Part shown: in pieces, positions 1-64,000 of the stretch | Numbering within the stretch: position 1 is the stretch's first letter | Layout: each line of letters opens with the position of its first letter | Origin: an uncultured bacterium | GTDB taxonomy: Bacteria > Atribacterota > Atribacteria > Atribacterales > Caldatribacteriaceae | DNA length: 64,000 nt | Direction: 5' to 3' | NCBI GenBank assembly: GCA_937139415.1 | Contig: CAKZPS010000062.1 | Coordinates: forward strand, 1 to 64,000 | The notes under the pieces: generated by a model | The model's database searches: none | Told to the model about the DNA's origin: nothing | Seen by the model: only the letters and a program-made list of their open reading frames with translations | Made by a program: the position numbers and the translations under genes

Positions 1-375
1 GGGATGAATCTTGACTTCCTTGGAGTCAATCTTCATATCTTCTTCCCTGGAGATGTTCCCTCAGGTGGTGGTGATGTCTTAACTAATGACCTTTCTTAGA
101 GTCTGACGTGGTCAATTTCTGGTGGGATAGTCTTTGGCGCGTTCTCTTTGTAATTTCATATCCTTTTTCTCGATCATCGAAATGCCGAGAAGGATCATCC
201 GCCGGGAGGAATCTCCTGATTTGATTCCTCGTACAATCCTTAAGACTTGCAAATCTCGTCTTGCGAGAAGTACAATTGTCCTCAAGAGGTCTTCCTCAGG
301 GAGAGTTCTTCCTGAGAATCGGGTGTTACTCTGCATTGGTTTGATAGACTTCAGAATCTATGGGGAAACCTCTCA

Positions 376-400
376 AGAGATGGTTCACTCTCTCTTTTTT
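376..400 (+). terminator. Weak terminator-like hairpin
   Basis: AGAGA (376-380) can pair with TCTCT (389-393) around an 8-nt loop and is followed by C and six T (395-400). The stem is only 5 bp, so this is a weak candidate. It could end transcription coming from the left edge. Confidence 0.25.
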
Positions 401-459
401 CTAAAATTCATCCTTTTCCTCAACAAGCCTCCGGTAGCGAGGTTTTGTCGTTTTGAAAC

Positions 460-487
460 TTGTCTTCCTGAGGGAAAAGAGTATAAT
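460..487 (+). promoter_or_regulatory. Putative sigma-70 promoter for rarA
   Basis: TTGTCT (460-465), a 16-nt spacer and a perfect TATAAT (482-487) lie 59 nt upstream of the rarA start. The -35 element matches only 4 of 6 consensus bases; the -10 is exact. Confidence 0.5.
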
Positions 488-546
488 TAGAACGATGGTT
501 CTAATCGCAGAGATGGGGGGCGAATGATATCTTTGAGGAAGGCGAT

Positions 547-1854
547 TTGTTTGCATTCAAGGGTGGTCATCATCAACCTTTAGCCTTCCGGTTACGTCCG
601 CGAACTTTGGAAGAAGTATTAGGACAACCTCATTTAACCGGTGAGAAAGGTATTTTGCGTCGTATTGTCGCTTCACAAACCTTACCCTCGCTCATTTTTT
701 GGGGTCCTCCGGGGAGTGGAAAAACTTCGGTAGCGCATCTTTTGGTGCAGGCTTTTCGCCATGAAATGATTTCCATTAGTGCAGTTGCAGCGGGAGTGAA
801 AGAAATTCGTGACGCAGTGAAAGTGGCGGAGGATAATCTTAAACTCTATGGTAAAAGGACCGTCTTCTTTATCGATGAAATTCATCGTTTTCACAAAGGC
901 CAGCAGAGCTTGCTCCTTCCCTATGTCGAAGAAGGAACCGTGGTGCTCTTCGGTTCGACGACCGAAAACCCCTCTTTCGAGATTATCGCTCCTCTTTTGT
1001 CTCGTGCCCAGGTGGTGGTTTTTCGTCCTCTTTCGGAGGAGGCGTTGCTTCTTCTTTTACAAAGGGCTTTGCAGGATGAAAGGGGTTTAAAAAATTTACC
1101 CTTCAAGATAGAAGAGGACAGTTTACGATTTCTCGCTCGGATTGCCGATGGGGATGCGCGGAGGGAATTAAATCTCTTAGAACTCGGGGTGAATATTGCC
1201 CGTGCGGAAAAACGAGATGTCCTTACCGTAGAATTTTTGCAAGAATTTTTAGTGAAAAATTTTTTGCTCTACGATAAGTCGGGAGAGGAACACTATAACC
1301 TTCTTTCTGCCTACCATAAGAGTCTCCGAGGAAGTGATCCACATGCTGCCGTGTATTGGTTAGCACGAATGCTCGAAGCCGGCGAAAATCCGCGCTCTAT
1401 TTTGCGAAGACTCGTTGCCTGTGCTTCTGAAGATGTGGGAAACGCCGATCCTCAGGCTTTGCTCCTTGCAGTGGCAGCACATGAGGCATTTGAATTTTTG
1501 GGAGAACCGGAGGGGCGTTTAGCCTTGGCACAGGCTACCATATACGTAGCTTGTGCCCCGAAAAGCAATGCTTCGTATATGGCTTTAGGGAGAGCGATCG
1601 CTGATGTCAAGAAATATGGATCCTTGCCTGTGCCTCTCCATTTGCGTAACGCTCCTACCCGAATGATGAAAGAAATGGGGTATGGAGAAGAGTATCAATA
1701 CGCCCATAATTTCCCGGGGGCTTTCGTGAAACAGGAATACCTTCCCTCTGAACTCGGAGGGCGAGCTTACTTTCAGCCTTCGGAGCGGGGATATGAGAAA
1801 CTTTTGAAGGACCGTTTGAAGAAACTATGGGGTGAAAGAGATCTCTCGTCGTGA
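547..1854 (+). CDS. rarA: Replication-associated recombination protein A (RarA/MgsA family AAA+ ATPase)
   Basis: A clamp-loader-like AAA+ ATPase that acts at stalled replication forks, related to E. coli RarA and eukaryotic WRNIP1. The 435-residue length is normal for the family. Walker A GPPGSGKT is at about residues 53-60 and Walker B with IDEIHRF at about 109-114. The C-terminal half carries the typical helical tetramerisation region (MLEAGENPRSILRRL, then SEDVGNADPQAL). The start is TTG at 547, preceded by GAGGAAGG at about 535-542, and a promoter lies just upstream. The stop overlaps the ATG of the next gene by one base, suggesting co-transcription. The family assignment is secure; the cellular role is from family knowledge. 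Confidence 0.93.
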   Translation: MFAFKGGHHQPLAFRLRPRTLEEVLGQPHLTGEKGILRRIVASQTLPSLIFWGPPGSGKTSVAHLLVQAFRHEMISISAVAAGVKEIRDAVKVAEDNLKLYGKRTVFFIDEIHRFHKGQQSLLLPYVEEGTVVLFGSTTENPSFEIIAPLLSRAQVVVFRPLSEEALLLLLQRALQDERGLKNLPFKIEEDSLRFLARIADGDARRELNLLELGVNIARAEKRDVLTVEFLQEFLVKNFLLYDKSGEEHYNLLSAYHKSLRGSDPHAAVYWLARMLEAGENPRSILRRLVACASEDVGNADPQALLLAVAAHEAFEFLGEPEGRLALAQATIYVACAPKSNASYMALGRAIADVKKYGSLPVPLHLRNAPTRMMKEMGYGEEYQYAHNFPGAFVKQEYLPSELGGRAYFQPSERGYEKLLKDRLKKLWGERDLSS

Positions 1855-2957
1855 TGGAAATCGAAAAATTTATTCTGGAGGGAAGAGCACAACCCGATTT
1901 CGAAGGGTTTTTAGACAATATAAGGGGTATTCGCCGACCGGAAAGAGTTCCCTTTGCTGAGTTCCTCATCGATCCCGAGATTATCGAGGAGATCAGTAGG
2001 CGTTATTTAGGAGAAAAGGGGGCTGTCTTTCCCGATGACGAAAAGGCTTATTTAAAGCGGGGGGTTTCTTGTTTTTACCGCTTGGGGTATGACTATGCTC
2101 TTTTCGTCGACATCCCGGGTTTGACCCTTCACTTTCCCGGTCGAGAACGAGTAGGGAAAGACACTGCTTTTTTCTCTCGAAGAGAGAGAAAATGGGTTGA
2201 GGAAGGTCAAGGGCTTCTCTCTTCTTGGGATGATTTTGAAGAATACCCGTGGCCTGAGGTAGACCGTTTCGATTTTTCTCTCTATGAGTACTTGACCTCT
2301 CTCATTCCTGAAGGGATGGGTCTTCTCGTTAACGCTTGTGGAGGAATTTTTGAGGTAGTGAGCGAAAATCTCATCGGGTTCGCAGGTCTTTCCTATCTCC
2401 TCTATGATAACTTTGCCTTGGTCGAGGCAACGTTTGAAAGGGTCGGAGAAATTATTCTTCACTTCTACCAGCAGATTCTCAATCTTCCGGGGGTAAGGGG
2501 TGTTTTTCAAGGCGATGATTGGGGATACAAGACTTCTACCTTTTTATCTCCTACCTTACTCAGAAAGTTGGTTCTCCCCTGGCACAAGAAATTAGCAACA
2601 CTGTGCCACGAGCGGGATAAGTGTTACTTTCTCCATTCCTGTGGAATGGTTTTGCCACTCATGGAAGACCTCCTCCGCGAAGTGAAAATCGATGCCTTTC
2701 ATTCTTTCCAGGAAGAAGTCATTCCTGTGACCACCTTCGCGGAGAAATACGGTCACCGGGTAGGTATCCTGGGGGGAATTGATGTTGATGCGTTAGTGCG
2801 CTTCGAAGAAGAAAACTTAAGGCGATACGTTCGTTCCATTTTGGAGCATTGTTTTCCCAATGGACGTTACGCTTTGGGGTCGGGAAATTCTATCGCTAAC
2901 TACGTCCCGGTCGAGAAATACCTCATCATGCTCGATGAGGGACTCAGTTTTTCGTAG
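1854..2957 (+). CDS. Uroporphyrinogen decarboxylase (URO-D) family protein
   Basis: A 367-residue protein of the URO-D/MtaA superfamily (COG0407 type). Visible features are the central stretch GVFQGDDWGYKTS, a His-x-Cys-Gly motif in LHSCG (about residue 261) and ILGGIDVD. In methyltransferase members such as MtaA the HxC motif helps bind zinc for cobalamin:coenzyme M methyl transfer. No haem-pathway genes are nearby and the N-terminal active-site motif of true HemE is not apparent, so a methyltransferase-like or other catabolic role is more likely than haem synthesis. I chose ATG 1854 (its first base is the last base of the rarA stop); GTG 1851 is an alternative. The substrate is unknown. Confidence 0.75.
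   Translation: MEIEKFILEGRAQPDFEGFLDNIRGIRRPERVPFAEFLIDPEIIEEISRRYLGEKGAVFPDDEKAYLKRGVSCFYRLGYDYALFVDIPGLTLHFPGRERVGKDTAFFSRRERKWVEEGQGLLSSWDDFEEYPWPEVDRFDFSLYEYLTSLIPEGMGLLVNACGGIFEVVSENLIGFAGLSYLLYDNFALVEATFERVGEIILHFYQQILNLPGVRGVFQGDDWGYKTSTFLSPTLLRKLVLPWHKKLATLCHERDKCYFLHSCGMVLPLMEDLLREVKIDAFHSFQEEVIPVTTFAEKYGHRVGILGGIDVDALVRFEEENLRRYVRSILEHCFPNGRYALGSGNSIANYVPVEKYLIMLDEGLSFS
2921..2952 (+). terminator. Possible terminator hairpin at the end of the URO-D family gene
   Basis: CCTCATC (2921-2927) pairs with GATGAGG (2934-2940) around a 6-nt loop inside the last codons, followed by T-rich sequence (2948-2952 and beyond). The stem is short and coding, so this is tentative, but the next gene has its own strong promoter. 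Confidence 0.3.
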
Positions 2958-2987
2958 TTTTCTTTTTCTCGCCATCACCTCTTTTCG

Positions 2988-3016
2988 TTGACAAACCAAG
3001 GATAACTCTCTACAAT
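2988..3016 (+). promoter_or_regulatory. Strong sigma-70 promoter for deoC
   Basis: A consensus TTGACA (2988-2993), a 17-nt spacer and TACAAT (3011-3016). Predicted transcription starts near 3023, just before an inverted repeat at 3028-3053. It should drive deoC and the following oxidoreductase gene. Confidence 0.8.
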
Positions 3017-3027
3017 GTCTTATGATA

Positions 3028-3053
3028 CGTTATATAGATATATTGTTATAACG
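3028..3053. promoter_or_regulatory. Operator-like inverted repeat downstream of the deoC -10 element
   Basis: CGTTATA (3028-3034) and its exact reverse complement TATAACG (3047-3053) are separated by 12 nt in AT-rich DNA. It starts about 5 nt after the predicted transcription start, where a repressor would block transcription. The GntR-family regulator at 6099 is the nearest candidate ligand-sensing repressor; that link is inference. Confidence 0.5.
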
Positions 3054-3071
3054 ATATGGAGGAGTGATAGT

Positions 3072-3770
3072 GTGAACTATACTTGTGAAGAGATAGCGAA
3101 GATGATTGATCACTCTCTCTTGCGTCCAGAATTAACCGATGAAGAGATTATTCAGGGTTGTGAAATTGCCAAAAAATACCAAGTTGCTTCGGTGTGTTGT
3201 CGACCGTCAGATATTCTCCTGGCTAGGAAGATTTTGCAAGGAAGCGGAGTAAAAGTTGGGGCGGTGGTGGGTTTCCCTCATGGATCGCATACTACCGCGA
3301 CCAAGGTTTTCGAGGCTGAACAAGCAATTGGAGATGGAGCCGAAGAGCTTGACATGGTGATTCACATTGGAAAACTGAGAAGCCGAGATTTTGACTATGT
3401 GAAAGCTGATATTCAAGCAGTGGTTGCGGTTGCGCATAAACACGGTGTTATCGTGAAAGTTATTTTGGAGAATTGCTATCTCACCGACGAGCTCAAAATC
3501 ATCGGTTGCCGCTTGGCCGAAGAGGCGGGTGCCGACTTCGTGAAAACCTCCACGGGATTCGCTCCTGGTGGAGCAACTATTGAGGATTTGATTTTGATGC
3601 GTAAAACCGTTTCTCCTCATGTCCAAGTCAAAGCAGCAGGGGGAGTGCGGGACCTCGATGCTGCTCTACGGGTGAAAGAGGTTGGAGCGACGCGGTTCGG
3701 TGCTACGAAGACGGCGGAAATTTTAGAGGAGTGTTATCGCCGGAAAAAAATGGATAGAGGTTGTTGTTAA
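3072..3770 (+). CDS. deoC: Deoxyribose-phosphate aldolase
   Basis: Cleaves 2-deoxy-D-ribose 5-phosphate to glyceraldehyde 3-phosphate and acetaldehyde by a Schiff-base lysine, in the cytoplasm. The 232-residue length fits the family. Diagnostic stretches are the N-terminal IDHSLLRPELT, VVGFPHG, ADFVKTSTGF (Schiff-base Lys) and VKAAGGVR (second catalytic Lys). I prefer GTG 3072 because GGAGGAG (3058-3064) sits 7 nt upstream; the frame is open back to ATG 3015, but that codon overlaps the -10 element and would add 19 atypical residues. Its own strong promoter and an inverted repeat precede it. It heads a catabolic gene group; an unusual deoxy-sugar or related substrate could feed in, since no nucleoside phosphorylase or deoB is present here. 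Confidence 0.93.
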   Translation: MNYTCEEIAKMIDHSLLRPELTDEEIIQGCEIAKKYQVASVCCRPSDILLARKILQGSGVKVGAVVGFPHGSHTTATKVFEAEQAIGDGAEELDMVIHIGKLRSRDFDYVKADIQAVVAVAHKHGVIVKVILENCYLTDELKIIGCRLAEEAGADFVKTSTGFAPGGATIEDLILMRKTVSPHVQVKAAGGVRDLDAALRVKEVGATRFGATKTAEILEECYRRKKMDRGCC

Positions 3771-3785
3771 AAAGGAGGACGAACC

Positions 3786-5900
3786 ATGAAAGATGCCTAT
3801 TTCCCCCGTTTATTTTCTCCTATCGAAATCGGTAACTTTGTTGTGCCCAACCGTGTTGCCCATGTGCCTACAGATATTAGCTCCGCCAATGCCGATGGTT
3901 CAGTGAATGAACGAGTAATCACTTATCACGAAGAGATCGCGAAGGGCGGTTGTGGTTTCATTATTGTTGGAGCAACTACTCCGGATAAAGCTACCGGTCG
4001 TCCCACCGTGACCTGTTTGGCAGCGGATGAAGACCCAATGATTCCCGGTTTAGCACGTTTGGCAGAAGCTATGCATCGCCATGGGGCACGATGTGCGGTG
4101 CAACTTCAACATCCTGGTCGTCAGGCGGCCTGGCCCCGAAAAGATTTATTTTCTGCTACTGATATGGTGGTTTCCCTGCCTGGTTCGGCAGGACATGAAG
4201 TGGTGTACGCGGAAGATGTGGCACACGGAAAATCTATTCGTGCCATGACCGTAGAAGAGATCTACGATCTCATCGAAAAATTTGCTGAGGCTGCTTGGAG
4301 GGTCCAGCAAGCCGGATTTGATGCGGTGGAATTACACGGTGCTCATGGGTATCTCATCGCCCAATTTATGAGTTCTTATGTCAATAAGCGCAACGATCGT
4401 TTTGGAGGAAGCTTTATCAATCGCATGCGATTCGTGTTGGAGATTATCGATCGCATTAAGAAAAAATGTGGAAAAAAGTTTCCCATTGGCATTCGTTACT
4501 CCGGGGAAGAGTGGATTGAGGGTGGAAGAACTCTCGAAGAGAGTATCAAGGTTGCCAAGCTCATGGAAGAGAATGGAGTTGCTTTTTTGGATATCAGTGC
4601 CGGGATCTTTGAAGTTCCCGGTCCTACCATGGATCCCATGTACTATCCTCAAGGATGGAATACCTATACTGCCGAGGAAATTAAAAAGCACGTGACCATA
4701 CCGGTCATAACCAGCCATACTCTGCGTGATCCTGCCTATTGCGAGAGAATTTTGAAAGAGGGAAAAACCGATATGGTTGGTTTGTCCCGTCAGTTGATTG
4801 CCGATCCTTACTGGGCGAATAAAGCGAAGAACGGTCAGGTTAGAGAAATTCGTAGATGCATTTCCTGCTTAGCAGGTTGCTGGCAAGAGTCTCTCATGAT
4901 TAAGAGAGAATGTCGTTGTGCTATTAATCCGGCGGTGGGGGATGAGCGTTTCATCCATCTCTCTCCGGCAACCAAGTCCCTCCGCGTGGCCATCATCGGA
5001 GGAGGTCCAGGTGGGTTAGAAGCGGCGCGAATTGCTACTCTTCGCGGTCACAAGGTGACCGTTTTTGAGAGGAGTGGAGAATTGGGAGGAGCTATTCTCT
5101 ACTGTTGTACCGTTCCGGCGAAGAGTAAAATGCGCTGGTATGCCGACTGGATTCGGGAACAAATAGTGAAACTCGGAGTAGAAGTTCGTTATCGTACTGA
5201 ACCCACGGTAGAAGAACTCAAAAATTTTGATGCCATTATTGTGTCCACAGGAGGAAAAGTAGTCCGACCGGATATCTCGGGTATTGATCTCCCCTTTGTG
5301 GTTTCTTTTGAAGATGTTTTGCGGTGCAAAAATACCACCTGTGCCTATTATCCCCAGGATAAGCCCCAGCCGGTAGAGTGTGGTAATACGGTACTCATCT
5401 GGGGTGACTACTTCGGTGCCGCCGATGCTGCCGAGAAATTAGGATTTGAAGGGAAGAAAGTTTACATCGTTACTGAAAATCGAGAGTTTGCCTCCTGGAT
5501 GGAACCCATTCATAAGGATGTCATGATGAAGCGTTTCGCAGGAGGCAATGGTGAAGGATTGGCGCTGCGAACCTTTGCTCATCTGGTAACCGTTCTCACC
5601 CAAACCACCGTTCTCGCCATCAAGGAAGATGGTGAAGTTATTCTCCAAGACCACGAATTCTCTCGACGGAGCATCAAAGTGGATAATGTAGTGCTCTCGC
5701 AGGTCGAACCGAATGATGATTTGTACCGGAAGCTTTTTGAAGCAGGATTACCGGTTGTGAAGATTGGTGACGCAAAGGAGGTCCGTAATCTGCGGGGGGC
5801 GGTGACTGATGGTGCCAATCTTGGCTTAGTGGTGGAAAAAGACTTAGTTCTCAATGCCAACAATGCCTTTATTTCTCAACTTCCCACGGGAATTGAATAG
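3786..5900 (+). CDS. NADH:flavin oxidoreductase / 2,4-dienoyl-CoA reductase-type FMN/4Fe-4S/FAD enzyme
   Basis: A 704-residue cytoplasmic multidomain redox enzyme. Residues 1 to about 350 form an Old Yellow Enzyme-type FMN TIM barrel (HGAHGYLIAQF at about 184-194, typical His pair). A 4Fe-4S motif follows with Cys at about 358, 361, 365 and 378. Residues from about 400 carry an FAD/NAD(P)-binding part with GGGPGG at about 405-410. This layout is shared by 2,4-dienoyl-CoA reductase, trimethylamine dehydrogenase and amine demethylases, so the substrate cannot be named. The start has an excellent AAGGAGG 5-8 nt upstream and lies 15 nt after deoC, so the two are probably one transcript. A 15-bp hairpin follows the stop. 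Confidence 0.85.
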   Translation: MKDAYFPRLFSPIEIGNFVVPNRVAHVPTDISSANADGSVNERVITYHEEIAKGGCGFIIVGATTPDKATGRPTVTCLAADEDPMIPGLARLAEAMHRHGARCAVQLQHPGRQAAWPRKDLFSATDMVVSLPGSAGHEVVYAEDVAHGKSIRAMTVEEIYDLIEKFAEAAWRVQQAGFDAVELHGAHGYLIAQFMSSYVNKRNDRFGGSFINRMRFVLEIIDRIKKKCGKKFPIGIRYSGEEWIEGGRTLEESIKVAKLMEENGVAFLDISAGIFEVPGPTMDPMYYPQGWNTYTAEEIKKHVTIPVITSHTLRDPAYCERILKEGKTDMVGLSRQLIADPYWANKAKNGQVREIRRCISCLAGCWQESLMIKRECRCAINPAVGDERFIHLSPATKSLRVAIIGGGPGGLEAARIATLRGHKVTVFERSGELGGAILYCCTVPAKSKMRWYADWIREQIVKLGVEVRYRTEPTVEELKNFDAIIVSTGGKVVRPDISGIDLPFVVSFEDVLRCKNTTCAYYPQDKPQPVECGNTVLIWGDYFGAADAAEKLGFEGKKVYIVTENREFASWMEPIHKDVMMKRFAGGNGEGLALRTFAHLVTVLTQTTVLAIKEDGEVILQDHEFSRRSIKVDNVVLSQVEPNDDLYRKLFEAGLPVVKIGDAKEVRNLRGAVTDGANLGLVVEKDLVLNANNAFISQLPTGIE

Positions 5901-5936
5901 CCGTTGGGGTAAGTAGAGAAAATTTTTGGCATTTTT

Positions 5937-5976
5937 CATCTCCTTGGATTCGAGAGTTCTTGAATCCAAGGAGATG
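5937..5976 (+). terminator. Perfect 15-bp hairpin after the flavin oxidoreductase gene
   Basis: CATCTCCTTGGATTC (5937-5951) pairs perfectly with GAATCCAAGGAGATG (5962-5976) around a 10-nt loop. It lies 37 nt after the oxidoreductase stop and before the gntR group, so a terminator is the plain reading, although only four T follow closely. The 3' arm contains AAGGAG and an ATG, so it could also hide a ribosome-binding site of the small ORF that follows. Confidence 0.6.
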
Positions 5977-6099
5977 ACTCTTTTGAGCGATGGAAAAATT
6001 TATTATAGAATTGAAAAGGTGTTCTGTGATAGAGAAGTAAATCCGAATTATGAGGATTTCGAGGAAGTGGTGAGTAACGTGGTGATGGGAGGGTTGTGA
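5974..6099 (+). CDS. Small ORF (41 codons) abutting gntR, unknown
   Basis: The frame ATG 5974 to TGA 6097-6099 encodes about 41 residues with charged, protein-like composition (GKIYYRIEKVFCDRE). Alternatives are TTG 5983 (9 nt after AAGGAG at 5968-5973) and TTG 5926. Its stop shares one base with the ATG of gntR, which suggests translational coupling. The start region is locked in the 3' arm of the 15-bp hairpin. I recognise no family. It may be a leader peptide, a real small protein, or chance. Confidence 0.3.
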   Translation: MTLLSDGKIYYRIEKVFCDREVNPNYEDFEEVVSNVVMGGL

Positions 6100-6866
6100 T
6101 GCGGGAAATCATTGAGGAGAGTGGTGTTCCCCTTTATCAGCAGGTTCGTAATGTGTTAAAGGGGCAGATTTTGAGCGGTGCTCTCAAACCAGGAGACAAA
6201 ATCCCTCCCGAATCGGTTTTGTGCGAAAAGTACGGTGTAAGTCGTATTACTGTCCGTCAAGCCATCAAGAGTTTGGTCGAAGAAGGGTTTTTGTATCGTA
6301 AGCAAGGCAAAGGAACGTTCGTTACCTCTCCTAAGTTAGGAAGACGATTACCAAAGCTTTATAGCTTTAGCGAGGATATGGTCGAATTAGGATTACGACC
6401 AAGTTCCAAGATTTTAGAACGATTGATTCTCGAAGCAGATCAGAGAACGATGGATGTCCTCCAATTGCCTCCCTCGAATCGAATGGTGAATAAATTAGTA
6501 AGAGTCCGCATGGCTAACGGAGAGCCGATCTTGATTGAAAGAACCCTTATTCCTCTCTATCTCTGTCCAGACCTTCTCGAGGAGGATTTGGAGAAAGGTT
6601 CTCTCTACGCGGTGTTAAGAGAAAAATATGGGCTTTTGCTGGATCACGCTTATGAGACCTACGAGGTGGGAAAAGTCAAAAAAGAAGAAGCGTTTGGCTT
6701 AGAGTGTCGACCAGGTATGCCTGCTTTTGTGATCGAACGATTTACCTATTTGCGAAATGGAACACCGATAGAGTGGACGAAATCCGTTGCTCGGGGTGAT
6801 CGTCTTCGTTTCACGGTAAAATTAGTGGCGGATCAGGCACAGATTCGCCGAACTATAGAGTTTTAG
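6099..6866 (+). CDS. GntR family transcriptional regulator, HutC/UTRA subfamily
   Basis: A 255-residue one-component regulator. The N-terminal winged helix (about residues 8-75) shows the GntR pattern PLYQQVRNVLKGQI, then GDKIPPESVLCEKYGVSRITVRQAI, ending in QGKGTFV. The C-terminal part (about 90-250) matches a UTRA ligand-binding domain (LIERTLIPLYLCPDL, then a conserved ERFTYLRNGTPIEW), which usually senses a phosphorylated sugar or related effector. ATG 6099 is chosen; GTG 6096 is adjacent. It heads the ROK kinase-dehydrogenase-isomerase gene group 11 nt upstream of the kinase, and likely controls that group and perhaps the deoC promoter with its inverted repeat. Confidence 0.9.
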   Translation: MREIIEESGVPLYQQVRNVLKGQILSGALKPGDKIPPESVLCEKYGVSRITVRQAIKSLVEEGFLYRKQGKGTFVTSPKLGRRLPKLYSFSEDMVELGLRPSSKILERLILEADQRTMDVLQLPPSNRMVNKLVRVRMANGEPILIERTLIPLYLCPDLLEEDLEKGSLYAVLREKYGLLLDHAYETYEVGKVKKEEAFGLECRPGMPAFVIERFTYLRNGTPIEWTKSVARGDRLRFTVKLVADQAQIRRTIEF

Positions 6867-6877
6867 GGGGGTTGTCA

Positions 6878-7867
6878 ATGGTTGCAAAGGCTTTATTTTT
6901 AGGTATAGATTTGGGCGGGACCAATACTAAAGTAGCTTTAGTGGATAAAGATGGTCATGTCCTTGAAAGAAGTGTCATTCCCACCCGAGCGATGCGCAAG
7001 CCGGAGAAAGTGGTGGAGGATATCGCCCAAGAGGGGTTGGAGCTTTGTAGAAGATTTGAAGAACGAGGCTTTAAAGTATGGGCAGCAGGGATCGGCATTC
7101 CCGGACTCTTTGACTGGGAAAGCGGTGTGTGCCATCTCCTCCCTAATTTTCCCAGCAAGTGGAAGGGCGTTCCTCTCAAGGAGTGGTTGGAGGAGAAACT
7201 CTCCTTGCCGGTGGCAGTCATCAACGACGTTCGTTCCATCACTTTGGCGGAAAAACGTTTTGGAGCTGGAAGAGATGTGAACAGCATGGTCATGGTTGCT
7301 ATTGGGACAGGCATCGGAGGAGGGGTGGTGGTCAACGGGCAGTTATACATCGGTAAAGACGGGAGTGCTGGGGAGTTAGGACATATCACCGTAGAGCCGC
7401 GAGGTATTCGTTGTGGATGCGGCAACCGGGGATGTCTTGAAGCCTATGCTTCAGGTCCTGCTATGGTTGCCCAAGCCCTGCGAGCCTTGGTACAGCAGAA
7501 TGACACACTCATCCGGGACTTAGTAGGTGATGATTTATCTCGAGTTAACCCCAAGGTTATTGCCGAGGCGGCCCAAAAAGGAGACAGTGTTGCCTTAGAA
7601 ATTATTGAAAACGCCGGTTCTTATATCGGTCAAGCCTTGTCCTGTGTTTGTGTGGTGGTAAATCCGGAAATGATCGTGGTTGGAGGAGGAGTTGCCTTAG
7701 TGGGAGAACTTCTTTTCCAGAGCGTTCGTCGAGGTCTTGCCCAAAGATTGTTCATGATCCCCGTGGAAAAGATGCACATCGTTTCCGCACAGCTCGGCAT
7801 CGACGCAGGAGTAATCGGTTCTGCGACCTGGGCAAAAGAAAGATTAGAAGAGGGGGTAATAGGGTGA
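6878..7867 (+). CDS. ROK family sugar kinase (glucokinase-like)
   Basis: A 329-residue cytoplasmic ATP-dependent sugar kinase of the ROK family. The phosphate-binding motif [14 protein letters not shown] is at about 8-21, the ROK signature [13 protein letters not shown] with GELGH at about 165-169 (metal/substrate His), and the zinc motif CGCGNRGC at about 179-186. ROK members phosphorylate glucose, N-acetylglucosamine, N-acetylmannosamine or allose; the sequence alone does not decide. ATG 6878 follows AGGGGGG with 6-nt spacing and is preferred over TTG 6872. The stop overlaps the GTG of the next gene by 3 nt, so the two are translationally coupled. Confidence 0.92.
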
Positions 7868-9024
7868 GTCGCTTAGTCAAAGTTGGCGTCATTGGTACGG
7901 GATTCATCGGTCCTGCTCACATTGAAGCAGCACGGCGAACTTTTTTGGCGGAAGTGGTAGCTTTAGCGGATGTTAATGAAGAAGTTGCTCGTTCGAAGGC
8001 TCAGCAATATGCCGTTCCCAGATTTTATGGTGACTATCGTTACCTACTCCGTGACGAGGAAGTTGAGGTCGTGCATATATGTACTCCTAATTATCTTCAC
8101 TATGAAATGTCCCGTGAGGCACTTTTGACAGGAAAACATGTGATCTGTGAAAAACCCTTAGCAATGAAAAGGAAGGAAGCAGAAGACCTATTGGAACTTG
8201 CCGATAAGAAAGGCTTACTCCACGCCGTGCACTTTAATATTCGTTATTACCCTTTAGTTCGAGAGGCAAAATGGATGGTCAAGAGAGGAGAAGTCGGTGA
8301 GGTTTTCGCAGTTCACGGTTCTTACCTGCAGGATTGGCTTTTCTATGATACCGATTATAACTGGCGTTTAGAGCCGGAGTTGAGCGGTGAGTCGAGAGCC
8401 ATTGCCGACATTGGTTCTCATTGGCTAGATCTCATAGAGTATGTCACCAATCGAAAAGTGAAAGAAGTTTTTGCCGATTTCGCGACTTTTCATAAGGTGA
8501 GGAAGAAACCCTTGAAACCGGTTGAAACGTATGCGGGGAAAATGCTTCAGCCGGAGGATTATCAAGCTATTCCTATTTATACTGAGGATTACGCTTCGGT
8601 ACTCCTCCATTTTGAGGGCAGGGCGCATGGCGTTTTGACCGTGAATCAAGTTGCTGCAGGGCGGAAGAATCGCCTGTATTACGAGGTCGACGGTTCTCGC
8701 TGCGCGATCGCATGGGATTCCGAAAAACCAAACGAGTTATGGATTGGGAGAAGGGACAAGGCGAACGAATTCTTATTGAAGGATCCGTCTCTCCTGGGTC
8801 AAGAAACTCGGGCGATTGTCTCTTTTCCAGGAGGACATAACGAAGGTTTCCCTGATACTTCCAAACATTTCTTCAGAGAAGTTTATCGGCGCATTTTAGA
8901 AGGAGATTTTCGGGTGAAGAATCAACGAGAGTTTCCTACTTTTGTTGATGGTCTGCGAGAAGTAGTTTTGTCTGAAGCAATTCTTGAGAGTGTCCGAAGT
9001 GGAAAATGGGTTCAAGTGAATTGA
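7864..9024 (+). CDS. Gfo/Idh/MocA family NAD(P)-dependent oxidoreductase
   Basis: A 386-residue sugar or cyclitol dehydrogenase. The N-terminal Rossmann fold has [13 protein letters not shown] (about 7-19) and the conserved EKP motif at about 96-98, whose Lys is catalytic. The C-terminal half is the usual alpha/beta substrate domain, including [13 protein letters not shown]. Typical substrates are inositols, glucose, 3-oxo sugars or glycosides. The start is GTG 7864, overlapping the ROK kinase stop; the open frame extends far upstream inside the kinase gene but that part is spurious. Together with the TIM-barrel isomerase downstream this resembles inositol or keto-sugar catabolic pairs. Confidence 0.92.
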
Positions 9025-9037
9025 GGGAGGTGATGGT

Positions 9038-9946
9038 GTGAAGCTCGGTTTTATGACTGCATGTCTTCCGGAAATAAGCTTGGAAGATTTGGCGAAATGG
9101 GCCCATGGGAATGGTTTTTCTATGTTGGAAGTGGCTTGCTGGCCGAAAGTGTTTGAGAAGAGACGCTATGCTGGTACCCAACACATCGATGTGGAAAAAC
9201 TCAATGAAGAAAAGGTTGCTGAAATTCGAGAGCTTTTGCAGAATTATGAGATGGAGATTTCTTCCTTAGGATACTATCCCAATAACTTAGATCCCGACTT
9301 AGAGAATCGCCGTTTCTACCATGAACATCTGAAAAAGGTTATCAAGGGGGCCCAAATGCTCAATGTTCCGGTGGTAGGAACTTTTGTGGGAAGAGACCCG
9401 AAAACCAACGTTGAAGAGGCTCTCGAGGAATTCCAAAGGGTTTTCCCTCCCCTAGTGAAATTTGCCGAGGACCATGGGGTGAGGTTGGCTATTGAGAATT
9501 GCCCCATGCTCTATAGCATAGATCGCTGGCCGGGGGGAACAAATTTGGCCACCACCCCCCATATTTGGCGAAGAATGTTCGAGAGTATTCCCTCAGATTT
9601 CTTGGGATTGAATTTAGACCCTTCTCACCTCATATGGCAGCAGATTGATTACGTTCAAGTAGTGCATGACTTTAAAGAGAAGATTTTTCACGTTCACGCT
9701 AAGGATACGAAGATTTTGTGGGACAAACTTCAAGAGGTTGGTATTTTTGGATTTGGATGGTACGTGGATAAGGTTGCAGGTACAGGCGATATTCAGTGGG
9801 GTGCCTTTATCACTGCTCTGTACGAGGCGGGATACGGTTATGTAGTGAGTATTGAACATGAAGACCGGAGTTTTGAGAAGGACGTGGAGAGTAAATTGCG
9901 GGGGATTCTCTTAGCAAAACAACTCCTCGAAAGGTATCTCGTCTGA
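9038..9946 (+). CDS. Sugar phosphate isomerase/epimerase (xylose isomerase-like TIM barrel)
   Basis: A 302-residue member of the AP-endonuclease-2/IolE/IolI-like superfamily. Metal-binding signatures are visible in order: RLAIENCPM (Glu), LNLDPSHLIW (Asp-His), FHVHAKDTK (His) and VSIEHEDRSF (Glu). Such enzymes isomerise, epimerise or dehydrate sugars or inosose and commonly sit beside Gfo/Idh/MocA dehydrogenases, as here. GTG 9038 is preceded by GGGAGG and lies 13 nt after the dehydrogenase. A rho-independent terminator follows at 9972-9997, ending the catabolic group. The substrate is not identifiable from sequence. Confidence 0.88.
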   Translation: MKLGFMTACLPEISLEDLAKWAHGNGFSMLEVACWPKVFEKRRYAGTQHIDVEKLNEEKVAEIRELLQNYEMEISSLGYYPNNLDPDLENRRFYHEHLKKVIKGAQMLNVPVVGTFVGRDPKTNVEEALEEFQRVFPPLVKFAEDHGVRLAIENCPMLYSIDRWPGGTNLATTPHIWRRMFESIPSDFLGLNLDPSHLIWQQIDYVQVVHDFKEKIFHVHAKDTKILWDKLQEVGIFGFGWYVDKVAGTGDIQWGAFITALYEAGYGYVVSIEHEDRSFEKDVESKLRGILLAKQLLERYLV

Positions 9947-9971
9947 TATCTTCAATAGGAGATTGAAAGGG

Positions 9972-9997
9972 GGAGGTCGGAGGGCCTCCTCTTTTTT
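9972..9997 (+). terminator. Rho-independent terminator of the catabolic operon
   Basis: GGAGGTC (9972-9978) pairs with GGCCTCC (9983-9989, one G-U) around a 4-nt loop, followed by TCTTTTTT (9990-9997). Confidence 0.8.
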
Positions 9998-10020
9998 GGC
10001 ACGAAAATTTTTGACCTTAC

Positions 10021-10049
10021 TTGACAAAAAGGAAGAGCCGTGATTTAAT
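10021..10049 (+). promoter_or_regulatory. Strong sigma-70 promoter for grpE-dnaK
   Basis: A consensus TTGACA (10021-10026), a 17-nt spacer and TTTAAT (10044-10049). I see no CIRCE inverted repeat (TTAGCACTC-N9-GAGTGCTAA) near it, so HrcA control is not indicated by the sequence. Confidence 0.8.
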
Positions 10050-10090
10050 GTAATAGTCGAAGAAGGTAAAAAGAAGGGAGGGTGATCGGA

Positions 10091-10687
10091 ATGGAAGAGA
10101 AAGAGAAGGAGCTTTCTTCGGAGTTTTACGGACAGTCTTGCCCGGAGGTTAAAAGTGCAGAAGGCGCCCTCCAAGATGAAGTAGAGAAATTACGTTGCGC
10201 CTTGGAGGAGGAGAAAAAGAAAACCAAAGAACAGCAGAAATTAGCCGATGAGTATTTAGACCACTTGAAGAGATTGAAGGCGGATTTCGATAATTTCCGG
10301 AAACGGGAAATGTTGTATCGGCAGAATTTTGTGAAAACGGCGACACGCGATTTCGTGGTCAAAATTTTACCTATACTCGACGATATGGAAAAAGCTCTCG
10401 CTGAGGGAAAGAGACAGGATCTCGAGAACGATCCATTCTATCAGGGGGTAGAATTGATTTACAAGAAGTTTGTAACTCTCCTTGAAAAAGAAGGAGTGAA
10501 GCAACTTGTTACCGAAGGGCAGAAGTTCGATCCCAAATATCATGAGGCGGTGACCATCGTTTCTACTCCTGGGAAGGAAGATTACGAGGTTGTTGAAGAG
10601 CTGCGAAAGGGCTATCTTTTCAATGAAGAGGTTATTCGCCCGGCGCAGGTAAAAGTCAATAGAATTTCAGAAGATAAAATGGCGTGA
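10091..10687 (+). CDS. grpE: GrpE nucleotide exchange factor
   Basis: A 198-residue co-chaperone that promotes ADP release from DnaK. The N-terminal half is a long coiled coil rich in Glu and Lys (about residues 30-90, including the family-typical [14 protein letters not shown]), followed by the four-helix/beta-wing region ([27 protein letters not shown]). The C-terminus [10 protein letters not shown] is characteristic. ATG 10091 has GGGAGGG with 8-nt spacing and is preferred over GTG 10082. It starts the heat-shock operon behind a consensus promoter and is directly followed by dnaK. Confidence 0.95.
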
Positions 10688-10704
10688 AAGGGAGGATGAC
10701 GAGC

Positions 10705-12618
10705 ATGGCAAAAGTCATTGGAATAGATTTGGGCACAACGAACTCAGTAGTTGCTTATTTAGAGGGAGGTCAACCGGTTGTTATTCCCAACAAAGAGGGT
10801 TCGCGTTTGACTCCTTCAGTAGTTGCTTTTACCAAGCAAAACGAAATTTTGGTTGGTCAATTGGCGAAAAGACAGGCCATTACCAATCCCAAGAATACCA
10901 TTTTCTCCATCAAGCGATTGATGGGTCGACGATACGACGACCCAGAGGTGGAAAAAGCGCGGCGAGTTCTGCCTTACGAAATCGTTCCTGGAAAACATGG
11001 AGAAGCTTGCGTCAAAATCGGTGACCGGGTGTACACTCCACCCGAAATTTCCGCCTTGATTTTGCGAAAATTAAAGGAAGACGCGGAAGAATATTTAGGG
11101 GAAAAGATAACCGAAGCAGTCATTACCGTCCCGGCATATTTTAACGATAGCCAGCGTCAAGCAACCAAGGATGCGGGGAAAATTGCCGGTTTGGAAGTCA
11201 AGCGAATCATCAATGAACCCACCGCTGCGGCTCTGGCCTATGGATTGGGGAAAGGGAAAGAAGAGGTTATCGCCGTGTACGATTTGGGAGGCGGAACCTT
11301 TGATATTTCCATTTTGGAAATTGGCGAAGGCGTATTTGAAGTGAAGGCCACTGCCGGAGACACTTTCTTAGGCGGTGACGATTTCGATCGCCGCTTGATG
11401 GATTACATCATTGACGAATTCAGAAAAGATCAGGGTATCGACCTTCGAGGCGATCAAATGGCGTTGCAACGTCTCAAAGAAGCGGCAGAGAAAGCAAAAT
11501 GTGAACTCTCGACTGCCTTGCAAACCGAGATCAATCTTCCCTTCATAACCGCTGATGCTAATGGTCCGAAACATCTTGTGATGACCATCACTCGAGCGAA
11601 ATTGGAACAATTGACCATGGATCTCATCGAGAGAACTATTGGACCATGTGAGCAAGCTATGAAGGATGCAGGATTAACCCCTGAGGATATCGATGCAGTA
11701 GTGCTCGTGGGTGGGATGACCAGGATGCCTAAGGTGCAAGAGGTTGTGGAGCGGGTGTTTAAGAAAGAACCTCGGCGAGGTGTGAACCCTGACGAGGTTG
11801 TTGCTGTTGGTGCAGCCATTCAGGCTGGTGTCTTAAAAGGCGAGGTTAAGGATGTCCTGCTCCTCGATGTCACTCCGCTCTCTCTGGGTCTTGAAACCTT
11901 AGGTGGAGTGTTCACCAAAATCATTGAACGGAACACCACCATTCCTGTTTCCAAGAGTCAAGTGTTTACTACTGCAGCCGATAATCAAACGACAGTAGAA
12001 ATCCATGTCCTTCAGGGAGAACGGCCCATGGCACGGGATAACTTCTCTTTGGGTCGATTCCAGTTAACCGGTATTCCCCCGGCACCGCGAGGAGTTCCGC
12101 AAATCGAAGTCAAATTTGATATTGATGCCGATGGCATCCTGCACGTTTCAGCGAAGGATTTAGCCACCGGAAAGGAACAGGCTATCACCATTAAAGCCTC
12201 AAGTGGTTTGAGTCGAGAAGAGATTGAACGAATGATTCGGGAGGCCGAACTCCATGCCGAAGAAGATCGGCGCAAACGCGAAGAAGCGGAATTACGCAAC
12301 CAAGCGGATAACCTTGTGTACACGGTAGAGAAAACTCTCCGCGAATCGGGTGAAAAGCTGTCTTCTTCTACTCGTTCTACGGTGGAAGGAGCTCTTTCAG
12401 GTCTGAGAGAGGCTTTGAAAGGGAGTGACATCGCCGATATTCGACGCAAAATGGATGATCTTCAAGCCGCTTCTCATACCATGGCTCAGGAGTTGTATCA
12501 AAAGACGGCTCAGTCGGGAAATACAAGCGGTGCTTCTTCTGCACAGGAGAGGAGTCACAAGCAGGACGAAACCGTAGTTGATGCTGACTATAGGGTAGTG
12601 GATGAGGAAGGAAAGTAG
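10705..12618 (+). CDS. dnaK: Chaperone DnaK (Hsp70)
   Basis: The 637-residue cytoplasmic ATP-dependent Hsp70. The ATPase domain begins [10 protein letters not shown] (about 4-13) and contains the phosphate-2 signature [11 protein letters not shown] and [17 protein letters not shown]. The substrate-binding domain follows ([17 protein letters not shown]), then a helical lid (to about 600) and a polar tail ending in [12 protein letters not shown], close to the usual bacterial C-terminal EVVDAE-type motif. ATG 10705 has GGGAGGA upstream; an in-frame ATG at 10684 would add seven residues. It is followed by a very strong hairpin at 12630-12672 that separates it from dnaJ. Confidence 0.97.
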
Positions 12619-12629
12619 GGTCTGATGGA

Positions 12630-12672
12630 GTAATAAAAAAGCGCTCTACTTGGTAGAGCGCTTTTTTATTAC
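12630..12672. terminator. 20-bp perfect-stem bidirectional terminator between dnaK and dnaJ
   Basis: A perfectly palindromic arm pair, 12630-12649 and 12653-12672, with a 3-nt loop (TTG). The core GCGCTCTAC/GTAGAGCGC is flanked by A6 on one side and T6 on the other, so it can terminate in both directions. It splits dnaK from dnaJ. Confidence 0.9.
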
Positions 12673-12674
12673 GG

Positions 12675-12680
12675 TATAAT
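12675..12680 (+). promoter_or_regulatory. TATAAT -10 element immediately before dnaJ
   Basis: A perfect TATAAT lies only 6 nt before the dnaJ ATG at 12687. A poor -35 (TTGGTA, 12650-12655, 19-nt spacer) falls inside the terminator hairpin. If used, transcription would begin at or next to the start codon and give a leaderless dnaJ mRNA. Confidence 0.5.
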
Positions 12681-12686
12681 AGAGGC

Positions 12687-13853
12687 ATGGCGATGAAAAA
12701 AGATTACTATGAAGTTTTGGGTTTAGGAAGAGAAGCGACCCAGGAAGAGATCAAGAAGGCCTATCGTCGCTTGGCGCGTCAGTACCATCCGGATATGAAC
12801 CCTGGCAACAAAGAAGCAGCAGAGCGATTCAAGGAGATCAACGAAGCTTATCAGGTACTTTCGGATCCGGAAAAGCGCAGCATGTATGATCGTTTTGGTC
12901 ATGGAGCATTTACCGGACAGGCCCAAAGTGGTTATGGCGGTTTTGGATCGGATTTTGATTGGTTTGGCGATCTCTCTTCCGGTTTCGGTGATCTCTTTGA
13001 TTTCTTTTTTGGGACTGGTGCCCAAACCAAGAGGCGCGAGAAAACCTCCCGAGGAGCTCGAGGACAAGACATTAAAGTTGAACTCGCCTTAGAATTCGAA
13101 GAAGCGGCTTTTGGTGTAGAGAAAGAAGTAGTCTTTTCGCATCTTGAAACTTGTTCGGAATGTCAGGGGATAGGCGGAAAGAGGAAAGTAGCTTGCTCTC
13201 ATTGTCGGGGTACAGGGGAAATTCGCCACACCCAAACTTCCTTCTTCGGTTCTATTGTCACCTCTCGAGTGTGTTCTTATTGCCAGGGGAGAGGATGGGT
13301 TCCCGAAGATACCTGTTCTCTCTGTCGGGGTATGGGAAAAATCAAGAAAGAAAGGAAAGTAAAAGTACGTATCCCTGCAGGGGTGGATACCGGCTATCGT
13401 CTGCGGGTTGCTGGTGAGGGTGATGCTGGTGAGAATGGAGGCCCGGCAGGGGATTTGTATATCTTGGTAACGGTGAAACCTCATCGCGTTTTAGAGCGCA
13501 AAGGTCGAGATTTGTATTATGACCTTGCGCTCTCTTATGCCCAGCTCGTTTTGGGGGACGAAGTAGAGATTCCTACTCTTCAGGGACAAGAGAAAATCCA
13601 CATTCCCCCCCTTACCGAAAGTGGGAGCATTTTGCGTTTGCGGGGGAGGGGACTTCCCGATTTACAAACTGGTTTCCGAGGTGACCAGATGATTCGGATC
13701 AAGCTCAAGATGCCTCGTCAAGTGAATGGGGAGTATCGACAGCTCTTAGAAAAATTGTTAGAGCTTGAGCGGGGTGTTTCGTCCTCAAAGAGCAGATCAG
13801 GCGGTATCTTTGATCGTCTGAAAGAGGCTTTCTCTCACCCTGAGGAATCGTAA
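12687..13853 (+). CDS. dnaJ: Chaperone DnaJ (Hsp40, type I)
   Basis: The 388-residue J-domain co-chaperone that stimulates DnaK ATPase. The J domain covers about residues 5-70 with HPD at 34-36. A Gly/Phe-rich linker follows (about 75-115), then four CxxCxGxG-type zinc repeats ([32 protein letters not shown]) and the C-terminal substrate-binding domains. All type I elements are intact. Two starts are possible, ATG 12687 and ATG 12693; AGAGG at 12681-12685 is spaced better for 12693, but the close -10 element would favour a leaderless 12687. Downstream rsmE follows after 11 nt. Confidence 0.95.
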
Positions 13854-13864
13854 TATATCGACTT

Positions 13865-14596
13865 ATGAGTCGTTTCCTCTTTCATCCTGTGTTACGGGAG
13901 AGGACCAGAATCGTCCTTCCTCTCGAAGAGGCTCATCATCTCCGTGTAGAGAGAATCAAACCCTCACAGAGTATCTTTTTGAGTGACGGGAAAGGACATC
14001 TCTTCCAAGGGGTTTATTTGGGTAAAATAGAGGGGAAGTTTTGGGTAGAGGTTTTGACCTTGGTGAAGGAAGAGGAACGGCTCCAGGATTTGCGGATCTG
14101 GCAAAGTGTCTTACATTCACCAACTCGTATGGATTGGTTAGTAGAAAAACTCACCGAGATCGGTGCCTCGGAAATCGGCTTTTTTTCTGCGCAGAGGTCA
14201 GGTGATATAAATTTCTCCGTCCACAAGCAGGTACGATGGGAGAAAATCGTAGTAAACGCGTGCAAACAATCTGGTCGACTCTTTTTCCCCACAGTTCGTT
14301 ACCGAGAAAGTTGGAAGGATTTATTAGAGACGCTCAGAGCGTTTTCTGGGCGTATTATCGTTGCTGATCTTTCGGCGGAGGAAGATTTGTGGTATTTTCT
14401 TAATACCCATGGAGAGAGCTGTAGCTTTCTTCTTGTGGTCGGTCCGGAGGGGGATTTTACCGAGAAGGAGAAAGAGGAACTCCTCTCTTTTCCTCGAGCG
14501 TATTCCGTGAGACTTACCTCTCATATCTTGCGGAGTGAAACGGCGAGTCTTTTTGGGGCTTCGATTTTGCGATCCTTTTTGGATGGACGTTCATGA
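13865..14596 (+). CDS. rsmE: 16S rRNA (uracil1498-N3)-methyltransferase RsmE
   Basis: A 243-residue SPOUT-fold SAM-dependent methyltransferase that modifies U1498 of 16S rRNA. The N-terminal PUA-like part has EEAHHLRVERIK. The C-terminal knot region shows the family signatures VEKLTEIGASEI, VNACKQSGR, VVGPEGDFTEKE and LTSHILRSETA. There is no strong ribosome-binding site in front, consistent with coupling to dnaJ. The stop overlaps the mtaB ATG by 4 nt. The dnaJ-rsmE-mtaB order is common in Firmicutes and relatives. Confidence 0.93.
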   Translation: MSRFLFHPVLRERTRIVLPLEEAHHLRVERIKPSQSIFLSDGKGHLFQGVYLGKIEGKFWVEVLTLVKEEERLQDLRIWQSVLHSPTRMDWLVEKLTEIGASEIGFFSAQRSGDINFSVHKQVRWEKIVVNACKQSGRLFFPTVRYRESWKDLLETLRAFSGRIIVADLSAEEDLWYFLNTHGESCSFLLVVGPEGDFTEKEKEELLSFPRAYSVRLTSHILRSETASLFGASILRSFLDGRS

Positions 14597-15882
14597 GAAT
14601 AGCAGTGAAAACTCTGGGATGTAAAGTAAACCAGGCGGAAAGCGATTTGATGGTCAGTGCTCTTGCGAGCAGTGGTTTTGAGGTGGTTGATTTTTCTGCG
14701 GAAAGTGATATTTATATCATCAACAGTTGTGCGGTGACCAAAGAAGCAGAGCGAAAAACTCGCCAGTGCGTACGACAAGCACTCCGTCGTAATGCTCAGG
14801 GTTTGGTGCTTCTTACCGGGTGTGCTGCTCGCTTGTTTTGGCAGCGAGAGTATAATCCATGGGGAGCAAGAGTAGTTCTTTTACCAGGGCGGGAGAAAGC
14901 CGAGGAGATTTTTGCCTATTTACGCGATTTTACCTTACAGTCTATACAGTACCGGGTGGTTCTCCGTCCCAGGCGTTCTCGGGTATGGGTAAAAGTTGAA
15001 GATGGGTGTGATCATTTTTGTCACTACTGTATCGTTCCCTATCTCCGTGGGCCGGTGCGGAGTGAATCGCCGGACCACATTCTGCAAGTGGTCCAGGGTT
15101 TGGAGGGAGAAGGAGTAAGAGAGATTGTTTTGTGTGGCATTAATTTAGGATACTTTGGTCGGGATAATGGTTCAAGTCTTATGGAACTTTTACGATTATT
15201 GATTCGAGAAACTTCCCAAGTTCGCTTTCGCTTAAGCTCTCTTGAGCCTTTCCTCGTCGATGAACATTTTATTGAACAGTACTTTTCCTTAGGAAAACGG
15301 ATGTGTCCTCATTTTCACCTTCCCCTCCAGAGTGGAAGTGATAGAATTCTCGAGAGAATGGGGAGGGGATATAATACTGCTTTTTACCGTTCTCTGGTAG
15401 CGACGATCCGTCGCTTGGTTCCCGATATTGCTCTTACCACCGATATCATTGTTGGATTTCCGGGGGAAGAGGAGGAGGATTTTCGGAAAACGCTGGCCTT
15501 TTGTCAGGAAATGGCGTTTTCCAGGATGCATGTTTTCCCTTTTTCCCCGCGGGAAGGAACGCCTGCTTTTCTGTGGGAGAGGGAGTATAGAGTGCCTCAT
15601 CCTGAAAAGAAGCGTAGGGAGGAGGTCCTTCTTGCTTTGGGGAGACAGCTGAGTTGTCACTACCACGAGCGATTTGTGGGTCGGGAAGTCGAGATGGTTG
15701 GTGAGTTTCTTGACTCGCCCTATGTTTTGGGATATTCTGAAAACTACATTCCCGTCCGCGTGAGGGATGTTTCGCAAGAAATGTTGGGTTCTCTTTTAAG
15801 AATTCGGGTAGAAAGAGCACACGAGAGTTATGTGCTTGGATATTGGGTGGATGGAACGGCGGAGAGGAGGAGTGAGAAATGA
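14593..15882 (+). CDS. mtaB: tRNA t6A37 methylthiotransferase MtaB
   Basis: A 429-residue radical SAM enzyme that adds a methylthio group to t6A37 in tRNA. The N-terminal MTTase domain has three cluster cysteines (about C10 in LGCKVNQAE, C46 in NSCAVT, C77 in TGCAAR). The radical SAM CxxxCxxC motif in CDHFCHYC is at about 139-146, followed by LSSLEP and HFHLPLQSGSD. A C-terminal TRAM-like domain (about 365-425) is present. The start ATG overlaps rsmE by 4 nt. It sits in the dnaJ-rsmE-mtaB arrangement and is followed, again with overlap, by an exported nuclease-fold protein. Confidence 0.94.
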   Translation: MRIAVKTLGCKVNQAESDLMVSALASSGFEVVDFSAESDIYIINSCAVTKEAERKTRQCVRQALRRNAQGLVLLTGCAARLFWQREYNPWGARVVLLPGREKAEEIFAYLRDFTLQSIQYRVVLRPRRSRVWVKVEDGCDHFCHYCIVPYLRGPVRSESPDHILQVVQGLEGEGVREIVLCGINLGYFGRDNGSSLMELLRLLIRETSQVRFRLSSLEPFLVDEHFIEQYFSLGKRMCPHFHLPLQSGSDRILERMGRGYNTAFYRSLVATIRRLVPDIALTTDIIVGFPGEEEEDFRKTLAFCQEMAFSRMHVFPFSPREGTPAFLWEREYRVPHPEKKRREEVLLALGRQLSCHYHERFVGREVEMVGEFLDSPYVLGYSENYIPVRVRDVSQEMLGSLLRIRVERAHESYVLGYWVDGTAERRSEK

Positions 15883-16421
15883 AAAGGTGGATTTTTTGGG
15901 TCGTCTTGGGGCTTACCATTGGTCTCTTTTTGCCGTTTGGAATGGCTCATGAGGGGTTTATCTCCATGAGGGTGATTCGCTTTGTTCGTCCTCATGTGTG
16001 TATCGCGGAGGTGGGGGAAAATGGGGAATCACAACGAGTATGGATAAAGTTAGCGGGAGTAAAGCCGAGGTTGGGCGAGGAAAAAGTTTACCAACAGGCA
16101 ATGGAGAGGGCTCGAGAATTAACCGGTGAAGATGGAGTACTCTTTGATTTTGCTCTCGCTCACGGGCGGGAAGAAAAACAGTGGGTTGGATATATTTATC
16201 TCCCTTCCTGCGAACGAGACGAAACGATGTGTATTCTCAATGCGGAATTATTGCGGGAGGGATTGGTGATGCTCGACGGGGGAACGGCGAGTCGGAATCT
16301 TCTCGGTTACTTGCTGGAGGCCGAAGAAGAGGCGCGTGAGAAGAAACTCGGTCTTTGGGCCGTTACCCCTGTAGAGCGTGACCGGGAGAGAGAAGGATGT
16401 CCCTCTTGCGAAATACGGTGA
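15879..16421 (+). CDS. Exported staphylococcal-nuclease-fold protein, probably non-catalytic
   Basis: A 180-residue protein with an N-terminal signal peptide (KRWIFWVVLGLTIGLFLPFG, cleavage probably near residue 23) and an SNase/thermonuclease-like OB fold. Family landmarks are RVWIKLAGVKP in place of the usual RLxGIDTPE, WVGYIYLP, and NAELLREGLVML. The Asp-Thr pair and Glu-type acidic cluster of the catalytic calcium site and the Arg of the usual DRYGR turn are not present, so nuclease activity looks lost. It overlaps mtaB by 4 nt and ends directly before a large membrane protein. A structural or binding role in the periplasm is my inference. Confidence 0.7.
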   Translation: MKRWIFWVVLGLTIGLFLPFGMAHEGFISMRVIRFVRPHVCIAEVGENGESQRVWIKLAGVKPRLGEEKVYQQAMERARELTGEDGVLFDFALAHGREEKQWVGYIYLPSCERDETMCILNAELLREGLVMLDGGTASRNLLGYLLEAEEEAREKKLGLWAVTPVERDREREGCPSCEIR

Positions 16422-18545
16422 GTGCCTATGTCTAATCGTTCCAAGCATCGCAAAGCGCGTAAAGCGGTCAAAATTTTTCGTGACACCTATCTCTTAGGGT
16501 TTCTATTTTTCCTCACCCTCCTTTCCGCCTACTATCGTGGGTTGTATTTCGATTTCGAGCGCCTCCGTTTCTTTATTGCCCTCTGGGTAGCCGTTACGGT
16601 TTTCTTTTTCCTCCGTTTTTTCGCCCTGCAAGAGTTCATTACCCTCAAAACCCCTTGGGAATGGAGTTTTCTCTTGTTGGTAGCGTTATATCTCTTCAAT
16701 GTTCCTTGGGCTGCCGATAAAGGTCTTGCCTGGAGAGAGTTTCTGACTTACTTCAGTTTTTTTGTGTTCTTTCTCGTGGTTGAATATGTTGCCCCTCTTT
16801 TGCAAACCAAGGGAAGGTGGTTTCTCTTCTTTTTTGGCCTGAGTGCGACTCTGCTCACTTTCCTGGGATTATTTTCCCATTTTGGGGTCTTGAAGCCTAC
16901 CGTACTTCCCACTTATTTGAGTACGGTTGGACTCTTTGTCGGTGGACGCCTCTATTCGACCTTTCAATATCCAAATACAGCTGCTTCCTATTTTGCCATG
17001 GCCTATTTTGGACTTTTAACCTTTTTTCTCTTAGAAGGGCATAGGCTTTGGAAAAACCTGGCTCTCTTTCTCTCTTTTCTGGTATTAGGGGGCATGTTCT
17101 TTACCTATTCGCGAGGGACGTTTCTTACCTTTCCTCTCACCCTTCTCTTCCTCCTCCTTGTTCTTCCTCGAGAGGTTAAAACTCGTTTCTTCCTCGTTGA
17201 GGTGGTTTCCGGCCTGGTTTTTGTGATCTTCCTCCCCTTCCTTGAGCACCACCTTACCGAAGTGGAAGGAGGAGCTTTTTTTGCTTGGTTTTTGGGCGGT
17301 GCCTTGCTCCTTGTCTCCGTTGCCTCACTTCTTCTTCGAGGAGAAAAGAAGTTGGTGCAGTGGTCTCGTCGATGGTATGTTTTCGTGGGAGCCGTTGTTG
17401 TGATCGTAGCACTTTCCCTATTTTTCATGCATGGTTCACAGCTTCTTCCCTCACAGCTCCTTCAACGTCTTCAAAGTATCCGTTTATCGGATCCTAATGT
17501 GGTCGGAAGATTTACCTTTTTCCGTGATGCCTGGGAGATCGGCTTAGAGAGACCGTTACAAGGATGGGGTGGGGGAGCCTGGAAGGTGATGTATCTTGCT
17601 TACCAGTCGGCACCATATTTTACCGAGAGCACCCATAATTTCTATGCGCAGGTTTTCGTGGAAGGTGGATTCTTAGGGCTCTTCTTCCTTTTCGCTTTGT
17701 TCTTTTCGCTTTTTACAGGAATGTGGACCAAGAGAAAAGCGTTTACTGGGGAAAGGGCGATTTTAGGATGGGGCATTATGGGTATGCTCTTCATGGGTTT
17801 TGCCCACAGCTTCTTGGATATTAATTTCTCCTTAGGTTCGTATCACTTCGCCATTTGGTTTTTTGCTGGTGTGATCGGGGGAATGATACGAGAGAGTAAT
17901 CCTCCCCTTCCCCGTTTCTGTCCTAAACTGACGATCAACTCCGGATGGGGATTTCTGCTCGCCGTCGTTTTTCTCATCAGTGTTTCGCTCATGGCTTACG
18001 GAGTTGAGCAGGCTATGGTAGGAGAGTATCTTTTGGGACAAGGAAATCTGGAAGAGGCAGTCGCTTTCTATCGCGATGCAGCACGTTTTGATTTCTTGAA
18101 TGCGCAAGTGCACCTCGGTTTGAGCCAAGCGTACCGGGGGTTATTGCTGGAGAATAACGAAAAAGCATGGCGAGAACTGAGCGAGGAAGAAGCCAAAAGA
18201 GCGTATCGTTTATCTCCCTTTCGCTATATCCATGCAGAACATTTGGGGCTCCTCTATGTGGAGAGTGGTCGATTCGAAGAAGGTTTGAAATTCTTTCACG
18301 AGGCGGTAGAGAAAGCTCATCTCTTCCCGGTGGCCTATGAACACTTGGCTTTAGCCTATAAGAGTGTAGGCGATTTCTACTGGTCTCGTGGAGAAAAAGA
18401 AAAAGCCAAAGATTTTTATAGCAAGGGAGTCAATGTGTGGGAATTATTCTTGGAGAATACTCGTTCTTTTCCCGAGGCGAGAGCACAAGGAAAAGAGTTG
18501 CAGAAAATTATTCGGGAATTACAATCCGCTGTAGAAAGGGAGTGA
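16422..18545 (+). CDS. O-antigen ligase/polymerase-like membrane protein with C-terminal TPR region
   Basis: A 707-residue polytopic membrane protein. About residues 20-510 contain around a dozen hydrophobic segments, with a Wzy_C/WaaL-like periplasmic region (STFQYPNTAASYFAM near 183, and STHNFYAQVFVEGGFLGL near 403). Residues from about 545 to 690 are soluble and look like tetratricopeptide repeats (GNLEEAVAFYRDAARFD, then ESGRFEEGLKFFHEAVEKA). Such fusions occur in thermophilic and Gram-negative bacteria and may join glycans to lipids or proteins. The start is GTG 16422 or ATG 16428, directly after the preceding stop. The glycan substrate is unknown and no other polysaccharide genes lie beside it. 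Confidence 0.8.
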   Translation: MPMSNRSKHRKARKAVKIFRDTYLLGFLFFLTLLSAYYRGLYFDFERLRFFIALWVAVTVFFFLRFFALQEFITLKTPWEWSFLLLVALYLFNVPWAADKGLAWREFLTYFSFFVFFLVVEYVAPLLQTKGRWFLFFFGLSATLLTFLGLFSHFGVLKPTVLPTYLSTVGLFVGGRLYSTFQYPNTAASYFAMAYFGLLTFFLLEGHRLWKNLALFLSFLVLGGMFFTYSRGTFLTFPLTLLFLLLVLPREVKTRFFLVEVVSGLVFVIFLPFLEHHLTEVEGGAFFAWFLGGALLLVSVASLLLRGEKKLVQWSRRWYVFVGAVVVIVALSLFFMHGSQLLPSQLLQRLQSIRLSDPNVVGRFTFFRDAWEIGLERPLQGWGGGAWKVMYLAYQSAPYFTESTHNFYAQVFVEGGFLGLFFLFALFFSLFTGMWTKRKAFTGERAILGWGIMGMLFMGFAHSFLDINFSLGSYHFAIWFFAGVIGGMIRESNPPLPRFCPKLTINSGWGFLLAVVFLISVSLMAYGVEQAMVGEYLLGQGNLEEAVAFYRDAARFDFLNAQVHLGLSQAYRGLLLENNEKAWRELSEEEAKRAYRLSPFRYIHAEHLGLLYVESGRFEEGLKFFHEAVEKAHLFPVAYEHLALAYKSVGDFYWSRGEKEKAKDFYSKGVNVWELFLENTRSFPEARAQGKELQKIIRELQSAVERE

Positions 18546-18549
18546 TAGT

Positions 18550-19122
18550 ATGAGGTGGTCACGACACTCGATGGTTCGAATAGTGATGTTGTTTGTTTCC
18601 TTAGTGATCATGGGCGGTTGTTCTTTCTCTGAGAATAACCCTATTTCCTCTCCTCAACCGACTCCTCCTGAGGAGGATGGGGGAATCCAATTCGTTCTTT
18701 TTGATATCACCGGCAACGAAGTTTCTTTCCAGAACTTTCGAGGAAAACCGGCAGTCTTGATCTTTTTCAAAACCTATTGCCCCCATTGCCAGGATGAGGC
18801 ACCTTTTCTCGAAACGGTGTACCAGAAATATCGCGATCAGGTGGAATTTTTGGGAATAGCGGTTAACGAACAGGGGACTTCGGGTGCCTTAATTGCCGAG
18901 CGCTCGATGTATGCAATTCAGGTGAGGAATCAATTTGTGGAGCGATACGGATGGACCTTCCCGGTTTTAATTGATGACTACGGAAGGGTGCAACGGGAAC
19001 TCGCCGGTACCGGAGTTCCTTCTCTCGTTTTTGTGGATGCTCGGGGATTTGTGAAAAAGGTGATCAAAGAAGTTATTTCCCAGAGCGCGTTGGAACAGGC
19101 TATCGTCGTCTACCTTCTGTGA
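18550..19122 (+). CDS. TlpA/ResA-like thiol-disulfide lipoprotein
   Basis: A 190-residue envelope lipoprotein. The N-terminal signal ends in the lipobox IMGGC with Cys at about 24, followed by a Pro/Ser-rich tether. The thioredoxin fold (about 50-190) has the active-site CPHC at about 77-80 and the cis-Pro region in GTGVPSLVFVDARG, typical of TlpA/ResA/AhpC-TSA reductases. It probably reduces disulfides on exported proteins; the partner is unknown. ATG 18550 lies 4 nt after the ligase stop, with GGGAG upstream. It is the last gene before a convergent hairpin at 19145-19187. Confidence 0.88.
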   Translation: MRWSRHSMVRIVMLFVSLVIMGGCSFSENNPISSPQPTPPEEDGGIQFVLFDITGNEVSFQNFRGKPAVLIFFKTYCPHCQDEAPFLETVYQKYRDQVEFLGIAVNEQGTSGALIAERSMYAIQVRNQFVERYGWTFPVLIDDYGRVQRELAGTGVPSLVFVDARGFVKKVIKEVISQSALEQAIVVYLL

Positions 19123-19144
19123 ATGGTTTTGACTAGGGTCGACC

Positions 19145-19187
19145 GGAAAGAAGGAGGGAATCGGCGAAAGAGTTCCTCCTTCTTTCC
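19145..19187. terminator. Hairpin between convergent genes
   Basis: GGAAAGAAGGAGG (19145-19157) pairs perfectly with CCTCCTTCTTTCC (19175-19187) around a 17-nt loop. It lies between the convergent thioredoxin-like lipoprotein gene and the araM-like gene and may terminate both, although T-runs are poor. Confidence 0.55.
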
Positions 19188-19203
19188 TTGAGGATACGGT
19201 GGT

Positions 19204-20532
19204 TCATTCCGAAAGTGCCCAGTCGAGGTATTCTTCCAATACCCCTAAGGCGTCTAAAAGATCAAGAAGAGTGAGGCGTTCCCGTAAGAATCGTGCATAT
19301 AAGAATGCTTCGCGGATGAGAGACGGAGGAAATCCGAGTTCTTCAAGGCTTTGGGGGGCAAGAGCTCGAGAGAGAGTGCGCGATGGAGAGGGGAGGGAAG
19401 AGAGTTTATCTTCGATAGCTTCGCGGAACTGCTCCGTTTTGAGCACTTCAAGTGGACAAGGCGTGAGCTTTTGCTTTTTGAGTACTACTTCTTGAGCAAA
19501 AGGGAATAAAGGTCCAAAGTGCATCTTTATTGTTTCAAATTTTTCATGGGAGAGAAGGATCCAGGTTCTGCGAGCGAGATCATTTACCTCTTCTAAGAAA
19601 CGGTGATACATTTTGCTCACCACCACGGTTGCTCCCCCTACTCTGAGTCCGTGGAGGGAGGGGTGAATCCCCCGGTGGAGGGCCATGATTTCAAGGTAAT
19701 GGGCGACGAGATGTTCGGCGCCGGAGGCGGGACGGGAGTCACCGACCATATCCATTCCCATTCCGGAATAGAGTGAAGCTAAGGAGAGATCGAAAATACT
19801 CTTTTCATCTCTTTGGGGAAGTTTTTCCGCTTCTTGATCTAAGGTCATGAGTCTCGTTTTGGTATCCTCCCAAATTGGTTGACAGAAGCTTTCTTGCCAG
19901 AGCATCGTCCGCATAGCCCAATCAGCATTGGAGGTGATTTTCCCCACCAGGTCGGCCAAACCGGCGTGGATGAGAGGGAGAGGAGCACGAGTAAGGACGT
20001 CTAAGTCGGCAAAGATTACCTGAGGGGGTGTAGCGTCGTAGGTAACTTTGTATCCTCCTACAAGCATCGGTGTCCCTGGTGAAGAATAACCATCCATCGA
20101 CGGGGCTGTGGCAACGGCCACGAAAGGGATGGACAATCGGTGGGCAACGAATTTGGTCAGATCAGTGATCACTCCGGAACCGATGGCCATGAGGAGATTC
20201 GGCTCGTAGTAGAGATAAGAACCTATGGTACTCCGGGCTTCCTCATCGGGTTCGAGGTATGGCCAATCTGGTTTGGGAGAAAGTGGACAGGCGATGGTTT
20301 CAAAGTGCTCTCCTTGTAATGTTTCTTCCACATATTTACCGGCCGCGCGATAGGTATTTTCATCGAAAACGAGCAGTATTTTTTTACCGAGATTCAGCTC
20401 GGTTAATACCTCAGGGATACGGGCTAAAATCCCTTTCCCTACGATGATTTTCTTGGTTCGCACGGAATGAGTTTTCCCGCAACTACAGGGAAAAAGTTGG
20501 TTCTCTAATTGGGCGATAAAATAGTTTTCCAT
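19204..20532 (-). CDS. araM: AraM-family glycerol-1-phosphate dehydrogenase
   Basis: A 442-residue metal- and NAD(P)H-dependent dehydrogenase of the AraM/EgsA family, which reduces dihydroxyacetone phosphate to sn-glycerol 1-phosphate. The NAD-binding and active-site stretch IGSGVITDLTKFVA, then TAPSMDGYSSPGTPM, is clear. Metal ligands are visible as Asp in AGLADLVGK, His in SGAEHLVAHYLE and His in HPSLHGLRVGG. It is the last gene of a seven-gene minus-strand operon and directly follows an AraL-like phosphatase, the same order as araL-araM in Bacillus subtilis, although no arabinose genes are here. G1P is a precursor of archaeal-type or heptaprenylglyceryl lipids, so a lipid role is possible. 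GAAAGGG precedes the ATG. Confidence 0.88.
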   Translation of the reverse strand: MENYFIAQLENQLFPCSCGKTHSVRTKKIIVGKGILARIPEVLTELNLGKKILLVFDENTYRAAGKYVEETLQGEHFETIACPLSPKPDWPYLEPDEEARSTIGSYLYYEPNLLMAIGSGVITDLTKFVAHRLSIPFVAVATAPSMDGYSSPGTPMLVGGYKVTYDATPPQVIFADLDVLTRAPLPLIHAGLADLVGKITSNADWAMRTMLWQESFCQPIWEDTKTRLMTLDQEAEKLPQRDEKSIFDLSLASLYSGMGMDMVGDSRPASGAEHLVAHYLEIMALHRGIHPSLHGLRVGGATVVVSKMYHRFLEEVNDLARRTWILLSHEKFETIKMHFGPLFPFAQEVVLKKQKLTPCPLEVLKTEQFREAIEDKLSSLPSPSRTLSRALAPQSLEELGFPPSLIREAFLYARFLRERLTLLDLLDALGVLEEYLDWALSE

Positions 20533-20546
20533 ACCCTTTCATCTCC

Positions 20547-21332
20547 TCAACGAGAAATATGCTCTTCAAGTTCTTTCAGTGAGGAAAAGACAAAATCAGG
20601 TTGCCACCTTGATTTGGGTACATCTTCTTTGCTGGTTTCGCCGGTGAGAACAAGAATCGTGGTTATGCCTGCTTGACGGCCCATGGCGATATCAGTGTAT
20701 AAACGATCGCCAATCATCGCAGTTTCTTCTCTTTGGGCCTGTGTTTTGTGCAATACATAGTCAATCATTTCTGGGTAGGGCTTACCAAATATTTTCGGCG
20801 TGACACCGGTGAATGCTTCAATGGCTTTCATGATTGATCCAGCGTCTAAGATGGGACCGTTTTCCGTAGGACAGACTAAGTCTGGGTGGGTGGCGAAAAA
20901 GGGGATGCCCTTTCGAATGAATTGGCACGCACGATTGAGTTTTTCGTAGGTGAGAGTTTTGTCAAAGCCTAAAACAACGTAGTCAGGGTCTTCGTGTACC
21001 AGGGTAAGACCGGCTTGGAGGAATTCAATCTCTAATTCGGGAGTGCCGAGGAGGAAGACCCGAGCGCGAGGCTTCATGTTTTTCAAGTAGAATGCACATA
21101 CCTCTCCAGAGGTGATAATATGAGAACGGGTGCAGGAGACAACGCCCATATTGTGGAGTTTTTGGGCGTAGAAGGAAGCTCGATGAGAAGAGTTATTGGT
21201 TAAGAAGTAGAAACGCTTGCCTTGATTGCGAAGAGTGTTCAGAAAATCTTTTGCTCCGGGGAGGAGTTGGTTCCCCAAATATACTGTTCCGTCCATATCT
21301 AAGAGGAAAGTACGAATGAGAGAAAGTTCCAT
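20547..21332 (-). CDS. HAD-IIA family phosphatase (NagD/AraL-like)
   Basis: A 261-residue HAD hydrolase. Motif I DMDGTVYLGN carries the nucleophile and acid Asp, motif II is FLTNNSS, the cap is of C2 (NagD) type, and motif IV is MIGDRLYTDIAMG. NagD/AraL enzymes dephosphorylate sugar phosphates, p-nitrophenyl phosphate and glycerol phosphate-type substrates. GGAGG precedes the ATG by 6 nt. It is 14 nt upstream of araM, so by analogy with Bacillus AraL-AraM the two probably work on related metabolites, perhaps removing toxic phosphates. The exact substrate is not visible from sequence. Confidence 0.88.
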   Translation of the reverse strand: MELSLIRTFLLDMDGTVYLGNQLLPGAKDFLNTLRNQGKRFYFLTNNSSHRASFYAQKLHNMGVVSCTRSHIITSGEVCAFYLKNMKPRARVFLLGTPELEIEFLQAGLTLVHEDPDYVVLGFDKTLTYEKLNRACQFIRKGIPFFATHPDLVCPTENGPILDAGSIMKAIEAFTGVTPKIFGKPYPEMIDYVLHKTQAQREETAMIGDRLYTDIAMGRQAGITTILVLTGETSKEDVPKSRWQPDFVFSSLKELEEHISR

Positions 21333-21344
21333 AAATGGCCTCCT

Positions 21345-22469
21345 CTAAGGAAGAAGATTGGGATATCGGGAAGCTAAGTCTTCAGAGAGCTCGATTTTGG
21401 TGTCGAGGATGCCCACGCCATATTGCTCCGAGAGGGTGTCTTGGTACGCTTTATTACTTAAAATATTTTTGAGAATAATAGGATGGTTTTGAACATAGAC
21501 ATAAGTGAGAGAGCGAATTTCTTCCATGGATGGAGGTGCAGGGAGGGTAACTCCCTTTTCGATGACGTATTCCCAGAGTTCTTGAGAATAACTTTCCGGA
21601 TGTTCGGTGATATATTGAGAGAAATACTCTTGGATCTCGAGTTTCAGGTCTTCGAGGGTTGGATCGGAGGTGGCTTCTTTTTGCAGATACTCGGTGAGTT
21701 TTTCCAAGATTTGGTTATCGGTTTGGAAAATGGTCCCAATTGCTGGGGGTTCTAATTTATACCAAGGGTATCGTTCTAAATATTTCCAAATTTGAATTTT
21801 TTGTTCGGAGAGAGATGTTGGTCTTCGGGGTTCCAAGGCTTTTTGGATGAGGTAAATTTTGAAATGAATGCTTTGAGAGATTTCTGCTAAGGTGGTCATG
21901 AGTGCTTGGGAAAAATCAAAATACACGATCTCTCGAAGGAGATCCAGGCGGTGAGAAGGAATGACTCGCCCACTTTTGGTCAGGGAGAGCAAGAAGGGGG
22001 AGGGGTTCGTTTCATTCTGATATTGGAAGGCCTTGGGGTCTAACTGACGGGCAAACTTTTTGAAATCCCCGATTTTGAAACTGCTCGTTACCGTACTGAT
22101 GTATGCGATACTCCCGTCATTGGGATTCCCAGTGATTTTGTCTTTTTGCCAAAGGGGGAAATGAAAAGAAAAAGAGAATTCAGCCTGGAGGGGCATCATC
22201 TCTTCTATGACCCCAAAAGGAGGGGGTTGGATAAAGAAGGTAAGGGGACGATCGGTTTTGTTGGTCAGTACTCGAACCCGAAAAGGAAGGGCAGTGGGCC
22301 CAAAGAGAGCTCCTTCCTTACTCCACACTTCTCGCACAATGGCTACGCTCTGGGGAGGAAGGGAATGACGACATAACACCAACACCGCAAGAACGGAAAC
22401 CAAAAGAAATATGACCAAAAGGCCGAGAATTAAGTTACCCAGAAAACGGAAAAAATTTTTCCAGGGCAT
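21345..22469 (-). CDS. Membrane-anchored protein of unknown function, possibly SPFH-like
   Basis: A 374-residue protein I do not recognise. One strong hydrophobic segment lies at about residues 10-33 (FLGNLILGLLVIFLLVSVLA), so the rest is probably outside the membrane in a type II orientation. The following region starts PPQSVAIVREVW and has a beta-rich stretch with an SPFH/band-7-like flavour, then alternating helices rich in Glu, Gln and Lys (about 190-370). ATG 22469 is preferred since GAGGAG lies 5 nt upstream; GTG 22475 is the alternative. It lies 13 nt after the 730-residue gene and 12 nt before the HAD gene, so it belongs to the same operon. Confidence 0.6.
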   Translation of the reverse strand: MPWKNFFRFLGNLILGLLVIFLLVSVLAVLVLCRHSLPPQSVAIVREVWSKEGALFGPTALPFRVRVLTNKTDRPLTFFIQPPPFGVIEEMMPLQAEFSFSFHFPLWQKDKITGNPNDGSIAYISTVTSSFKIGDFKKFARQLDPKAFQYQNETNPSPFLLSLTKSGRVIPSHRLDLLREIVYFDFSQALMTTLAEISQSIHFKIYLIQKALEPRRPTSLSEQKIQIWKYLERYPWYKLEPPAIGTIFQTDNQILEKLTEYLQKEATSDPTLEDLKLEIQEYFSQYITEHPESYSQELWEYVIEKGVTLPAPPSMEEIRSLTYVYVQNHPIILKNILSNKAYQDTLSEQYGVGILDTKIELSEDLASRYPNLLP

Positions 22470-22482
22470 AAGCACTCCTCTT

Positions 22483-24675
22483 TTATAGCAGATTTTGTCT
22501 CCGTTGGAGGAGCCTCAGATAATGGAGGTAAGAGACTCTTCCTAAGCGGAGATTCACGGATTGTAAACGGATACCGATGGCGGAAAGGAATGTTGCTCTT
22601 TTTTCACAGAGATAGTTGAGGGTGTCGAGATTCATGCGTTTTATCATCTCCTCTTTTTGAAGGTCTTCGGTAATCCGAGCGTTAATGAGTTCGGTCATGG
22701 CCATAAAAAGCAAGGTTTGATAGAGTCCTGGATATTCTGCAAATTCGAAGAGATTAGGATTCTGAAACATTTTTCTCACCTTGAGAGGATTAGCAATGAG
22801 TTCATCGTGTTCTTTTTTCATTTTTTCTTTAATCGTTTCTATTTCGTGTTGGACGAATTCTTGCCACTCCGGATTTTTTTCCAAGCGAGGATGGCGGAGG
22901 AGCCAATCTAAACCGACCAAGTACATATCGTATACCGAACCCACACGATAGGTATCAAGAGGTGAAGGATAGAGGAAACGGCGAACCCAAGTTTTAAAGT
23001 TGGCGCTTTTTGAGACTTCAGTGAGATGGGCCTTCGCTTGTTCATACTCTTCGCCCAAGAAGTTTTCCCGATATTCTCCCTGAAGGTCTTCAAAGTAAGA
23101 AGTGAAAGAGGTTTCTAAATCTCTCTCGAGACGTTCTTTTCCCATTCCGTCGAAGTCGTACTGTTTCCATTTTTCCGGGTCTTCAACCTGAAAAGATACA
23201 GTGCCTTCAAGAATGATAAAATCATTGCCGTACCCTTCTTTGAAAAAAGCCATGCCCTTTTCCCACAAGTATTTGAGGGTACCGATAATTCCACCCTGGA
23301 AGGATGGTTGTACCTCTTTCAAGATAAAAATGACTCTTGCGGTCTGAGGGCGCGAGGTGGCACGATGGGCAAAGGAGAAAGGACGAGGAGGGGCGACCAA
23401 GAGTTTTTTGCTTCCCAAGGTTAGAACCGGTTGGTGAATGACTTCTACTCTCTCTCCCCATATACCTTGCCATCCCGGTACAAACTTGCGGACCACGAGA
23501 AAATCGTCTTGGTTCACTAAGTGGAGACTGAAAAGGAATAGGGTTGATCCTATCATGATGGTGGTAAGAAGAAACGTTCGCAGAGGTGAAAGGAAAGGGC
23601 GTGGTCTCCCCAAAACAAGAAAGTCATCGATCGTCTCGGGTAAGAGGCAGATTCTCTTTGCTTGAGCAAGTCGAGCCATGCGGAGGTAAATTCGATGGTA
23701 AAAGTGGGTGAGGGTATCGAGGTGTTGCGGCTCTAAGCGGTTGTGCAATGTTCTCCGAAGTTCCTGCTCGAGCCGGTGGAATTGTTCAGCGACATCCATG
23801 GCTCTCGTTTTCTGGGGTTGCACGAGAAACGTTTGGAAGCTCTCGTGCATTGTGTTTGACCATTCCTGGTAGAAAGGAGAAGAAAAAAACTCTTGGAGGA
23901 GAGGGTGAGGATGAATTTCTATGATTTCTCTTTGGAAGTGATTCCTATGGAGGTAAGTGAGTTCTTGGAGGAGATCGCGGAGAGTTTCCTCTTCTTTCCA
24001 AGAAAGGCGTTTGGTATCGAGCATACTCTGGATGTCTTGGAGGAACGAGGAAATTCGAAGGTCGTTTTTTTCTTGCAAGGCAGTAATGAGCGTGGAGATA
24101 GAGGCGCGGATATCGGGGTTCTTCTCTCGAGAGAGAAAAAAGCGCAAATCTTCTATAAACCGTTCTCTTACTGAGGAATGGAGGTATTCCTCTACCTTCA
24201 AAAAGGCGAAGGCTTTTCTTTTGCCTTGAATGGTGTCACCGATCAAGAATTTTCGATATCCTATGTAGAGGAGAGGGGAGAGGATAAGTACTACGCGGGC
24301 ATAGTTATTGAGGTAGTCACCAACGGAGGTAAAAATATAGTCCACGAAGAGCGGAATGATGCCGATATTCCAAATAGCATAAGCAAAAAGGATGAATAGA
24401 GTAATTTCCATGAGATCCTTTCCTATGGAATGCCTGTACTCTTGGCGCCAGTAGAGGAATAGATTATGGCAATGGGTATTGATTTTCGTAGATGTTTCCG
24501 CATCGGGGGCGAAACTATATACCTTGTGGGTGAGAAAAGGTTCCCGTTTCTTTGAAAAGAGGACAAAAATCCTCTGCAGAATGTTTTTTGCTTGGTTTAC
24601 GGGAGTGATAATAACTCTTTTTTGAGGATAGAAAGGATGTGGGACTTCAAAATGTACCAGTGTTTTGAGTACCAT
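22483..24675 (-). CDS. Large membrane protein with a degenerate SPFH/HflK-like region
   Basis: A 730-residue protein without a named family. Hydrophobic segments are at about 84-111, 118-138 and 365-392. Between them is a helical, Arg/Glu-rich domain of about 220 residues. After the third segment (about 395-580) the sequence resembles the SPFH/HflK fold: DDFLVVRKFVPGWQGIW, then LEGTVSFQVEDPEKW followed by a helix rich in Leu and Glu, the pattern of YRIxDPxx in HflK and prohibitins. The C-terminal 150 residues are again helical. It starts 2 nt after the M14-like gene, so coupling is likely. SPFH membership is my inference; I cannot run a profile search. Confidence 0.6.
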   Translation of the reverse strand: MVLKTLVHFEVPHPFYPQKRVIITPVNQAKNILQRIFVLFSKKREPFLTHKVYSFAPDAETSTKINTHCHNLFLYWRQEYRHSIGKDLMEITLFILFAYAIWNIGIIPLFVDYIFTSVGDYLNNYARVVLILSPLLYIGYRKFLIGDTIQGKRKAFAFLKVEEYLHSSVRERFIEDLRFFLSREKNPDIRASISTLITALQEKNDLRISSFLQDIQSMLDTKRLSWKEEETLRDLLQELTYLHRNHFQREIIEIHPHPLLQEFFSSPFYQEWSNTMHESFQTFLVQPQKTRAMDVAEQFHRLEQELRRTLHNRLEPQHLDTLTHFYHRIYLRMARLAQAKRICLLPETIDDFLVLGRPRPFLSPLRTFLLTTIMIGSTLFLFSLHLVNQDDFLVVRKFVPGWQGIWGERVEVIHQPVLTLGSKKLLVAPPRPFSFAHRATSRPQTARVIFILKEVQPSFQGGIIGTLKYLWEKGMAFFKEGYGNDFIILEGTVSFQVEDPEKWKQYDFDGMGKERLERDLETSFTSYFEDLQGEYRENFLGEEYEQAKAHLTEVSKSANFKTWVRRFLYPSPLDTYRVGSVYDMYLVGLDWLLRHPRLEKNPEWQEFVQHEIETIKEKMKKEHDELIANPLKVRKMFQNPNLFEFAEYPGLYQTLLFMAMTELINARITEDLQKEEMIKRMNLDTLNYLCEKRATFLSAIGIRLQSVNLRLGRVSYLHYLRLLQRRQNLL

Positions 24676-24677
24676 TT

Positions 24678-25832
24678 TTAGAACCTTTCCCCCTTTATTT
24701 CTACTCTCAAGGTTCCGTCAACAAAGGCCAAACCTTGAAGAATCCTTTCCTGTCGCGATTGCGAGAAGGTTTCAATGGTTCTTCCCACACATCCAGTACA
24801 AGCCTGGTAGAAATCCGGTGCCAAAGCAATTTTGGTTTTCCAGAAGAGAGGACCGATTAGGTAAATTCCTTCGTAAACAGGGAGTTCCCTTTCTTCGAAG
24901 AAGGGGAACTCTCGAAAAAGGGCTTCAAACTGTTCGGAAAAAATATTGACCCCTAATTGTTTCATGTAGTTACGGATAGCGAGAGTTTTTTGAACGGAAG
25001 GGTGATGCTTCACGATTTCATGACGGTACTTGGGAGGAAGGAAGGGAAAACGCTCTCGAAACCAACAATCCAACTTTTCTCTCCAGTGCAGGGGATACCG
25101 CAGGGAGACAATCCTTTCTCTCTCCTCGGGACTGAAATAATCGTGAAGGAGGATCATCACTCCTGCATTTTTGTATACGAACTCGCTCTCCAAGGTGGTG
25201 GTTTCGTGGAGGCTGGAGTACACTTTGAGGGAAGGAGCTCTGTGTAAGAGGTATTCTTGGAGCGCCAGGATTCTTTTGCTTTTGAGTTGGTTCAATCTCC
25301 TTCCAAAGACGGCATTCGTATCTTCCCAGCCGAAGATGTTCTTAATATGTTGGACATTAACCACTACCGGCGTGCGTACTTCTTCTCCGCTCCGATCCAC
25401 ATAGGCTCTGGTTTCTTTATGCCATCCGTCGGGATCGATAACTGGGAGGAAGATACAGTAAACGTCACGAAGAAGCTCTTCCCGCTCTTTTCCCGACTGA
25501 AGGAGTGAGAAAAACGCTGCAAGGAGAGTAGCGGAGTGAAGTTTTTCTCCTCCATGGCACGTTGCCTCAAAAACCAGGGTGTTCCAAGAAGCATGGGGAT
25601 TACCGATTTCAAGGATGGGTATTTTTCTTCCTCCTGAGGTAACGAAATGGTTATTTTTTGCAGGGAGAAAAGAGAAGTGAGCTTTGAACGGGGAGGTGCG
25701 AGAAAATTCATGAAAAGTTGCAGTGAGATTTTCGATAAAATCTTCGTAACCGAGATTGAGCCAGGGGAGAAAAGTCGAGGAGAGAGAATAATCGATGATT
25801 CCGGTATCTCTATACAGTGCGCGCATTTCCAT
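24678..25832 (-). CDS. Zinc carboxypeptidase-like protein (M14 / succinylglutamate desuccinylase-like)
   Basis: A 384-residue protein with the M14-type zinc triad: His93 and Glu96 in ATCHGGEK, and His209 in YSSLHETTT. LPVIDPDGW (about 129-137) resembles the conserved NPDG strand of metallocarboxypeptidases. There is no signal peptide, so it appears cytoplasmic, which suggests an amidase or deacylase of a soluble or membrane-bound substrate rather than periplasmic peptidoglycan trimming. It overlaps the preceding gene by 23 nt and ends 2 nt before the SPFH-like gene. The overall sequence is divergent, so the family call is moderate and the substrate unknown. Confidence 0.65.
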   Translation of the reverse strand: MEMRALYRDTGIIDYSLSSTFLPWLNLGYEDFIENLTATFHEFSRTSPFKAHFSFLPAKNNHFVTSGGRKIPILEIGNPHASWNTLVFEATCHGGEKLHSATLLAAFFSLLQSGKEREELLRDVYCIFLPVIDPDGWHKETRAYVDRSGEEVRTPVVVNVQHIKNIFGWEDTNAVFGRRLNQLKSKRILALQEYLLHRAPSLKVYSSLHETTTLESEFVYKNAGVMILLHDYFSPEERERIVSLRYPLHWREKLDCWFRERFPFLPPKYRHEIVKHHPSVQKTLAIRNYMKQLGVNIFSEQFEALFREFPFFEERELPVYEGIYLIGPLFWKTKIALAPDFYQACTGCVGRTIETFSQSRQERILQGLAFVDGTLRVEIKGERF

Positions 25833-26616
25833 CTCTATCGCCTTGCTCTTGCCAAGGGAATAATGGGATGGGCGGGCGGAGGAATTTCGTCCACTCGCTT
25901 TTTTCGGTTGCCTGGGTTGCCGGCCAATAAAAGTCTTTCAAAAATCCCAGCCCTAAAATAGTGCACACTCGAGCCGCTTGGTTAAAGCCCTCCCCATGTC
26001 GGTCTTCTCTTACGATTTGATTCAATTGTTTCAAGGCGGTATTTTCCACTACCCTCAGGGTAACATTTTCCAACATTTCTTCCATGCCGTTTTCGATTTC
26101 TTGATAGTGGTGGAGAAGGTTCATATAGTTACGATCTTCGAAGTATGGATCGCCGATGATCATATCCCAAGTCATGGGTTGAAAACCGGGAATACCGTGC
26201 ATAATGAACACGATGGGGAAGAGACGATGGAGAATACCGTAAAAACCTCGCATCCGAAAACGGCCGTAATGGTAAAAAAGATGACGTTGTTTTTCTTGAT
26301 GAAAGATGAGGGCATCTTCTTTGTAAGCAGTGTCTAAAAATCCCTCTTTTATGTAATTGAGAACCTCAGTCGCGGTTTTCGTGGGAGTGAGGGAGAGGAA
26401 AGAGCCATCTCTTTCCACCTTGAGAAAATCTCCCGGTAAGGCAGAAAAAGTTTGGAAATCTTCTTCACTCTCGGTGTGGAGAATCATTTCGGTGTTTTCT
26501 CCACGGTACACCTTTCGGTATCGTGCCATTCTCTCTTCAGCGAAGAAAGGATGGCGAGGTAAAAAGAGGACGTATCCGTGCTTATTGAAAAGCTTGTAGA
26601 GATGAATTTTGGGCAT
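25810..26616 (-). CDS. Unknown protein of the M14/SPFH-like operon
   Basis: A 268-residue protein that I do not recognise. The start is taken as ATG 26616 (MPKIHLYKLF) with AAGGAAG about 5-9 nt upstream; an in-frame codon at 26649 would add eleven residues. The first half is beta-rich with charged turns (RYRKVYRGENTEM). One moderately hydrophobic stretch near 123-140 (ILHRLFPIVFIMHGIPGF) could touch or cross the membrane. It overlaps the upstream gene by 35 nt and the M14-like gene by 23 nt, unusually long overlaps that imply obligatory co-translation. Confidence 0.55.
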   Translation of the reverse strand: MPKIHLYKLFNKHGYVLFLPRHPFFAEERMARYRKVYRGENTEMILHTESEEDFQTFSALPGDFLKVERDGSFLSLTPTKTATEVLNYIKEGFLDTAYKEDALIFHQEKQRHLFYHYGRFRMRGFYGILHRLFPIVFIMHGIPGFQPMTWDMIIGDPYFEDRNYMNLLHHYQEIENGMEEMLENVTLRVVENTALKQLNQIVREDRHGEGFNQAARVCTILGLGFLKDFYWPATQATEKSEWTKFLRPPIPLFPWQEQGDRDGNARTV

Positions 26617-27460
26617 AGTCACTTCCTTGGAAGAAAGCATAAGGATCAAAAGAGAGGTTTCTTACCGGTACAATGGGACGAGGAATGAAGATTTCAGGGA
26701 GGAGTAAGAGATCCCCCAGGAAGAAACGCGCCAACTTTTTCATCGGAGTATGGGCGATTCGTTTGAGGAGGAAACTCTCTTCCCGTTCTCGCTGTAAGAG
26801 GCTAAGGTAAATTTTTCCAATTTCACCAAAGGCAGGATTGAGCTTCTCTCGTTCTCGACAAAAAGAGATGAGATCCAAGAGAGCATCTCTCTCTGCTTTT
26901 TGGAGTTGGGTGTAAAAGGCAAAGACTTGGTTGATTGCCTCTCTTCGCATGGCATCTTGACCGTCAATGATTCTTTTTTTCACACACTTTTGGAAGCTTT
27001 TAGTTTTCCGTCTCTTCCACCAATTATCGATCCCAGATAGAGCCAAATAGGGTTGACGGAACCAAATGAACCACCAAGTATTCACGCTGAAAAGGCCGAT
27101 AATGTATGCTACAAGACACAGAGAGAACATGAAACGATAATTGCTTCCTACGCTTTCGTAGAGATCAAGCTGGTACATGAAGCTCTCGAGGAGATTATCC
27201 CATGAAGTAAGAAGAGCCTCCTTTTCCCCTTCGGAGAGTGCCGAAGAACACTCTGGGGCATACAGTTCGATGGTCATAAGCCATGATTCTTGACGGTACG
27301 CTTTGGTCCCCAATTCAAGGAGGGTGGGAACGAAAGAAGCAGCCCACGCTCCTTCCTCATACCAACCGGAAAGCTTTATAGGAACGATGTAGGCTGGAAT
27401 TTGTGTTTCTCCTAAACTGTTTCTCCAATTTATCAATATTCTCGATTGCACCTCACTCAT
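26582..27460 (-). CDS. Unknown membrane protein, first gene of the seven-gene operon
   Basis: A 292-residue protein of unknown family. A hydrophobic, aromatic-rich stretch at about 106-133 (FMFSLCLVAYIIGLF, then WWFIWFRQPYLAL) forms one or two membrane segments. The N-terminal part is acidic and looks beta-rich; the C-terminal half is helical and charged (QAMRRE-type repeats of Lys, Arg and Glu), similar in style to the helical parts of the 730-residue protein. The ATG at 27460 has no purine-rich ribosome-binding site and lies only 11 nt after a plausible -10 element, so its mRNA may be nearly leaderless. It is divergent from the HD-GYP pair. Confidence 0.55.
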   Translation of the reverse strand: MSEVQSRILINWRNSLGETQIPAYIVPIKLSGWYEEGAWAASFVPTLLELGTKAYRQESWLMTIELYAPECSSALSEGEKEALLTSWDNLLESFMYQLDLYESVGSNYRFMFSLCLVAYIIGLFSVNTWWFIWFRQPYLALSGIDNWWKRRKTKSFQKCVKKRIIDGQDAMRREAINQVFAFYTQLQKAERDALLDLISFCREREKLNPAFGEIGKIYLSLLQREREESFLLKRIAHTPMKKLARFFLGDLLLLPEIFIPRPIVPVRNLSFDPYAFFQGSDYAQNSSLQAFQ

Positions 27461-27470
27461 CAGTGTATAG

Positions 27471-27476
27471 TATAAT
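27471..27476 (+). promoter_or_regulatory. -10 element for the tandem HD-GYP genes
   Basis: A perfect TATAAT (27471-27476) lies 46 nt before the first HD-GYP gene; a weak TTGCAC (27446-27451) is 19 nt upstream. It overlaps the opposing promoter of the minus-strand operon, so the two directions may compete. Confidence 0.5.
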
Positions 27477-27500
27477 AAACAAAGTGGCGAGGAAAAGCAA
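27472..27500 (-). promoter_or_regulatory. Putative promoter of the seven-gene minus-strand operon
   Basis: On the minus strand TTGCTT (27500-27495), a 17-nt spacer and TATTAT (27477-27472) precede the ATG at 27460 by 11 nt. TATACT (27474-27469) is an alternative -10 only 8 nt before the ATG. Either way the 5' leader would be 0-5 nt. It overlaps the plus-strand -10 of the HD-GYP genes. Confidence 0.5.
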
Positions 27501-27522
27501 CGGAGTTCTACGGAGGTTATGA

Positions 27523-28659
27523 ATGATCAAAGTTAAGGTGCACGATCTGAAGCCGGGTATGGTAGTTGGTTATCCACTCCTACGAGACGATGGCGTCGTC
27601 CTTCTCCGTGAGGGGGTAACACTTACACGTCGCTTAATCGAGAGAATTAAAGAAACGGGTTTTGAATGTATCTATATCCGCGACCGGAGATTTAGAGATG
27701 TAGATTTGGAAGAGGCGATTTCCTACGATGTGCGTCGTCAAGCTCTCCTCACCCTCAATGAATCTTTCTCCAGTATCATGAAAGGGAGACAAACTTCTCT
27801 TGAGCCGATTCGCCGCTTGGTTGATGAAATTATCGACGAAGTTTTGAGTACCAAGAAATCGGTGGTTAGTTTGATTCAGTTACGTCAACATGACGATGCG
27901 GTATTCTCTCATTCGGTCAATGTTTCTGCGCTCTCGGTTTTTTTGGGAAGATTTTTGGGTCTCTCTCGAGAACAACTTCGTGTTTTGGCGTTGGGGAGTT
28001 TGATGCACGACCTCGGTAAAATCAGAATCCCCCTCGAGATTCTCAATAAACCCGGCACACTCACCCCCTCCGAATGGGAAACCATGCGTGGACATCCTCT
28101 GTGGTCAGTAGAGCTCATGACTGGTAAAGTGCCCGAAGACAGTTTGAGCATCGCCATCGCCCTCCAACACCACGAACGTTTAGATGGGAGTGGTTATCCC
28201 TATGGTTTACTCGAACCGGATATCCACTTCCTCGCTCGTATTTGTGCCTGTAGCGATGTGTACGATGCCTTAACCGTGGATCGACCGTACCGAAAGCGTT
28301 TTTCCTATGCTGAGGCCTTAGAGTACTTAATGGGAAATGTGGGGAAGCTCTTCGATCTCCAAGTAGTAACCACCATGGTGCGTCATATTGCTCCCTACCC
28401 GGTGGGTGAAGTGGTGCGATTGACCACCGGAGAAGTAGGAGTGGTGGTTCGTCTCAATGAGGGATTACCCATTCGTCCAGTGGTGCGCGTCATTCAAGAT
28501 CGAGAAGGAAACACCTTGGAAAGACCCAAAGATATTGACCTCATGAGAGAGCTCACCGTGGCCATCACTGGTACAGAAAGCGTTCGATACAAAGACTATC
28601 GGAGATATGCTCCCCAAGAGGTAGGAGGCGTGGGAGGAAATGATGCGCGTTCCAGTTGA
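27523..28659 (+). CDS. HD-GYP domain protein 1 (putative cyclic-di-GMP phosphodiesterase)
   Basis: A 378-residue cytoplasmic protein. Residues 1-100 form a small N-terminal domain of the type often preceding HD-GYP (KVHDLKPGMVVGYPLLRDDG). The HD-GYP domain has H130, HD at 162-163, H191, HHE at 216-218 and the diagnostic DGSGYPYGL from about 221. All metal and GYP residues are present, so c-di-GMP hydrolysis is likely. ACGGAGGTT precedes the ATG. Residues 212-347 are identical at the DNA level to residues 211-346 of the next gene, while the first 211 differ strongly, evidence of gene conversion. Its last 17 codons region overlaps the start of gene 2. Confidence 0.9.
   Translation: MIKVKVHDLKPGMVVGYPLLRDDGVVLLREGVTLTRRLIERIKETGFECIYIRDRRFRDVDLEEAISYDVRRQALLTLNESFSSIMKGRQTSLEPIRRLVDEIIDEVLSTKKSVVSLIQLRQHDDAVFSHSVNVSALSVFLGRFLGLSREQLRVLALGSLMHDLGKIRIPLEILNKPGTLTPSEWETMRGHPLWSVELMTGKVPEDSLSIAIALQHHERLDGSGYPYGLLEPDIHFLARICACSDVYDALTVDRPYRKRFSYAEALEYLMGNVGKLFDLQVVTTMVRHIAPYPVGEVVRLTTGEVGVVVRLNEGLPIRPVVRVIQDREGNTLERPKDIDLMRELTVAITGTESVRYKDYRRYAPQEVGGVGGNDARSS
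28155..28565 (+). repeat. 411-bp identical direct repeat, copy 1
   Basis: I aligned this tract base by base with 29272-29682: all 411 bases match without gaps, and both flanks diverge at once (C28154 versus T29271; C28566 versus T29683). The offset is 1,117 bp. It encodes the C-terminal part of the HD-GYP domain plus tail. Confidence 0.97.
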
Positions 28660-29767
28660 AAAGCTTGAGCCTGGTATGAAAGTTGGATACCCGGTTTTGG
28701 GTGAGGATGGGTCGGTACTCCTCAACCAAGGAGTCATTTTGAATCCCACCTACATCCGTAGACTGAGAGAATTAGGATTTAAGTCAATTTTCGTTGAAAC
28801 AGATCTGTTTCAAGATGTCAAAATTGACGAGCCGATCAAACTCGATACCCGTCAAAGAGTGCAGAAGATTTTTCATGACACGGTGAAGCGCTTACAGAGG
28901 GGTGACATGACCTCGTATCGAGAGGTGAGTCGGGTCCTCGAGAACATTCTTGAGGAAATTTTAGCCCATGAGAAGAGTATCGTTTACTTAGTGCAGATGC
29001 GGAGTTGTAGTGATTCTATTTTCACTCACTCGGTCAATGTGGCAGTATTGAGCTTACTCCTCGGGAAGTATCTGGACTTGAGCCTACTGCAGCTTCGCAA
29101 GTTAGGATTAGGGGCTCTCTTACACGATTTGGGAAAGATTCGTTTTCCCGAAGGATTTTTGAAGGAGAAGGAATCCTTGGATGAGGAAGAGAAACGGATC
29201 ATCCGCATGCATCCCATATGGAGTAAGGAAATCATTCAAAGTCATACCGATTATGATTTTTTGGTTTCCCTCATCGCCCTCCAACACCACGAACGTTTAG
29301 ATGGGAGTGGTTATCCCTATGGTTTACTCGAACCGGATATCCACTTCCTCGCTCGTATTTGTGCCTGTAGCGATGTGTACGATGCCTTAACCGTGGATCG
29401 ACCGTACCGAAAGCGTTTTTCCTATGCTGAGGCCTTAGAGTACTTAATGGGAAATGTGGGGAAGCTCTTCGATCTCCAAGTAGTAACCACCATGGTGCGT
29501 CATATTGCTCCCTACCCGGTGGGTGAAGTGGTGCGATTGACCACCGGAGAAGTAGGAGTGGTGGTTCGTCTCAATGAGGGATTACCCATTCGTCCAGTGG
29601 TGCGCGTCATTCAAGATCGAGAAGGAAACACCTTGGAAAGACCCAAAGATATTGACCTCATGAGAGAGCTCACCGTGGCCATTTTGTGTCTCGCTGAAGA
29701 GAACGTAGAGGACTTCTACTCCCCGCATGGAGTGCCCACCCTTGGAGAAAGTGAGTTCATTGATTAG
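28643..29767 (+). CDS. HD-GYP domain protein 2 (putative cyclic-di-GMP phosphodiesterase)
   Basis: A 374-residue paralogue of the preceding protein with the same layout: N-terminal domain (VEKLEPGMKVGYPVLGEDG), then HD-GYP with HDLGK, HHE and DGSGYP motifs. ATG 28643 is preferred because GGGAGGAA lies 4-5 nt upstream; ATG 28640 is adjacent. It overlaps gene 1 by 17 nt, so both are translated together. Residues 211-346 are encoded by DNA identical to gene 1, whereas the N-terminal 210 residues are only moderately similar, and the extreme C-terminus differs. Its final 11 bases overlap the convergent radical SAM gene. Confidence 0.9.
   Translation: MRVPVEKLEPGMKVGYPVLGEDGSVLLNQGVILNPTYIRRLRELGFKSIFVETDLFQDVKIDEPIKLDTRQRVQKIFHDTVKRLQRGDMTSYREVSRVLENILEEILAHEKSIVYLVQMRSCSDSIFTHSVNVAVLSLLLGKYLDLSLLQLRKLGLGALLHDLGKIRFPEGFLKEKESLDEEEKRIIRMHPIWSKEIIQSHTDYDFLVSLIALQHHERLDGSGYPYGLLEPDIHFLARICACSDVYDALTVDRPYRKRFSYAEALEYLMGNVGKLFDLQVVTTMVRHIAPYPVGEVVRLTTGEVGVVVRLNEGLPIRPVVRVIQDREGNTLERPKDIDLMRELTVAILCLAEENVEDFYSPHGVPTLGESEFID
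29272..29682 (+). repeat. 411-bp identical direct repeat, copy 2
   Basis: Second copy of the tract at 28155-28565, 100% identical over 411 bp. Recombination between the copies would delete 1,117 bp and leave a single in-frame chimeric HD-GYP gene. Confidence 0.97.
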
Positions 29768-30623
29768 TGAGCAGGGAGCTTCCATCACATTGTAGATCGT
29801 TCCATGAAGAGAGGCCTTCGCGACAGGAAGAGAAGGGGATGCCCAGTTGATGGGCAAGGTTTCTCAAGGTGGAGAGCATTTCCTTCCTCTTCTCTTTTGG
29901 TAAATAGAGACTATTGCCGATTTTCTCGGAGTAATATTCTCGCGTTTCGGCAAGATGAGGAAAAGCGCAGGCAATTCTTGACCATGAATCGGGGCGGGGT
30001 TTAAAGGTGGAAACGACCACCTGTTTGAGATAGGGTTTAAGGAGGTGTAGAATTTCTTTCCACTCTTCGAGATCGTCGTTCAACCCGAGAATGATGGGAT
30101 CGAGACGAAGGATGGTGGGGATTCCCTCTCGAGCTAAATGCTTTATTGCTTGTATTCTCTCCGTAACACGAGGGGCGCGAGGTTCTAATATATTGCTTTT
30201 TTGATCATCGATGGTAGTAATGGTGATACTCACCGCGGCGTTCATCTTTTTGAGAAGGTCGATGTCCCGAAGGACGAGAGGTGATTTGGTAAGAATGAGT
30301 ACTGGGAGGTTCCTTTCGCCACACATTTTGAGAATACTCCGAGTGTACCCTCTTTTTTCTTCTCCTCGAGGGTAAGGATCGGAAGAGTTGGAAAGAGAAA
30401 GGTAGAGGGATTGATCGAGCCGAGCTATTTCCCGCTCGACCTTTTTGAGCAAGTCTCGTTTTTCCCGTACCGTGAAAGCATGGGGAATGAAAGAGGTAAT
30501 ATAGCAATAGAGGCAACCATGTTCACATCCGGTATAGGGATTGAGCGTGTATTTGGGAGGACACGTACAAAGCGGTCCTTTCCACGGATCGAAAAGGCAT
30601 ATGAAAGACATACCATAAACCAT
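29757..30623 (-). CDS. SplB-like radical SAM protein
   Basis: A 288-residue radical SAM enzyme of the spore-photoproduct-lyase-like/Rv2578c group (COG1533). The cluster motif is in TGCEHGCLYCY (CxxxCxxC), preceded by the group-typical NPYTGC. Further conserved stretches are LSNSSDPYP and LTKSPLVLRDIDLL. The members' reactions are mostly unknown; DNA repair is only one possibility. Start is uncertain: ATG 30623 has GAAGAAG upstream, but a good promoter (30622-30651) has its -10 over this ATG, which would instead favour ATG 30611 with a 3-4 nt leader; TTG 30644 is a longer option. It converges with the HD-GYP gene, overlapping it by 11 nt. Confidence 0.85.
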   Translation of the reverse strand: MVYGMSFICLFDPWKGPLCTCPPKYTLNPYTGCEHGCLYCYITSFIPHAFTVREKRDLLKKVEREIARLDQSLYLSLSNSSDPYPRGEEKRGYTRSILKMCGERNLPVLILTKSPLVLRDIDLLKKMNAAVSITITTIDDQKSNILEPRAPRVTERIQAIKHLAREGIPTILRLDPIILGLNDDLEEWKEILHLLKPYLKQVVVSTFKPRPDSWSRIACAFPHLAETREYYSEKIGNSLYLPKEKRKEMLSTLRNLAHQLGIPFSSCREGLSSWNDLQCDGSSLLTNQ

Positions 30624-30651
30624 TATATCTTCTTCAGGGAACAACTTTCAA
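30622..30651 (-). promoter_or_regulatory. Promoter overlapping the annotated start of the SplB-like gene
   Basis: Minus-strand TTGAAA (30651-30646), an 18-nt spacer and a perfect TATAAT (30627-30622). The last two bases of the -10 are the first two of ATG 30623. Transcription would start near 30615, just before the in-frame ATG at 30611. Confidence 0.55.
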
Positions 30652-30666
30652 GGGGAGGCGAAGCTC

Positions 30667-31179
30667 ATGATATTTCAAGAATGTGATTGGCAAGAAGTAG
30701 CGGCGGAAGGGATGGTCACCTTGAGAACCATGGGTGGTCTTTTTTTGGTCACCCAAGGGAAAGGTGGTTATCCAAATGTCATGACCATTGGTTGGTTGAC
30801 GACCGGCATCGTATGGGGGAGGCCGGTAGCTGTAGTTTTGGTCCGACCGTCGCGTTATTCTCACACCCTCTTAGAAGAAACCCCCTATTTCTCTGTGAAT
30901 GTTCCGGTGGAAACTATGCAAAGAGAACTCGACCTGTGTGGAAGGTGTTCCGGTCGTGATACCGATAAGTTTACTCAGTGCGGTTTTACCTCGTTGTCGA
31001 TCGAGGGTATGCCTATTCCCGTCATTCAAGAATGTCGAGCTTTTTTGGTATGTGAAGTGATTCAGAAAACGAGAGTAGAACCCACTGCTTTCTCTTCCCC
31101 GGTCCTTGCCGAATTCTATCCCCAAGACGACTTTCATTCTGTGTATTTTGGGGTTATAAAACGAGCTGGGAGGAAATAA
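30667..31179 (+). CDS. Flavin reductase family protein (FMN-binding split barrel)
   Basis: A 170-residue cytoplasmic flavoprotein of the flavin reductase-like family, which uses FMN and often NAD(P)H. It shows the typical pattern PNVMTIGWLTTGIVWGRPVAVVLVRPSRYSH and YFSVNVP, then LCGRCSGRDTDKF. In anaerobes such proteins act as electron-transfer or oxygen-detoxifying flavoproteins; the partner is unknown here. GGGGAGG precedes the ATG. It is divergent from the SplB-like gene and converges with the slipin gene with a 1-nt gap and no obvious terminator. Confidence 0.9.
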   Translation: MIFQECDWQEVAAEGMVTLRTMGGLFLVTQGKGGYPNVMTIGWLTTGIVWGRPVAVVLVRPSRYSHTLLEETPYFSVNVPVETMQRELDLCGRCSGRDTDKFTQCGFTSLSIEGMPIPVIQECRAFLVCEVIQKTRVEPTAFSSPVLAEFYPQDDFHSVYFGVIKRAGRK

Positions 31180-31180
31180 C

Positions 31181-31933
31181 CTAACCCTCCTTTTTCTCGG
31201 GGAAGGCAAAAGCCTTGATAAATTCGAGTGGCAAAGGAAACACTATGGTAGTAGCATTTTCGGCGGAAATATCACTCAAGGTTTGGAGATAGCGGAGTTG
31301 GAGAGCGATGGGGTTTTCAGCAATGATTTTCGCTGCTTGAGAGAGTTTCTCAGCGGCTTGGAATTCCCCTTCGGCATTGATGATTTTTGCTCTCCTTTCT
31401 CGCTCTGTTTCCGCTTGGCGGGCCATGGCCCGTTTCAATTCTTCTGGGAGAGTGACTTCCTTAATCTCCACGGCCGATACCTTAATGCCCCAGGGATCGG
31501 TTTTCTCATCAATAATTTTCTGGAGAGATTCGTTGATCTTATCTCGATGGATTAAGAGTTCGTCGAGCTCGGATTGGCCGACCACACTACGCAAAGTAGT
31601 TTGAGAAATGAGCGAGGTCGCTAAAATATAATTTTCTACCTTGGTAACCGCCTCTTCGGAATTCATCACCCGGAAGTAAACCACTGCGTCGACGGTAACC
31701 GGAACGTTATCCCGGGTAATGAGTTCTTGTTTGGGAACGTCCATGGTCATCACCCGTAAGTCTACCTTTACCAATTGATCAATGAAGGGAATCACGAAGA
31801 ACAAGCCCGGTCCCTTTGCGCCAACCAGTCTTCCTAAGCGGAAAATAACCCCTCTTTCATATTCCCGAACCACCCGAATGGCGGCGAATAAGAAAATCAA
31901 CACCACGATGATCAAGATGAAAAGAGCGCCCAT
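31181..31933 (-). CDS. Slipin (stomatin/SPFH family membrane protein)
   Basis: A 250-residue SPFH protein. One N-terminal membrane segment (about 3-20) is followed by the band-7 domain: [21 protein letters not shown], then [16 protein letters not shown], and a long helix [25 protein letters not shown] ending in an Ala/Glu-rich coiled coil (about 165-215). Slipins form oligomeric membrane scaffolds and are classically encoded beside an NfeD-type serine protease that cleaves their C-terminus. That partner lies 3 nt upstream here, so the pair is a complete slipin-NfeD unit. The C-terminal hydrophobic stretch [12 protein letters not shown] matches the protease recognition region known from Pyrococcus. 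Confidence 0.93.
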
Positions 31934-31936
31934 TTT

Positions 31937-33169
31937 CTATTCCTCCTTTCTGACGATGAGAATTTGTCCTTCTTTGCGAAGGACTTTTATCCGCTCGTTT
32001 TTGCGGATGGGGTTTTCCCCTCGAACCCACCACAATTCTCCATCAATCACCGCAAACCCCTCTGGGGAGAGGTCTTCTTTCGCAACACCACATTTTCCGA
32101 CCATGGAATCCATGCCTATCTTGACTTTTTGTCGCACGGTTCTCACCACCGCAAAGAGGATCACAATGAGAAAGAACGCTAAAGAGGAGACGATTGCCAA
32201 AATGAGAGAGAAGGAGAGGGTTATTCCCTTTCCGGGAGTGAAAAGAGTGAGTGATCCCAAGAAAAAGGCTATCACTCCTCCGACGCTGAGGATACCTATC
32301 CCTGGAGTAACGAAGAAGTCCAGGACGAAGAAAAGAATACCCAGGAATATGAGTACCATTCCGACCAGATTAACGGGGAGGAGGGAAAAGGCATAAAAGG
32401 AGAGAAGGAGAAGGATACTTCCAAAAACTCCGGGAACAATGGCTCCGGGATTCGCCAATTCGAAAACGATACCCAAGGCTCCCAGGGTGAGAAAGAGGTA
32501 GGCGAAATTAGGGTTGAGGAGATATTGCATGATTTTTTCTTTGGTGTTCATATCTATTTTCACGATTTGCGAATTTTCAAGGTGCACAAATTGTAAGACA
32601 TCTTCTACGCTTTGGGCAATACCTTCCACAATGCCATGATGCAGAGCTTCTTTTTCGGTGAGAGAGATGCTTTCGCGTACCATCTTTTCGGCTATTTCTG
32701 GATTCCGTTTCCGAGTTTCCGCTAAGGATCTCATGAAAGAGGCAGCGTCATTCACTATTTTTTCACTTACTGTTTGTCCTTCTGCGGTCACCGGATGTGC
32801 CGCACCTACGGTGGTATTAGGACTCATAAAGGCGTGGTGAGCAGAAATGAGGAGAAAACTCCCTGCAGAGGCGGCGCGTGCACCTTGCGGGAAAACGTAA
32901 ACCACTATAGGGATGGGAGAGCTCAGAATAGTTTTTACCATGTTGCGCATAGATTCTTCTAACCCTCCCGGTGTGTCTAAGAGGAGGACAATGGCTTGAA
33001 CGTTTTCTTCTTGGCCCTGTTTGAGGATTCTCGTCAAGAACTCTTCGGTAGCTGGGGTAATGGCTCCATTTATTTGACTCACTATGATTTCTGCCGAAGC
33101 TGCCAAAGAGTGATAACCAAGAATCCACAAGAAGAATATAAAGAGTATAAGAAGCTTCCCTTTTCGCAT
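31937..33169 (-). CDS. NfeD-type membrane serine protease (stomatin operon partner)
   Basis: A 410-residue membrane protease. A signal segment (about 8-25) is followed by a ClpP-class domain (about 27-225) with the nucleophile Ser in GARAASAGSF and probable catalytic Lys in SEKIVND. Four to five membrane segments follow (about 235-340), then a C-terminal OB-fold NfeD domain (MVGKCGVAKEDLSPEGFAVIDGELW). This is the full-length NfeD1b type that pairs with slipin. ATG 33169 follows AAAAGGGG; a longer in-frame start at 33196 is less likely. An extended -10 (TGCTACAAT) lies just upstream on the minus strand. Confidence 0.92.
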   Translation of the reverse strand: MRKGKLLILFIFFLWILGYHSLAASAEIIVSQINGAITPATEEFLTRILKQGQEENVQAIVLLLDTPGGLEESMRNMVKTILSSPIPIVVYVFPQGARAASAGSFLLISAHHAFMSPNTTVGAAHPVTAEGQTVSEKIVNDAASFMRSLAETRKRNPEIAEKMVRESISLTEKEALHHGIVEGIAQSVEDVLQFVHLENSQIVKIDMNTKEKIMQYLLNPNFAYLFLTLGALGIVFELANPGAIVPGVFGSILLLLSFYAFSLLPVNLVGMVLIFLGILFFVLDFFVTPGIGILSVGGVIAFFLGSLTLFTPGKGITLSFSLILAIVSSLAFFLIVILFAVVRTVRQKVKIGMDSMVGKCGVAKEDLSPEGFAVIDGELWWVRGENPIRKNERIKVLRKEGQILIVRKEE

Positions 33170-33210
33170 TCTTAACCCCTTTTCATTGTAGCACAAGAGA
33201 GGAATTAGTG

Positions 33211-33216
33211 TATAAT
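33211..33216 (+). promoter_or_regulatory. -10 element for the B12-type radical SAM / carAB gene group
   Basis: A perfect TATAAT (33211-33216) lies 31 nt before the TTG start; a weak TTGTAG (33186-33191) with 19-nt spacing is the only -35 candidate. The minus-strand nfeD -10 (33190-33185) lies within the same short divergent region. Confidence 0.45.
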
Positions 33217-33247
33217 ACTTTCCAGGCTATGAGAAAGAGGGTTGATC

Positions 33248-34588
33248 TTGAAAATTCTACTGATTGCTCCAAATGCAGGAGTTACTCATAAAAAGGCGCG
33301 CATTGTTCCTTTTCCTCAGGCAAGTTTACCCCTTATTGCTGCCTTAACGCCTCCCGAACACCAGGTGAAAATCATCGATGAACGATTGGAGGAGGTTGAC
33401 TTTACCGAACCATGTGATTTGGTGGGGATTACTGTTATGACTGCAACCGCTTTTCGGGCCTATCAAATTGCGGATGAATTCCGGAGGAGAGGAGTAAGGG
33501 TAGTTTTAGGTGGTATTCATCCCACCGCTTTGCCTGAAGAGGCCATCCAACATGCTGACAGCGTAGTCATCGGTGAGGCTGAGGGTTTGTGGGAGGAACT
33601 CCTACGAGATGCCAATCGTGGTCAAATGAAATTGTTCTATCGACGGGAGGGATTTCCTTGCCTCTCCGGTATTCCACCGTCACGCATCGATCTCTTACCA
33701 GGACGGTATCTCCTCAAAAATGTTTTTCAAACTACCCGTGGATGTCCCCATAATTGTGGTTTTTGTTCGGTATCCACCTTTATGGGGAGAAAATATCGTC
33801 ACCGGCCTGTGGAAGAGGTGATTCACGAAGTCAAACTGTGTTATTCTTCCATGATCGGTTTTTTAGATGATAACATTGTGGGGAATCCTTCCTACTCAAA
33901 AGAGCTCTTCCGGGCCCTTATCCCCTTACGCAGGAAATGGGTGAGTCAGGGAACCGTAAAGATGGCTGAGGATGAAGAACTCCTTCGCTTGGCCAGTCAG
34001 AGCGGTTGTATTGCCCTGTTTGTAGGATTTGAGTCGGTGAACGAAGCGACGCTCCGAGACATGCACAAAACTTTCAACCGTGTCGATAGGTATTATAAAC
34101 TCATTGAACGGTTCCATCGGTATGGTATTATGGTGATTGGTTCTTTCGTCTTTGGCTTTGATGAGGACGATACTTTGGTATTTTCTCGTACGCTCCGATT
34201 CATTGAAGACGCCAAAATTGATTTTGCCCAATTCTCAGTTCTCACCCCTTTACCGGGGACCGAAGTGTTTACCAAATTAGAAGAAGAGGGACGCATTTTT
34301 TCTCACGATTGGTCTCGATACGATTTCGCTCACGTGGTCTATCGGCCGGCGAAGATGACCCCTCAGGAGCTCCAAGAGGGGTATAATTATGTTTTTCGTA
34401 AGTTCTATACTTGGCCGAAAATTTTGCGAAGAGCACTGCGGAACTGGCGATATTTACACTATTTCCTTCCTGCCAGCTTTTATTATTCTTGGGTCTCTCG
34501 TCATTCTAAGGCTGTTCCTGAAGAGGAAAAATGTACCAAAGCAGATATTGACACGTGTGGTAAGATTAGCGGAGGGTGTCCAAAGTGA
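33248..34588 (+). CDS. Cobalamin-binding-domain radical SAM protein
   Basis: A 446-residue B12-binding/radical SAM protein. The N-terminal Rossmann-like domain (about 1-140; [22 protein letters not shown]) matches the B12-binding fold, although the His of the DxHxxG loop used to ligate cobalamin is not evident. The radical SAM motif is CPHNCGFC followed by GRKYRHRP, then an HpnP/BchE-like C-terminal region. Related enzymes methylate hopanoids, form rings or modify lipids and natural products; the substrate here is unknown. TTG 33248 is preferred since GAAAGAGGG lies 7 nt upstream. The stop overlaps the carA GTG by 4 nt, so it is co-transcribed with carAB. Confidence 0.82.
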
Positions 34589-35667
34589 AAGCTCTGTTAG
34601 CCTTAGAAGACGGACGAATTTTCGAGGGGTATGCTTTTGGAGCCTTGCGGGAAACCACTGGAGAAGTTGTTTTTAACACCAGTATGACCGGTTATCAAGA
34701 AATTCTCACCGACCCTTCCTACCGTGGACAAATTGTGGTCATGACTTATCCTCTCATTGGCAATTACGGGGTCAATTCTTTCGATGTAGAATCTTCTCTG
34801 CCTCAGGTAGAGGGTTTTGTGGTTCGGGAGAAAAGCCCTATCGAGAGCAATTGGAGATCGGAAGAAAGCCTCGATTCCTATCTCAGACGCTACAACATTA
34901 TAGGATTAGAACGTATCGATACCCGCGCTCTCACCAAGTACATTCGTGAGCGGGGCGCGATGCGGGCGGTGATCTCGCCCTTTGACCTGAATTCAGCCTC
35001 GCTTGTAGACAAAGCACGGAATGCTCCAGAGATGGTTGGTCAGGATTTAGTACAGAAAGTTACTCTCGCCCAGCCCGAGGTTTGGCACGAAGAAGGTCGC
35101 TTCACCATTGCCGTACTTGATTGTGGAGTCAAGTTGAACATCCTCCGAGAGTTGGCAAAGCGTAATTGTCGAGTAGTGAGGTACCCTGCTTTCTGGGAGG
35201 CGAAAGATGTTCTCCGTGATGCTCCACAAGGGATTCTCCTCTCCAATGGTCCCGGAGATCCAGCAGCCTTGCCCTATGTGGTCCGTTTTGCCCAGGAAGT
35301 AATAGGAAGAGTTCCGGTTTTTGGTATTTGTCTCGGTCATCAAATCATCTGTCAAGCGCTGGGAGCGAAAACTTTCAAATTGAAATTCGGTCATCATGGG
35401 GGGAACCATCCGGTGAAGGATCTCCGCTCAGGATGGGTTGCTATTACCACTCAAAATCACGGATTTAGTGTGGATTTTGATACCTTGCCTGGTAACGAAG
35501 TGGAAATTACCCATGTTAACTTGAATGACTACACCCTTGAAGGAATCAGACATAGGAAATTACCGGTTTTCTCAGTCCAATTTCATCCTGAGGCGCATCC
35601 AGGCCCTCATGACACTACCTACCTCTTTGATCAATTTGTAAAGATGGTGGAGGATAACCTTGCCTAA
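34585..35667 (+). CDS. carA: Carbamoyl-phosphate synthase small subunit (glutaminase)
   Basis: A 360-residue class I amidotransferase that supplies ammonia from glutamine to CarB for arginine and pyrimidine synthesis. The N-terminal domain has [17 protein letters not shown]; the C-terminal glutaminase has the catalytic Cys in [10 protein letters not shown] and the His/Glu pair in [12 protein letters not shown] 34585 follows GGAGGG with 8-nt spacing; it overlaps the upstream radical SAM stop. The upstream GTG 34576 in frame is less well placed. The 3' end overlaps carB by 8 nt, the usual tight coupling of the two subunits. Confidence 0.97.
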
Positions 35668-38600
35668 GCGAGAAGATGTGAAAAGAATCTTAGTCATTGG
35701 TTCTGGTCCGATTGTGATTGGTCAGGCTTGTGAGTTTGATTACTCTGGGACTCAAGGGTGCAAGGCATTGAAGAGCGAAGGATACGAAGTTATTTTGGTG
35801 AACAGCAATCCTGCTACCATCATGACCGATCCCGAAATGGCCGACCGGACTTATATCGAACCTTTGGTGCCTGAGGTCATAGAGAAAATTATCGCCATTG
35901 AAAGACCAGACGCACTTTTGCCTACTCTGGGGGGTCAAACTGCGCTCAATTTAACCGTTCAACTGGCAGAACGGGAGATTTTTGAAAAGTTTGGGGTGAA
36001 AGTGTTAGGTGCTTCCCCACAGGCAATTCACAAGGCCGAGGACCGTAAGCTTTTTAAAGAATCGATGATGCGGGTCGGCATAGAGGTTCCCCGTAGTGGT
36101 CAAGCCTACACTCTTCAAGAAGCCATTACTATTGCTAAGGAAATTGGTTTTCCGCTGGTGATACGGCCAAGCTTTACTCTGGGTGGTACCGGTGGGTCCA
36201 TTGCTTACAACATTGAGGAATTCGAAGAATTGGCCCAGCGAGCTTTAGAAGTGAGTCTGATCCATGAAATCCTTATCGAAGAATCGGTCATTGGTTGGAA
36301 AGAATTTGAGCTCGAAGTGATGCGGGATAGTAAAGATAACGTAGTGATCATTTGTTCGATTGAAAATCTTGACCCGATGGGTATCCATACCGGAGATAGC
36401 ATCACTGTAGCGCCTGCTCAAACCTTGACCGATGAAGAGTATCAAAAAATGCGCGATTTGGCGATTCGAGCTATCCGTGAGATTGGAGTTGATACTGGAG
36501 GATGCAACATTCAGTTCGCCGTGAATCCCGCCAATGGTCGGATGGTCATTATAGAAATCAATCCTCGAGTGTCACGAAGTTCGGCCTTGGCTTCTAAGGC
36601 CACCGGTTTTCCCATTGCAAAAATTGCTGCAAAACTTGCCGTCGGATATACCTTGGATGAGATCCCTAATGATATCACGAAGAAAACCCCGGCCTCTTTT
36701 GAGCCTGCCTTGGACTACTGCGTGGTGAAGATACCTCGGTTTACCTTTGAGAAATTCCCCGAGGCCGATCCGGTGTTAGGAATTTCTATGAAGAGTGTGG
36801 GAGAGACCATGGCCATCGGAAGGAACTTCAAAGAAGCCTTACAGAAAGGGTTGCGATCCTTAGAAATTGGAAGGTGCGGATTAGAGGATGTGCGGGGGTG
36901 GGAAGAATTATCTCTCACCGAACGGCAAGAGATTTTGCGCGAAAAGCTGGGTAAGCCCAATGGAGAACGAATCTTCTATCTCAAAATGGCGGTCAAAGAA
37001 GGTATGTCGCGAGAGGAGATTCACCGTTTGAGTAAGATCGACCTTTGGTTCATCCGCCAGATTGAAGATATTGTAGAGATGGAAAATGTTTTAAAAGATT
37101 TTTCCTCGTGGGAGGAAGTTGATGAAGAACTCCTCCGTCGGGCCAAAGAGTTTGGTTTTTCCGACCGCCAATTAGCACGGTTATGGAACACCTCTGAATG
37201 GGAGATAAGGCGGTGGCGGAAAGAGAGAGGGGTACAGGCAGTGTATAAGCAAGTCGATACCTGTGCTGCCGAATTTGAAGCAGAAACTCCTTATTACTAT
37301 TCGACTTACGAGGAAGAGTGTGAGGTGAACCCTTCCTCTCGCAAGAAGATTGTCATTCTTGGAGCTGGACCGAATCGCATTGGTCAGGGGATTGAATTTG
37401 ATTACTGCTGTGTTCATGCAACCTGGGGATTGCGTGATTTGGGATATGAAACCATCATGATCAACAGTAACCCTGAAACGGTAAGTACTGACTACGATAC
37501 TTCTGATAAACTCTTCTTCGAGCCGATCTACCTTGAAGATGTCCTCAATGTCATTGAAAAAGAAAATCCTGAGGGAGTGATCCTCCAATTAGGAGGACAG
37601 ACCCCCCTCAACTTAGCAAAAGATCTTGAAAAAGCGGGAGTGAAGATTTTAGGTACTTCTCCGGAGAGTATCGATATCGCCGAAGATCGTGACCGATTCA
37701 AGGAACTTTTGGTGCGACTTGGTTTGAAACAGCCTCGTAATGATGTAGCCACTTCCTTCACCGAGGCCCAAGAAATTGCCCAAAAGATCGGATACCCGGT
37801 TATGGTTCGTCCCTCCTATGTTTTAGGAGGGAGAGCTATGCGTATCGTTTACAATCAGGAGGAATTGGAGCGTTTCATCAAGCAGGCGGTAGAGGTTTCT
37901 CCAGGTCGGCCGGTGCTCATCGACGAGTTTTTAGAAGATGCCATCGAAATCGATGTCGATGCTATTAGCGATGGTGAGCTCACCCTGGTTGCCGGTATTA
38001 TGGAACACATTGAAGAAGCTGGAGTTCACTCGGGAGATAGTGCGTGTGTCATTCCTCCCTTTTCTCTGAGTGATGAAATTATTGAAAAAATCAAACAGTA
38101 CACCTATGCCTTAGCGCGAGAGCTTCAAGTGGTCGGTTTAATGAACGTGCAATACGCGGTTAAGGATGACGAAGTATACGTGCTTGAGGTCAATCCCCGT
38201 GCTTCCCGTACCATTCCCTTTGTGAGTAAGGCTACCGGCATTCCCTTTGCCCGTTTGGCCTCTCAGGTCATGGTGGGGAGGAAACTGAAGGATATCGGTT
38301 TGACGAAGGAGATAGAGATAAGCTACTTTGCGGTGAAAGAATCGGTATTTCCCTTCCGCCGCTTCCCCGGGGTGGACCCGGTTTTGGGACCCGAGATGCG
38401 TTCTACTGGTGAAGTGATGGGTATCGACCGAGACTTCGGAATGGCTTTTGCCAAATCCCAGATTGCTGCTCAATCTCTTTTGCCGATCGAAGGGACGGTA
38501 TTCATTAGCGTAAAAAATCGAGATAAACGTGGAATAATTTTCTTAGCCAAGAAGTTATCGGATTTAGGGTTCAATATCGTAGCAACACGGGGCACGGCGA

Positions 38601-38929
38601 AAGTCTTAGGTAACAACGGAATTCCGGTGAGGTTGGTCAATAAGGTGGGGGAGGGTCGTCCCAACGTGGTTGATATGATTAAAAATCGAGAGGTCCAGTT
38701 GATCATCAACACACCTTCAGGAGGGCGAGCACAAGTTGAGAGTAGCGTGATCCGCAAAGAAGCCATTATGCGAGATGTTCCTTGTGTGACCACACTTGCG
38801 GGGGCAGAGGCGACAGTTTATGCCATTGAACGTTTGAAAAATGGTTCTATGACTATTAAGGCTATCCAAGAGTATCATCGAGAAACGCTCCGTGCCTCCG
38901 ATGTTGCCATTCGACTTTCCTCCTCATGA
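35660..38929 (+). CDS. carB: Carbamoyl-phosphate synthase large subunit
   Basis: The 1,089-residue synthetase subunit that makes carbamoyl phosphate from ammonia, bicarbonate and two ATP. The two homologous ATP-grasp halves are clear, each beginning with a Rossmann-like motif ([21 protein letters not shown] near 10 and [19 protein letters not shown] near 570). The C-terminal MGS-like allosteric domain (from about 945, [19 protein letters not shown]) is intact. TTG 35660 is the start, with GGTGGAGGAT upstream. It overlaps carA by 8 nt and the MscS gene by 4 nt, so all three are one transcript. No pyr or arg gene is beside it. Confidence 0.97.
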
Positions 38930-39738
38930 CCCTCCTCGTTGTCTGGGCGGAAAAAATTATCCGTATCCTGGTTACCATCGGGAGTGCTTATGGTTTTGTG
39001 GTTCTCAGTAGTTACTTCTTTCGCCGTTTCCTCCTCCGTAAACTTGCTCTATCGAAGCGAGAGCTTCGTCGCAGGATAGACACCATATTCCCCCTATTAC
39101 ATAGTCTCATTAAGTACGTGGTGGTCTTCTTTGCCGCGATCATCGTCTTGCGAGAATTGGGTGTTGATGCCACAGCACTTTTGGCCGGCGCAGGAGTAGT
39201 AGGCTTGGCGGTCGGTTTTGGGGCGCAAACCTTGGTGAGGGATATTGTAACTGGGGTGTTTTTGCTCTTTGAAGATACCTTTTCCGTGGATGACGTGATT
39301 CAGATCGGAGAGATAACCGGAAAAGTTGAGGAGATTACCCTCCGTGTGACCCGGATCCGTCTCTTTTCAGGCGCCCTGGTCACCATTCCCAACGGGGAAA
39401 TCAGTCGGGTGGCGAATTACAACCGCGATTTTACCCGAGCCGTGGTAGAAATCGGCATTGATTACACAGCGGATGTGGATCTGGTGAGTGAGGTGCTCGA
39501 GAAAGTAGCCCAAGAGTATGCCGAGAACCATCCTCACCTAATTTTAGAACCCCCACTCGTGCAGAGAATTGTGCGTTTCGATCCCTCTGCTATGGTGATA
39601 CGAGTTTCGCTCAAAGTTTTGCCTCAAGAACACTGGGAGGTGGAGCGAGAACTCCTCTATCTCATCAAGAAAGCCTTGGGACGAGAAGGAATTGAGATGC
39701 CTTATCAGAAACAAGTGGTTTACCTTCGCAGAGTATGA
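38926..39738 (+). CDS. Small-conductance mechanosensitive channel (MscS family)
   Basis: A 270-residue inner-membrane channel that releases osmolytes under hypo-osmotic stress. Three hydrophobic segments lie at about 10-30, 53-75 and 80-105; the last is the Gly/Ala-rich pore helix [20 protein letters not shown]. The beta domain follows ([19 protein letters not shown], and the family-typical VTIPNGEIS), then the C-terminal alpha/beta domain. Its length fits minimal MscS. The ATG overlaps the carB stop by 4 nt, an unexpected operon partner for carbamoyl phosphate synthase. Confidence 0.92.
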
Positions 39739-39758
39739 ATTTAAGGAGGTGGAAATCG

Positions 39759-41450
39759 GTGGTAGATCGAACAGTCAAAATTGGTGGAGCAGCGGGACAA
39801 GGAGTTCAAACGGTTGCTGAGATTCTCTCTGTCATCCTCAGACGGAGTGGTTATTATGTTTTTTCCTTGGAAGATTACCAATCACGTATCCGCGGTGGCC
39901 ACACCTTTACCCAAATTCGTTTCGCTAACCAGCCTGTGCACGCGGCGAAGAAAAGCATCGACCTCTTAGTCTGCCTCGATTCGTTAACCCATGAGTTACA
40001 TCACTCCGAGGTCGCTCCTCAGGGGTTCATTTTGGGTCACGTTTCTCCTCAAGAGTCTTCCGCATCTTTGGGTCGGCTCATTGCGATCGATTTTGAAAAA
40101 GAGGCGGTGAACTTAGGGGATAGGATTTTTGCCAATACGGTGGCCATCGGAGCACTATCTCGACTTTTAGGCTTGGCACCCCAAAGAGTGGAGGATTATC
40201 TTGCGCAGGTGTTTTCGAAGAAGGGACAAGAGGTTATCGAAAAGAATATTGCCGCCTTCCGACGGGGAGCAGAACTGGTTGGGGAAAATAAACTCTTCGG
40301 TGAAGAAACCATCGATCCTCCCGAAAATCCTCCCCGCTTCTTGCTTGATGGAAATCAAGCCTTAGGATTGGGGGCTCTGCTTGCCGGGTGCACATTTTAC
40401 AGTGCCTATCCTATGACTCCCTCGACCGGAATTATGAATTCTTTGGCCTCCAAGGCCAAAGAATATGGCATTCTCGTAGAGCAGGCTGAGGATGAAATTG
40501 CCGCTATTAACATGGCTTTAGGAGCTTCATATGCGGGGGCACGGGCCATGACCGGTACCTCAGGTGGGGGTTTCTGTCTCATGGTGGAGGGATTGGGATT
40601 GGCAGCCATGACCGAAACTCCTATCGTCATCGTCAACGGACAACGTCCGGGTCCCAGTACTGGCCTTCCCACAAGAACTTCCCAGGCCGATCTCCATTTC
40701 GTCATCCATGCCTCTCACGATGAGTTTCCTCGATTTGTTTTTGCGCCTCGTGATCCTCAAGACGCTATCAATTTGGTCATTCGGGCTTTTTCCTTGGCAG
40801 AGCAATATCAGGTGCCGGTGATTGTTCTGAGTGACCAGTATCTTGCCGACTCGAAAGTTGCCTATCAGGATGTTGTGGTGACCGAGCCGGTAAAGCGTCC
40901 GTTACCAGTAGATGGACAAGAAGAGTATTGCCGCTATGCCTTGACTCCTTCGGGGGTGTCACCACGAGCTATTCCCGGAGGAAAAGCCTTGGTCGTTGTA
41001 GATAGCGATGAACACGATGAATGTGGTCACCTCACTGAGGACTTGACAATACGTGTCCGTATGCACGAAAAGAGGATGAAAAAATGGGAAGCCATGAAGA
41101 GGGAAACTCGTTTACCTTTTACGATGGTTGGTAGAGATGTCAACTTGATAGGCTGGGGTTCCACCTGGGGAGTGCTCTGGGAGACACGGAAAGAACTTGC
41201 TCGCAAGGGAATTGAAGCAGGAATTATCCACTTCAATGAATTGTGGCCTCTCCCGCAGGGCCTGCGAGACATTCTGCGCTCCTTAGTTTCTCCTATCGTG
41301 GTAGAACACAATTACACTGGACAGCTTGCTGAGCTCTTAGAACAAGAAACCGGAGTGGAGTTAGGAGAGAGGATTACTCGTTACGATGGAAGACCGTTCC
41401 TTATAGAAGAATTGTGTGCACGGGTGGAGGAGGTATGGGGTCGTGGATAA
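39759..41450 (+). CDS. 2-oxoacid:ferredoxin oxidoreductase, fused gamma-alpha subunit
   Basis: A 563-residue subunit. Residues 1 to about 185 are the gamma (pyruvate/ketoisovalerate oxidoreductase) domain ([19 protein letters not shown], then [11 protein letters not shown]). Residues from about 195 are the alpha domain with [27 protein letters not shown] and [30 protein letters not shown] split across the usual transketolase-pyrimidine fold. The layout matches KorA/2-oxoglutarate-type and related enzymes that oxidise 2-oxoacids to acyl-CoA and reduce ferredoxin. GTG 39759 is chosen because AAGGAGG lies 9 nt upstream; ATG 39735 precedes that site. It forms a complex with the beta subunit encoded next. 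Confidence 0.92.
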
Positions 41451-42297
41451 TCCTTTTGACCTTTCCAGTGACATTGCATGGTGTCCGGGATGCGGGAATT
41501 TTGCCATTCTCAAAGCCTTGAAAAGCACTCTTTCTGAATTAAACTACGAACCTCATGAGGTGGTGCTGGTTTCGGGAATCGGGCAAGCGGCGAAAATTCC
41601 CCATTATTTGCGGGTGAACGTCTTTAACGGTCTTCACGGGAGGAGCATTCCCGTTGCTTTCGCAGTTAAGAGCGCGAACCCTCGTCTTGTGGTCATTGCC
41701 GAATCCGGGGATGGGTGCATGTACGGAGAAGGAGGAAACCACTTCGTTCATGCCATTCGCCGTAATCCAGATATCACGGTCATTGTCCACAATAACCAAG
41801 TTTACGGTCTCACCAAAGGACAGGCTTCGCCTACCTCGGAAGAGGGTTTTGTATCCAAGGTGCAAACCTTAGGCAGTTTGTCGGCGCCTTTCAACCCCCT
41901 CAGCATCGCCATCGCTCAAGATGCGAGTTTTGTGGCCCGGGGTTTTGCCGGAGATATCGAAAAATTGAAGGAAATACTCAAACAAGCAATCACTTGGCCG
42001 GGATTTGCTCTCGTAGATGTTCTCCAGCCCTGCGTCACCTTTAACCGAGTCAATACCTATACTTGGTACAGAGAAAGGGCATATTACTTAGATGTCCAGT
42101 ACGATCCCGAGGATCGGGTGAAAGCTTTCGAGAAGAGCTTAGAATGGGGTGAGAAAATTCCCCTCGGGATTTTCTATCGGCATAGAAAGCCTACCTACCA
42201 AGAAAAATTCTATGCCCTCGTTTCCTACCCTCATCTCCTCTATCGAGAGCGAGCGGTTGAGGAAGTGCTGGATAGAGAGCTTCAGTATTTCCAATAG
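41443..42297 (+). CDS. 2-oxoacid:ferredoxin oxidoreductase, beta subunit (TPP-binding)
   Basis: A 284-residue subunit that binds thiamine diphosphate. The N-terminal WCPGCGNF holds cluster cysteines, [15 protein letters not shown] and [15 protein letters not shown] form the TPP/magnesium motif (GDG...NN). The C-terminal region has the family Cys in [12 protein letters not shown] 41443 follows GGTGGAGGAGG and overlaps the alpha gene by 8 nt. No separate ferredoxin-like delta subunit is encoded nearby, so the electron acceptor is likely a free ferredoxin. 2-oxoglutarate and pyruvate types cannot be separated with certainty; the KorAB-like fusion favours 2-oxoglutarate. Confidence 0.92.
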
Positions 42298-42298
42298 A

Positions 42299-42323
42299 GT
42301 GAAGAGGGTTCGACCCTCTTCAC
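42299..42323. terminator. Hairpin between convergent genes
   Basis: GTGAAGAGGGT (42299-42309) pairs perfectly with ACCCTCTTCAC (42313-42323) around TCG. It follows the beta-subunit stop by 1 nt and overlaps the last codons of the minus-strand universal stress protein gene, so it can end both transcripts, though no T-run follows. Confidence 0.6.
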
Positions 42324-42769
42324 TGTAATGCCTCGCCACGTTTCACCACCATAACCGGGATACAGGTTTTCTTGATCACCCCGATGGTGACACTTCCCAA
42401 AAAGACACTGGCTAAACCGGTCCGTCCATGAGTGCCCATAACGATGAGGTCTACTTGGTTTTCCTCGGCGAAGCGGACAATTTCCTCAACCGGTTCCCCT
42501 GCTACCACTTCAAGGGCTATTTTCTCCACAGGAAAAGAGGGAGCTAAATTTTCCTTTGCTTCCTTGAGCATGTCGTTTTGGATTTGGAGGACCACATTTT
42601 CCCACGGATTTCCAGGTTGGGAGGTGAGAATATTGACTTCGGCTAAGGTGAGGACGTGAAGAATAGTGACCTTGGCCTGAAAGGTACTGGCTAACGAGGT
42701 AGCACTTTTTATGGCTAAGTCTGAGAATGGAGAAAAATCGGTAGGGACCAAAATATGGGAAATGTTCAT
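42320..42769 (-). CDS. Universal stress protein (UspA family)
   Basis: A 149-residue single-domain USP. The N-terminal ILVPTDFSPFSDLAI and the ATP-binding signature GTHGRTGLASVFLGSV (Gx2Gx9GS) are present, so it is of the nucleotide-binding type. Such proteins protect cells in starvation and stress and may bind ATP or AMP; the partner is unknown. GGAGGT precedes the ATG. It is 62 nt downstream of the sugar-permease gene on the same strand and may be read through from that transporter operon. Confidence 0.9.
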   Translation of the reverse strand: MNISHILVPTDFSPFSDLAIKSATSLASTFQAKVTILHVLTLAEVNILTSQPGNPWENVVLQIQNDMLKEAKENLAPSFPVEKIALEVVAGEPVEEIVRFAEENQVDLIVMGTHGRTGLASVFLGSVTIGVIKKTCIPVMVVKRGEALQ

Positions 42770-42831
42770 AGTCTTACCTCCCTCACATTTTCTATCAGCT
42801 TACCGTTTTTTCTGCGAAAAGGCAATGACTC

Positions 42832-43683
42832 CTATTCTTTGACGGCACCTAAGGTTAATCCTCGGATGAGGTATCGGGAAGTAAGTGCGGCTAGAATGAC
42901 CGGTGGAGTTATGGCCAGGAGCGATAAGGCTGAGACTTTCCAGAAGTCTAACCCGCGTACCGTTAGGGCGCCGGCGATGATGACCGGCATGGTCATAGTT
43001 TTTCGATAGGAGAGGGTAACCACGAAGAGAAATTCGTTCCAAGAGAAGACGAAACACAAGATATATACCGCTACGATGCCAGGAAGGGCAAGCGGAAGTG
43101 ATATTCTCCAAAAAGCTTGTACGGTAGAGCAACCATCGATGAGTGCTGCTTCTTCTACCTCTTCGGGGAGTTCGCGGAAAAAGTCAATCATCAACCATAC
43201 CGCTAAAGGGAGATTGTAGACGATGTGGGCCATGATGATGGCAGGAAGGGTGTCCAAGAGGCGCAGGGTTCGCATGATGAGGAAAAAGGGAATGGCAACG
43301 GCGATAGGGGGGAACATACGGTTAGAAAGAATCCATACGGCGATATCTCTATTCTTCCAGCGAGAGAAACGAAAACGGGCTAAGGAGTATCCCCCCAAGG
43401 CGCCCATGAAGAGAACGAGAAGTGAACTTACCGAGGAAACGAGGATGCTATTTCGCAAACCTTGTTTAGTTCTCTCGCCTTCTGCTTGTCCTAAGACCAC
43501 TTGCCAAGCGTATGAAGAAGGTTTAAATTGAAGGTAGGGCAAAAAAGCGGTGCTGTATTGTTCTCCGGGAGATTTAATAGCGGTGATAGCACCCCAAAAG
43601 AAGGGGAAAAGAGTCCACAGAGTGAAAAGAGCCAGGAAAATCCAAGCAAAAACGAAAAACCCCGATATGCTCTTTCTTTTCAT
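42832..43683 (-). CDS. Sugar ABC transporter permease, MalG type
   Basis: A 283-residue inner-membrane permease with six predicted helices. The EAA loop that contacts the ATPase is clear: EEVEEAALIDGCSTVQAFWRISLPLALPG. It is the second permease of an oligosaccharide-type importer. AAGGAGGTG precedes the ATG, and it starts 3 nt after the MalF-type gene. The cognate ATPase is not encoded in the window, as is common when a shared MsmX/MalK-type ATPase serves several importers. Confidence 0.94.
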   Translation of the reverse strand: MKRKSISGFFVFAWIFLALFTLWTLFPFFWGAITAIKSPGEQYSTAFLPYLQFKPSSYAWQVVLGQAEGERTKQGLRNSILVSSVSSLLVLFMGALGGYSLARFRFSRWKNRDIAVWILSNRMFPPIAVAIPFFLIMRTLRLLDTLPAIIMAHIVYNLPLAVWLMIDFFRELPEEVEEAALIDGCSTVQAFWRISLPLALPGIVAVYILCFVFSWNEFLFVVTLSYRKTMTMPVIIAGALTVRGLDFWKVSALSLLAITPPVILAALTSRYLIRGLTLGAVKE

Positions 43684-43686
43684 CCC

Positions 43687-44565
43687 CTACACCTCCTTGC
43701 GAAGTCTGCGCAGGAGAAATTGTGAAACGAATAAGACAATACCTAAAAAGACCCAAGAGAGGCTACACGCATAACCCAGGTCAAAGTATTGAAATCCTAC
43801 TGTGTAAGTGTAGTAGGAAAGAGATTCGGTACTCGTCCCAGGTCCTCCTCCGGTGATGCCGAAAACTAACTCGAAAAGTTTGAAAGCATCTATGGCGCGT
43901 AAGAGAACGAGGGTGACGATGATAGGAAGGAGAAGAGGAAAAGTAATGAAACGAAAGGCTTGAAAACGAGAGGCACCGTCGACTTGGGCTGCGTCGTAGA
44001 GTTCAACGGGGAGAGTTTGAAAAGCGGCGAGAAGACCGAGAAACATAAACGGAGTCCATTCCCAGATGTCTACCACCATGAGCACGAAAGGAGTGAGTTT
44101 TGCATCGGTGAGCCAGCGAACGAAATTGATCCCCATGCTCCCCATAATTTTGCCCACGATACCCGCATCGGGATTGAGGAGCATCCGCCACATGAAAGCT
44201 ATGCCGATGGGCGGTGCAGCCATGGGAAAGAGGAAGACGACTCGGAAGAAATTTCGAAAGCGGATTTTTTCGTTGAGGATATAGGCAAGGAGTAAACCCA
44301 AGGAGAGTTCACTGACTACCACGATGAAAACGTAAATCACCGTGAAACGAAAACTGTTCCAAAAGCGGGGATCGGCAAAGAAAATGGTGTAGAAATTTTT
44401 CAATCCGACGAAGATGGGCGAGCTGGCCGTAGCAGCCTTCCAGCGGTGAAAACTCAGCGAGAGAGACCAAACAAGGGGGAAGATTCCCATAGCCATGAGA
44501 TAGAGAAGGCTAGGAGCGAGAAAACCGATTTTGACTCCTTTCCCTATTGGTTGTGCCTTACCCAT
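43687..44565 (-). CDS. Sugar ABC transporter permease, MalF type
   Basis: A 292-residue inner-membrane permease. It has six predicted helices starting at FLAPSLLYLMAMGIFPLVW, and the EAA loop in the pattern VELYDAAQVDGASRFQAFRFITFP. ATG 44565 has AGGAGAA 5 nt upstream; a longer in-frame start at 44631 would run into the terminator hairpin and is rejected. It follows the binding-protein gene after a hairpin (44593-44621) that should reduce permease expression relative to the binding protein, and is followed by the MalG-type permease. Confidence 0.94.
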   Translation of the reverse strand: MGKAQPIGKGVKIGFLAPSLLYLMAMGIFPLVWSLSLSFHRWKAATASSPIFVGLKNFYTIFFADPRFWNSFRFTVIYVFIVVVSELSLGLLLAYILNEKIRFRNFFRVVFLFPMAAPPIGIAFMWRMLLNPDAGIVGKIMGSMGINFVRWLTDAKLTPFVLMVVDIWEWTPFMFLGLLAAFQTLPVELYDAAQVDGASRFQAFRFITFPLLLPIIVTLVLLRAIDAFKLFELVFGITGGGPGTSTESLSYYTYTVGFQYFDLGYACSLSWVFLGIVLFVSQFLLRRLRKEV

Positions 44566-44592
44566 GGTTTTTCTCCTAAAGTAGAAGATAAT

Positions 44593-44621
44593 AAAAAAGC
44601 CGGGTGCATGCACCCGGCTTT
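44593..44621 (-). terminator. Attenuating terminator between binding-protein and permease genes
   Basis: A fully palindromic 26-nt hairpin (44596-44621) with GCCGGGTGC/GCACCCGGC arms is followed on the minus strand by T6 (44598-44593) then ATTATC. It lies 14 nt after the binding-protein stop and 28 nt before the permease ATG, so partial termination gives high binding protein and low permease. Confidence 0.88.
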
Positions 44622-44634
44622 GAGGATTCAATTT

Positions 44635-46125
44635 TTATTTCGGCGGTAATCCCAGGGATTCACGATAGAGATTGAGTTGTTTCTCTTTCCCTTGGGTTTC
44701 GGTGATACGGACCCATTCGCGGTAAATATTGTTGCAAGCATCCTCGGGTGTCGCACTTCCCGAAAGGACTTGTGCCAGATGGAGATCGAGGTAGTCATAG
44801 TATTCTGCTGCACCGGGGATACGGAGATCGGTAACGGCTTTGGGATCGGAGAGAATCGCTTGGATAGTCTGCAGGTACTTGGTAACCGATTCTTTGCCCC
44901 ATCCTCCCTCTATCCATTTATCGATGTTCTCAAAGTGGGAGAAACGCCACGGATTCGCACCGGTGTAACCGTGGATACCACAGACGTCGAGAATGCTCCT
45001 TTCGGGAGCGGTGAAGTAAGTAGCGAACTTATAGGCAGCCAGTTGGTTTTTGGAAAACTTGGAGATAGAGAAGACCCAGCCGCCGAAATTGAGGAAATTG
45101 ACCCGATTGTATGCTTCAATCCACTGTTTCTTCTTGAAATCGTAGGTCTTGTTGGCCCCCGGCAACGGTCCGTAACCGAGGAGTCCTTTCACCTTACTCC
45201 CGTATTTTTCTGGTGACTGCTCGAGGATCCCGATATCTCCCCAGTCCAGAGCAATGGCCGAATTTCCTGAGACGAAAGCCTGCCGGAGTTCGCTATAGCC
45301 GTAGCTCAGGAGTCCAGGAGGTGCAAATTGAGTCATAGTTTGGATCATTTCCATAGCTTTAACCCATCCGGGGTTGTTCACCAAGGGTTTCATGGTTTCG
45401 GGATCGAAGAAAGGCGCTACTCCTGGTTGCGCAGCGTATTGCATGGCAAAATCGAGATAAGACCACATGGCTTGGGTTTTTCTCTGGGCGATGAAGGCAA
45501 TACCGTATTCATTCTCTCCATCATTGTCCCAGTCCCAGCCGGTAAAGAATTCGGCAATGTCTCGAATTTCTTCCCAAGATTTGGGGGGAATGCTATATTC
45601 GTAGCCATATTTTTCTTTGAATTTGGCCATGTATTCGGGATTTTCTAATGCGTCCTTGCGGTAGTAAAGCATGTGGCAATCACCGTCGTAGGGGAGAGCA
45701 TAGATCTTATTGGCCCAAGAAACCACGGTTTTAATAGCAGGGGTGACGTCGTCCCAGTTAGGATACCCATATTCTTTGATCATGTCGTCGAGAGCGATAA
45801 CCCATCCTCCACCCATCACGTCTCCCGCCCAAGTAGAGGGCCAACAAATGAGGTCATATGCGCCGGTTCCAGTGATAAAATCGGTAATCATCTTGTCATA
45901 CAATGAAGCGTAAGGCACGACCACCATTTCTACCTTAGCACCGGTTAATACTTCCCACTCTGGCTTCCATGCTTCTACCACTGCAGAGTGAGGATCGGTA
46001 ATGAGAACAGTAACGGTGTTACCGGTGAATTCGCCCTGTTGTGACTCCCAGGTCTTTTCGGCAGCAGAGGATGTTACCGAAAAGAGCACCAATACTATCA
46101 TGAGGATCCAGAAAAACCTTCTCAC
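44635..46125 (-). CDS. Extracellular solute-binding protein, family 1 (sugar importer)
   Basis: A 496-residue periplasmic binding protein. A Sec signal (RRFFWILMIVLVLFSVTSSA) is cleaved near residue 22; no lipobox follows, which suits a diderm periplasm. The mature part is a two-lobe MalE-type fold (VEAWKPEWEVLTGAKVEMVVVP, then SGNSAIALDWGDIG). An acidic DWDNDGENEYG loop at about 209-219 looks like a calcium-binding turn. The substrate is probably an oligosaccharide or polyol, not identifiable here. GTG 46125 has GGAGGG upstream, and a consensus promoter lies at 46155-46184. It is the first gene of the importer operon. Confidence 0.93.
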   Translation of the reverse strand: MRRFFWILMIVLVLFSVTSSAAEKTWESQQGEFTGNTVTVLITDPHSAVVEAWKPEWEVLTGAKVEMVVVPYASLYDKMITDFITGTGAYDLICWPSTWAGDVMGGGWVIALDDMIKEYGYPNWDDVTPAIKTVVSWANKIYALPYDGDCHMLYYRKDALENPEYMAKFKEKYGYEYSIPPKSWEEIRDIAEFFTGWDWDNDGENEYGIAFIAQRKTQAMWSYLDFAMQYAAQPGVAPFFDPETMKPLVNNPGWVKAMEMIQTMTQFAPPGLLSYGYSELRQAFVSGNSAIALDWGDIGILEQSPEKYGSKVKGLLGYGPLPGANKTYDFKKKQWIEAYNRVNFLNFGGWVFSISKFSKNQLAAYKFATYFTAPERSILDVCGIHGYTGANPWRFSHFENIDKWIEGGWGKESVTKYLQTIQAILSDPKAVTDLRIPGAAEYYDYLDLHLAQVLSGSATPEDACNNIYREWVRITETQGKEKQLNLYRESLGLPPK

Positions 46126-46154
46126 ACCTATCCCTCCTTTTGGAGTTCGCTTTC

Positions 46155-46184
46155 ATTATAGCAGAGGCTATTTTTGCTTGTCAA
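46155..46184 (-). promoter_or_regulatory. Consensus promoter of the sugar importer operon
   Basis: On the minus strand TTGACA (46184-46179), an 18-nt spacer and TATAAT (46160-46155), 29 nt before the binding-protein start. Both hexamers are exact. No regulator gene is adjacent. Confidence 0.85.
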
Positions 46185-46290
46185 ATGCGAATGAGGTCAT
46201 CATAAGGGTAAAACAGGTTATTATAATGACAAGTATACATATTTTCCATGAAGGAGAAAAAGTGCATTTCTCGGCTCTGAGAGGAGAATA

Positions 46291-46299
46291 TGTTACAAT
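46291..46299 (+). promoter_or_regulatory. Extended -10 promoter for the zinc-ribbon/pur gene group
   Basis: TGTTACAAT (46291-46299) is an extended -10 element, followed by GATAAT. It lies 24 nt before the GTG of the zinc-ribbon gene. No convincing -35 and no purine riboswitch-like structure is visible in the short leader. Confidence 0.45.
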
Positions 46300-46323
46300 G
46301 GATAATATCTCAGGAATGGATAG

Positions 46324-46647
46324 GTGAGAGGGATGCGCCCCTTTTTTGAGGTATGGTTTTTACGCTTGAAAATGATTCCGCTCAAACGCGAGAGGTGGGC
46401 AACCGTTGTGAAATTGGGTGAGATGGTTTACGAATGCTTCACCCAGGGGAAACTCGAACTCAAGCGGGAAGAGTTCGAAGAGGAATGGCAAAAGATTCTT
46501 TCCTTAGAGGAAGAAATAGAAGAATTAGAGGAAAGAATTCATCTCCTTCGGGGAGAAGGACAGCGAAAGAGGTGTGTTACCTGTGGAAAGTATATTGATA
46601 AAAGTGCGCTTTACTGTTCTCACTGTGGGGCATATCAAGGGAAATGA
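46324..46647 (+). CDS. Small coiled-coil zinc-ribbon protein, unknown
   Basis: A 107-residue protein. The middle (about 35-78) is an acidic coiled coil (LSLEEEIEELEERIHLL), and the C-terminus is a zinc ribbon with C-x2-C-x10-C-x2-C (CVTCGKYIDKSALYCSHCG). I recognise no specific family; comparable zinc-ribbon/coiled-coil proteins act as nucleic-acid or protein adaptors. GTG 46324 and ATG 46333 are both possible starts. It ends 21 nt before purB and appears to be the first gene of the purine operon; its link with purine synthesis is unknown. Confidence 0.7.
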   Translation: MRGMRPFFEVWFLRLKMIPLKRERWATVVKLGEMVYECFTQGKLELKREEFEEEWQKILSLEEEIEELEERIHLLRGEGQRKRCVTCGKYIDKSALYCSHCGAYQGK

Positions 46648-46668
46648 GAGGCGGAGGATGATGGGAGC

Positions 46669-47976
46669 ATGATTGATCGGTATGCTTTGCCGGAAATGAA
46701 GAGGATTTGGAGCGATGAGCATCGTTTCGAAATATGGATGAAAGTTGAGCTTCTTGTCCTCGAGGCGTGGAGTGAATTGGGTCTTCTTCCCCGGGAACAA
46801 GTGGACAATATCCGAAAAAAAATAGTTTTCTCGCGTGAAAAGATGGCAGAAATCGAAAAAATCACGAAACACGATGTGATTGCCTTCTTGACTGCTCTTT
46901 CTCAAAGCGTCGGCCGAGAGGAGGCTCGTTTTCTCCATTTTGGTTTGACCTCTTCGGATATGCTTGATACGGCTAACGGGTATCTCCTCAAAGAATCGGC
47001 GGATCTCCTCCTCTCTGATATTGACACCCTACTCTCTTCCATCAAAGCGAAGGCTTTAGAACACCGATACACTCTCATGGTAGGGAGGACGCACGGCGTA
47101 CATGCCGAGCCGACCACTTTTGGTTTGAAATTGGCGAACTGGTATGCCGAAATGCGCAGGAATCGGGAGAGAATGGAGAGGGCGAAAAAGGTAGTCAGCG
47201 TGGGGAAGATATCGGGAGCAGTAGGAAATTTTGCCCATGTTGATCCCCGGATAGAGCGGTATGTGTGCGAAAAGCTCGGATTAGAACCGGCGGCAGTTTC
47301 GAATCAGATTATTCAGCGGGATCGACATGCAGAATTTTTGTGGTCATTGGCCATGATTGGAACGAGTTTAGAGAAATTCGCGCTGGAACTCCGCCACCTC
47401 CAACGTACCGAGGTACGCGAGGTGGAAGAGTATTTTGGCAAAGGACAGAAGGGTTCTTCGGCCATGCCGCACAAGAGAAATCCCATTACTGGGGAGCAGA
47501 TTTGCGGATTGAGTCGAGTGCTGCGTGGCAATCTTTTGGTAGCCTTGGAAAATGTTCCCCTCTGGCACGAACGAGATATTTCTCATTCTTCTGCAGAACG
47601 GATCATTTTTCCGGATAGCTGTATTTTGACCGATTACCTCTTGCAAACCTTCAGTAAGCTCTTAGACAACCTCATCGTGTACTCTGAAAATATGCGTAAA
47701 AACTTAGAAAAGAGCCGGGGATTAGTTTTCTCGGAGCGAGTCCTGCTTGAATTGGTTCGTAAGGGATTAACGCGCGAAGATGCATACGCGTTAACCCAGC
47801 GATGTGCCATGCATACCTGGGAGAATGAAGAATTCCATTTCTTGCAAGTTTTGCAGGCTGATCCAGATATACAACGATACTTTTCTCCCCAGGAGTTAGA
47901 GGAGATGTTTGATTATCGGTACTTTTTAAAACACGTTGACGATATTTTCCTTCGGGTAGGTTTAGAGGAGGAGTAA
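46669..47976 (+). CDS. purB: Adenylosuccinate lyase
   Basis: Catalyses two fumarate-releasing steps: SAICAR to AICAR, and adenylosuccinate to AMP. The 435-residue length is typical. Family landmarks are RYALPEMKRIWSDEHRFEIWMKVE, then MVGRTHGVHAEPTTFG with the catalytic His, and the fumarase/aspartase signature GSSAMPHKRNPI at about 262-273. GATGGGAG precedes the ATG. It begins the run purB-purM-purN-purD, separated by 5, -4 and 7 nt, so the four are one operon. Confidence 0.97.
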   Translation: MIDRYALPEMKRIWSDEHRFEIWMKVELLVLEAWSELGLLPREQVDNIRKKIVFSREKMAEIEKITKHDVIAFLTALSQSVGREEARFLHFGLTSSDMLDTANGYLLKESADLLLSDIDTLLSSIKAKALEHRYTLMVGRTHGVHAEPTTFGLKLANWYAEMRRNRERMERAKKVVSVGKISGAVGNFAHVDPRIERYVCEKLGLEPAAVSNQIIQRDRHAEFLWSLAMIGTSLEKFALELRHLQRTEVREVEEYFGKGQKGSSAMPHKRNPITGEQICGLSRVLRGNLLVALENVPLWHERDISHSSAERIIFPDSCILTDYLLQTFSKLLDNLIVYSENMRKNLEKSRGLVFSERVLLELVRKGLTREDAYALTQRCAMHTWENEEFHFLQVLQADPDIQRYFSPQELEEMFDYRYFLKHVDDIFLRVGLEEE

Positions 47977-47981
47977 GAAAT

Positions 47982-49004
47982 ATGGAAGAACAATGGACGT
48001 ATCGGAAGGCAGGAGTAGACATTGACGCAGCAGAAAAAGCCCTTCGAAGTATAGAAGGGCTTGCCCGTCGTACCTGGCGTCCTGAACTTCTTGCCGGTAT
48101 CGGAGGATTTGCGGGAGTTTTTGCCATCGGTACGAAGTGGAAAAACCCTTGTCTTGTGGCCGGGAGTGACGGCGTGGGAACCAAGCTTAAGGTGGCCATA
48201 GCACTGGATAGGCACGATACTGTGGGTATTGATCTTGTGGCTATGTGTGTCAACGACATTCTGTGTTTGGGTGCCGAACCGGTATTCTTCTTGGACTATT
48301 TCGCCTGCGGAAGGCTCAAGAGCGAAGTTTTCCAATCGGTGCTCCAAGGGATTGTTCAGGGGTGCGAAGAAGCACGATGTACTCTTTTGGGTGGAGAAAC
48401 CGCGGAGATGCCCGATATGTATTCTGAAGGAGAATATGATCTGGCCGGTTTTGCGGTAGGGATAGTGGAAAGAGAGAAGATCGTGGGTGGAAAAAACATT
48501 CGAGCGGGAGACGTGGTGGTGGGTTTTCCATCTTCGGGATTACATAGTAATGGTTTTTCGTTGGTGAGAAAAGTATTACATTCTTCTCGCATCGGTTTTG
48601 ACGCTCAGGTAGAAGGTCAGAACCTTGCCGAAGAACTCCTGCGGCCAACCAAAATTTACGTGTCTCTCGTTCTTTCGCTCCTCCAAGAGCTTGAAATCAA
48701 AGGAATGGCTCACGTGACCGGTGGGGGAATGGTAGAAAATCTTCCCCGCATCCTTCCCTCTGGTTTGGGGGTCGTTGTGAATCGTAGGGAAATAGAAGTG
48801 CCTTGGATTTTCCGCTTTATTCAAGAGGTAGGGAAAATACCTGAAGAAGAAATGTGGCGGGTATTCAACATGGGCATTGGGTTCACCGTGGTGGTTGCCG
48901 AAGAAGAGGTAGGAAAAATCGTTAAAAGAAGTGTCGAGTATGGAGAAAAAGCCTTACCTTTGGGAAAAATTGTGAAAGGAGAAAGAAGGGTGTTATTGGT
49001 ATGA
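47982..49004 (+). CDS. purM: Phosphoribosylformylglycinamidine cyclo-ligase (AIR synthetase)
   Basis: A 340-residue ATP-dependent enzyme that closes the imidazole ring to form AIR. The landmarks GSDGVGTKLKVA, GIDLVAMCVNDIL, LGGETAEMPDMY and GFPSSGLHSNGFSLVRKVL are all clear, as is HVTGGGMVENLPR near residue 246. The length is normal. GAGGAG precedes the start. The stop overlaps the purN ATG by 4 nt, giving translational coupling. Confidence 0.97.
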   Translation: MEEQWTYRKAGVDIDAAEKALRSIEGLARRTWRPELLAGIGGFAGVFAIGTKWKNPCLVAGSDGVGTKLKVAIALDRHDTVGIDLVAMCVNDILCLGAEPVFFLDYFACGRLKSEVFQSVLQGIVQGCEEARCTLLGGETAEMPDMYSEGEYDLAGFAVGIVEREKIVGGKNIRAGDVVVGFPSSGLHSNGFSLVRKVLHSSRIGFDAQVEGQNLAEELLRPTKIYVSLVLSLLQELEIKGMAHVTGGGMVENLPRILPSGLGVVVNRREIEVPWIFRFIQEVGKIPEEEMWRVFNMGIGFTVVVAEEEVGKIVKRSVEYGEKALPLGKIVKGERRVLLV

Positions 49005-49612
49005 GTAAACGCATTGTGGTCTTAGTTTCCGGGCGTGGTACTAATCTCCAAGCTCTCATCGAGGCCACGCAGAGTGGATATATCGGAGGAGAGATTGTTT
49101 TAGTAGTGAGTGATAATCCCCAAGCCTATGCTCTCCGGCGGGCGCAAGAAGCAGGTATCCCGGCTACTGTCCTTGATTACGGTCTTTTTCCCAACAAAAA
49201 GTCCTATGAAGCCGCCTTGCTCGAGGTCTTGGAAAGGGCTAACCCTGATCTCATCTGTTTAGCGGGATACATGCGTATCCTGGGGAAAGGGATTGTCTCT
49301 CGGTACCGCTATAGGATTTTGAATATTCACCCTTCGCTTCTGCCAGCGTTCCCCGGTTTGGATGCTCAAAAGCAAGCGTTAGAATATGGTGTCAAAGTGA
49401 GTGGGTGCACAGTACATTTTGTCGATGAAGGTATGGATACCGGTCCTATTGTCTTGCAGGCTTCCTGTCCTGTTTTTGACGATGATACTCCCCATACTCT
49501 GTCGGAACGGATTTTACAGTATGAACATCAGATCTATCCTCAGGCGGTAAAACTCTTTTTGGAAGGGAAACTGAGAGTTGATGGTCGCCGAGTCGTAACG
49601 GTGAAGGAGTGA
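49001..49612 (+). CDS. purN: Phosphoribosylglycinamide formyltransferase (GART)
   Basis: A 203-residue enzyme that transfers formyl from 10-formyltetrahydrofolate to GAR. The catalytic stretch LNIHPSLLPAFPGLDAQKQALEYGVKVSGCTVHFVDEGMDTGP contains Asn-His-Asp of the active site (shown here in family order: NIHPSLLP, then HFVDEGMDTGP). The N-terminal VLVSGRGTNLQALI is typical. It overlaps purM by 4 nt and is followed by purD after 7 nt. A folate-dependent PurN implies that 10-formyl-THF is made by this organism. Confidence 0.97.
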   Translation: MSKRIVVLVSGRGTNLQALIEATQSGYIGGEIVLVVSDNPQAYALRRAQEAGIPATVLDYGLFPNKKSYEAALLEVLERANPDLICLAGYMRILGKGIVSRYRYRILNIHPSLLPAFPGLDAQKQALEYGVKVSGCTVHFVDEGMDTGPIVLQASCPVFDDDTPHTLSERILQYEHQIYPQAVKLFLEGKLRVDGRRVVTVKE

Positions 49613-49619
49613 CCTCAAG

Positions 49620-50906
49620 ATGAAAATTATGGTCATCGGAAGCGGAGGACGAGAGCATTGTCTGGCGTGGAAAATTGCCCAGAATCCTTCGATGGAGAAA
49701 ATTTTTTGTGTTCCTGGAAACGGGGGAATGAGTGAAATTGGAGAGTGCGTAACCCTTCATTCCCATTCGGAAATGGTGACTTTCGCCCAAGAGAAAGGCG
49801 TTGATTTTGTGTTCGTCGGTCCCGAGGGTCCCTTGGCCATGGGTATCGTCGATCTCTTTAAAGAAGCGGGTATTCCCATTCTTGGTCCGGATCGGAAAGC
49901 CTCTCTTTTAGAAGCAAGCAAGGTATTTGCAAAGAGATTTATGGCGTGTTACGGTATTCCTACGGCTCCTTTCCGAATTTTCGAAAGATACGAGGAAGCA
50001 GCTGATTTCTTACGGAGACGAGAGGATTACCCGGTGGTGGTAAAGGTTGATGGATTGGCGGGAGGGAAAGGGGTATACATTCTTAACGACCTCGATGAGG
50101 CCTTAGATGCTCTATCAGAAATTATGGTTCATGGCAAGTTTGGTGAGGCGGGTAGAAGAGTGGTCGTCGAAGATTTTGTGAGCGGAGAAGAGGCAACGGT
50201 CATGCTCGCTTTTGATGGGAAGGATTACCTTTTCCTTCCTTCCTCCCAAGATCATAAGAGAGTTGGTGAGAGCGATGTCGGTCCTAATACCGGAGGCATG
50301 GGAGCATACTCTCCGGCTCCTCTTGTAACTCCTCAAGTTGAGGACCGGATCGAAAGAAAGATTGTTCATCCCTTCTTAGAAGGAGCCATGAAGGAAGAGT
50401 TATGGTATCGAGGTATTCTCTACTTGGGGCTCATGATCGATGAATACGGAGAGCCGTATGTTTTGGAGTTCAACGTTCGTTTAGGGGATCCGGAAGCGCA
50501 AGTGGTTCTCCCTCGTATTCAAAGTGATTGGGTAGAGCTCGGTTTAGCACTGTGGAATGGGAATCTGCGAGATTTTCGTCTCCAGGTAAACAATCAATCA
50601 TGTTTGAGTGTGGTTTTGGTGAGTCAGGGATACCCCGGACATTACGAAACGGGGAAAAAGATCGAAGGACTTGAGAAGAGGACTGAGTGGGAGAGGGAGG
50701 GTATTTTTCTCTTTCATGCGGGTACCGAAAAAAGAGGGGACCATTTCTACACTACCGGTGGTCGAGTTATGAACGTGTGTGCCTTGGGGAACAGTCTTGA
50801 AGAAGCATACGATAAGGCGTACCGGGTAATTTCACACCTTTCCTTTGAAGGAATATACTATCGGAAAGATATCGGTTTTCGGGCTCTGCGAAGAAACTCA
50901 AGATAG
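49620..50906 (+). CDS. purD: Phosphoribosylamine-glycine ligase (GAR synthetase)
   Basis: A 428-residue ATP-grasp enzyme that joins glycine to phosphoribosylamine. Landmarks are MVIGSGGREHCLAWK at the N-terminus, VVKVDGLAGGKGVY, then SDVGPNTGGMGAYSPAP and EFNVRLGDPEAQVVLP. All parts are intact. It is the last gene of the purB-M-N-D run and is followed by a strong hairpin at 50922-50958. Confidence 0.97.
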   Translation: MKIMVIGSGGREHCLAWKIAQNPSMEKIFCVPGNGGMSEIGECVTLHSHSEMVTFAQEKGVDFVFVGPEGPLAMGIVDLFKEAGIPILGPDRKASLLEASKVFAKRFMACYGIPTAPFRIFERYEEAADFLRRREDYPVVVKVDGLAGGKGVYILNDLDEALDALSEIMVHGKFGEAGRRVVVEDFVSGEEATVMLAFDGKDYLFLPSSQDHKRVGESDVGPNTGGMGAYSPAPLVTPQVEDRIERKIVHPFLEGAMKEELWYRGILYLGLMIDEYGEPYVLEFNVRLGDPEAQVVLPRIQSDWVELGLALWNGNLRDFRLQVNNQSCLSVVLVSQGYPGHYETGKKIEGLEKRTEWEREGIFLFHAGTEKRGDHFYTTGGRVMNVCALGNSLEEAYDKAYRVISHLSFEGIYYRKDIGFRALRRNSR

Positions 50907-50921
50907 GAGATGCTTTTCGAT

Positions 50922-50958
50922 CTCAAGTCCTTGTGGCCAAAAGCCACAAGGACTTGAG
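50922..50958. terminator. Strong hairpin between purD and the convergent radical SAM gene
   Basis: CTCAAGTCCTTGTGGC (50922-50937) pairs perfectly over 16 bp with 50943-50958 around CAAAA. It lies between convergent genes and can serve both, but lacks a T-run in either direction. Confidence 0.7.
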
Positions 50959-50962
50959 GAGA

Positions 50963-52402
50963 TTACACGTTAACTTTTTCTTCTCTCTTTGCCGATTCTT
51001 CCAGCTTGCGGAGGTATTCTTGTCGCTCTGATTTGTAATCTTTGTAATAGATAGTTCCTTTATAATCTCGTTCCCAGATTTCATCGGCTAATTTTTTGAA
51101 GGCTTGGGAATATCGGTCAACTTCTCCTTGGAGTTCGGTGATGAGATTCTCTGCACCTTCGTGGCTGGGATGAGCGCCATATTTTTCCACTACCTCTCTC
51201 AGTACTTCAGGAACATCGATGAGCATGCATGGTCTCATGAGGTTATTGTCGTAGGGCTGTCTCTCTTGAATGGCTCGGAAGAAAGGAGAAGAGAAGGCTT
51301 CTTTCAGCGATTTATTCTTGATGTTATCCACGGTGAAATGACAGAAAACACAAGGTTCCACATCACCGGCATTGTTAATGTGGAAGTATCTCCTTCCACC
51401 GGCAATACATCCGCCTACATAGGGACCGTCATTCCAAAAATCACCAACGAAGATGGGCTTTTCGTAGCGGAGACGATGTACCTGATTGCGAAGGTGAATA
51501 CGTTGTTCTGGAGTGGGCATCAAATTCATATCTGGTTTTTTGCCAATCGGTACATAGGTGAAGTACCACCCGAAGCTACATCCTTTACTAATGAGGAAAT
51601 CCATGAACTCATCGCTCGATACGAGTTCAGTGTTTTGACGAGTGGCGGTAATAGAAAATCCGAAGAGCACTCCTTCATCTCGCAATGCTTCCATGGCTTC
51701 CGTAATTTTCTTGAACGTGCCTTTACCGCGACGGCCGTCAGTTTCTTCCTCATATCCCTCTACGCTAATTGCTGGATATACGTTTCCCATTTGAGCTAAC
51801 CGCTTGGCTAAATTGCGATCGATAAGCGTCCCGTTCGTGTAGATTTGGAAAGAAATGTCGTTATGCTTTTCAAAGAGGTCCATATGTTCTTTGCGAATGA
51901 AGGGCTCCCCTCCTGAAATGGTAAGAAAGTTCATACCCATTTCCTTTGCTTCGGTAAAGATACGATCGAGGAGCTCGATGGACATGTCGCTTTCCTTTCG
52001 GTATTGTCCGGCATAGCAGCCATAACAATTGAGGTTACATCTCATCGTGGGACTGACTACAAAGAAGAATGGGACCTGGCATCCCAGTTCCTTCTCAAGC
52101 TTTTGCCGCTTGGGAACTCCCAAGAGGATGCTCTTTACAATGACATTGACCATCAACTTTTCTCTCACATTGGGATGGGTTTCTTGGAGGACCTTTCTCG
52201 CCAAGACAATTTGTGGTCGTTTTTCCTCAAACATTTGGCGAAGTCCTCGGATTTGATCACGATAGTACTCAATAGGCGTCAGTTTCTCTGCTAAGTAGGT
52301 GAGTTTCACAATAGTTTCGTCGGAAACATTCCGCAGAGAATTGACAATCAATTTTACTACTTGTTCGGTGGTAAAAGCCTTAATAGAATCAAAATAACTC
52401 AT
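50963..52402 (-). CDS. Radical SAM protein with SPASM-like C-terminal region
   Basis: A 479-residue radical SAM enzyme. The cluster motif CNLNCYGCYAG (CxxxCxxC) at about 122-129 is preceded by an N-terminal helical domain of about 110 residues. LTISGGEPFIRKEHM is the SAM-binding GGE motif. Later cysteines (GGCIAGGRRYFHINNAGDVEPC, then FCHF, and RPCMLIDVPEVLRE, quoted here as separate pieces) suggest auxiliary Fe-S clusters as in SPASM proteins. The substrate is unknown; related genes are widespread in anaerobes. GGGAGGGA precedes the ATG and a TATAAT lies on the minus strand at 52440-52435. Confidence 0.85.
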   Translation of the reverse strand: MSYFDSIKAFTTEQVVKLIVNSLRNVSDETIVKLTYLAEKLTPIEYYRDQIRGLRQMFEEKRPQIVLARKVLQETHPNVREKLMVNVIVKSILLGVPKRQKLEKELGCQVPFFFVVSPTMRCNLNCYGCYAGQYRKESDMSIELLDRIFTEAKEMGMNFLTISGGEPFIRKEHMDLFEKHNDISFQIYTNGTLIDRNLAKRLAQMGNVYPAISVEGYEEETDGRRGKGTFKKITEAMEALRDEGVLFGFSITATRQNTELVSSDEFMDFLISKGCSFGWYFTYVPIGKKPDMNLMPTPEQRIHLRNQVHRLRYEKPIFVGDFWNDGPYVGGCIAGGRRYFHINNAGDVEPCVFCHFTVDNIKNKSLKEAFSSPFFRAIQERQPYDNNLMRPCMLIDVPEVLREVVEKYGAHPSHEGAENLITELQGEVDRYSQAFKKLADEIWERDYKGTIYYKDYKSERQEYLRKLEESAKREEKVNV

Positions 52403-52434
52403 ATTAAGTCCCTCCCTCAGGAGTATTCTTGTTT

Positions 52435-52440
52435 ATTATA
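52435..52440 (-). promoter_or_regulatory. -10 element for the radical SAM/SPASM gene
   Basis: A perfect TATAAT on the minus strand, 32 nt before the ATG at 52402. No good -35 is visible. It lies between this gene and the upstream uracil-DNA glycosylase gene, so the radical SAM gene can be transcribed alone. Confidence 0.45.
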
Positions 52441-52468
52441 GCACAGTTTGATCACCATCTTTTTCTCG

Positions 52469-53077
52469 CTAAGTGGTCTCTCGGAGTAAATCGTAAACTC
52501 TCTTTACCTCTTGGATGTCCATCCAGGTGAGGTATCGGGGTGAGCCAACAGCCCGGGACTCATACCGAAGGAGAAAGCTGGGATGGAACATGGGAAAAAT
52601 CTTTTTCCCACCCCGCCATTCAAACCATCTACCGCGCAATTTGCTAATGGATTCCTTCGTTTGGAGGAGAAAAGAAGTCGAGACGCTTCCTAAGGTTACA
52701 ATGATGGAGGGATTGACCAGAGCAATTTGGGCTTCAAGGTATGGGAAACACGCTTCCATTTCCTCCTCCTTGGGAGTTCTATTGTTTGGCGGACGGCATT
52801 TGAGCATATTGGCAATGTACACTTCTTCTCTCGATATATGCACCGATTGCAGAATACGGGTGAGTAGTTGTCCTGCTTTCCCTACAAAGGGCTTACCGGT
52901 TCTATCTTCCTCTTCTCCCGGTGCCTCTCCGATGAACATGATAACCGCGTCTGGATTCCCTTCCCCAAATACGGTGTGAGTACGGGTTGTCGCCAGTGCG
53001 CAAAGCGTGCATTGTTCTACCTCTTTTTTGACTTCCGTTAAGATTTCCTCTTTATTTTTTGGTCGGATCGTATTCAC
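52469..53077 (-). CDS. Uracil-DNA glycosylase, family 4 (4Fe-4S type)
   Basis: A 202-residue DNA repair enzyme that removes uracil from DNA. The N-terminal C-x2-C in [12 protein letters not shown] and later cysteines (MLKCRPP and ACFPYLEAQ) hold a 4Fe-4S cluster. Motif 1 is [20 protein letters not shown] and motif 2 is HPSFLLR. This type is typical of thermophiles and archaea. The start is GTG 53077. It lies 29 nt downstream of the phosphoesterase gene on the same strand. Confidence 0.95.
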
Positions 53078-53106
53078 CCATGATCACCGAAAACGGTAGA
53101 GTGAAA

Positions 53107-53706
53107 TTAAACTTCTATGACTTTATAATTATAGCAATTGATTACCCAAGTCTTGCCAAAAAGATCCTTGACGTTTTTGTTGTCGTAGAGATGGACGTGA
53201 CCGTGTAGGTGATATTTCGGTTGGTAACGGCGGAGGATGAGAGTGAAAGTAGAAAACCCGCGGTGAGGGAGATCATTACCTTCATGTATTCCTTGCGGAG
53301 GGGCATGAGTAACGAAGAGGTCGAGGAAACGTCCGTGACATAATTTTGCCCAGTAGAGTTGAGGAACGAGGCGGAGATACTTGAAGTACATCTCTCGTTC
53401 GGTATATTGGTGAATGTTCCCATTATACCAATACGATCCTTCTAATCCGGCGATGATTTTGCCCCGGTAGACGAATGCTCTCTCGTCGAGATTGTTTCCT
53501 CCCGCCAACGATTTTTTCCCTCCTGAGGGATCGTGATTACCGTGAACGAAGAAGAGAGGCACATTCAGGGTTGAAACGATGAAGTCGAGGTAATGTTCAG
53601 GGAGATCCCCGCAAGAAATAATACATTCAACATCGTGAAAGCGTTCTTTGCAAGAAGGACTGTAAATAAAGGGATCTATTCGATCACTAATTGCTAATAT
53701 TTTCAC
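53107..53706 (-). CDS. Metallophosphoesterase (calcineurin-like)
   Basis: A 199-residue phosphoesterase. Metal-binding signatures are ISDRIDPF (Asp in a modified D-x-H position, here DRID instead of DxHG), SCGDLPEHYLDF (GD), VHGNHDPSG (GNHD), VTHAPPQG and HLHGHVHLY (GHxH). The first motif lacks the usual His, so the first metal site may be altered. The substrate is unknown (cyclic nucleotides, nucleotides or phosphoproteins). It is the first gene of the glycosylase transcript. A purine-rich GGGTGAAA precedes the ATG. Confidence 0.85.
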   Translation of the reverse strand: MKILAISDRIDPFIYSPSCKERFHDVECIISCGDLPEHYLDFIVSTLNVPLFFVHGNHDPSGGKKSLAGGNNLDERAFVYRGKIIAGLEGSYWYNGNIHQYTEREMYFKYLRLVPQLYWAKLCHGRFLDLFVTHAPPQGIHEGNDLPHRGFSTFTLILRRYQPKYHLHGHVHLYDNKNVKDLFGKTWVINCYNYKVIEV

Positions 53707-53784
53707 CCTTTTTCCCTTGCATTGAAAAATATCCTTTGCTATTCTTTTTCCAATTTATCATAGGTTAAAGGATTTTTACAGAGG

Positions 53785-53830
53785 TATAATGGGATAAGTA
53801 CGGACAAAAGAAATAAACTTATGGTAAAAT
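53785..53830 (+). promoter_or_regulatory. Candidate promoters before the R3H ATPase gene
   Basis: A TATAAT (53785-53790) without a good -35, and TAAAAT (53825-53830) with CGGACA (53801-53806) 18 nt upstream. Either could drive the R3H ATPase-tmk-darA-holB-ricT genes. The leader shows no clear regulatory structure. Confidence 0.35.
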
Positions 53831-53857
53831 CGTTAACTTAGTTGGCAGAGGAATGTA

Positions 53858-55462
53858 TTGTCCGAAGATAGAGGAGGCCTAATTGTTTCAATGAGCGATA
53901 TCTTCCAAAGTGGGGTAGTGGATAACTTAGAAAAATTGTTTGAGGTATTACCAGGTTACATTCGAAAATCCTTGGAAGAGCAAGAGAATAGCGACGATTT
54001 GGTGGAAATAATTATGGATTTAGGACGGCCACCGGAAGCACGCTTCAGTAAGAATTTTGTCGTTCTCTCCGATCGAGTGATCGAGAGAGAAGATTTAGAG
54101 TATGTGGTACAAAGAGTAGGGGTATTTACCAAAGATAATCGAGCCGGTATTGAAAGAACCTTACACCGGATTTCTTGTATTCGTAACCGGTTAGGCGAGG
54201 TTGTGGGACTCACCTTACGGGTTGGTCGAGCGGTGTATGGAACGATCGATATTATTCGGGACGTGGTGGTTTCGGGAAAGAATATTTTACTCTTAGGTCC
54301 TCCGGGGGTGGGGAAAACCACGAAACTTCGGGAAATAGCCCGTGTGCTCAGCGATGAATTTCGGAAAAGAGTTATTGTCGTAGATACTTCGAATGAAATT
54401 GCCGGTGACGGCGATATTCCTCACCCCGCTATTGGAAGGGCGAGAAGAATGCAGGTTTCTTCTCCTGAGAAACAACACGATGTAATGATCGAAGCGGTAG
54501 AAAACCATATGCCCGAGGTTATCATTGTGGACGAGATTGGACGAGAAGAAGAAGCAAGAGCGTGTCGAACCATCGCGGAGAGAGGGGTGCAGTTAATTGC
54601 TACGGCGCATGGGAATACCTTGGAGAATCTTCTCCTCAATCCCACTCTCAGTGACCTCGTGGGGGGCATTCAATCGGTCATTTTAAGTGATGAGGAAGCA
54701 CGGAGGAGGGGAACGCAAAAGGCTATTCTTGAGCGAAAAGCAATTCCTACCTTTGATATCGTGATCGAATTGAGAGATAGAGATACTCTGGGGATTTACC
54801 ATAATACTGCTCAAGCGGTAGATTTTCTCTTGCGGGGGTATGATCCTCGGCCCGAGATTCGCCGCAAAACCAAGGAGGGGGGTATCCAGGTTCTCCGCGA
54901 AGAGATCCCCCAAGAAGCCAACTTCTCCTCGAGAGAAATGGATACGGAAAAAAGGCTGTTGATAGAAGCTTCCGAGGGGAAGATGTTACGGGTGTACCTC
55001 TTTGCGGTAAGCAAGAATTACGTTGAACGAGCTATCGCTCAACTTCGTGTCCCTCTGGAAGTAGCGGGAGATTTGAGCATGGCCGATATGGTGTTGACTC
55101 TGAAGAGTCGGTATCGGAAACGAGTGGGAAAGCTGAAAGAGGCCGAGAATCGAGGTATACCGGTTCATGTGGTGAGGAGTAATACTTATAGCCAGATCCA
55201 GAAGTTTGTTCAAGATTTATTTGGATATTCGGAGTCTTCCCCGACCCCGTCATCAGAATCTGGCTTAATTGAAGCAGAAAGGGCCGCGCGCTATGTGTTG
55301 AAAGCTGGTGAACCCATGGAGCTCTCGCCACGCAATGCTTTTGTGCGACGTCTTCAACACAAAATTGCCGAACGCTATAACCTGTTTTCGCAGAGTATTG
55401 GCGAAGAGCCTTTTCGACGGGTAATCATTTATCCACAAGTTCCCCGAGGGAAGAATGAATAA
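53858..55462 (+). CDS. AAA ATPase with C-terminal R3H domain (SpoIIIAA/Ycf45-like)
   Basis: A 534-residue cytoplasmic ATPase. Walker A is GPPGVGKTTK at about 147-156, Walker B VIIVDEIGREEEA at about 221-233, and an Arg-rich C-terminal R3H-type domain (about 480-530, with LSPRNAFVRRLQHKIAERY) that would bind single-stranded nucleic acid. This architecture is shared with Ycf45-like proteins and resembles SpoIIIAA ATPases; the function is not established. Either TTG 53858 (AGAGGA 6 nt upstream) or ATG 53891 could be the start. It overlaps tmk by 8 nt and heads the tmk-darA-holB-ricT group. Confidence 0.85.
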   Translation: MSEDRGGLIVSMSDIFQSGVVDNLEKLFEVLPGYIRKSLEEQENSDDLVEIIMDLGRPPEARFSKNFVVLSDRVIEREDLEYVVQRVGVFTKDNRAGIERTLHRISCIRNRLGEVVGLTLRVGRAVYGTIDIIRDVVVSGKNILLLGPPGVGKTTKLREIARVLSDEFRKRVIVVDTSNEIAGDGDIPHPAIGRARRMQVSSPEKQHDVMIEAVENHMPEVIIVDEIGREEEARACRTIAERGVQLIATAHGNTLENLLLNPTLSDLVGGIQSVILSDEEARRRGTQKAILERKAIPTFDIVIELRDRDTLGIYHNTAQAVDFLLRGYDPRPEIRRKTKEGGIQVLREEIPQEANFSSREMDTEKRLLIEASEGKMLRVYLFAVSKNYVERAIAQLRVPLEVAGDLSMADMVLTLKSRYRKRVGKLKEAENRGIPVHVVRSNTYSQIQKFVQDLFGYSESSPTPSSESGLIEAERAARYVLKAGEPMELSPRNAFVRRLQHKIAERYNLFSQSIGEEPFRRVIIYPQVPRGKNE

Positions 55463-56111
55463 GTGGCCCGGGTTTTTTGTTACTTTTGAGGGAATTGAGG
55501 GAAGTGGAAAAACTACCCATGCTCGGCGACTATGGCGTTTTTTGGAAGGAGAGGGCGTAACTTGTCTTTTGACTCATGAACCGGGAGGAACGCCGCTCGG
55601 AGAGAAGCTCAGAAACATTCTCTTAGATCCGGCTACCGGTGATATCGATGGCTTAACTGAAGCGTTGTTATTCAGTGCTTCGCGGTGTGAACACGTACAG
55701 AAGGTTATCCTTCCGGCGCTTTACGAAGGAAAAGTGGTCATTTGTGTACGCTATACCGATTCTACCATTGCCTATCAGGGTCATGGGAGAGGTGTTTCGC
55801 AGTCGCTACTTTACTTACTGAATGAAGTAACTACGAAAGCCGTTTACCCTGACTTTACCATCCTTTTAGATGTGGAACCTGAGCAGGGTGTCCGCAGATC
55901 TTTGGCTGCTACCGAGAGAGGAGAGCTTCGATTTGAAGAAGAGTTTGTGAAGAAGCAAGGTGTGCTCGAAAATATACGCGCGGGATATCTGGAAATAGCG
56001 AAGAATGACTCACAGCGTTTTTTGGTCATATCCACTACTGAGCGATCGAAAGAGGAAGTGTTTGAGATTATTAAGAGTGAAATATGGCGGAGATTAAAGG
56101 AAAGGAGGTAG
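55455..56111 (+). CDS. tmk: Thymidylate kinase (with altered DR motifs)
   Basis: A 218-residue dTMP kinase that makes dTDP. The P-loop GIEGSGKT is at about 13-20, HEPGGTPLGEKLR at about 41-53, and TIAYQGHGRG at about 104-113. Two conserved motifs depart from the family: the usual DR[YH] following strand 4 reads ICVRYTDS (Val98 in place of Asp), and the lid DRxE-type Asp in the ERGELRFEEE stretch is missing. The first Arg that contacts the dTMP phosphate is kept. It overlaps the R3H ATPase gene by 8 nt and precedes darA by 4 nt. The family call is secure; full activity is uncertain. Confidence 0.88.
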   Translation: MNKWPGFFVTFEGIEGSGKTTHARRLWRFLEGEGVTCLLTHEPGGTPLGEKLRNILLDPATGDIDGLTEALLFSASRCEHVQKVILPALYEGKVVICVRYTDSTIAYQGHGRGVSQSLLYLLNEVTTKAVYPDFTILLDVEPEQGVRRSLAATERGELRFEEEFVKKQGVLENIRAGYLEIAKNDSQRFLVISTTERSKEEVFEIIKSEIWRRLKERR

Positions 56112-56115
56112 TGGC

Positions 56116-56460
56116 GTGATTTTCACTCCTACTTTACTCCTTATTTGTGTGGTGAAAGATCAAGATGCGGGAAAGCTGATGGACCTTTTACGAGAAAAGG
56201 GAATCTCCTTTACCAAACTGGCCTCAACCGGCGGCTTTTTGCGGGAGGGAAACACTACCTTTTTAATCGGCATCGATGAAGCAAAGAAGGAAGAAGTGCG
56301 AAAAATCATTCGGGAAACTTGTGGTCACCGAGAAGAAATGGTAGAGGCGTCTATGCCAGTGAACGAACCCTTAGGTCCTTTTGTTCCCCAGAGAGTAAAA
56401 GTGACCAAGGGGGGAGGAGTATTGTTTGAGATTCCCATTCACTATTATGAAAAATTTTAG
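56116..56460 (+). CDS. Cyclic-di-AMP receptor, PII-like (DarA/PstA/YaaQ family)
   Basis: A 114-residue PII-like trimeric protein that binds cyclic-di-AMP. The conserved TKLASTGGFLREGNTTFLIG and the C-terminal region VFEIP-type ending (VLFEIPIHYYEKF) mark the family (formerly DUF970, COG3870). GTG 56116 has AAGGAGG upstream. In Bacillus the gene lies beside tmk and holB, and the same order is kept here. The downstream target in any bacterium is unclear. Its presence implies cyclic-di-AMP signalling in this organism, alongside the c-di-GMP enzymes elsewhere in the window. Confidence 0.93.
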   Translation: MIFTPTLLLICVVKDQDAGKLMDLLREKGISFTKLASTGGFLREGNTTFLIGIDEAKKEEVRKIIRETCGHREEMVEASMPVNEPLGPFVPQRVKVTKGGGVLFEIPIHYYEKF

Positions 56461-56472
56461 CGTTGTGTTGCC

Positions 56473-57480
56473 ATGAGTTGGCAAGATGTCTATGGACATC
56501 ACGGGCAGAAACAGTTTTTCGCCAAAGTCCTTGCCTCCCGAAAGATTGCCCATGCCTATCTTTTTTTCGGTCCTGTAGCTTCAGGGAAGAAGTTTTTTGC
56601 CCTCGAATTAGCACGAACTTTGCTTTGTCTTGCGCCTCAGGAAAACAATAGTTGTGGAACGTGTGAGAGTTGTCGCCTTTTCTCTTCTGGGACACATCCT
56701 GATTTTATTGCTCTTTCTCCCGAGGAGAATTCGATCAAGATTGAGAGAGTTCGAGAATTTATAAAGAATATGTATTTGCAGAGGGTAATGTCTCCCTATA
56801 AAGTTGGACTAGTATTCGAGGTAGAAAAACTCACTGAAGAGGCGAGTAACTGTCTCTTAAAAACCGTAGAAGAACCCCCTCATGAGAGTGTGATTATTCT
56901 GACTACTTCTCAGCTTCATTCCCTTTTGCCGACCATTGTTTCTCGTTGTCAGTTGGTGAAATTTTCTTCTCGTTCTTTTGAGGAGGTAAGACAATATCTC
57001 GTAGAAAAGGTTGGTGTGGAGGAGACACGAGCCATTCGGGCAGCCTCGCTTGCGATGGGGAGTATCGATGAAGCGCTTCAAATTCTCGCAGGTAAGCAAG
57101 GGAAGTATGAACAGTTTTTTCGCTTTTGGGAAGATTTTAAGAGAGGGGGTAAGGTAACACCCGCATTTCGTGAGTTCAGTGCACTTTCTCCTCAGGAATT
57201 GGTCTCTGCTTTGGTGTTTTTTGAGGGTTACCTGCGAGAAGTCTTTTGGTATAGAATAATGTCGGAAGGGACTTCACACTTTCTCCTCCCAAGAGAATGG
57301 GAAGGCATAGTGAAAGAAGATTCGGAACGTTTCTCTTTTTTCACGCTTATTCGTATGATCGAACTTCTTGAAGAGGCGATTGAAGATCTCACTTGGCATG
57401 TGCAACAGGATATTGTTGTAACGTGCTTTTTGCTTGCGTTGAGAGGTGAAATAGGTCATGAGCTATGCAGTGGGTATTAA
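56473..57480 (+). CDS. holB: DNA polymerase III delta' subunit
   Basis: A 335-residue clamp-loader subunit. It shows an AAA+ fold with a degenerate P-loop GPVASGKK (no Thr, as usual for delta'), a zinc-binding C-x2-C-x2-C set in CGTCESCRLF, and the sensor/arginine-finger region in LPTIVSRCQLVKF (SRC motif). It helps load the sliding clamp in replication. The position after tmk and darA and before ricT matches the Bacillus cluster. It overlaps ricT by 23 nt. Confidence 0.93.
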   Translation: MSWQDVYGHHGQKQFFAKVLASRKIAHAYLFFGPVASGKKFFALELARTLLCLAPQENNSCGTCESCRLFSSGTHPDFIALSPEENSIKIERVREFIKNMYLQRVMSPYKVGLVFEVEKLTEEASNCLLKTVEEPPHESVIILTTSQLHSLLPTIVSRCQLVKFSSRSFEEVRQYLVEKVGVEETRAIRAASLAMGSIDEALQILAGKQGKYEQFFRFWEDFKRGGKVTPAFREFSALSPQELVSALVFFEGYLREVFWYRIMSEGTSHFLLPREWEGIVKEDSERFSFFTLIRMIELLEEAIEDLTWHVQQDIVVTCFLLALRGEIGHELCSGY

Positions 57481-58252
57481 ATTTGAGGATAATCCCAAAA
57501 CGTATTATTTCCATACCCGGGGTATTTCCTTGGGATTAAAGGATAAATGCGTGGTTGAAACAGTCTTAGGTTTAGAAATAGGAGAGGTGGTGAAAAAACC
57601 CTTTCCGGTAGATGAAGGAGCCACTCTGAAGCCGGTAATTCGCAAAGCCTTAGAAATAGACTTGGTACAGTGGAAAATGAATCGGGAGAAGGAAAAAGAC
57701 GCTCTCCTCATCGCCAAGTCTATGGTTTTACAGGATGAACTTCCCATGAAGCTCCTTCGGGCTCACTATACTCTTGATCGGGGAAAACTGATTTTTTACT
57801 TCGGTTCTGAAGAGAGAATCGATTTTCGACATCTGGTAAAAGATTTAGCTGCGATTTTTCGTACTCGCATTGAAATGAGACAAATAGGAGTAAGAGATGA
57901 AGCTCGAATGTTTGGGGGATGTGGTATGTGTGGGCGAGAACTTTGTTGTAGTACGTTTCTCGCCAATTTCGATCCTATATCCATAAAAATGGCGAAAGAG
58001 CAGAACTTGGTCTTGAATTCGACCAAGATTTCCGGTGCCTGTGGTCGTTTGATGTGTTGCTTAGCTTTCGAATACCATTTGTACCAGCGATTATTGTATC
58101 GATTGCCCAAAAAGGAGAGTAAAATTCTCACCCCCCTTGGACCGGCCAAGGTATTAGAAGTTAACGTTTTTAAGGATAGCATTTGTCTCCGTTTGGAGGA
58201 CGGGAGGGAGATAGAGATCAACGAGGAAGAATACGATCGGTACTTCTTATAA
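57458..58252 (+). CDS. PSP1-domain protein, RicT (YaaT) family
   Basis: A 264-residue protein with the PSP1 domain. Clustered cysteines are C155, C158, C163 and C164 in GGCGMCGRELCC, and three more in GACGRLMCC, the set that binds Fe-S clusters in the Bacillus RicA-RicF-RicT (Y-) complex. In Bacillus that complex helps RNase Y process polycistronic RNAs and affects sporulation and competence phosphorelays. RicA and RicF genes are not next to it. It overlaps holB by 23 nt. The N-terminal VGIKFEDNPKTYYF is typical. The tmk-darA-holB-ricT order is Firmicutes-like. Confidence 0.92.
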   Translation: MSYAVGIKFEDNPKTYYFHTRGISLGLKDKCVVETVLGLEIGEVVKKPFPVDEGATLKPVIRKALEIDLVQWKMNREKEKDALLIAKSMVLQDELPMKLLRAHYTLDRGKLIFYFGSEERIDFRHLVKDLAAIFRTRIEMRQIGVRDEARMFGGCGMCGRELCCSTFLANFDPISIKMAKEQNLVLNSTKISGACGRLMCCLAFEYHLYQRLLYRLPKKESKILTPLGPAKVLEVNVFKDSICLRLEDGREIEINEEEYDRYFL

Positions 58253-58319
58253 AGGAACTTTTGAACAAGATACTGAATAGTATTTCTGGTGAAAGGTGAC
58301 GACGTGGAAGGTGATCATC

Positions 58320-58916
58320 ATGAATCGAACTGAAGTGAGGTCTTTACCGGTATCAGGGGTAGAAGATGCGATATGGTTTGAACAGAAAATCAAGGAATGC
58401 GAAAAAAATTTGTTTCGTTTTGCTTTTCACTTAACAGGCAATAAGGAAAAAGCGGAGGATTTGGTTCAAGAAACCTTTTTACGTGCCTTCCAATATCGTC
58501 ATAGCTATGATCACACGCGTTCCTTTGAGAATTGGGTATATGCCATTTTGTTCAATGTTTACCGTCAGCGTTCAAGAAAGGAACGAATTATCCGGTTTAT
58601 TATCCCCTGGCGGTCCCAAGATGATGAGGAGGAACGATTTGAGGATTGCCTCGAATGGGAGGGAGACGACCCCGAGAAATTCACCCTTAAGAAACAGGTG
58701 TTGCGCGATTTATATGCGATCATCGAAAAGCTTCCTACCCCGATGAAAGAAGTGATGGTCCTCTGCGATTTCATGGACTATTCCTATGAAGAAGCGAGCG
58801 AAATTGCTCGTTGTCCTATCGGAACAGTTCGTTCTCGTTTGCACCGAGCACGTAAGTTGGTGAGAGCGAGATTAGAAGAAGTTTATGGAGAGGAGATCCT
58901 TTCCTTGTGGAGTTGA
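58320..58916 (+). CDS. ECF-type RNA polymerase sigma factor (RpoE-like)
   Basis: A 198-residue extracytoplasmic-function sigma factor. Region 2 spans about residues 25-95 (FRFAFHLTGNKEKAEDLVQETFLRAF) and region 4 about 135-190 (YSYEEASEIARCPIGTVRSRLHRARK, with the helix-turn-helix). ATG 58320 follows GGAAGGTGAT and is preferred over GTG 58296. The gene is followed by an anti-sigma factor, an RseB-like protein and an HtrA protease, so it is probably activated by envelope stress. It inserts into the tmk-ricT-rsmI neighbourhood. Confidence 0.93.
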   Translation: MNRTEVRSLPVSGVEDAIWFEQKIKECEKNLFRFAFHLTGNKEKAEDLVQETFLRAFQYRHSYDHTRSFENWVYAILFNVYRQRSRKERIIRFIIPWRSQDDEEERFEDCLEWEGDDPEKFTLKKQVLRDLYAIIEKLPTPMKEVMVLCDFMDYSYEEASEIARCPIGTVRSRLHRARKLVRARLEEVYGEEILSLWS

Positions 58917-58923
58917 GCGAAGT

Positions 58924-59382
58924 ATGGATTGTGAACGAGTACGTCAAAAGCTTTCTGCCTACATCGATGGAGACCTGACTTTTGCAGAAAAAGAAAGAAT
59001 TGAAGAACACCTCCGTTTTTGCATTTCATGTCAGAAAGAAATGCGAAAGCTCCTTGGACTCAAAAATTTGCTCCGCATCACCTATACCATTTTAGCAATA
59101 GAACCAAAACGAAATTTTTCGTTGCATTGGCAAGAAGTGCTTCAACGCAAAAGTTGGCAAAGAGCGTTTCTCTTCTCCTTGACTTCGTTGGTGATTGTTG
59201 TCTCCCTTTGTGGATTAGTGATGTGGCGTAACGCCCAAGAGGAAGTCAAGGGGTTGCGAGAGGAAATGGTCTCGGTTGTTGCCTTGAGTGACGGTGACTT
59301 GGATCTTGACCGAAATGACCTCCATGCTTTTCATCATTCGGTAAAAGTTGTGGAATTCGTGGAATTTTTCCCAGAGAGATAG
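58924..59382 (+). CDS. Zinc-finger anti-sigma factor (RseA/RsiW-like)
   Basis: A 152-residue single-pass membrane protein. The cytoplasmic N-terminus carries the zinc anti-sigma motif Hx3Cx2C in EEHLRFCISCQKE. A membrane segment lies at about 82-100 (RAFLFSLTSLVIVVSLCGLV, shown in part), and the C-terminal 50 residues are periplasmic. It would hold the preceding sigma factor inactive at the membrane until proteolysis. The start is ATG 58924, 7 nt after the sigma stop. The topology and position are those of classic RseA. Confidence 0.88.
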   Translation: MDCERVRQKLSAYIDGDLTFAEKERIEEHLRFCISCQKEMRKLLGLKNLLRITYTILAIEPKRNFSLHWQEVLQRKSWQRAFLFSLTSLVIVVSLCGLVMWRNAQEEVKGLREEMVSVVALSDGDLDLDRNDLHAFHHSVKVVEFVEFFPER

Positions 59383-60360
59383 TTGGCAAAGATGGAATTC
59401 AAAAAGTGGGTCTCGATTCTTTTCATCGTTTTCGTTCTGAGCAGTGTTTTTCCGGGATACGCTACCCCAAAAATTTTAAGTCCTGAAGAAGCCTTTCCGT
59501 TAGTGCGGAGAATTGCCGAGCAGGCGATGAGTAAGACTTACTGGGGAGTGTGGGAGATAAAGAATTACGGGTTGAGAAAACATGAGTTTTATGAAGTCTT
59601 TTGTTACGAGAACCTCGGTTTCGGTTGGAAGAAATTAGGGAACCAAGAAGTTTTTCATGCGAGTATGGGAGGATATCGTTACGTCTTCGATCTCGTCGCC
59701 CAGGAAGTGAAAGGAGTTTATCCCAGTTATGGTCTCTCTTTTTCCCCTCTTAAGGAAGAAGATGTGAATTTAATTCTTGAAAATTATCTCATCGACTTTC
59801 AGAACAATCGGCTTTTCCTCTTTTCTCGGTACAATGGAATGATTGTTTCTTCCTTTGAATTTGATGAAGAAGGTTTCCTTCTGTCCCACTTTTCTTATTT
59901 CCCCGATGGGAAAGTTCGCAAAGAAGGTCGATTTATCTATCGTGATTTTTCTCCTGAATATGGTCAGCTTTCCCCTTATTTCGAACTTATGGAACGTTTT
60001 GCGGAGAGCGGAAGAGAAACAATGGATATCGCTACGGCGGAGAGGAAAAGGATATTTCTTCCCCGCTTACTCCCTCCTGGTTTTGATTTAAGACGGGTGT
60101 ACGTGGCGAAAAGTGGCGGGAATCAATTCTATTACTTGCTGTACAGTGACGGCTTGCAGTATTTCCTCATTACCCAGAGTGCTTATCCGAGAGTATCTTC
60201 TCCCTCTCTCTCTTTGAGGCCGATTTTGGTACAGAGGGAAGAGGAAAATGTGGTATTGGTGGGTGAGAAAGAGGGATTTTATCTCTCCTTTATGGGGAAT
60301 GTGGATCCCGAAATTGGTTCACAAATTTTAAGATCCTTGGAAAGGGAAGGGGGCTTTTAA
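59383..60360 (+). CDS. RseB/MucB-like exported sigma-factor regulator
   Basis: A 325-residue exported protein. A signal peptide (KKWVSILFIVFVLSSVFPGYA) is cleaved near residue 27. The mature part matches the two-domain MucB/RseB layout: an N-terminal beta-rich lipoprotein-like domain (about 40-210) and a C-terminal domain (about 215-325) starting PRLLPPGFDLRRV. In Proteobacteria RseB binds the periplasmic tail of RseA and blocks its cleavage. TTG 59383 and ATG 59392 are both possible starts. It lies directly after the anti-sigma gene and 1 nt before the HtrA gene. Confidence 0.8.
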   Translation: MAKMEFKKWVSILFIVFVLSSVFPGYATPKILSPEEAFPLVRRIAEQAMSKTYWGVWEIKNYGLRKHEFYEVFCYENLGFGWKKLGNQEVFHASMGGYRYVFDLVAQEVKGVYPSYGLSFSPLKEEDVNLILENYLIDFQNNRLFLFSRYNGMIVSSFEFDEEGFLLSHFSYFPDGKVRKEGRFIYRDFSPEYGQLSPYFELMERFAESGRETMDIATAERKRIFLPRLLPPGFDLRRVYVAKSGGNQFYYLLYSDGLQYFLITQSAYPRVSSPSLSLRPILVQREEENVVLVGEKEGFYLSFMGNVDPEIGSQILRSLEREGGF

Positions 60361-60361
60361 T

Positions 60362-61765
60362 ATGATGCGGAGGACGTATTCCGTAGTTTGGTGTATAGCC
60401 ATCTTGTGGTTCTTGTTGGGGAGTAGCGTAGGATACACAGCGATGCCCGTAGTTTCTGACGGTCTGAATGTGGTTGCCGATATTGTCGAGAAGGTGAGCC
60501 CTGCGGTGGTCAATATTGATACCTTGAGAACCAAGGTCTATCGTTCTCCTCTCGCTCCTTTTTTTGATGATCCTTTTTTCCGTTATTTCTTTGGCGATAC
60601 CCAGGAGGAGCGGAGAGTTCCGGTGAAAGGAGTTGGTACTGGTTTTGTGTTCCGTTCCGATGGTTATATTATCACCAATAATCACGTTATTGAGGGCGCT
60701 GAGGAGATCAAAGTCACGTTTAACGATGGAAAGCAGTTTAGTGGTAAAGTAGTTGGGCGAGATCCCTTAACTGATATCGCAGTAATTAGAATCGAAGCCA
60801 GCGAACTTCCCACCATACCGCTCGGGGATTCCGATACTGCGAAAGTAGGTGAATTTGTCATTGCCATTGGGAATCCCTATGGACTTTCTCATACGGTCAC
60901 TACTGGAGTTTTGAGCGCCAAAGGAAGACCGATTTCCGCCGGTGACTCGGGAAGGGAATACGAGAACTTTCTCCAGACCGATGCCGCCATCAACCCGGGA
61001 AATAGCGGTGGTCCACTTCTCAATTTGCAGGGAGAAGTCATCGGCATCAATACCGCTATTTTGCCTTATGCCCAAGGTATCGGCTTTGCCATACCGATTA
61101 ATATGGCTAAATCTATTTTGGAACAATTGATCAACCAAGGGAAAGTTGTGCGGGCATGGCTTGGGGTATTTATCCAGGAAGTGACTCAGGAGATAGCGGA
61201 GAAATTTGGTTTGTCTCAACCTCGAGGGGCCTTAGTTGCAGACATTTCGCCCAATAGTCCTGCGGAGCGGGCAGAGATTAGTCGAGGAGACATTATTCTC
61301 AAGGTAGATGGGCAGGAGACCAATACGATTTCAGAATTACAGAGAGTGGTTCGTAGTCATCGCCCCGGTGACCGAGTGACGGTAGAGATTTGGCGAGAGA
61401 AGAAAACCATGGTGGTGGAAGTTGTCTTAGGTGAGCTCCAAGAAGAAGGAAGCATGACGCCTTCCTGGGGGGTGACCTTGGGAGTAGAAGTACGAGAAAT
61501 TACCCCAGATTTGGTTACTCAGTATGCTCTCAAACGTACGAGTGGAGTTGTGATCGTGGGCATCGAATCTGGGGGTGCAGCCGACCGAGCTGGTTTGAGG
61601 CCAGGGGATGTCATTGTAGAGTGTAATCGAAATGGAATTACTTCGCTCCGCGATTGGGAACAGGCACTTTCTCGAATTCAACCTGGCGAGAGCGTGCTCT
61701 TACTCATTGACCGAGGTGGAAGGACTTATTTTGTTCCCTTAAGGGCGGAGCAGCGGAAGGAATGA
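60362..61765 (+). CDS. HtrA/DegP-type periplasmic serine protease
   Basis: A 467-residue exported protease with two PDZ domains. A signal segment (about 9-26) is followed by the trypsin-like domain with triad His108 (TNNHVIEGA), Asp138 (DPLTDIAVI) and Ser215 (GNSGGPLL). PDZ domains are at about 265-355 (with ISPNSPAERAEISRGDIILKV) and about 370-460 (with IESGGAADRAGLRPGDVIVE). It degrades or refolds damaged envelope proteins. As the last gene of the sigma-anti-sigma-RseB-HtrA set it parallels algU-mucA-mucB-mucD of Pseudomonas. It overlaps rsmI by 4 nt. Confidence 0.94.
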   Translation: MMRRTYSVVWCIAILWFLLGSSVGYTAMPVVSDGLNVVADIVEKVSPAVVNIDTLRTKVYRSPLAPFFDDPFFRYFFGDTQEERRVPVKGVGTGFVFRSDGYIITNNHVIEGAEEIKVTFNDGKQFSGKVVGRDPLTDIAVIRIEASELPTIPLGDSDTAKVGEFVIAIGNPYGLSHTVTTGVLSAKGRPISAGDSGREYENFLQTDAAINPGNSGGPLLNLQGEVIGINTAILPYAQGIGFAIPINMAKSILEQLINQGKVVRAWLGVFIQEVTQEIAEKFGLSQPRGALVADISPNSPAERAEISRGDIILKVDGQETNTISELQRVVRSHRPGDRVTVEIWREKKTMVVEVVLGELQEEGSMTPSWGVTLGVEVREITPDLVTQYALKRTSGVVIVGIESGGAADRAGLRPGDVIVECNRNGITSLRDWEQALSRIQPGESVLLLIDRGGRTYFVPLRAEQRKE

Positions 61766-62655
61766 AGGTCACACAGGGGTGGGGCAAAGTCTTTTTTTGC
61801 CCCACCCCTTTGGGAAATCTCCAAGATATTACCATAAGGACCTTAGAAGTACTGCAAAGAGTTGACCTCATAGTTTGTGAGGATACTCGGGTTACTCTCA
61901 AGCTATTGACCCATTATGGGATTAAGAAGCCTCTCATGAGCTATCATTCGTACAACAAGGAGAGGGCGACACGGAGGATTTTGGAATTTCTCCGTCGGGG
62001 AGAAAATGTGGCGTTTGTGTCAGATGCAGGAATGCCCGGTGTTCAGGATCCGGGGTTAGAACTCATTCAGGTTCTCAGGAGAGAAGGAATATCCTTTGAG
62101 GTTCTTCCTGGTCCCTCTGCTCCGCTTTTGGGATTTGTCTATGCTGCCTTCGAAAGCCCTGGCTTTTTATTCTTGGGTTTTCTTCCCCGAAAGAAGGGGG
62201 AGCGGCGTAAGATTCTTGCGAAGAGCCTCAATTCGCCTTTTGTGATAGTGTTTTATGAGTCACCCCGTCGTCTCCTTGATACTCTCCGGGAAATTGGTGC
62301 AGTTGGTGGGGAAAATCGGAGGATAGTAGTTGCTCGCGAGTTGACCAAATTTTACGAAGAAGTGAAACAGGGAACGGTAGGAGAACTTTTGCTCTATTAT
62401 TCGTCTTTTGAGGTAAGAGGAGAAATTGTTGTGGTAGTAGAAGGACGGAAAGAGGAGGATTTTCCTCTCCCGAAGGAACTTCTCTATTCCCTCCAAGAGA
62501 AGGGATTGAGCGAAAGGGATATCGTGGACGTCATCCATCAGGTCTTTGCTGTACCTCGAGGGAAAGTAAAAAAATGCTTCGAGAAAGAAAAAGGTGTGTC
62601 GTATCTTGAGGAAAACTTACTTGAGGAAATGGATTCGAGGGAAGAAGAGGAATAA
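61762..62655 (+). CDS. rsmI: 16S rRNA (cytidine1402-2'-O)-methyltransferase RsmI
   Basis: A 297-residue tetrapyrrole-methylase-fold methyltransferase that modifies C1402 of 16S rRNA. The N-terminal FFCPTPLGNLQDITIRTLEVL and VCEDTRVTLKLLTHYGI are typical. VSDAGMPGVQDPG corresponds to the SAM-binding SDAGTPxISDPG loop, and PGPSAPLLG and FYESPRRLLDTL are conserved. GGAAGG precedes the ATG, which overlaps the HtrA gene. A 14-bp hairpin (61775-61809) covers the first codons and may limit translation or transcription of rsmI. In Bacillus rsmI (yabC) is near ricT as well. Confidence 0.93.
   Translation: MKVTQGWGKVFFCPTPLGNLQDITIRTLEVLQRVDLIVCEDTRVTLKLLTHYGIKKPLMSYHSYNKERATRRILEFLRRGENVAFVSDAGMPGVQDPGLELIQVLRREGISFEVLPGPSAPLLGFVYAAFESPGFLFLGFLPRKKGERRKILAKSLNSPFVIVFYESPRRLLDTLREIGAVGGENRRIVVARELTKFYEEVKQGTVGELLLYYSSFEVRGEIVVVVEGRKEEDFPLPKELLYSLQEKGLSERDIVDVIHQVFAVPRGKVKKCFEKEKGVSYLEENLLEEMDSREEEE
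61775..61809 (+). promoter_or_regulatory. 14-bp hairpin in the first codons of rsmI
   Basis: AGGGGTGGGGCAAA (61775-61788) pairs perfectly with 61796-61809 around a 7-nt T-rich loop. It begins 11 nt after the start codon. It may act as an attenuator between the HtrA gene and rsmI, or merely be a by-product of coding. Confidence 0.4.
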
Positions 62656-62694
62656 CCTTCGTAATCTCTTCCTTGAGGTATTCTCGATTTCCTT

Positions 62695-62723
62695 TTGACA
62701 TGATGGTTTCCCTTCCGTATCAT
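62695..62723 (+). promoter_or_regulatory. Promoter for pstB
   Basis: TTGACA (62695-62700), a 17-nt spacer and TATCAT (62718-62723), 24 nt before the ATG at 62748. I see no clear Pho-box repeats. Confidence 0.65.
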
Positions 62724-62747
62724 ATACTGTGATGAAAGAAGGAGTAA

Positions 62748-63596
62748 ATGATTGATAAGTACTGTGACCTTGAGATAGGCGTGTTTGAGGAGGTTGACGA
62801 AGGAAAAATTCCGATAGCGAAAGCGGGGAATACGATGAGTAACACGATAAAGCTCAGTATCGAGAAGCTTAGCGTTTTCTTTAGTAATAAACAAGTTCTC
62901 TACGATGTTACTCTTGGCATTCCGGAGAAAAGTGTTACGGCAATCATTGGTCCTTCGGGGTGTGGAAAATCGACGCTGTTGCGAAGTATTAACCGGATGA
63001 ACGACCTTCTCGATAACGCGAAAATTATGGGGAAGATTCTCTTCGATGGTGAAGACATTTATGGAGAGAACGTCGATCCGGTGGCATTACGACAGAGAAT
63101 TGGCATGGTATTTCAGCGTCCTAATCCTTTTCCCAAGAGTATATTTGAAAATGTGGCGTATGGATTACGTATTCAGGGTTGGAGGGAACGCAGTAAAATT
63201 CAAGAACGGGTGGAGGAAAGTTTGCGGGCAGCTGCTCTGTGGGATGAAGTGAAGGATCGTCTGTACAGTTCCGCTTTAGAACTGTCCGGAGGTCAACAGC
63301 AACGATTGTGCATCGCTCGAGCTATTGCCGTAGAACCGGAAATTCTCCTTATGGACGAGCCAGCTTCAGCGTTAGATCCGATCGCGACGGCTAAAATCGA
63401 AGAATTAATCAAAAAGCTGAAAGAAAGATATACCATTGTTTTGGTTACCCACAACATGCAAGAAGCAGCACGAGCTTCTGATTTCGCCGCATTCTTGCTT
63501 CTTGGGAAACTCATCGAATTTGCCCCGACCGCGCAACTTTTTACCAATCCTCAGCGTAAAGAGACCGAAGATTACCTTACCGGTCGATTTGGATAG
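62748..63596 (+). CDS. pstB: Phosphate ABC transporter ATPase PstB (with N-terminal extension)
   Basis: A 282-residue ATPase of the high-affinity phosphate importer. Walker [10 protein letters not shown] at about 68-76, Q-loop [19 protein letters not shown] (the PstB-specific NPFPKSI), signature LSGGQQQR and Walker [13 protein letters not shown] are clear. ATG 62748 has AAGGAG perfectly spaced and adds about 29 residues before the usual PstB start; ATG 62835 ([12 protein letters not shown]) is the conventional alternative. No pstS, pstC, pstA or phoU gene lies beside it, so the permease is encoded elsewhere. It has its own promoter. Confidence 0.92.
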
Positions 63597-63659
63597 GGAT
63601 TTTGGATGCAAGGAACTGGACACCCTGGTTTTCAATATATACTCCTATCATTCTTTTGA

Positions 63660-63688
63660 TTGACCCAGGAGTGAAATGGATTTACACT
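63660..63688 (+). promoter_or_regulatory. Promoter for the MotA/TolQ/ExbB gene
   Basis: TTGACC (63660-63665), a 17-nt spacer and TACACT (63683-63688), 36 nt before the ATG at 63725. Confidence 0.55.
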
Positions 63689-63724
63689 TATCCTGACTGG
63701 AGAGAGAAATGAGGAGGTTCGTGC

Positions 63725-64000
63725 ATGCAGTTTTTCTCCATCATTGCCAAAGGCGGATACATCATGTATCCCATTGTGGTTTGCTCAGTGATGACTCTCG
63801 CTATTTTTCTGGAACGATGGTATGTGCTCCGCCATTCTAAGGAAGAGGTGAGAAAGTATATTCGAGCTGTTCGCAAGGCTCTCGCTCGTAAAGACCTCAA
63901 GGCTGTTTGGGAAGTGAGTCAGAAGTTTCCCATGCCTGCTTCGCGGGTCATCATGGCCGGTCTCAAAAAGTGCTTCAGTGGTCAAACCAAGGAAGCAAAA
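63725..64000 (+). CDS. MotA/TolQ/ExbB proton channel family protein (partial)
   Basis: The first 92 codons of a gene cut by the right edge. GAGGAGG (63711-63717) lies 7 nt before the ATG. The start FFSIIAKGGYIMYPIVVCSVMTLAIFLERWYVLRH has the typical first membrane helix followed by ER-x-x-x-L, then a cytoplasmic helical loop (VRKYIRAVRKALARKDLKAV, partly shown). This matches ExbB/TolQ, which use the proton motive force with ExbD/TolR and TonB/TolA to energise an outer membrane. ExbD-type genes probably lie beyond the edge. It supports a diderm cell plan. Confidence 0.85.
   Translation, partial: MQFFSIIAKGGYIMYPIVVCSVMTLAIFLERWYVLRHSKEEVRKYIRAVRKALARKDLKAVWEVSQKFPMPASRVIMAGLKKCFSGQTKEAK

Follow-up and report, generated by a model that had tools for sequence, protein, structure and literature searches.

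SPFH complexes built from two paralogues, such as HflK/C, FLOT1/2 and Erlin1/2, alternate their subunits in a membrane-bound cage (PMC12624060). For the bacterial SPFH complexes known so far, the partners considered are FtsH or NfeD (PMC13086221, PMC12048511), and HflK/C controls FtsH (PMC12048511). Two arrangements of this kind lie closest to the locus analyzed here. In HflK/HflC, two adjacent paralogous genes, the larger preceding the smaller, each encode a transmembrane (TM) segment followed by an SPFH domain, and together with FtsH they place a scaffold over a cytoplasmic hydrolase; in the stomatin/NfeD (STOPP) pair, an SPFH protein is encoded next to a membrane hydrolase. The locus repeats the gene layout of the former with an SPFH-like pair, by analogy also its scaffold over a hydrolase, and shares with the latter the joint encoding of the two functions; it differs from both in the hydrolase, which is M14-like rather than FtsH or a ClpP-class NfeD protein, and from STOPP further in that STOPP has a single SPFH protein and no homologues of the genes A, B and C described below.

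The window, a stretch of 64,000 nucleotides that was analyzed as a whole, lies on C62, a contig in an assembly of 2.32 Mb from the family Caldatribacteriaceae (Atribacterota). Its ORF list contains seven consecutive genes between 19204 and 27460, all on the minus strand, of which the first five are named A-E here and the last two araL and araM:

26582..27460, minus strand: gene A, 292 aa, orphan carrying a single hydrophobic stretch
25810..26616, minus strand: gene B, 268 aa, soluble orphan
24678..25832, minus strand: gene C, 384 aa, M14-fold metallohydrolase
22483..24675, minus strand: gene D, 730 aa, C-terminal half predicted SPFH-like
21345..22469, minus strand: gene E, 374 aa (376 from GTG 22475), predicted SPFH-like, HflC-like partner of D
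20547..21332, minus strand: araL-like HAD-IIA phosphatase, downstream of and outside the five-gene unit
19204..20532, minus strand: araM-like protein of the G1P-dehydrogenase family, downstream of and outside the five-gene unit

With B starting at ATG 26616 (268 aa; conservation and the SD-like CAAGGAAG favor this start) and E at ATG 22469 (374 aa), A and B overlap by 35 nt and B and C by 23 nt, followed by gaps of 2 nt between C and D, 13 nt between D and E (7 nt if E starts at GTG 22475), 12 nt between E and araL, and 14 nt between araL and araM. The seven-gene minus-strand operon proposed by the initial annotation is thus reproduced in its coordinates, its two overlaps and its gaps of 2-14 nt. 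In each of the seven genomes that permitted the measurement, A and B overlap by 23-35 nt with an unchanged relation of their frames, and genes C, D and E are likewise closely packed in relatives; the arrangement is therefore not due to chance.

Genes A-E were each detected, by profile or sequence searches, in the same nine of 50 Atribacterota genomes, with no detection in the remaining 41 (gene A in eight of the nine, the exception being G009, whose contig ends inside B; the search for gene D covered 41 of the 50 genomes). The nine genomes represent four of 22 genera. The order of the genes is constant among them, in G005 across a contig break. One of the cassette genomes, G014, comes from another family of the same taxonomic order. 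Two genomes that lack the cassette, G008 (L099) from the same family and G012 (L100) from another, have the upstream HD-GYP gene immediately before araL-araM, with no A-E in between; these clean empty sites imply that the block comes and goes as one piece. A-E thus form one unit, and the initial proposal that five unfamiliar genes form a conserved system is substantiated by their co-occurrence, their constant order and the conserved A/B overlap. The gene-neighborhood comparison in relatives, which had been suggested as a check, finds A-E co-conserved and also separable from araL-araM. As the genes are linked and mostly inherited vertically, one or two evolutionary events may be all that underlies their phyletic pattern, and an AraM tree did not discriminate between gain and loss of the cassette. 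Outside Atribacterota, a wider contig search with the C profile, a method that reaches close relatives only, matched only loci of the Atribacterota type. In one cassette genome (G001, L011), gene E of the metagenome-assembled sequence contains a single in-frame TAG, reflecting either a disrupted gene or an error in the sequence.

A discrete block that is present or absent at one site between genera could also be a mobile or anti-phage defense island. However, A-E have no PADLOC match at E <= 1, no phage or plasmid homologues were found for the proteins tried, the window contains no tRNA, and both the site and the gene order persist in two families whose divergence is ordinary; we consider such an island very improbable and reject it, primarily for want of a PADLOC match and of phage or plasmid homologues. 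About as little probability attaches to a role in the machinery for the intracytoplasmic membrane that surrounds the nucleoid in Atribacterota. This membrane has been described in Atribacter laminatus RT761 (PMC7736352) and reported in Thermatribacter velox B11 (PMC11227167), and the cassette does encode membrane proteins confined to the phylum that has this unusual structure; moreover, G014, which bears the cassette, is probably T. velox B11. The complete 3.1 Mb genome G017, however, which is probably that of A. laminatus RT761, has none of A-E, making this role unlikely.

The last two genes were correctly recognized by the initial annotation, as family searches return an AraL-like HAD-IIA phosphatase and an AraM-like, G1P-dehydrogenase-like protein. 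The same combination is found side by side in AraL-AraM of Bacillus subtilis, the difference being that the present pair lies downstream of the cassette and is fused in some JS1 genomes. Wherever the junction is covered in cassette genomes, araLM directly follows E, and this continuity, together with the common strand and the short gaps, is what speaks for assigning all seven genes to one pathway of G1P-lipid synthesis or envelope remodeling, in which AraM would make G1P, AraL would dephosphorylate an intermediate, and the membrane proteins and the M14 enzyme would build or trim the product. Against this, an AraM homologue is present in 26 of 50 Atribacterota genomes and A-E in nine; araM, often with araL, occurs in further cassette-free relatives; and in two JS1-type genomes (G046 and G033) AraM and AraL form one ORF of about 740 aa (L107:2432-4654 and L108:463-2682). 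Since it adjoins HD-GYP without A-E in G008 and G012 and is fused in JS1, araL-araM is a co-directional but separate, older unit; its place behind the cassette probably reflects no more than the insertion of a block upstream of it. In addition, PcrB/GGGPS (prenyl-G1P synthase) has no match in the genome itself, and its matches in other genomes are weak, mostly 44-52 residues long and confined to one part of the profile; they look like phosphate-binding motifs shared among TIM barrels. With araLM separable and no convincing PcrB/GGGPS, the link between the cassette and G1P-derived lipid drawn in the initial annotation is left with adjacency as its basis; we reject the seven-gene pathway as improbable. 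As an observation on the pair itself, the fusion in the JS1-type genomes suggests channeling of DHAP by way of G1P into glycerol or some other phosphate product.

Among A-E, gene C is the one that family profiles recognize. It scores 28.2 bits against Pfam Peptidase_M14 (PF00246; cut-off 21.6) and is the sole gene of its genome above this cut-off; eight of nine C relatives match the profile at E <= 1, the best at 1e-9. The zinc ligands H93, E96 and H209, which the initial annotation had picked out as an M14-type triad, are invariant in all nine C sequences and the assignment therefore stands. The alignment with an M14 enzyme from JS1 pairs CHGGE with IHGGE, LPVIDPDG with LPVMNPDG, and SSLH with ATLH. 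C shares with the M14 metallocarboxypeptidase family the HxxE...H zinc site, the (N/D)PDG turn and apparently also a Glu near the C-terminus. The latter would be E354, which is invariant in the nine sequences within the motif GRTIETF and apparently represents the catalytic Glu of C; the computed alignment stops short of this region, and TIETF was paired by eye with TIEVY of the JS1 enzyme. The spacing from His209 to Glu354 is about 145 residues, compared with about 75 in the JS1 enzyme. The second difference concerns substrate binding: the DxNR motif of the family, DLNR in the JS1 enzyme, aligns with D171-x-N173-A174 of C, and D-x-N-A is invariant in the nine sequences. The Arg of the M14 Asn-Arg pair binds the free carboxylate, as established for carboxypeptidase A; its loss suggests that C is a hydrolase other than a classical carboxypeptidase. 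Finally, C differs from the family in that no signal peptide was seen in it; the search for a TM segment was negative as well. The same holds for B, in which neither a TM segment nor a signal peptide was seen, and both proteins are thus probably cytoplasmic.

Proteins D and E share a common layout in their models, consisting of a TM helix, a beta-rich domain, helices and a terminal strand, with the TM segment (about residues 15-33 in E, 364-383 in D) directly ahead of the beta-rich domain. In E this is the whole protein, from the N-terminal TM segment through the SPFH-like domain and the helical region to the terminal strand; in D it is preceded by an N-terminal alpha/beta domain, a probable TM hairpin (about 90-144) and a helical middle, and the part with the predicted SPFH-like fold comprises residues 384-714. 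The AlphaFold models have a pLDDT of 83.3 and a pTM of 0.75 for E, and of 77.2 and 0.54 for D. Compared by Foldseek with 350,542 PDB chains, E retrieves erlin, 7vhq_G (from a complex of the HflK/C type) and three stomatin chains as its top five matches, and D erlin, stomatin and FtsH-HflKC as its top three, all with weak E-values (0.004-0.2, none reaching 0.001), low TM-scores and poor superposition. The full-length alignment of the C-terminal half of D with E by hhalign scores 50.6 (P 3.9e-6), compared with at most 24.6 for 30 column-shuffled decoys; judging from this profile comparison, the two are homologous.

Sequence profiles return no SPFH assignment. E does not match Band_7 (PF01145), one of nine D members matches it at a non-significant E of 0.052, no family in the libraries searched recognizes either protein, and hhalign comparisons of D and E, whose alignments are shallow (7-9 sequences), with HflK, HflC and stomatin of the phylum and with a flotillin-like pair are not significant. 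This lack of a significant Band_7 signal, along with the weak E-values and low TM-scores, would be expected if D and E were a different kind of beta-rich module of the envelope that begins with a TM segment, and the cassette an unrelated envelope-biogenesis or secretion-like machine. We regard this as unlikely, because for two separate models the first ranks among 350,542 chains go exclusively to SPFH proteins, which would hardly occur by chance, and because the order of TM segment, beta-rich domain, helices and terminal strand fits the SPFH layout. D and E are therefore predicted, from their models, to be SPFH-like without being members of Band_7. The HflK/SPFH-like stretch that the initial annotation had noted in the fourth gene is consequently supported by the predicted fold and not by sequence profiles; E had been overlooked as a second protein of this type.

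An ordinary HflK/HflC (on C19) and a stomatin are encoded in the same genome away from D and E, which thus constitute an extra pair; FtsH is encoded at C62:83815. Relative to HflK/HflC, D and E lack a significant sequence relation that would indicate orthology, and D carries the additional N-terminal half, roughly 350 residues long, in which the probable TM hairpin is located. The N-terminus of E is positively charged, consistent with an N-in orientation by the positive-inside rule; for D this is ambiguous.

The remaining two proteins, A and B, match nothing known. Gene A has no family over cut-off in the library searches; its homologues in eight genomes of the cassette set are 43-63% identical, and its hydrophobic stretch, at about residues 108-135, contains the near-invariant FMFSLCLxAYIIGLFSVNTWWFIWFRQPYLA. 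Gene B is characterized by the invariant motifs LHRLFPI.FIMHG, GFQPM.WDM, GDPYFE and GLGFL.DF.WPATQATE. A sequence search of the PDB with A, B, D and E gave no credible match, the best matches of A being apparently designed coiled coils. A paralogous relationship of A with the N-terminus of D was considered and is not supported (hhalign 21.7, equal to the best shuffled decoy); B gives no hhalign signal with either D or A.

These considerations suggest, at a probability of about one half, that A-E are a single functional unit and form a lineage-specific membrane assembly in which SPFH-like D and E parallel HflK/C and serve the cytoplasmic M14-type hydrolase C. The C-terminal half of D and E would co-assemble on the cytoplasmic membrane in the manner of HflK/HflC, Erlin1/2 and PHB1/2, with their beta-rich domains outside and the large N-terminal half of D probably facing the cytoplasm; there, this half, together with the membrane protein A and the soluble protein B, would hold or control C, in a manner resembling the control of the protease FtsH by HflK/C. 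Such an assembly would likely serve to cleave a peptide or amide locally at the membrane, in protein quality control or in the processing of an envelope-derived peptide. Ring assembly, topology, the docking of C and the substrate class are inferred here. A bolder version, which we put forward as tentative and rather doubtful, is an SPFH machine of a new type: D and E would build a heterotypic SPFH-like cage, divergent in sequence, to which a modified M14 hydrolase is recruited in place of FtsH or NfeD; together with two families of unknown fold, this cage would make up a compartment for hydrolysis at the membrane that is particular to thermophilic Atribacterota.

If the HflK/C-like reading is true, a dedicated SPFH-like pair with an M14-fold hydrolase would widen what SPFH scaffolds do and would mean that some SPFH-like proteins escape the Band_7 profile. 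In any case, A and B represent two conserved families without a name, and the presence of A-E in an isolate, probably T. velox B11, opens the cassette to testing. A text search of a paper library for SPFH together with an M14 peptidase in an operon, or with a metallopeptidase in genomic context, returned nothing, which is weak evidence of novelty.

Several further features were observed around the cassette. A stomatin and a long NfeD of the ClpP class form a pair of the STOPP type at 31181-33196, a few kb away, and in G001 and G014 a stomatin is likewise found about 4-5 kb upstream of the cassette. Two tandem HD-GYP genes contain, at equal relative positions, a 411 bp segment that is 100% identical between them (28155-28565 and 29272-29682), reflecting either recent gene conversion or an assembly artefact; in cross-matches, the two copies share only about 58% protein identity with the copies of relatives. 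Convergent with araM, an O-antigen-ligase/TPR protein and a TlpA-like thioredoxin are encoded at 16422-19122, a neighborhood that is kept in relatives and contains two ligase copies in genomes of the G017 and G015 types.
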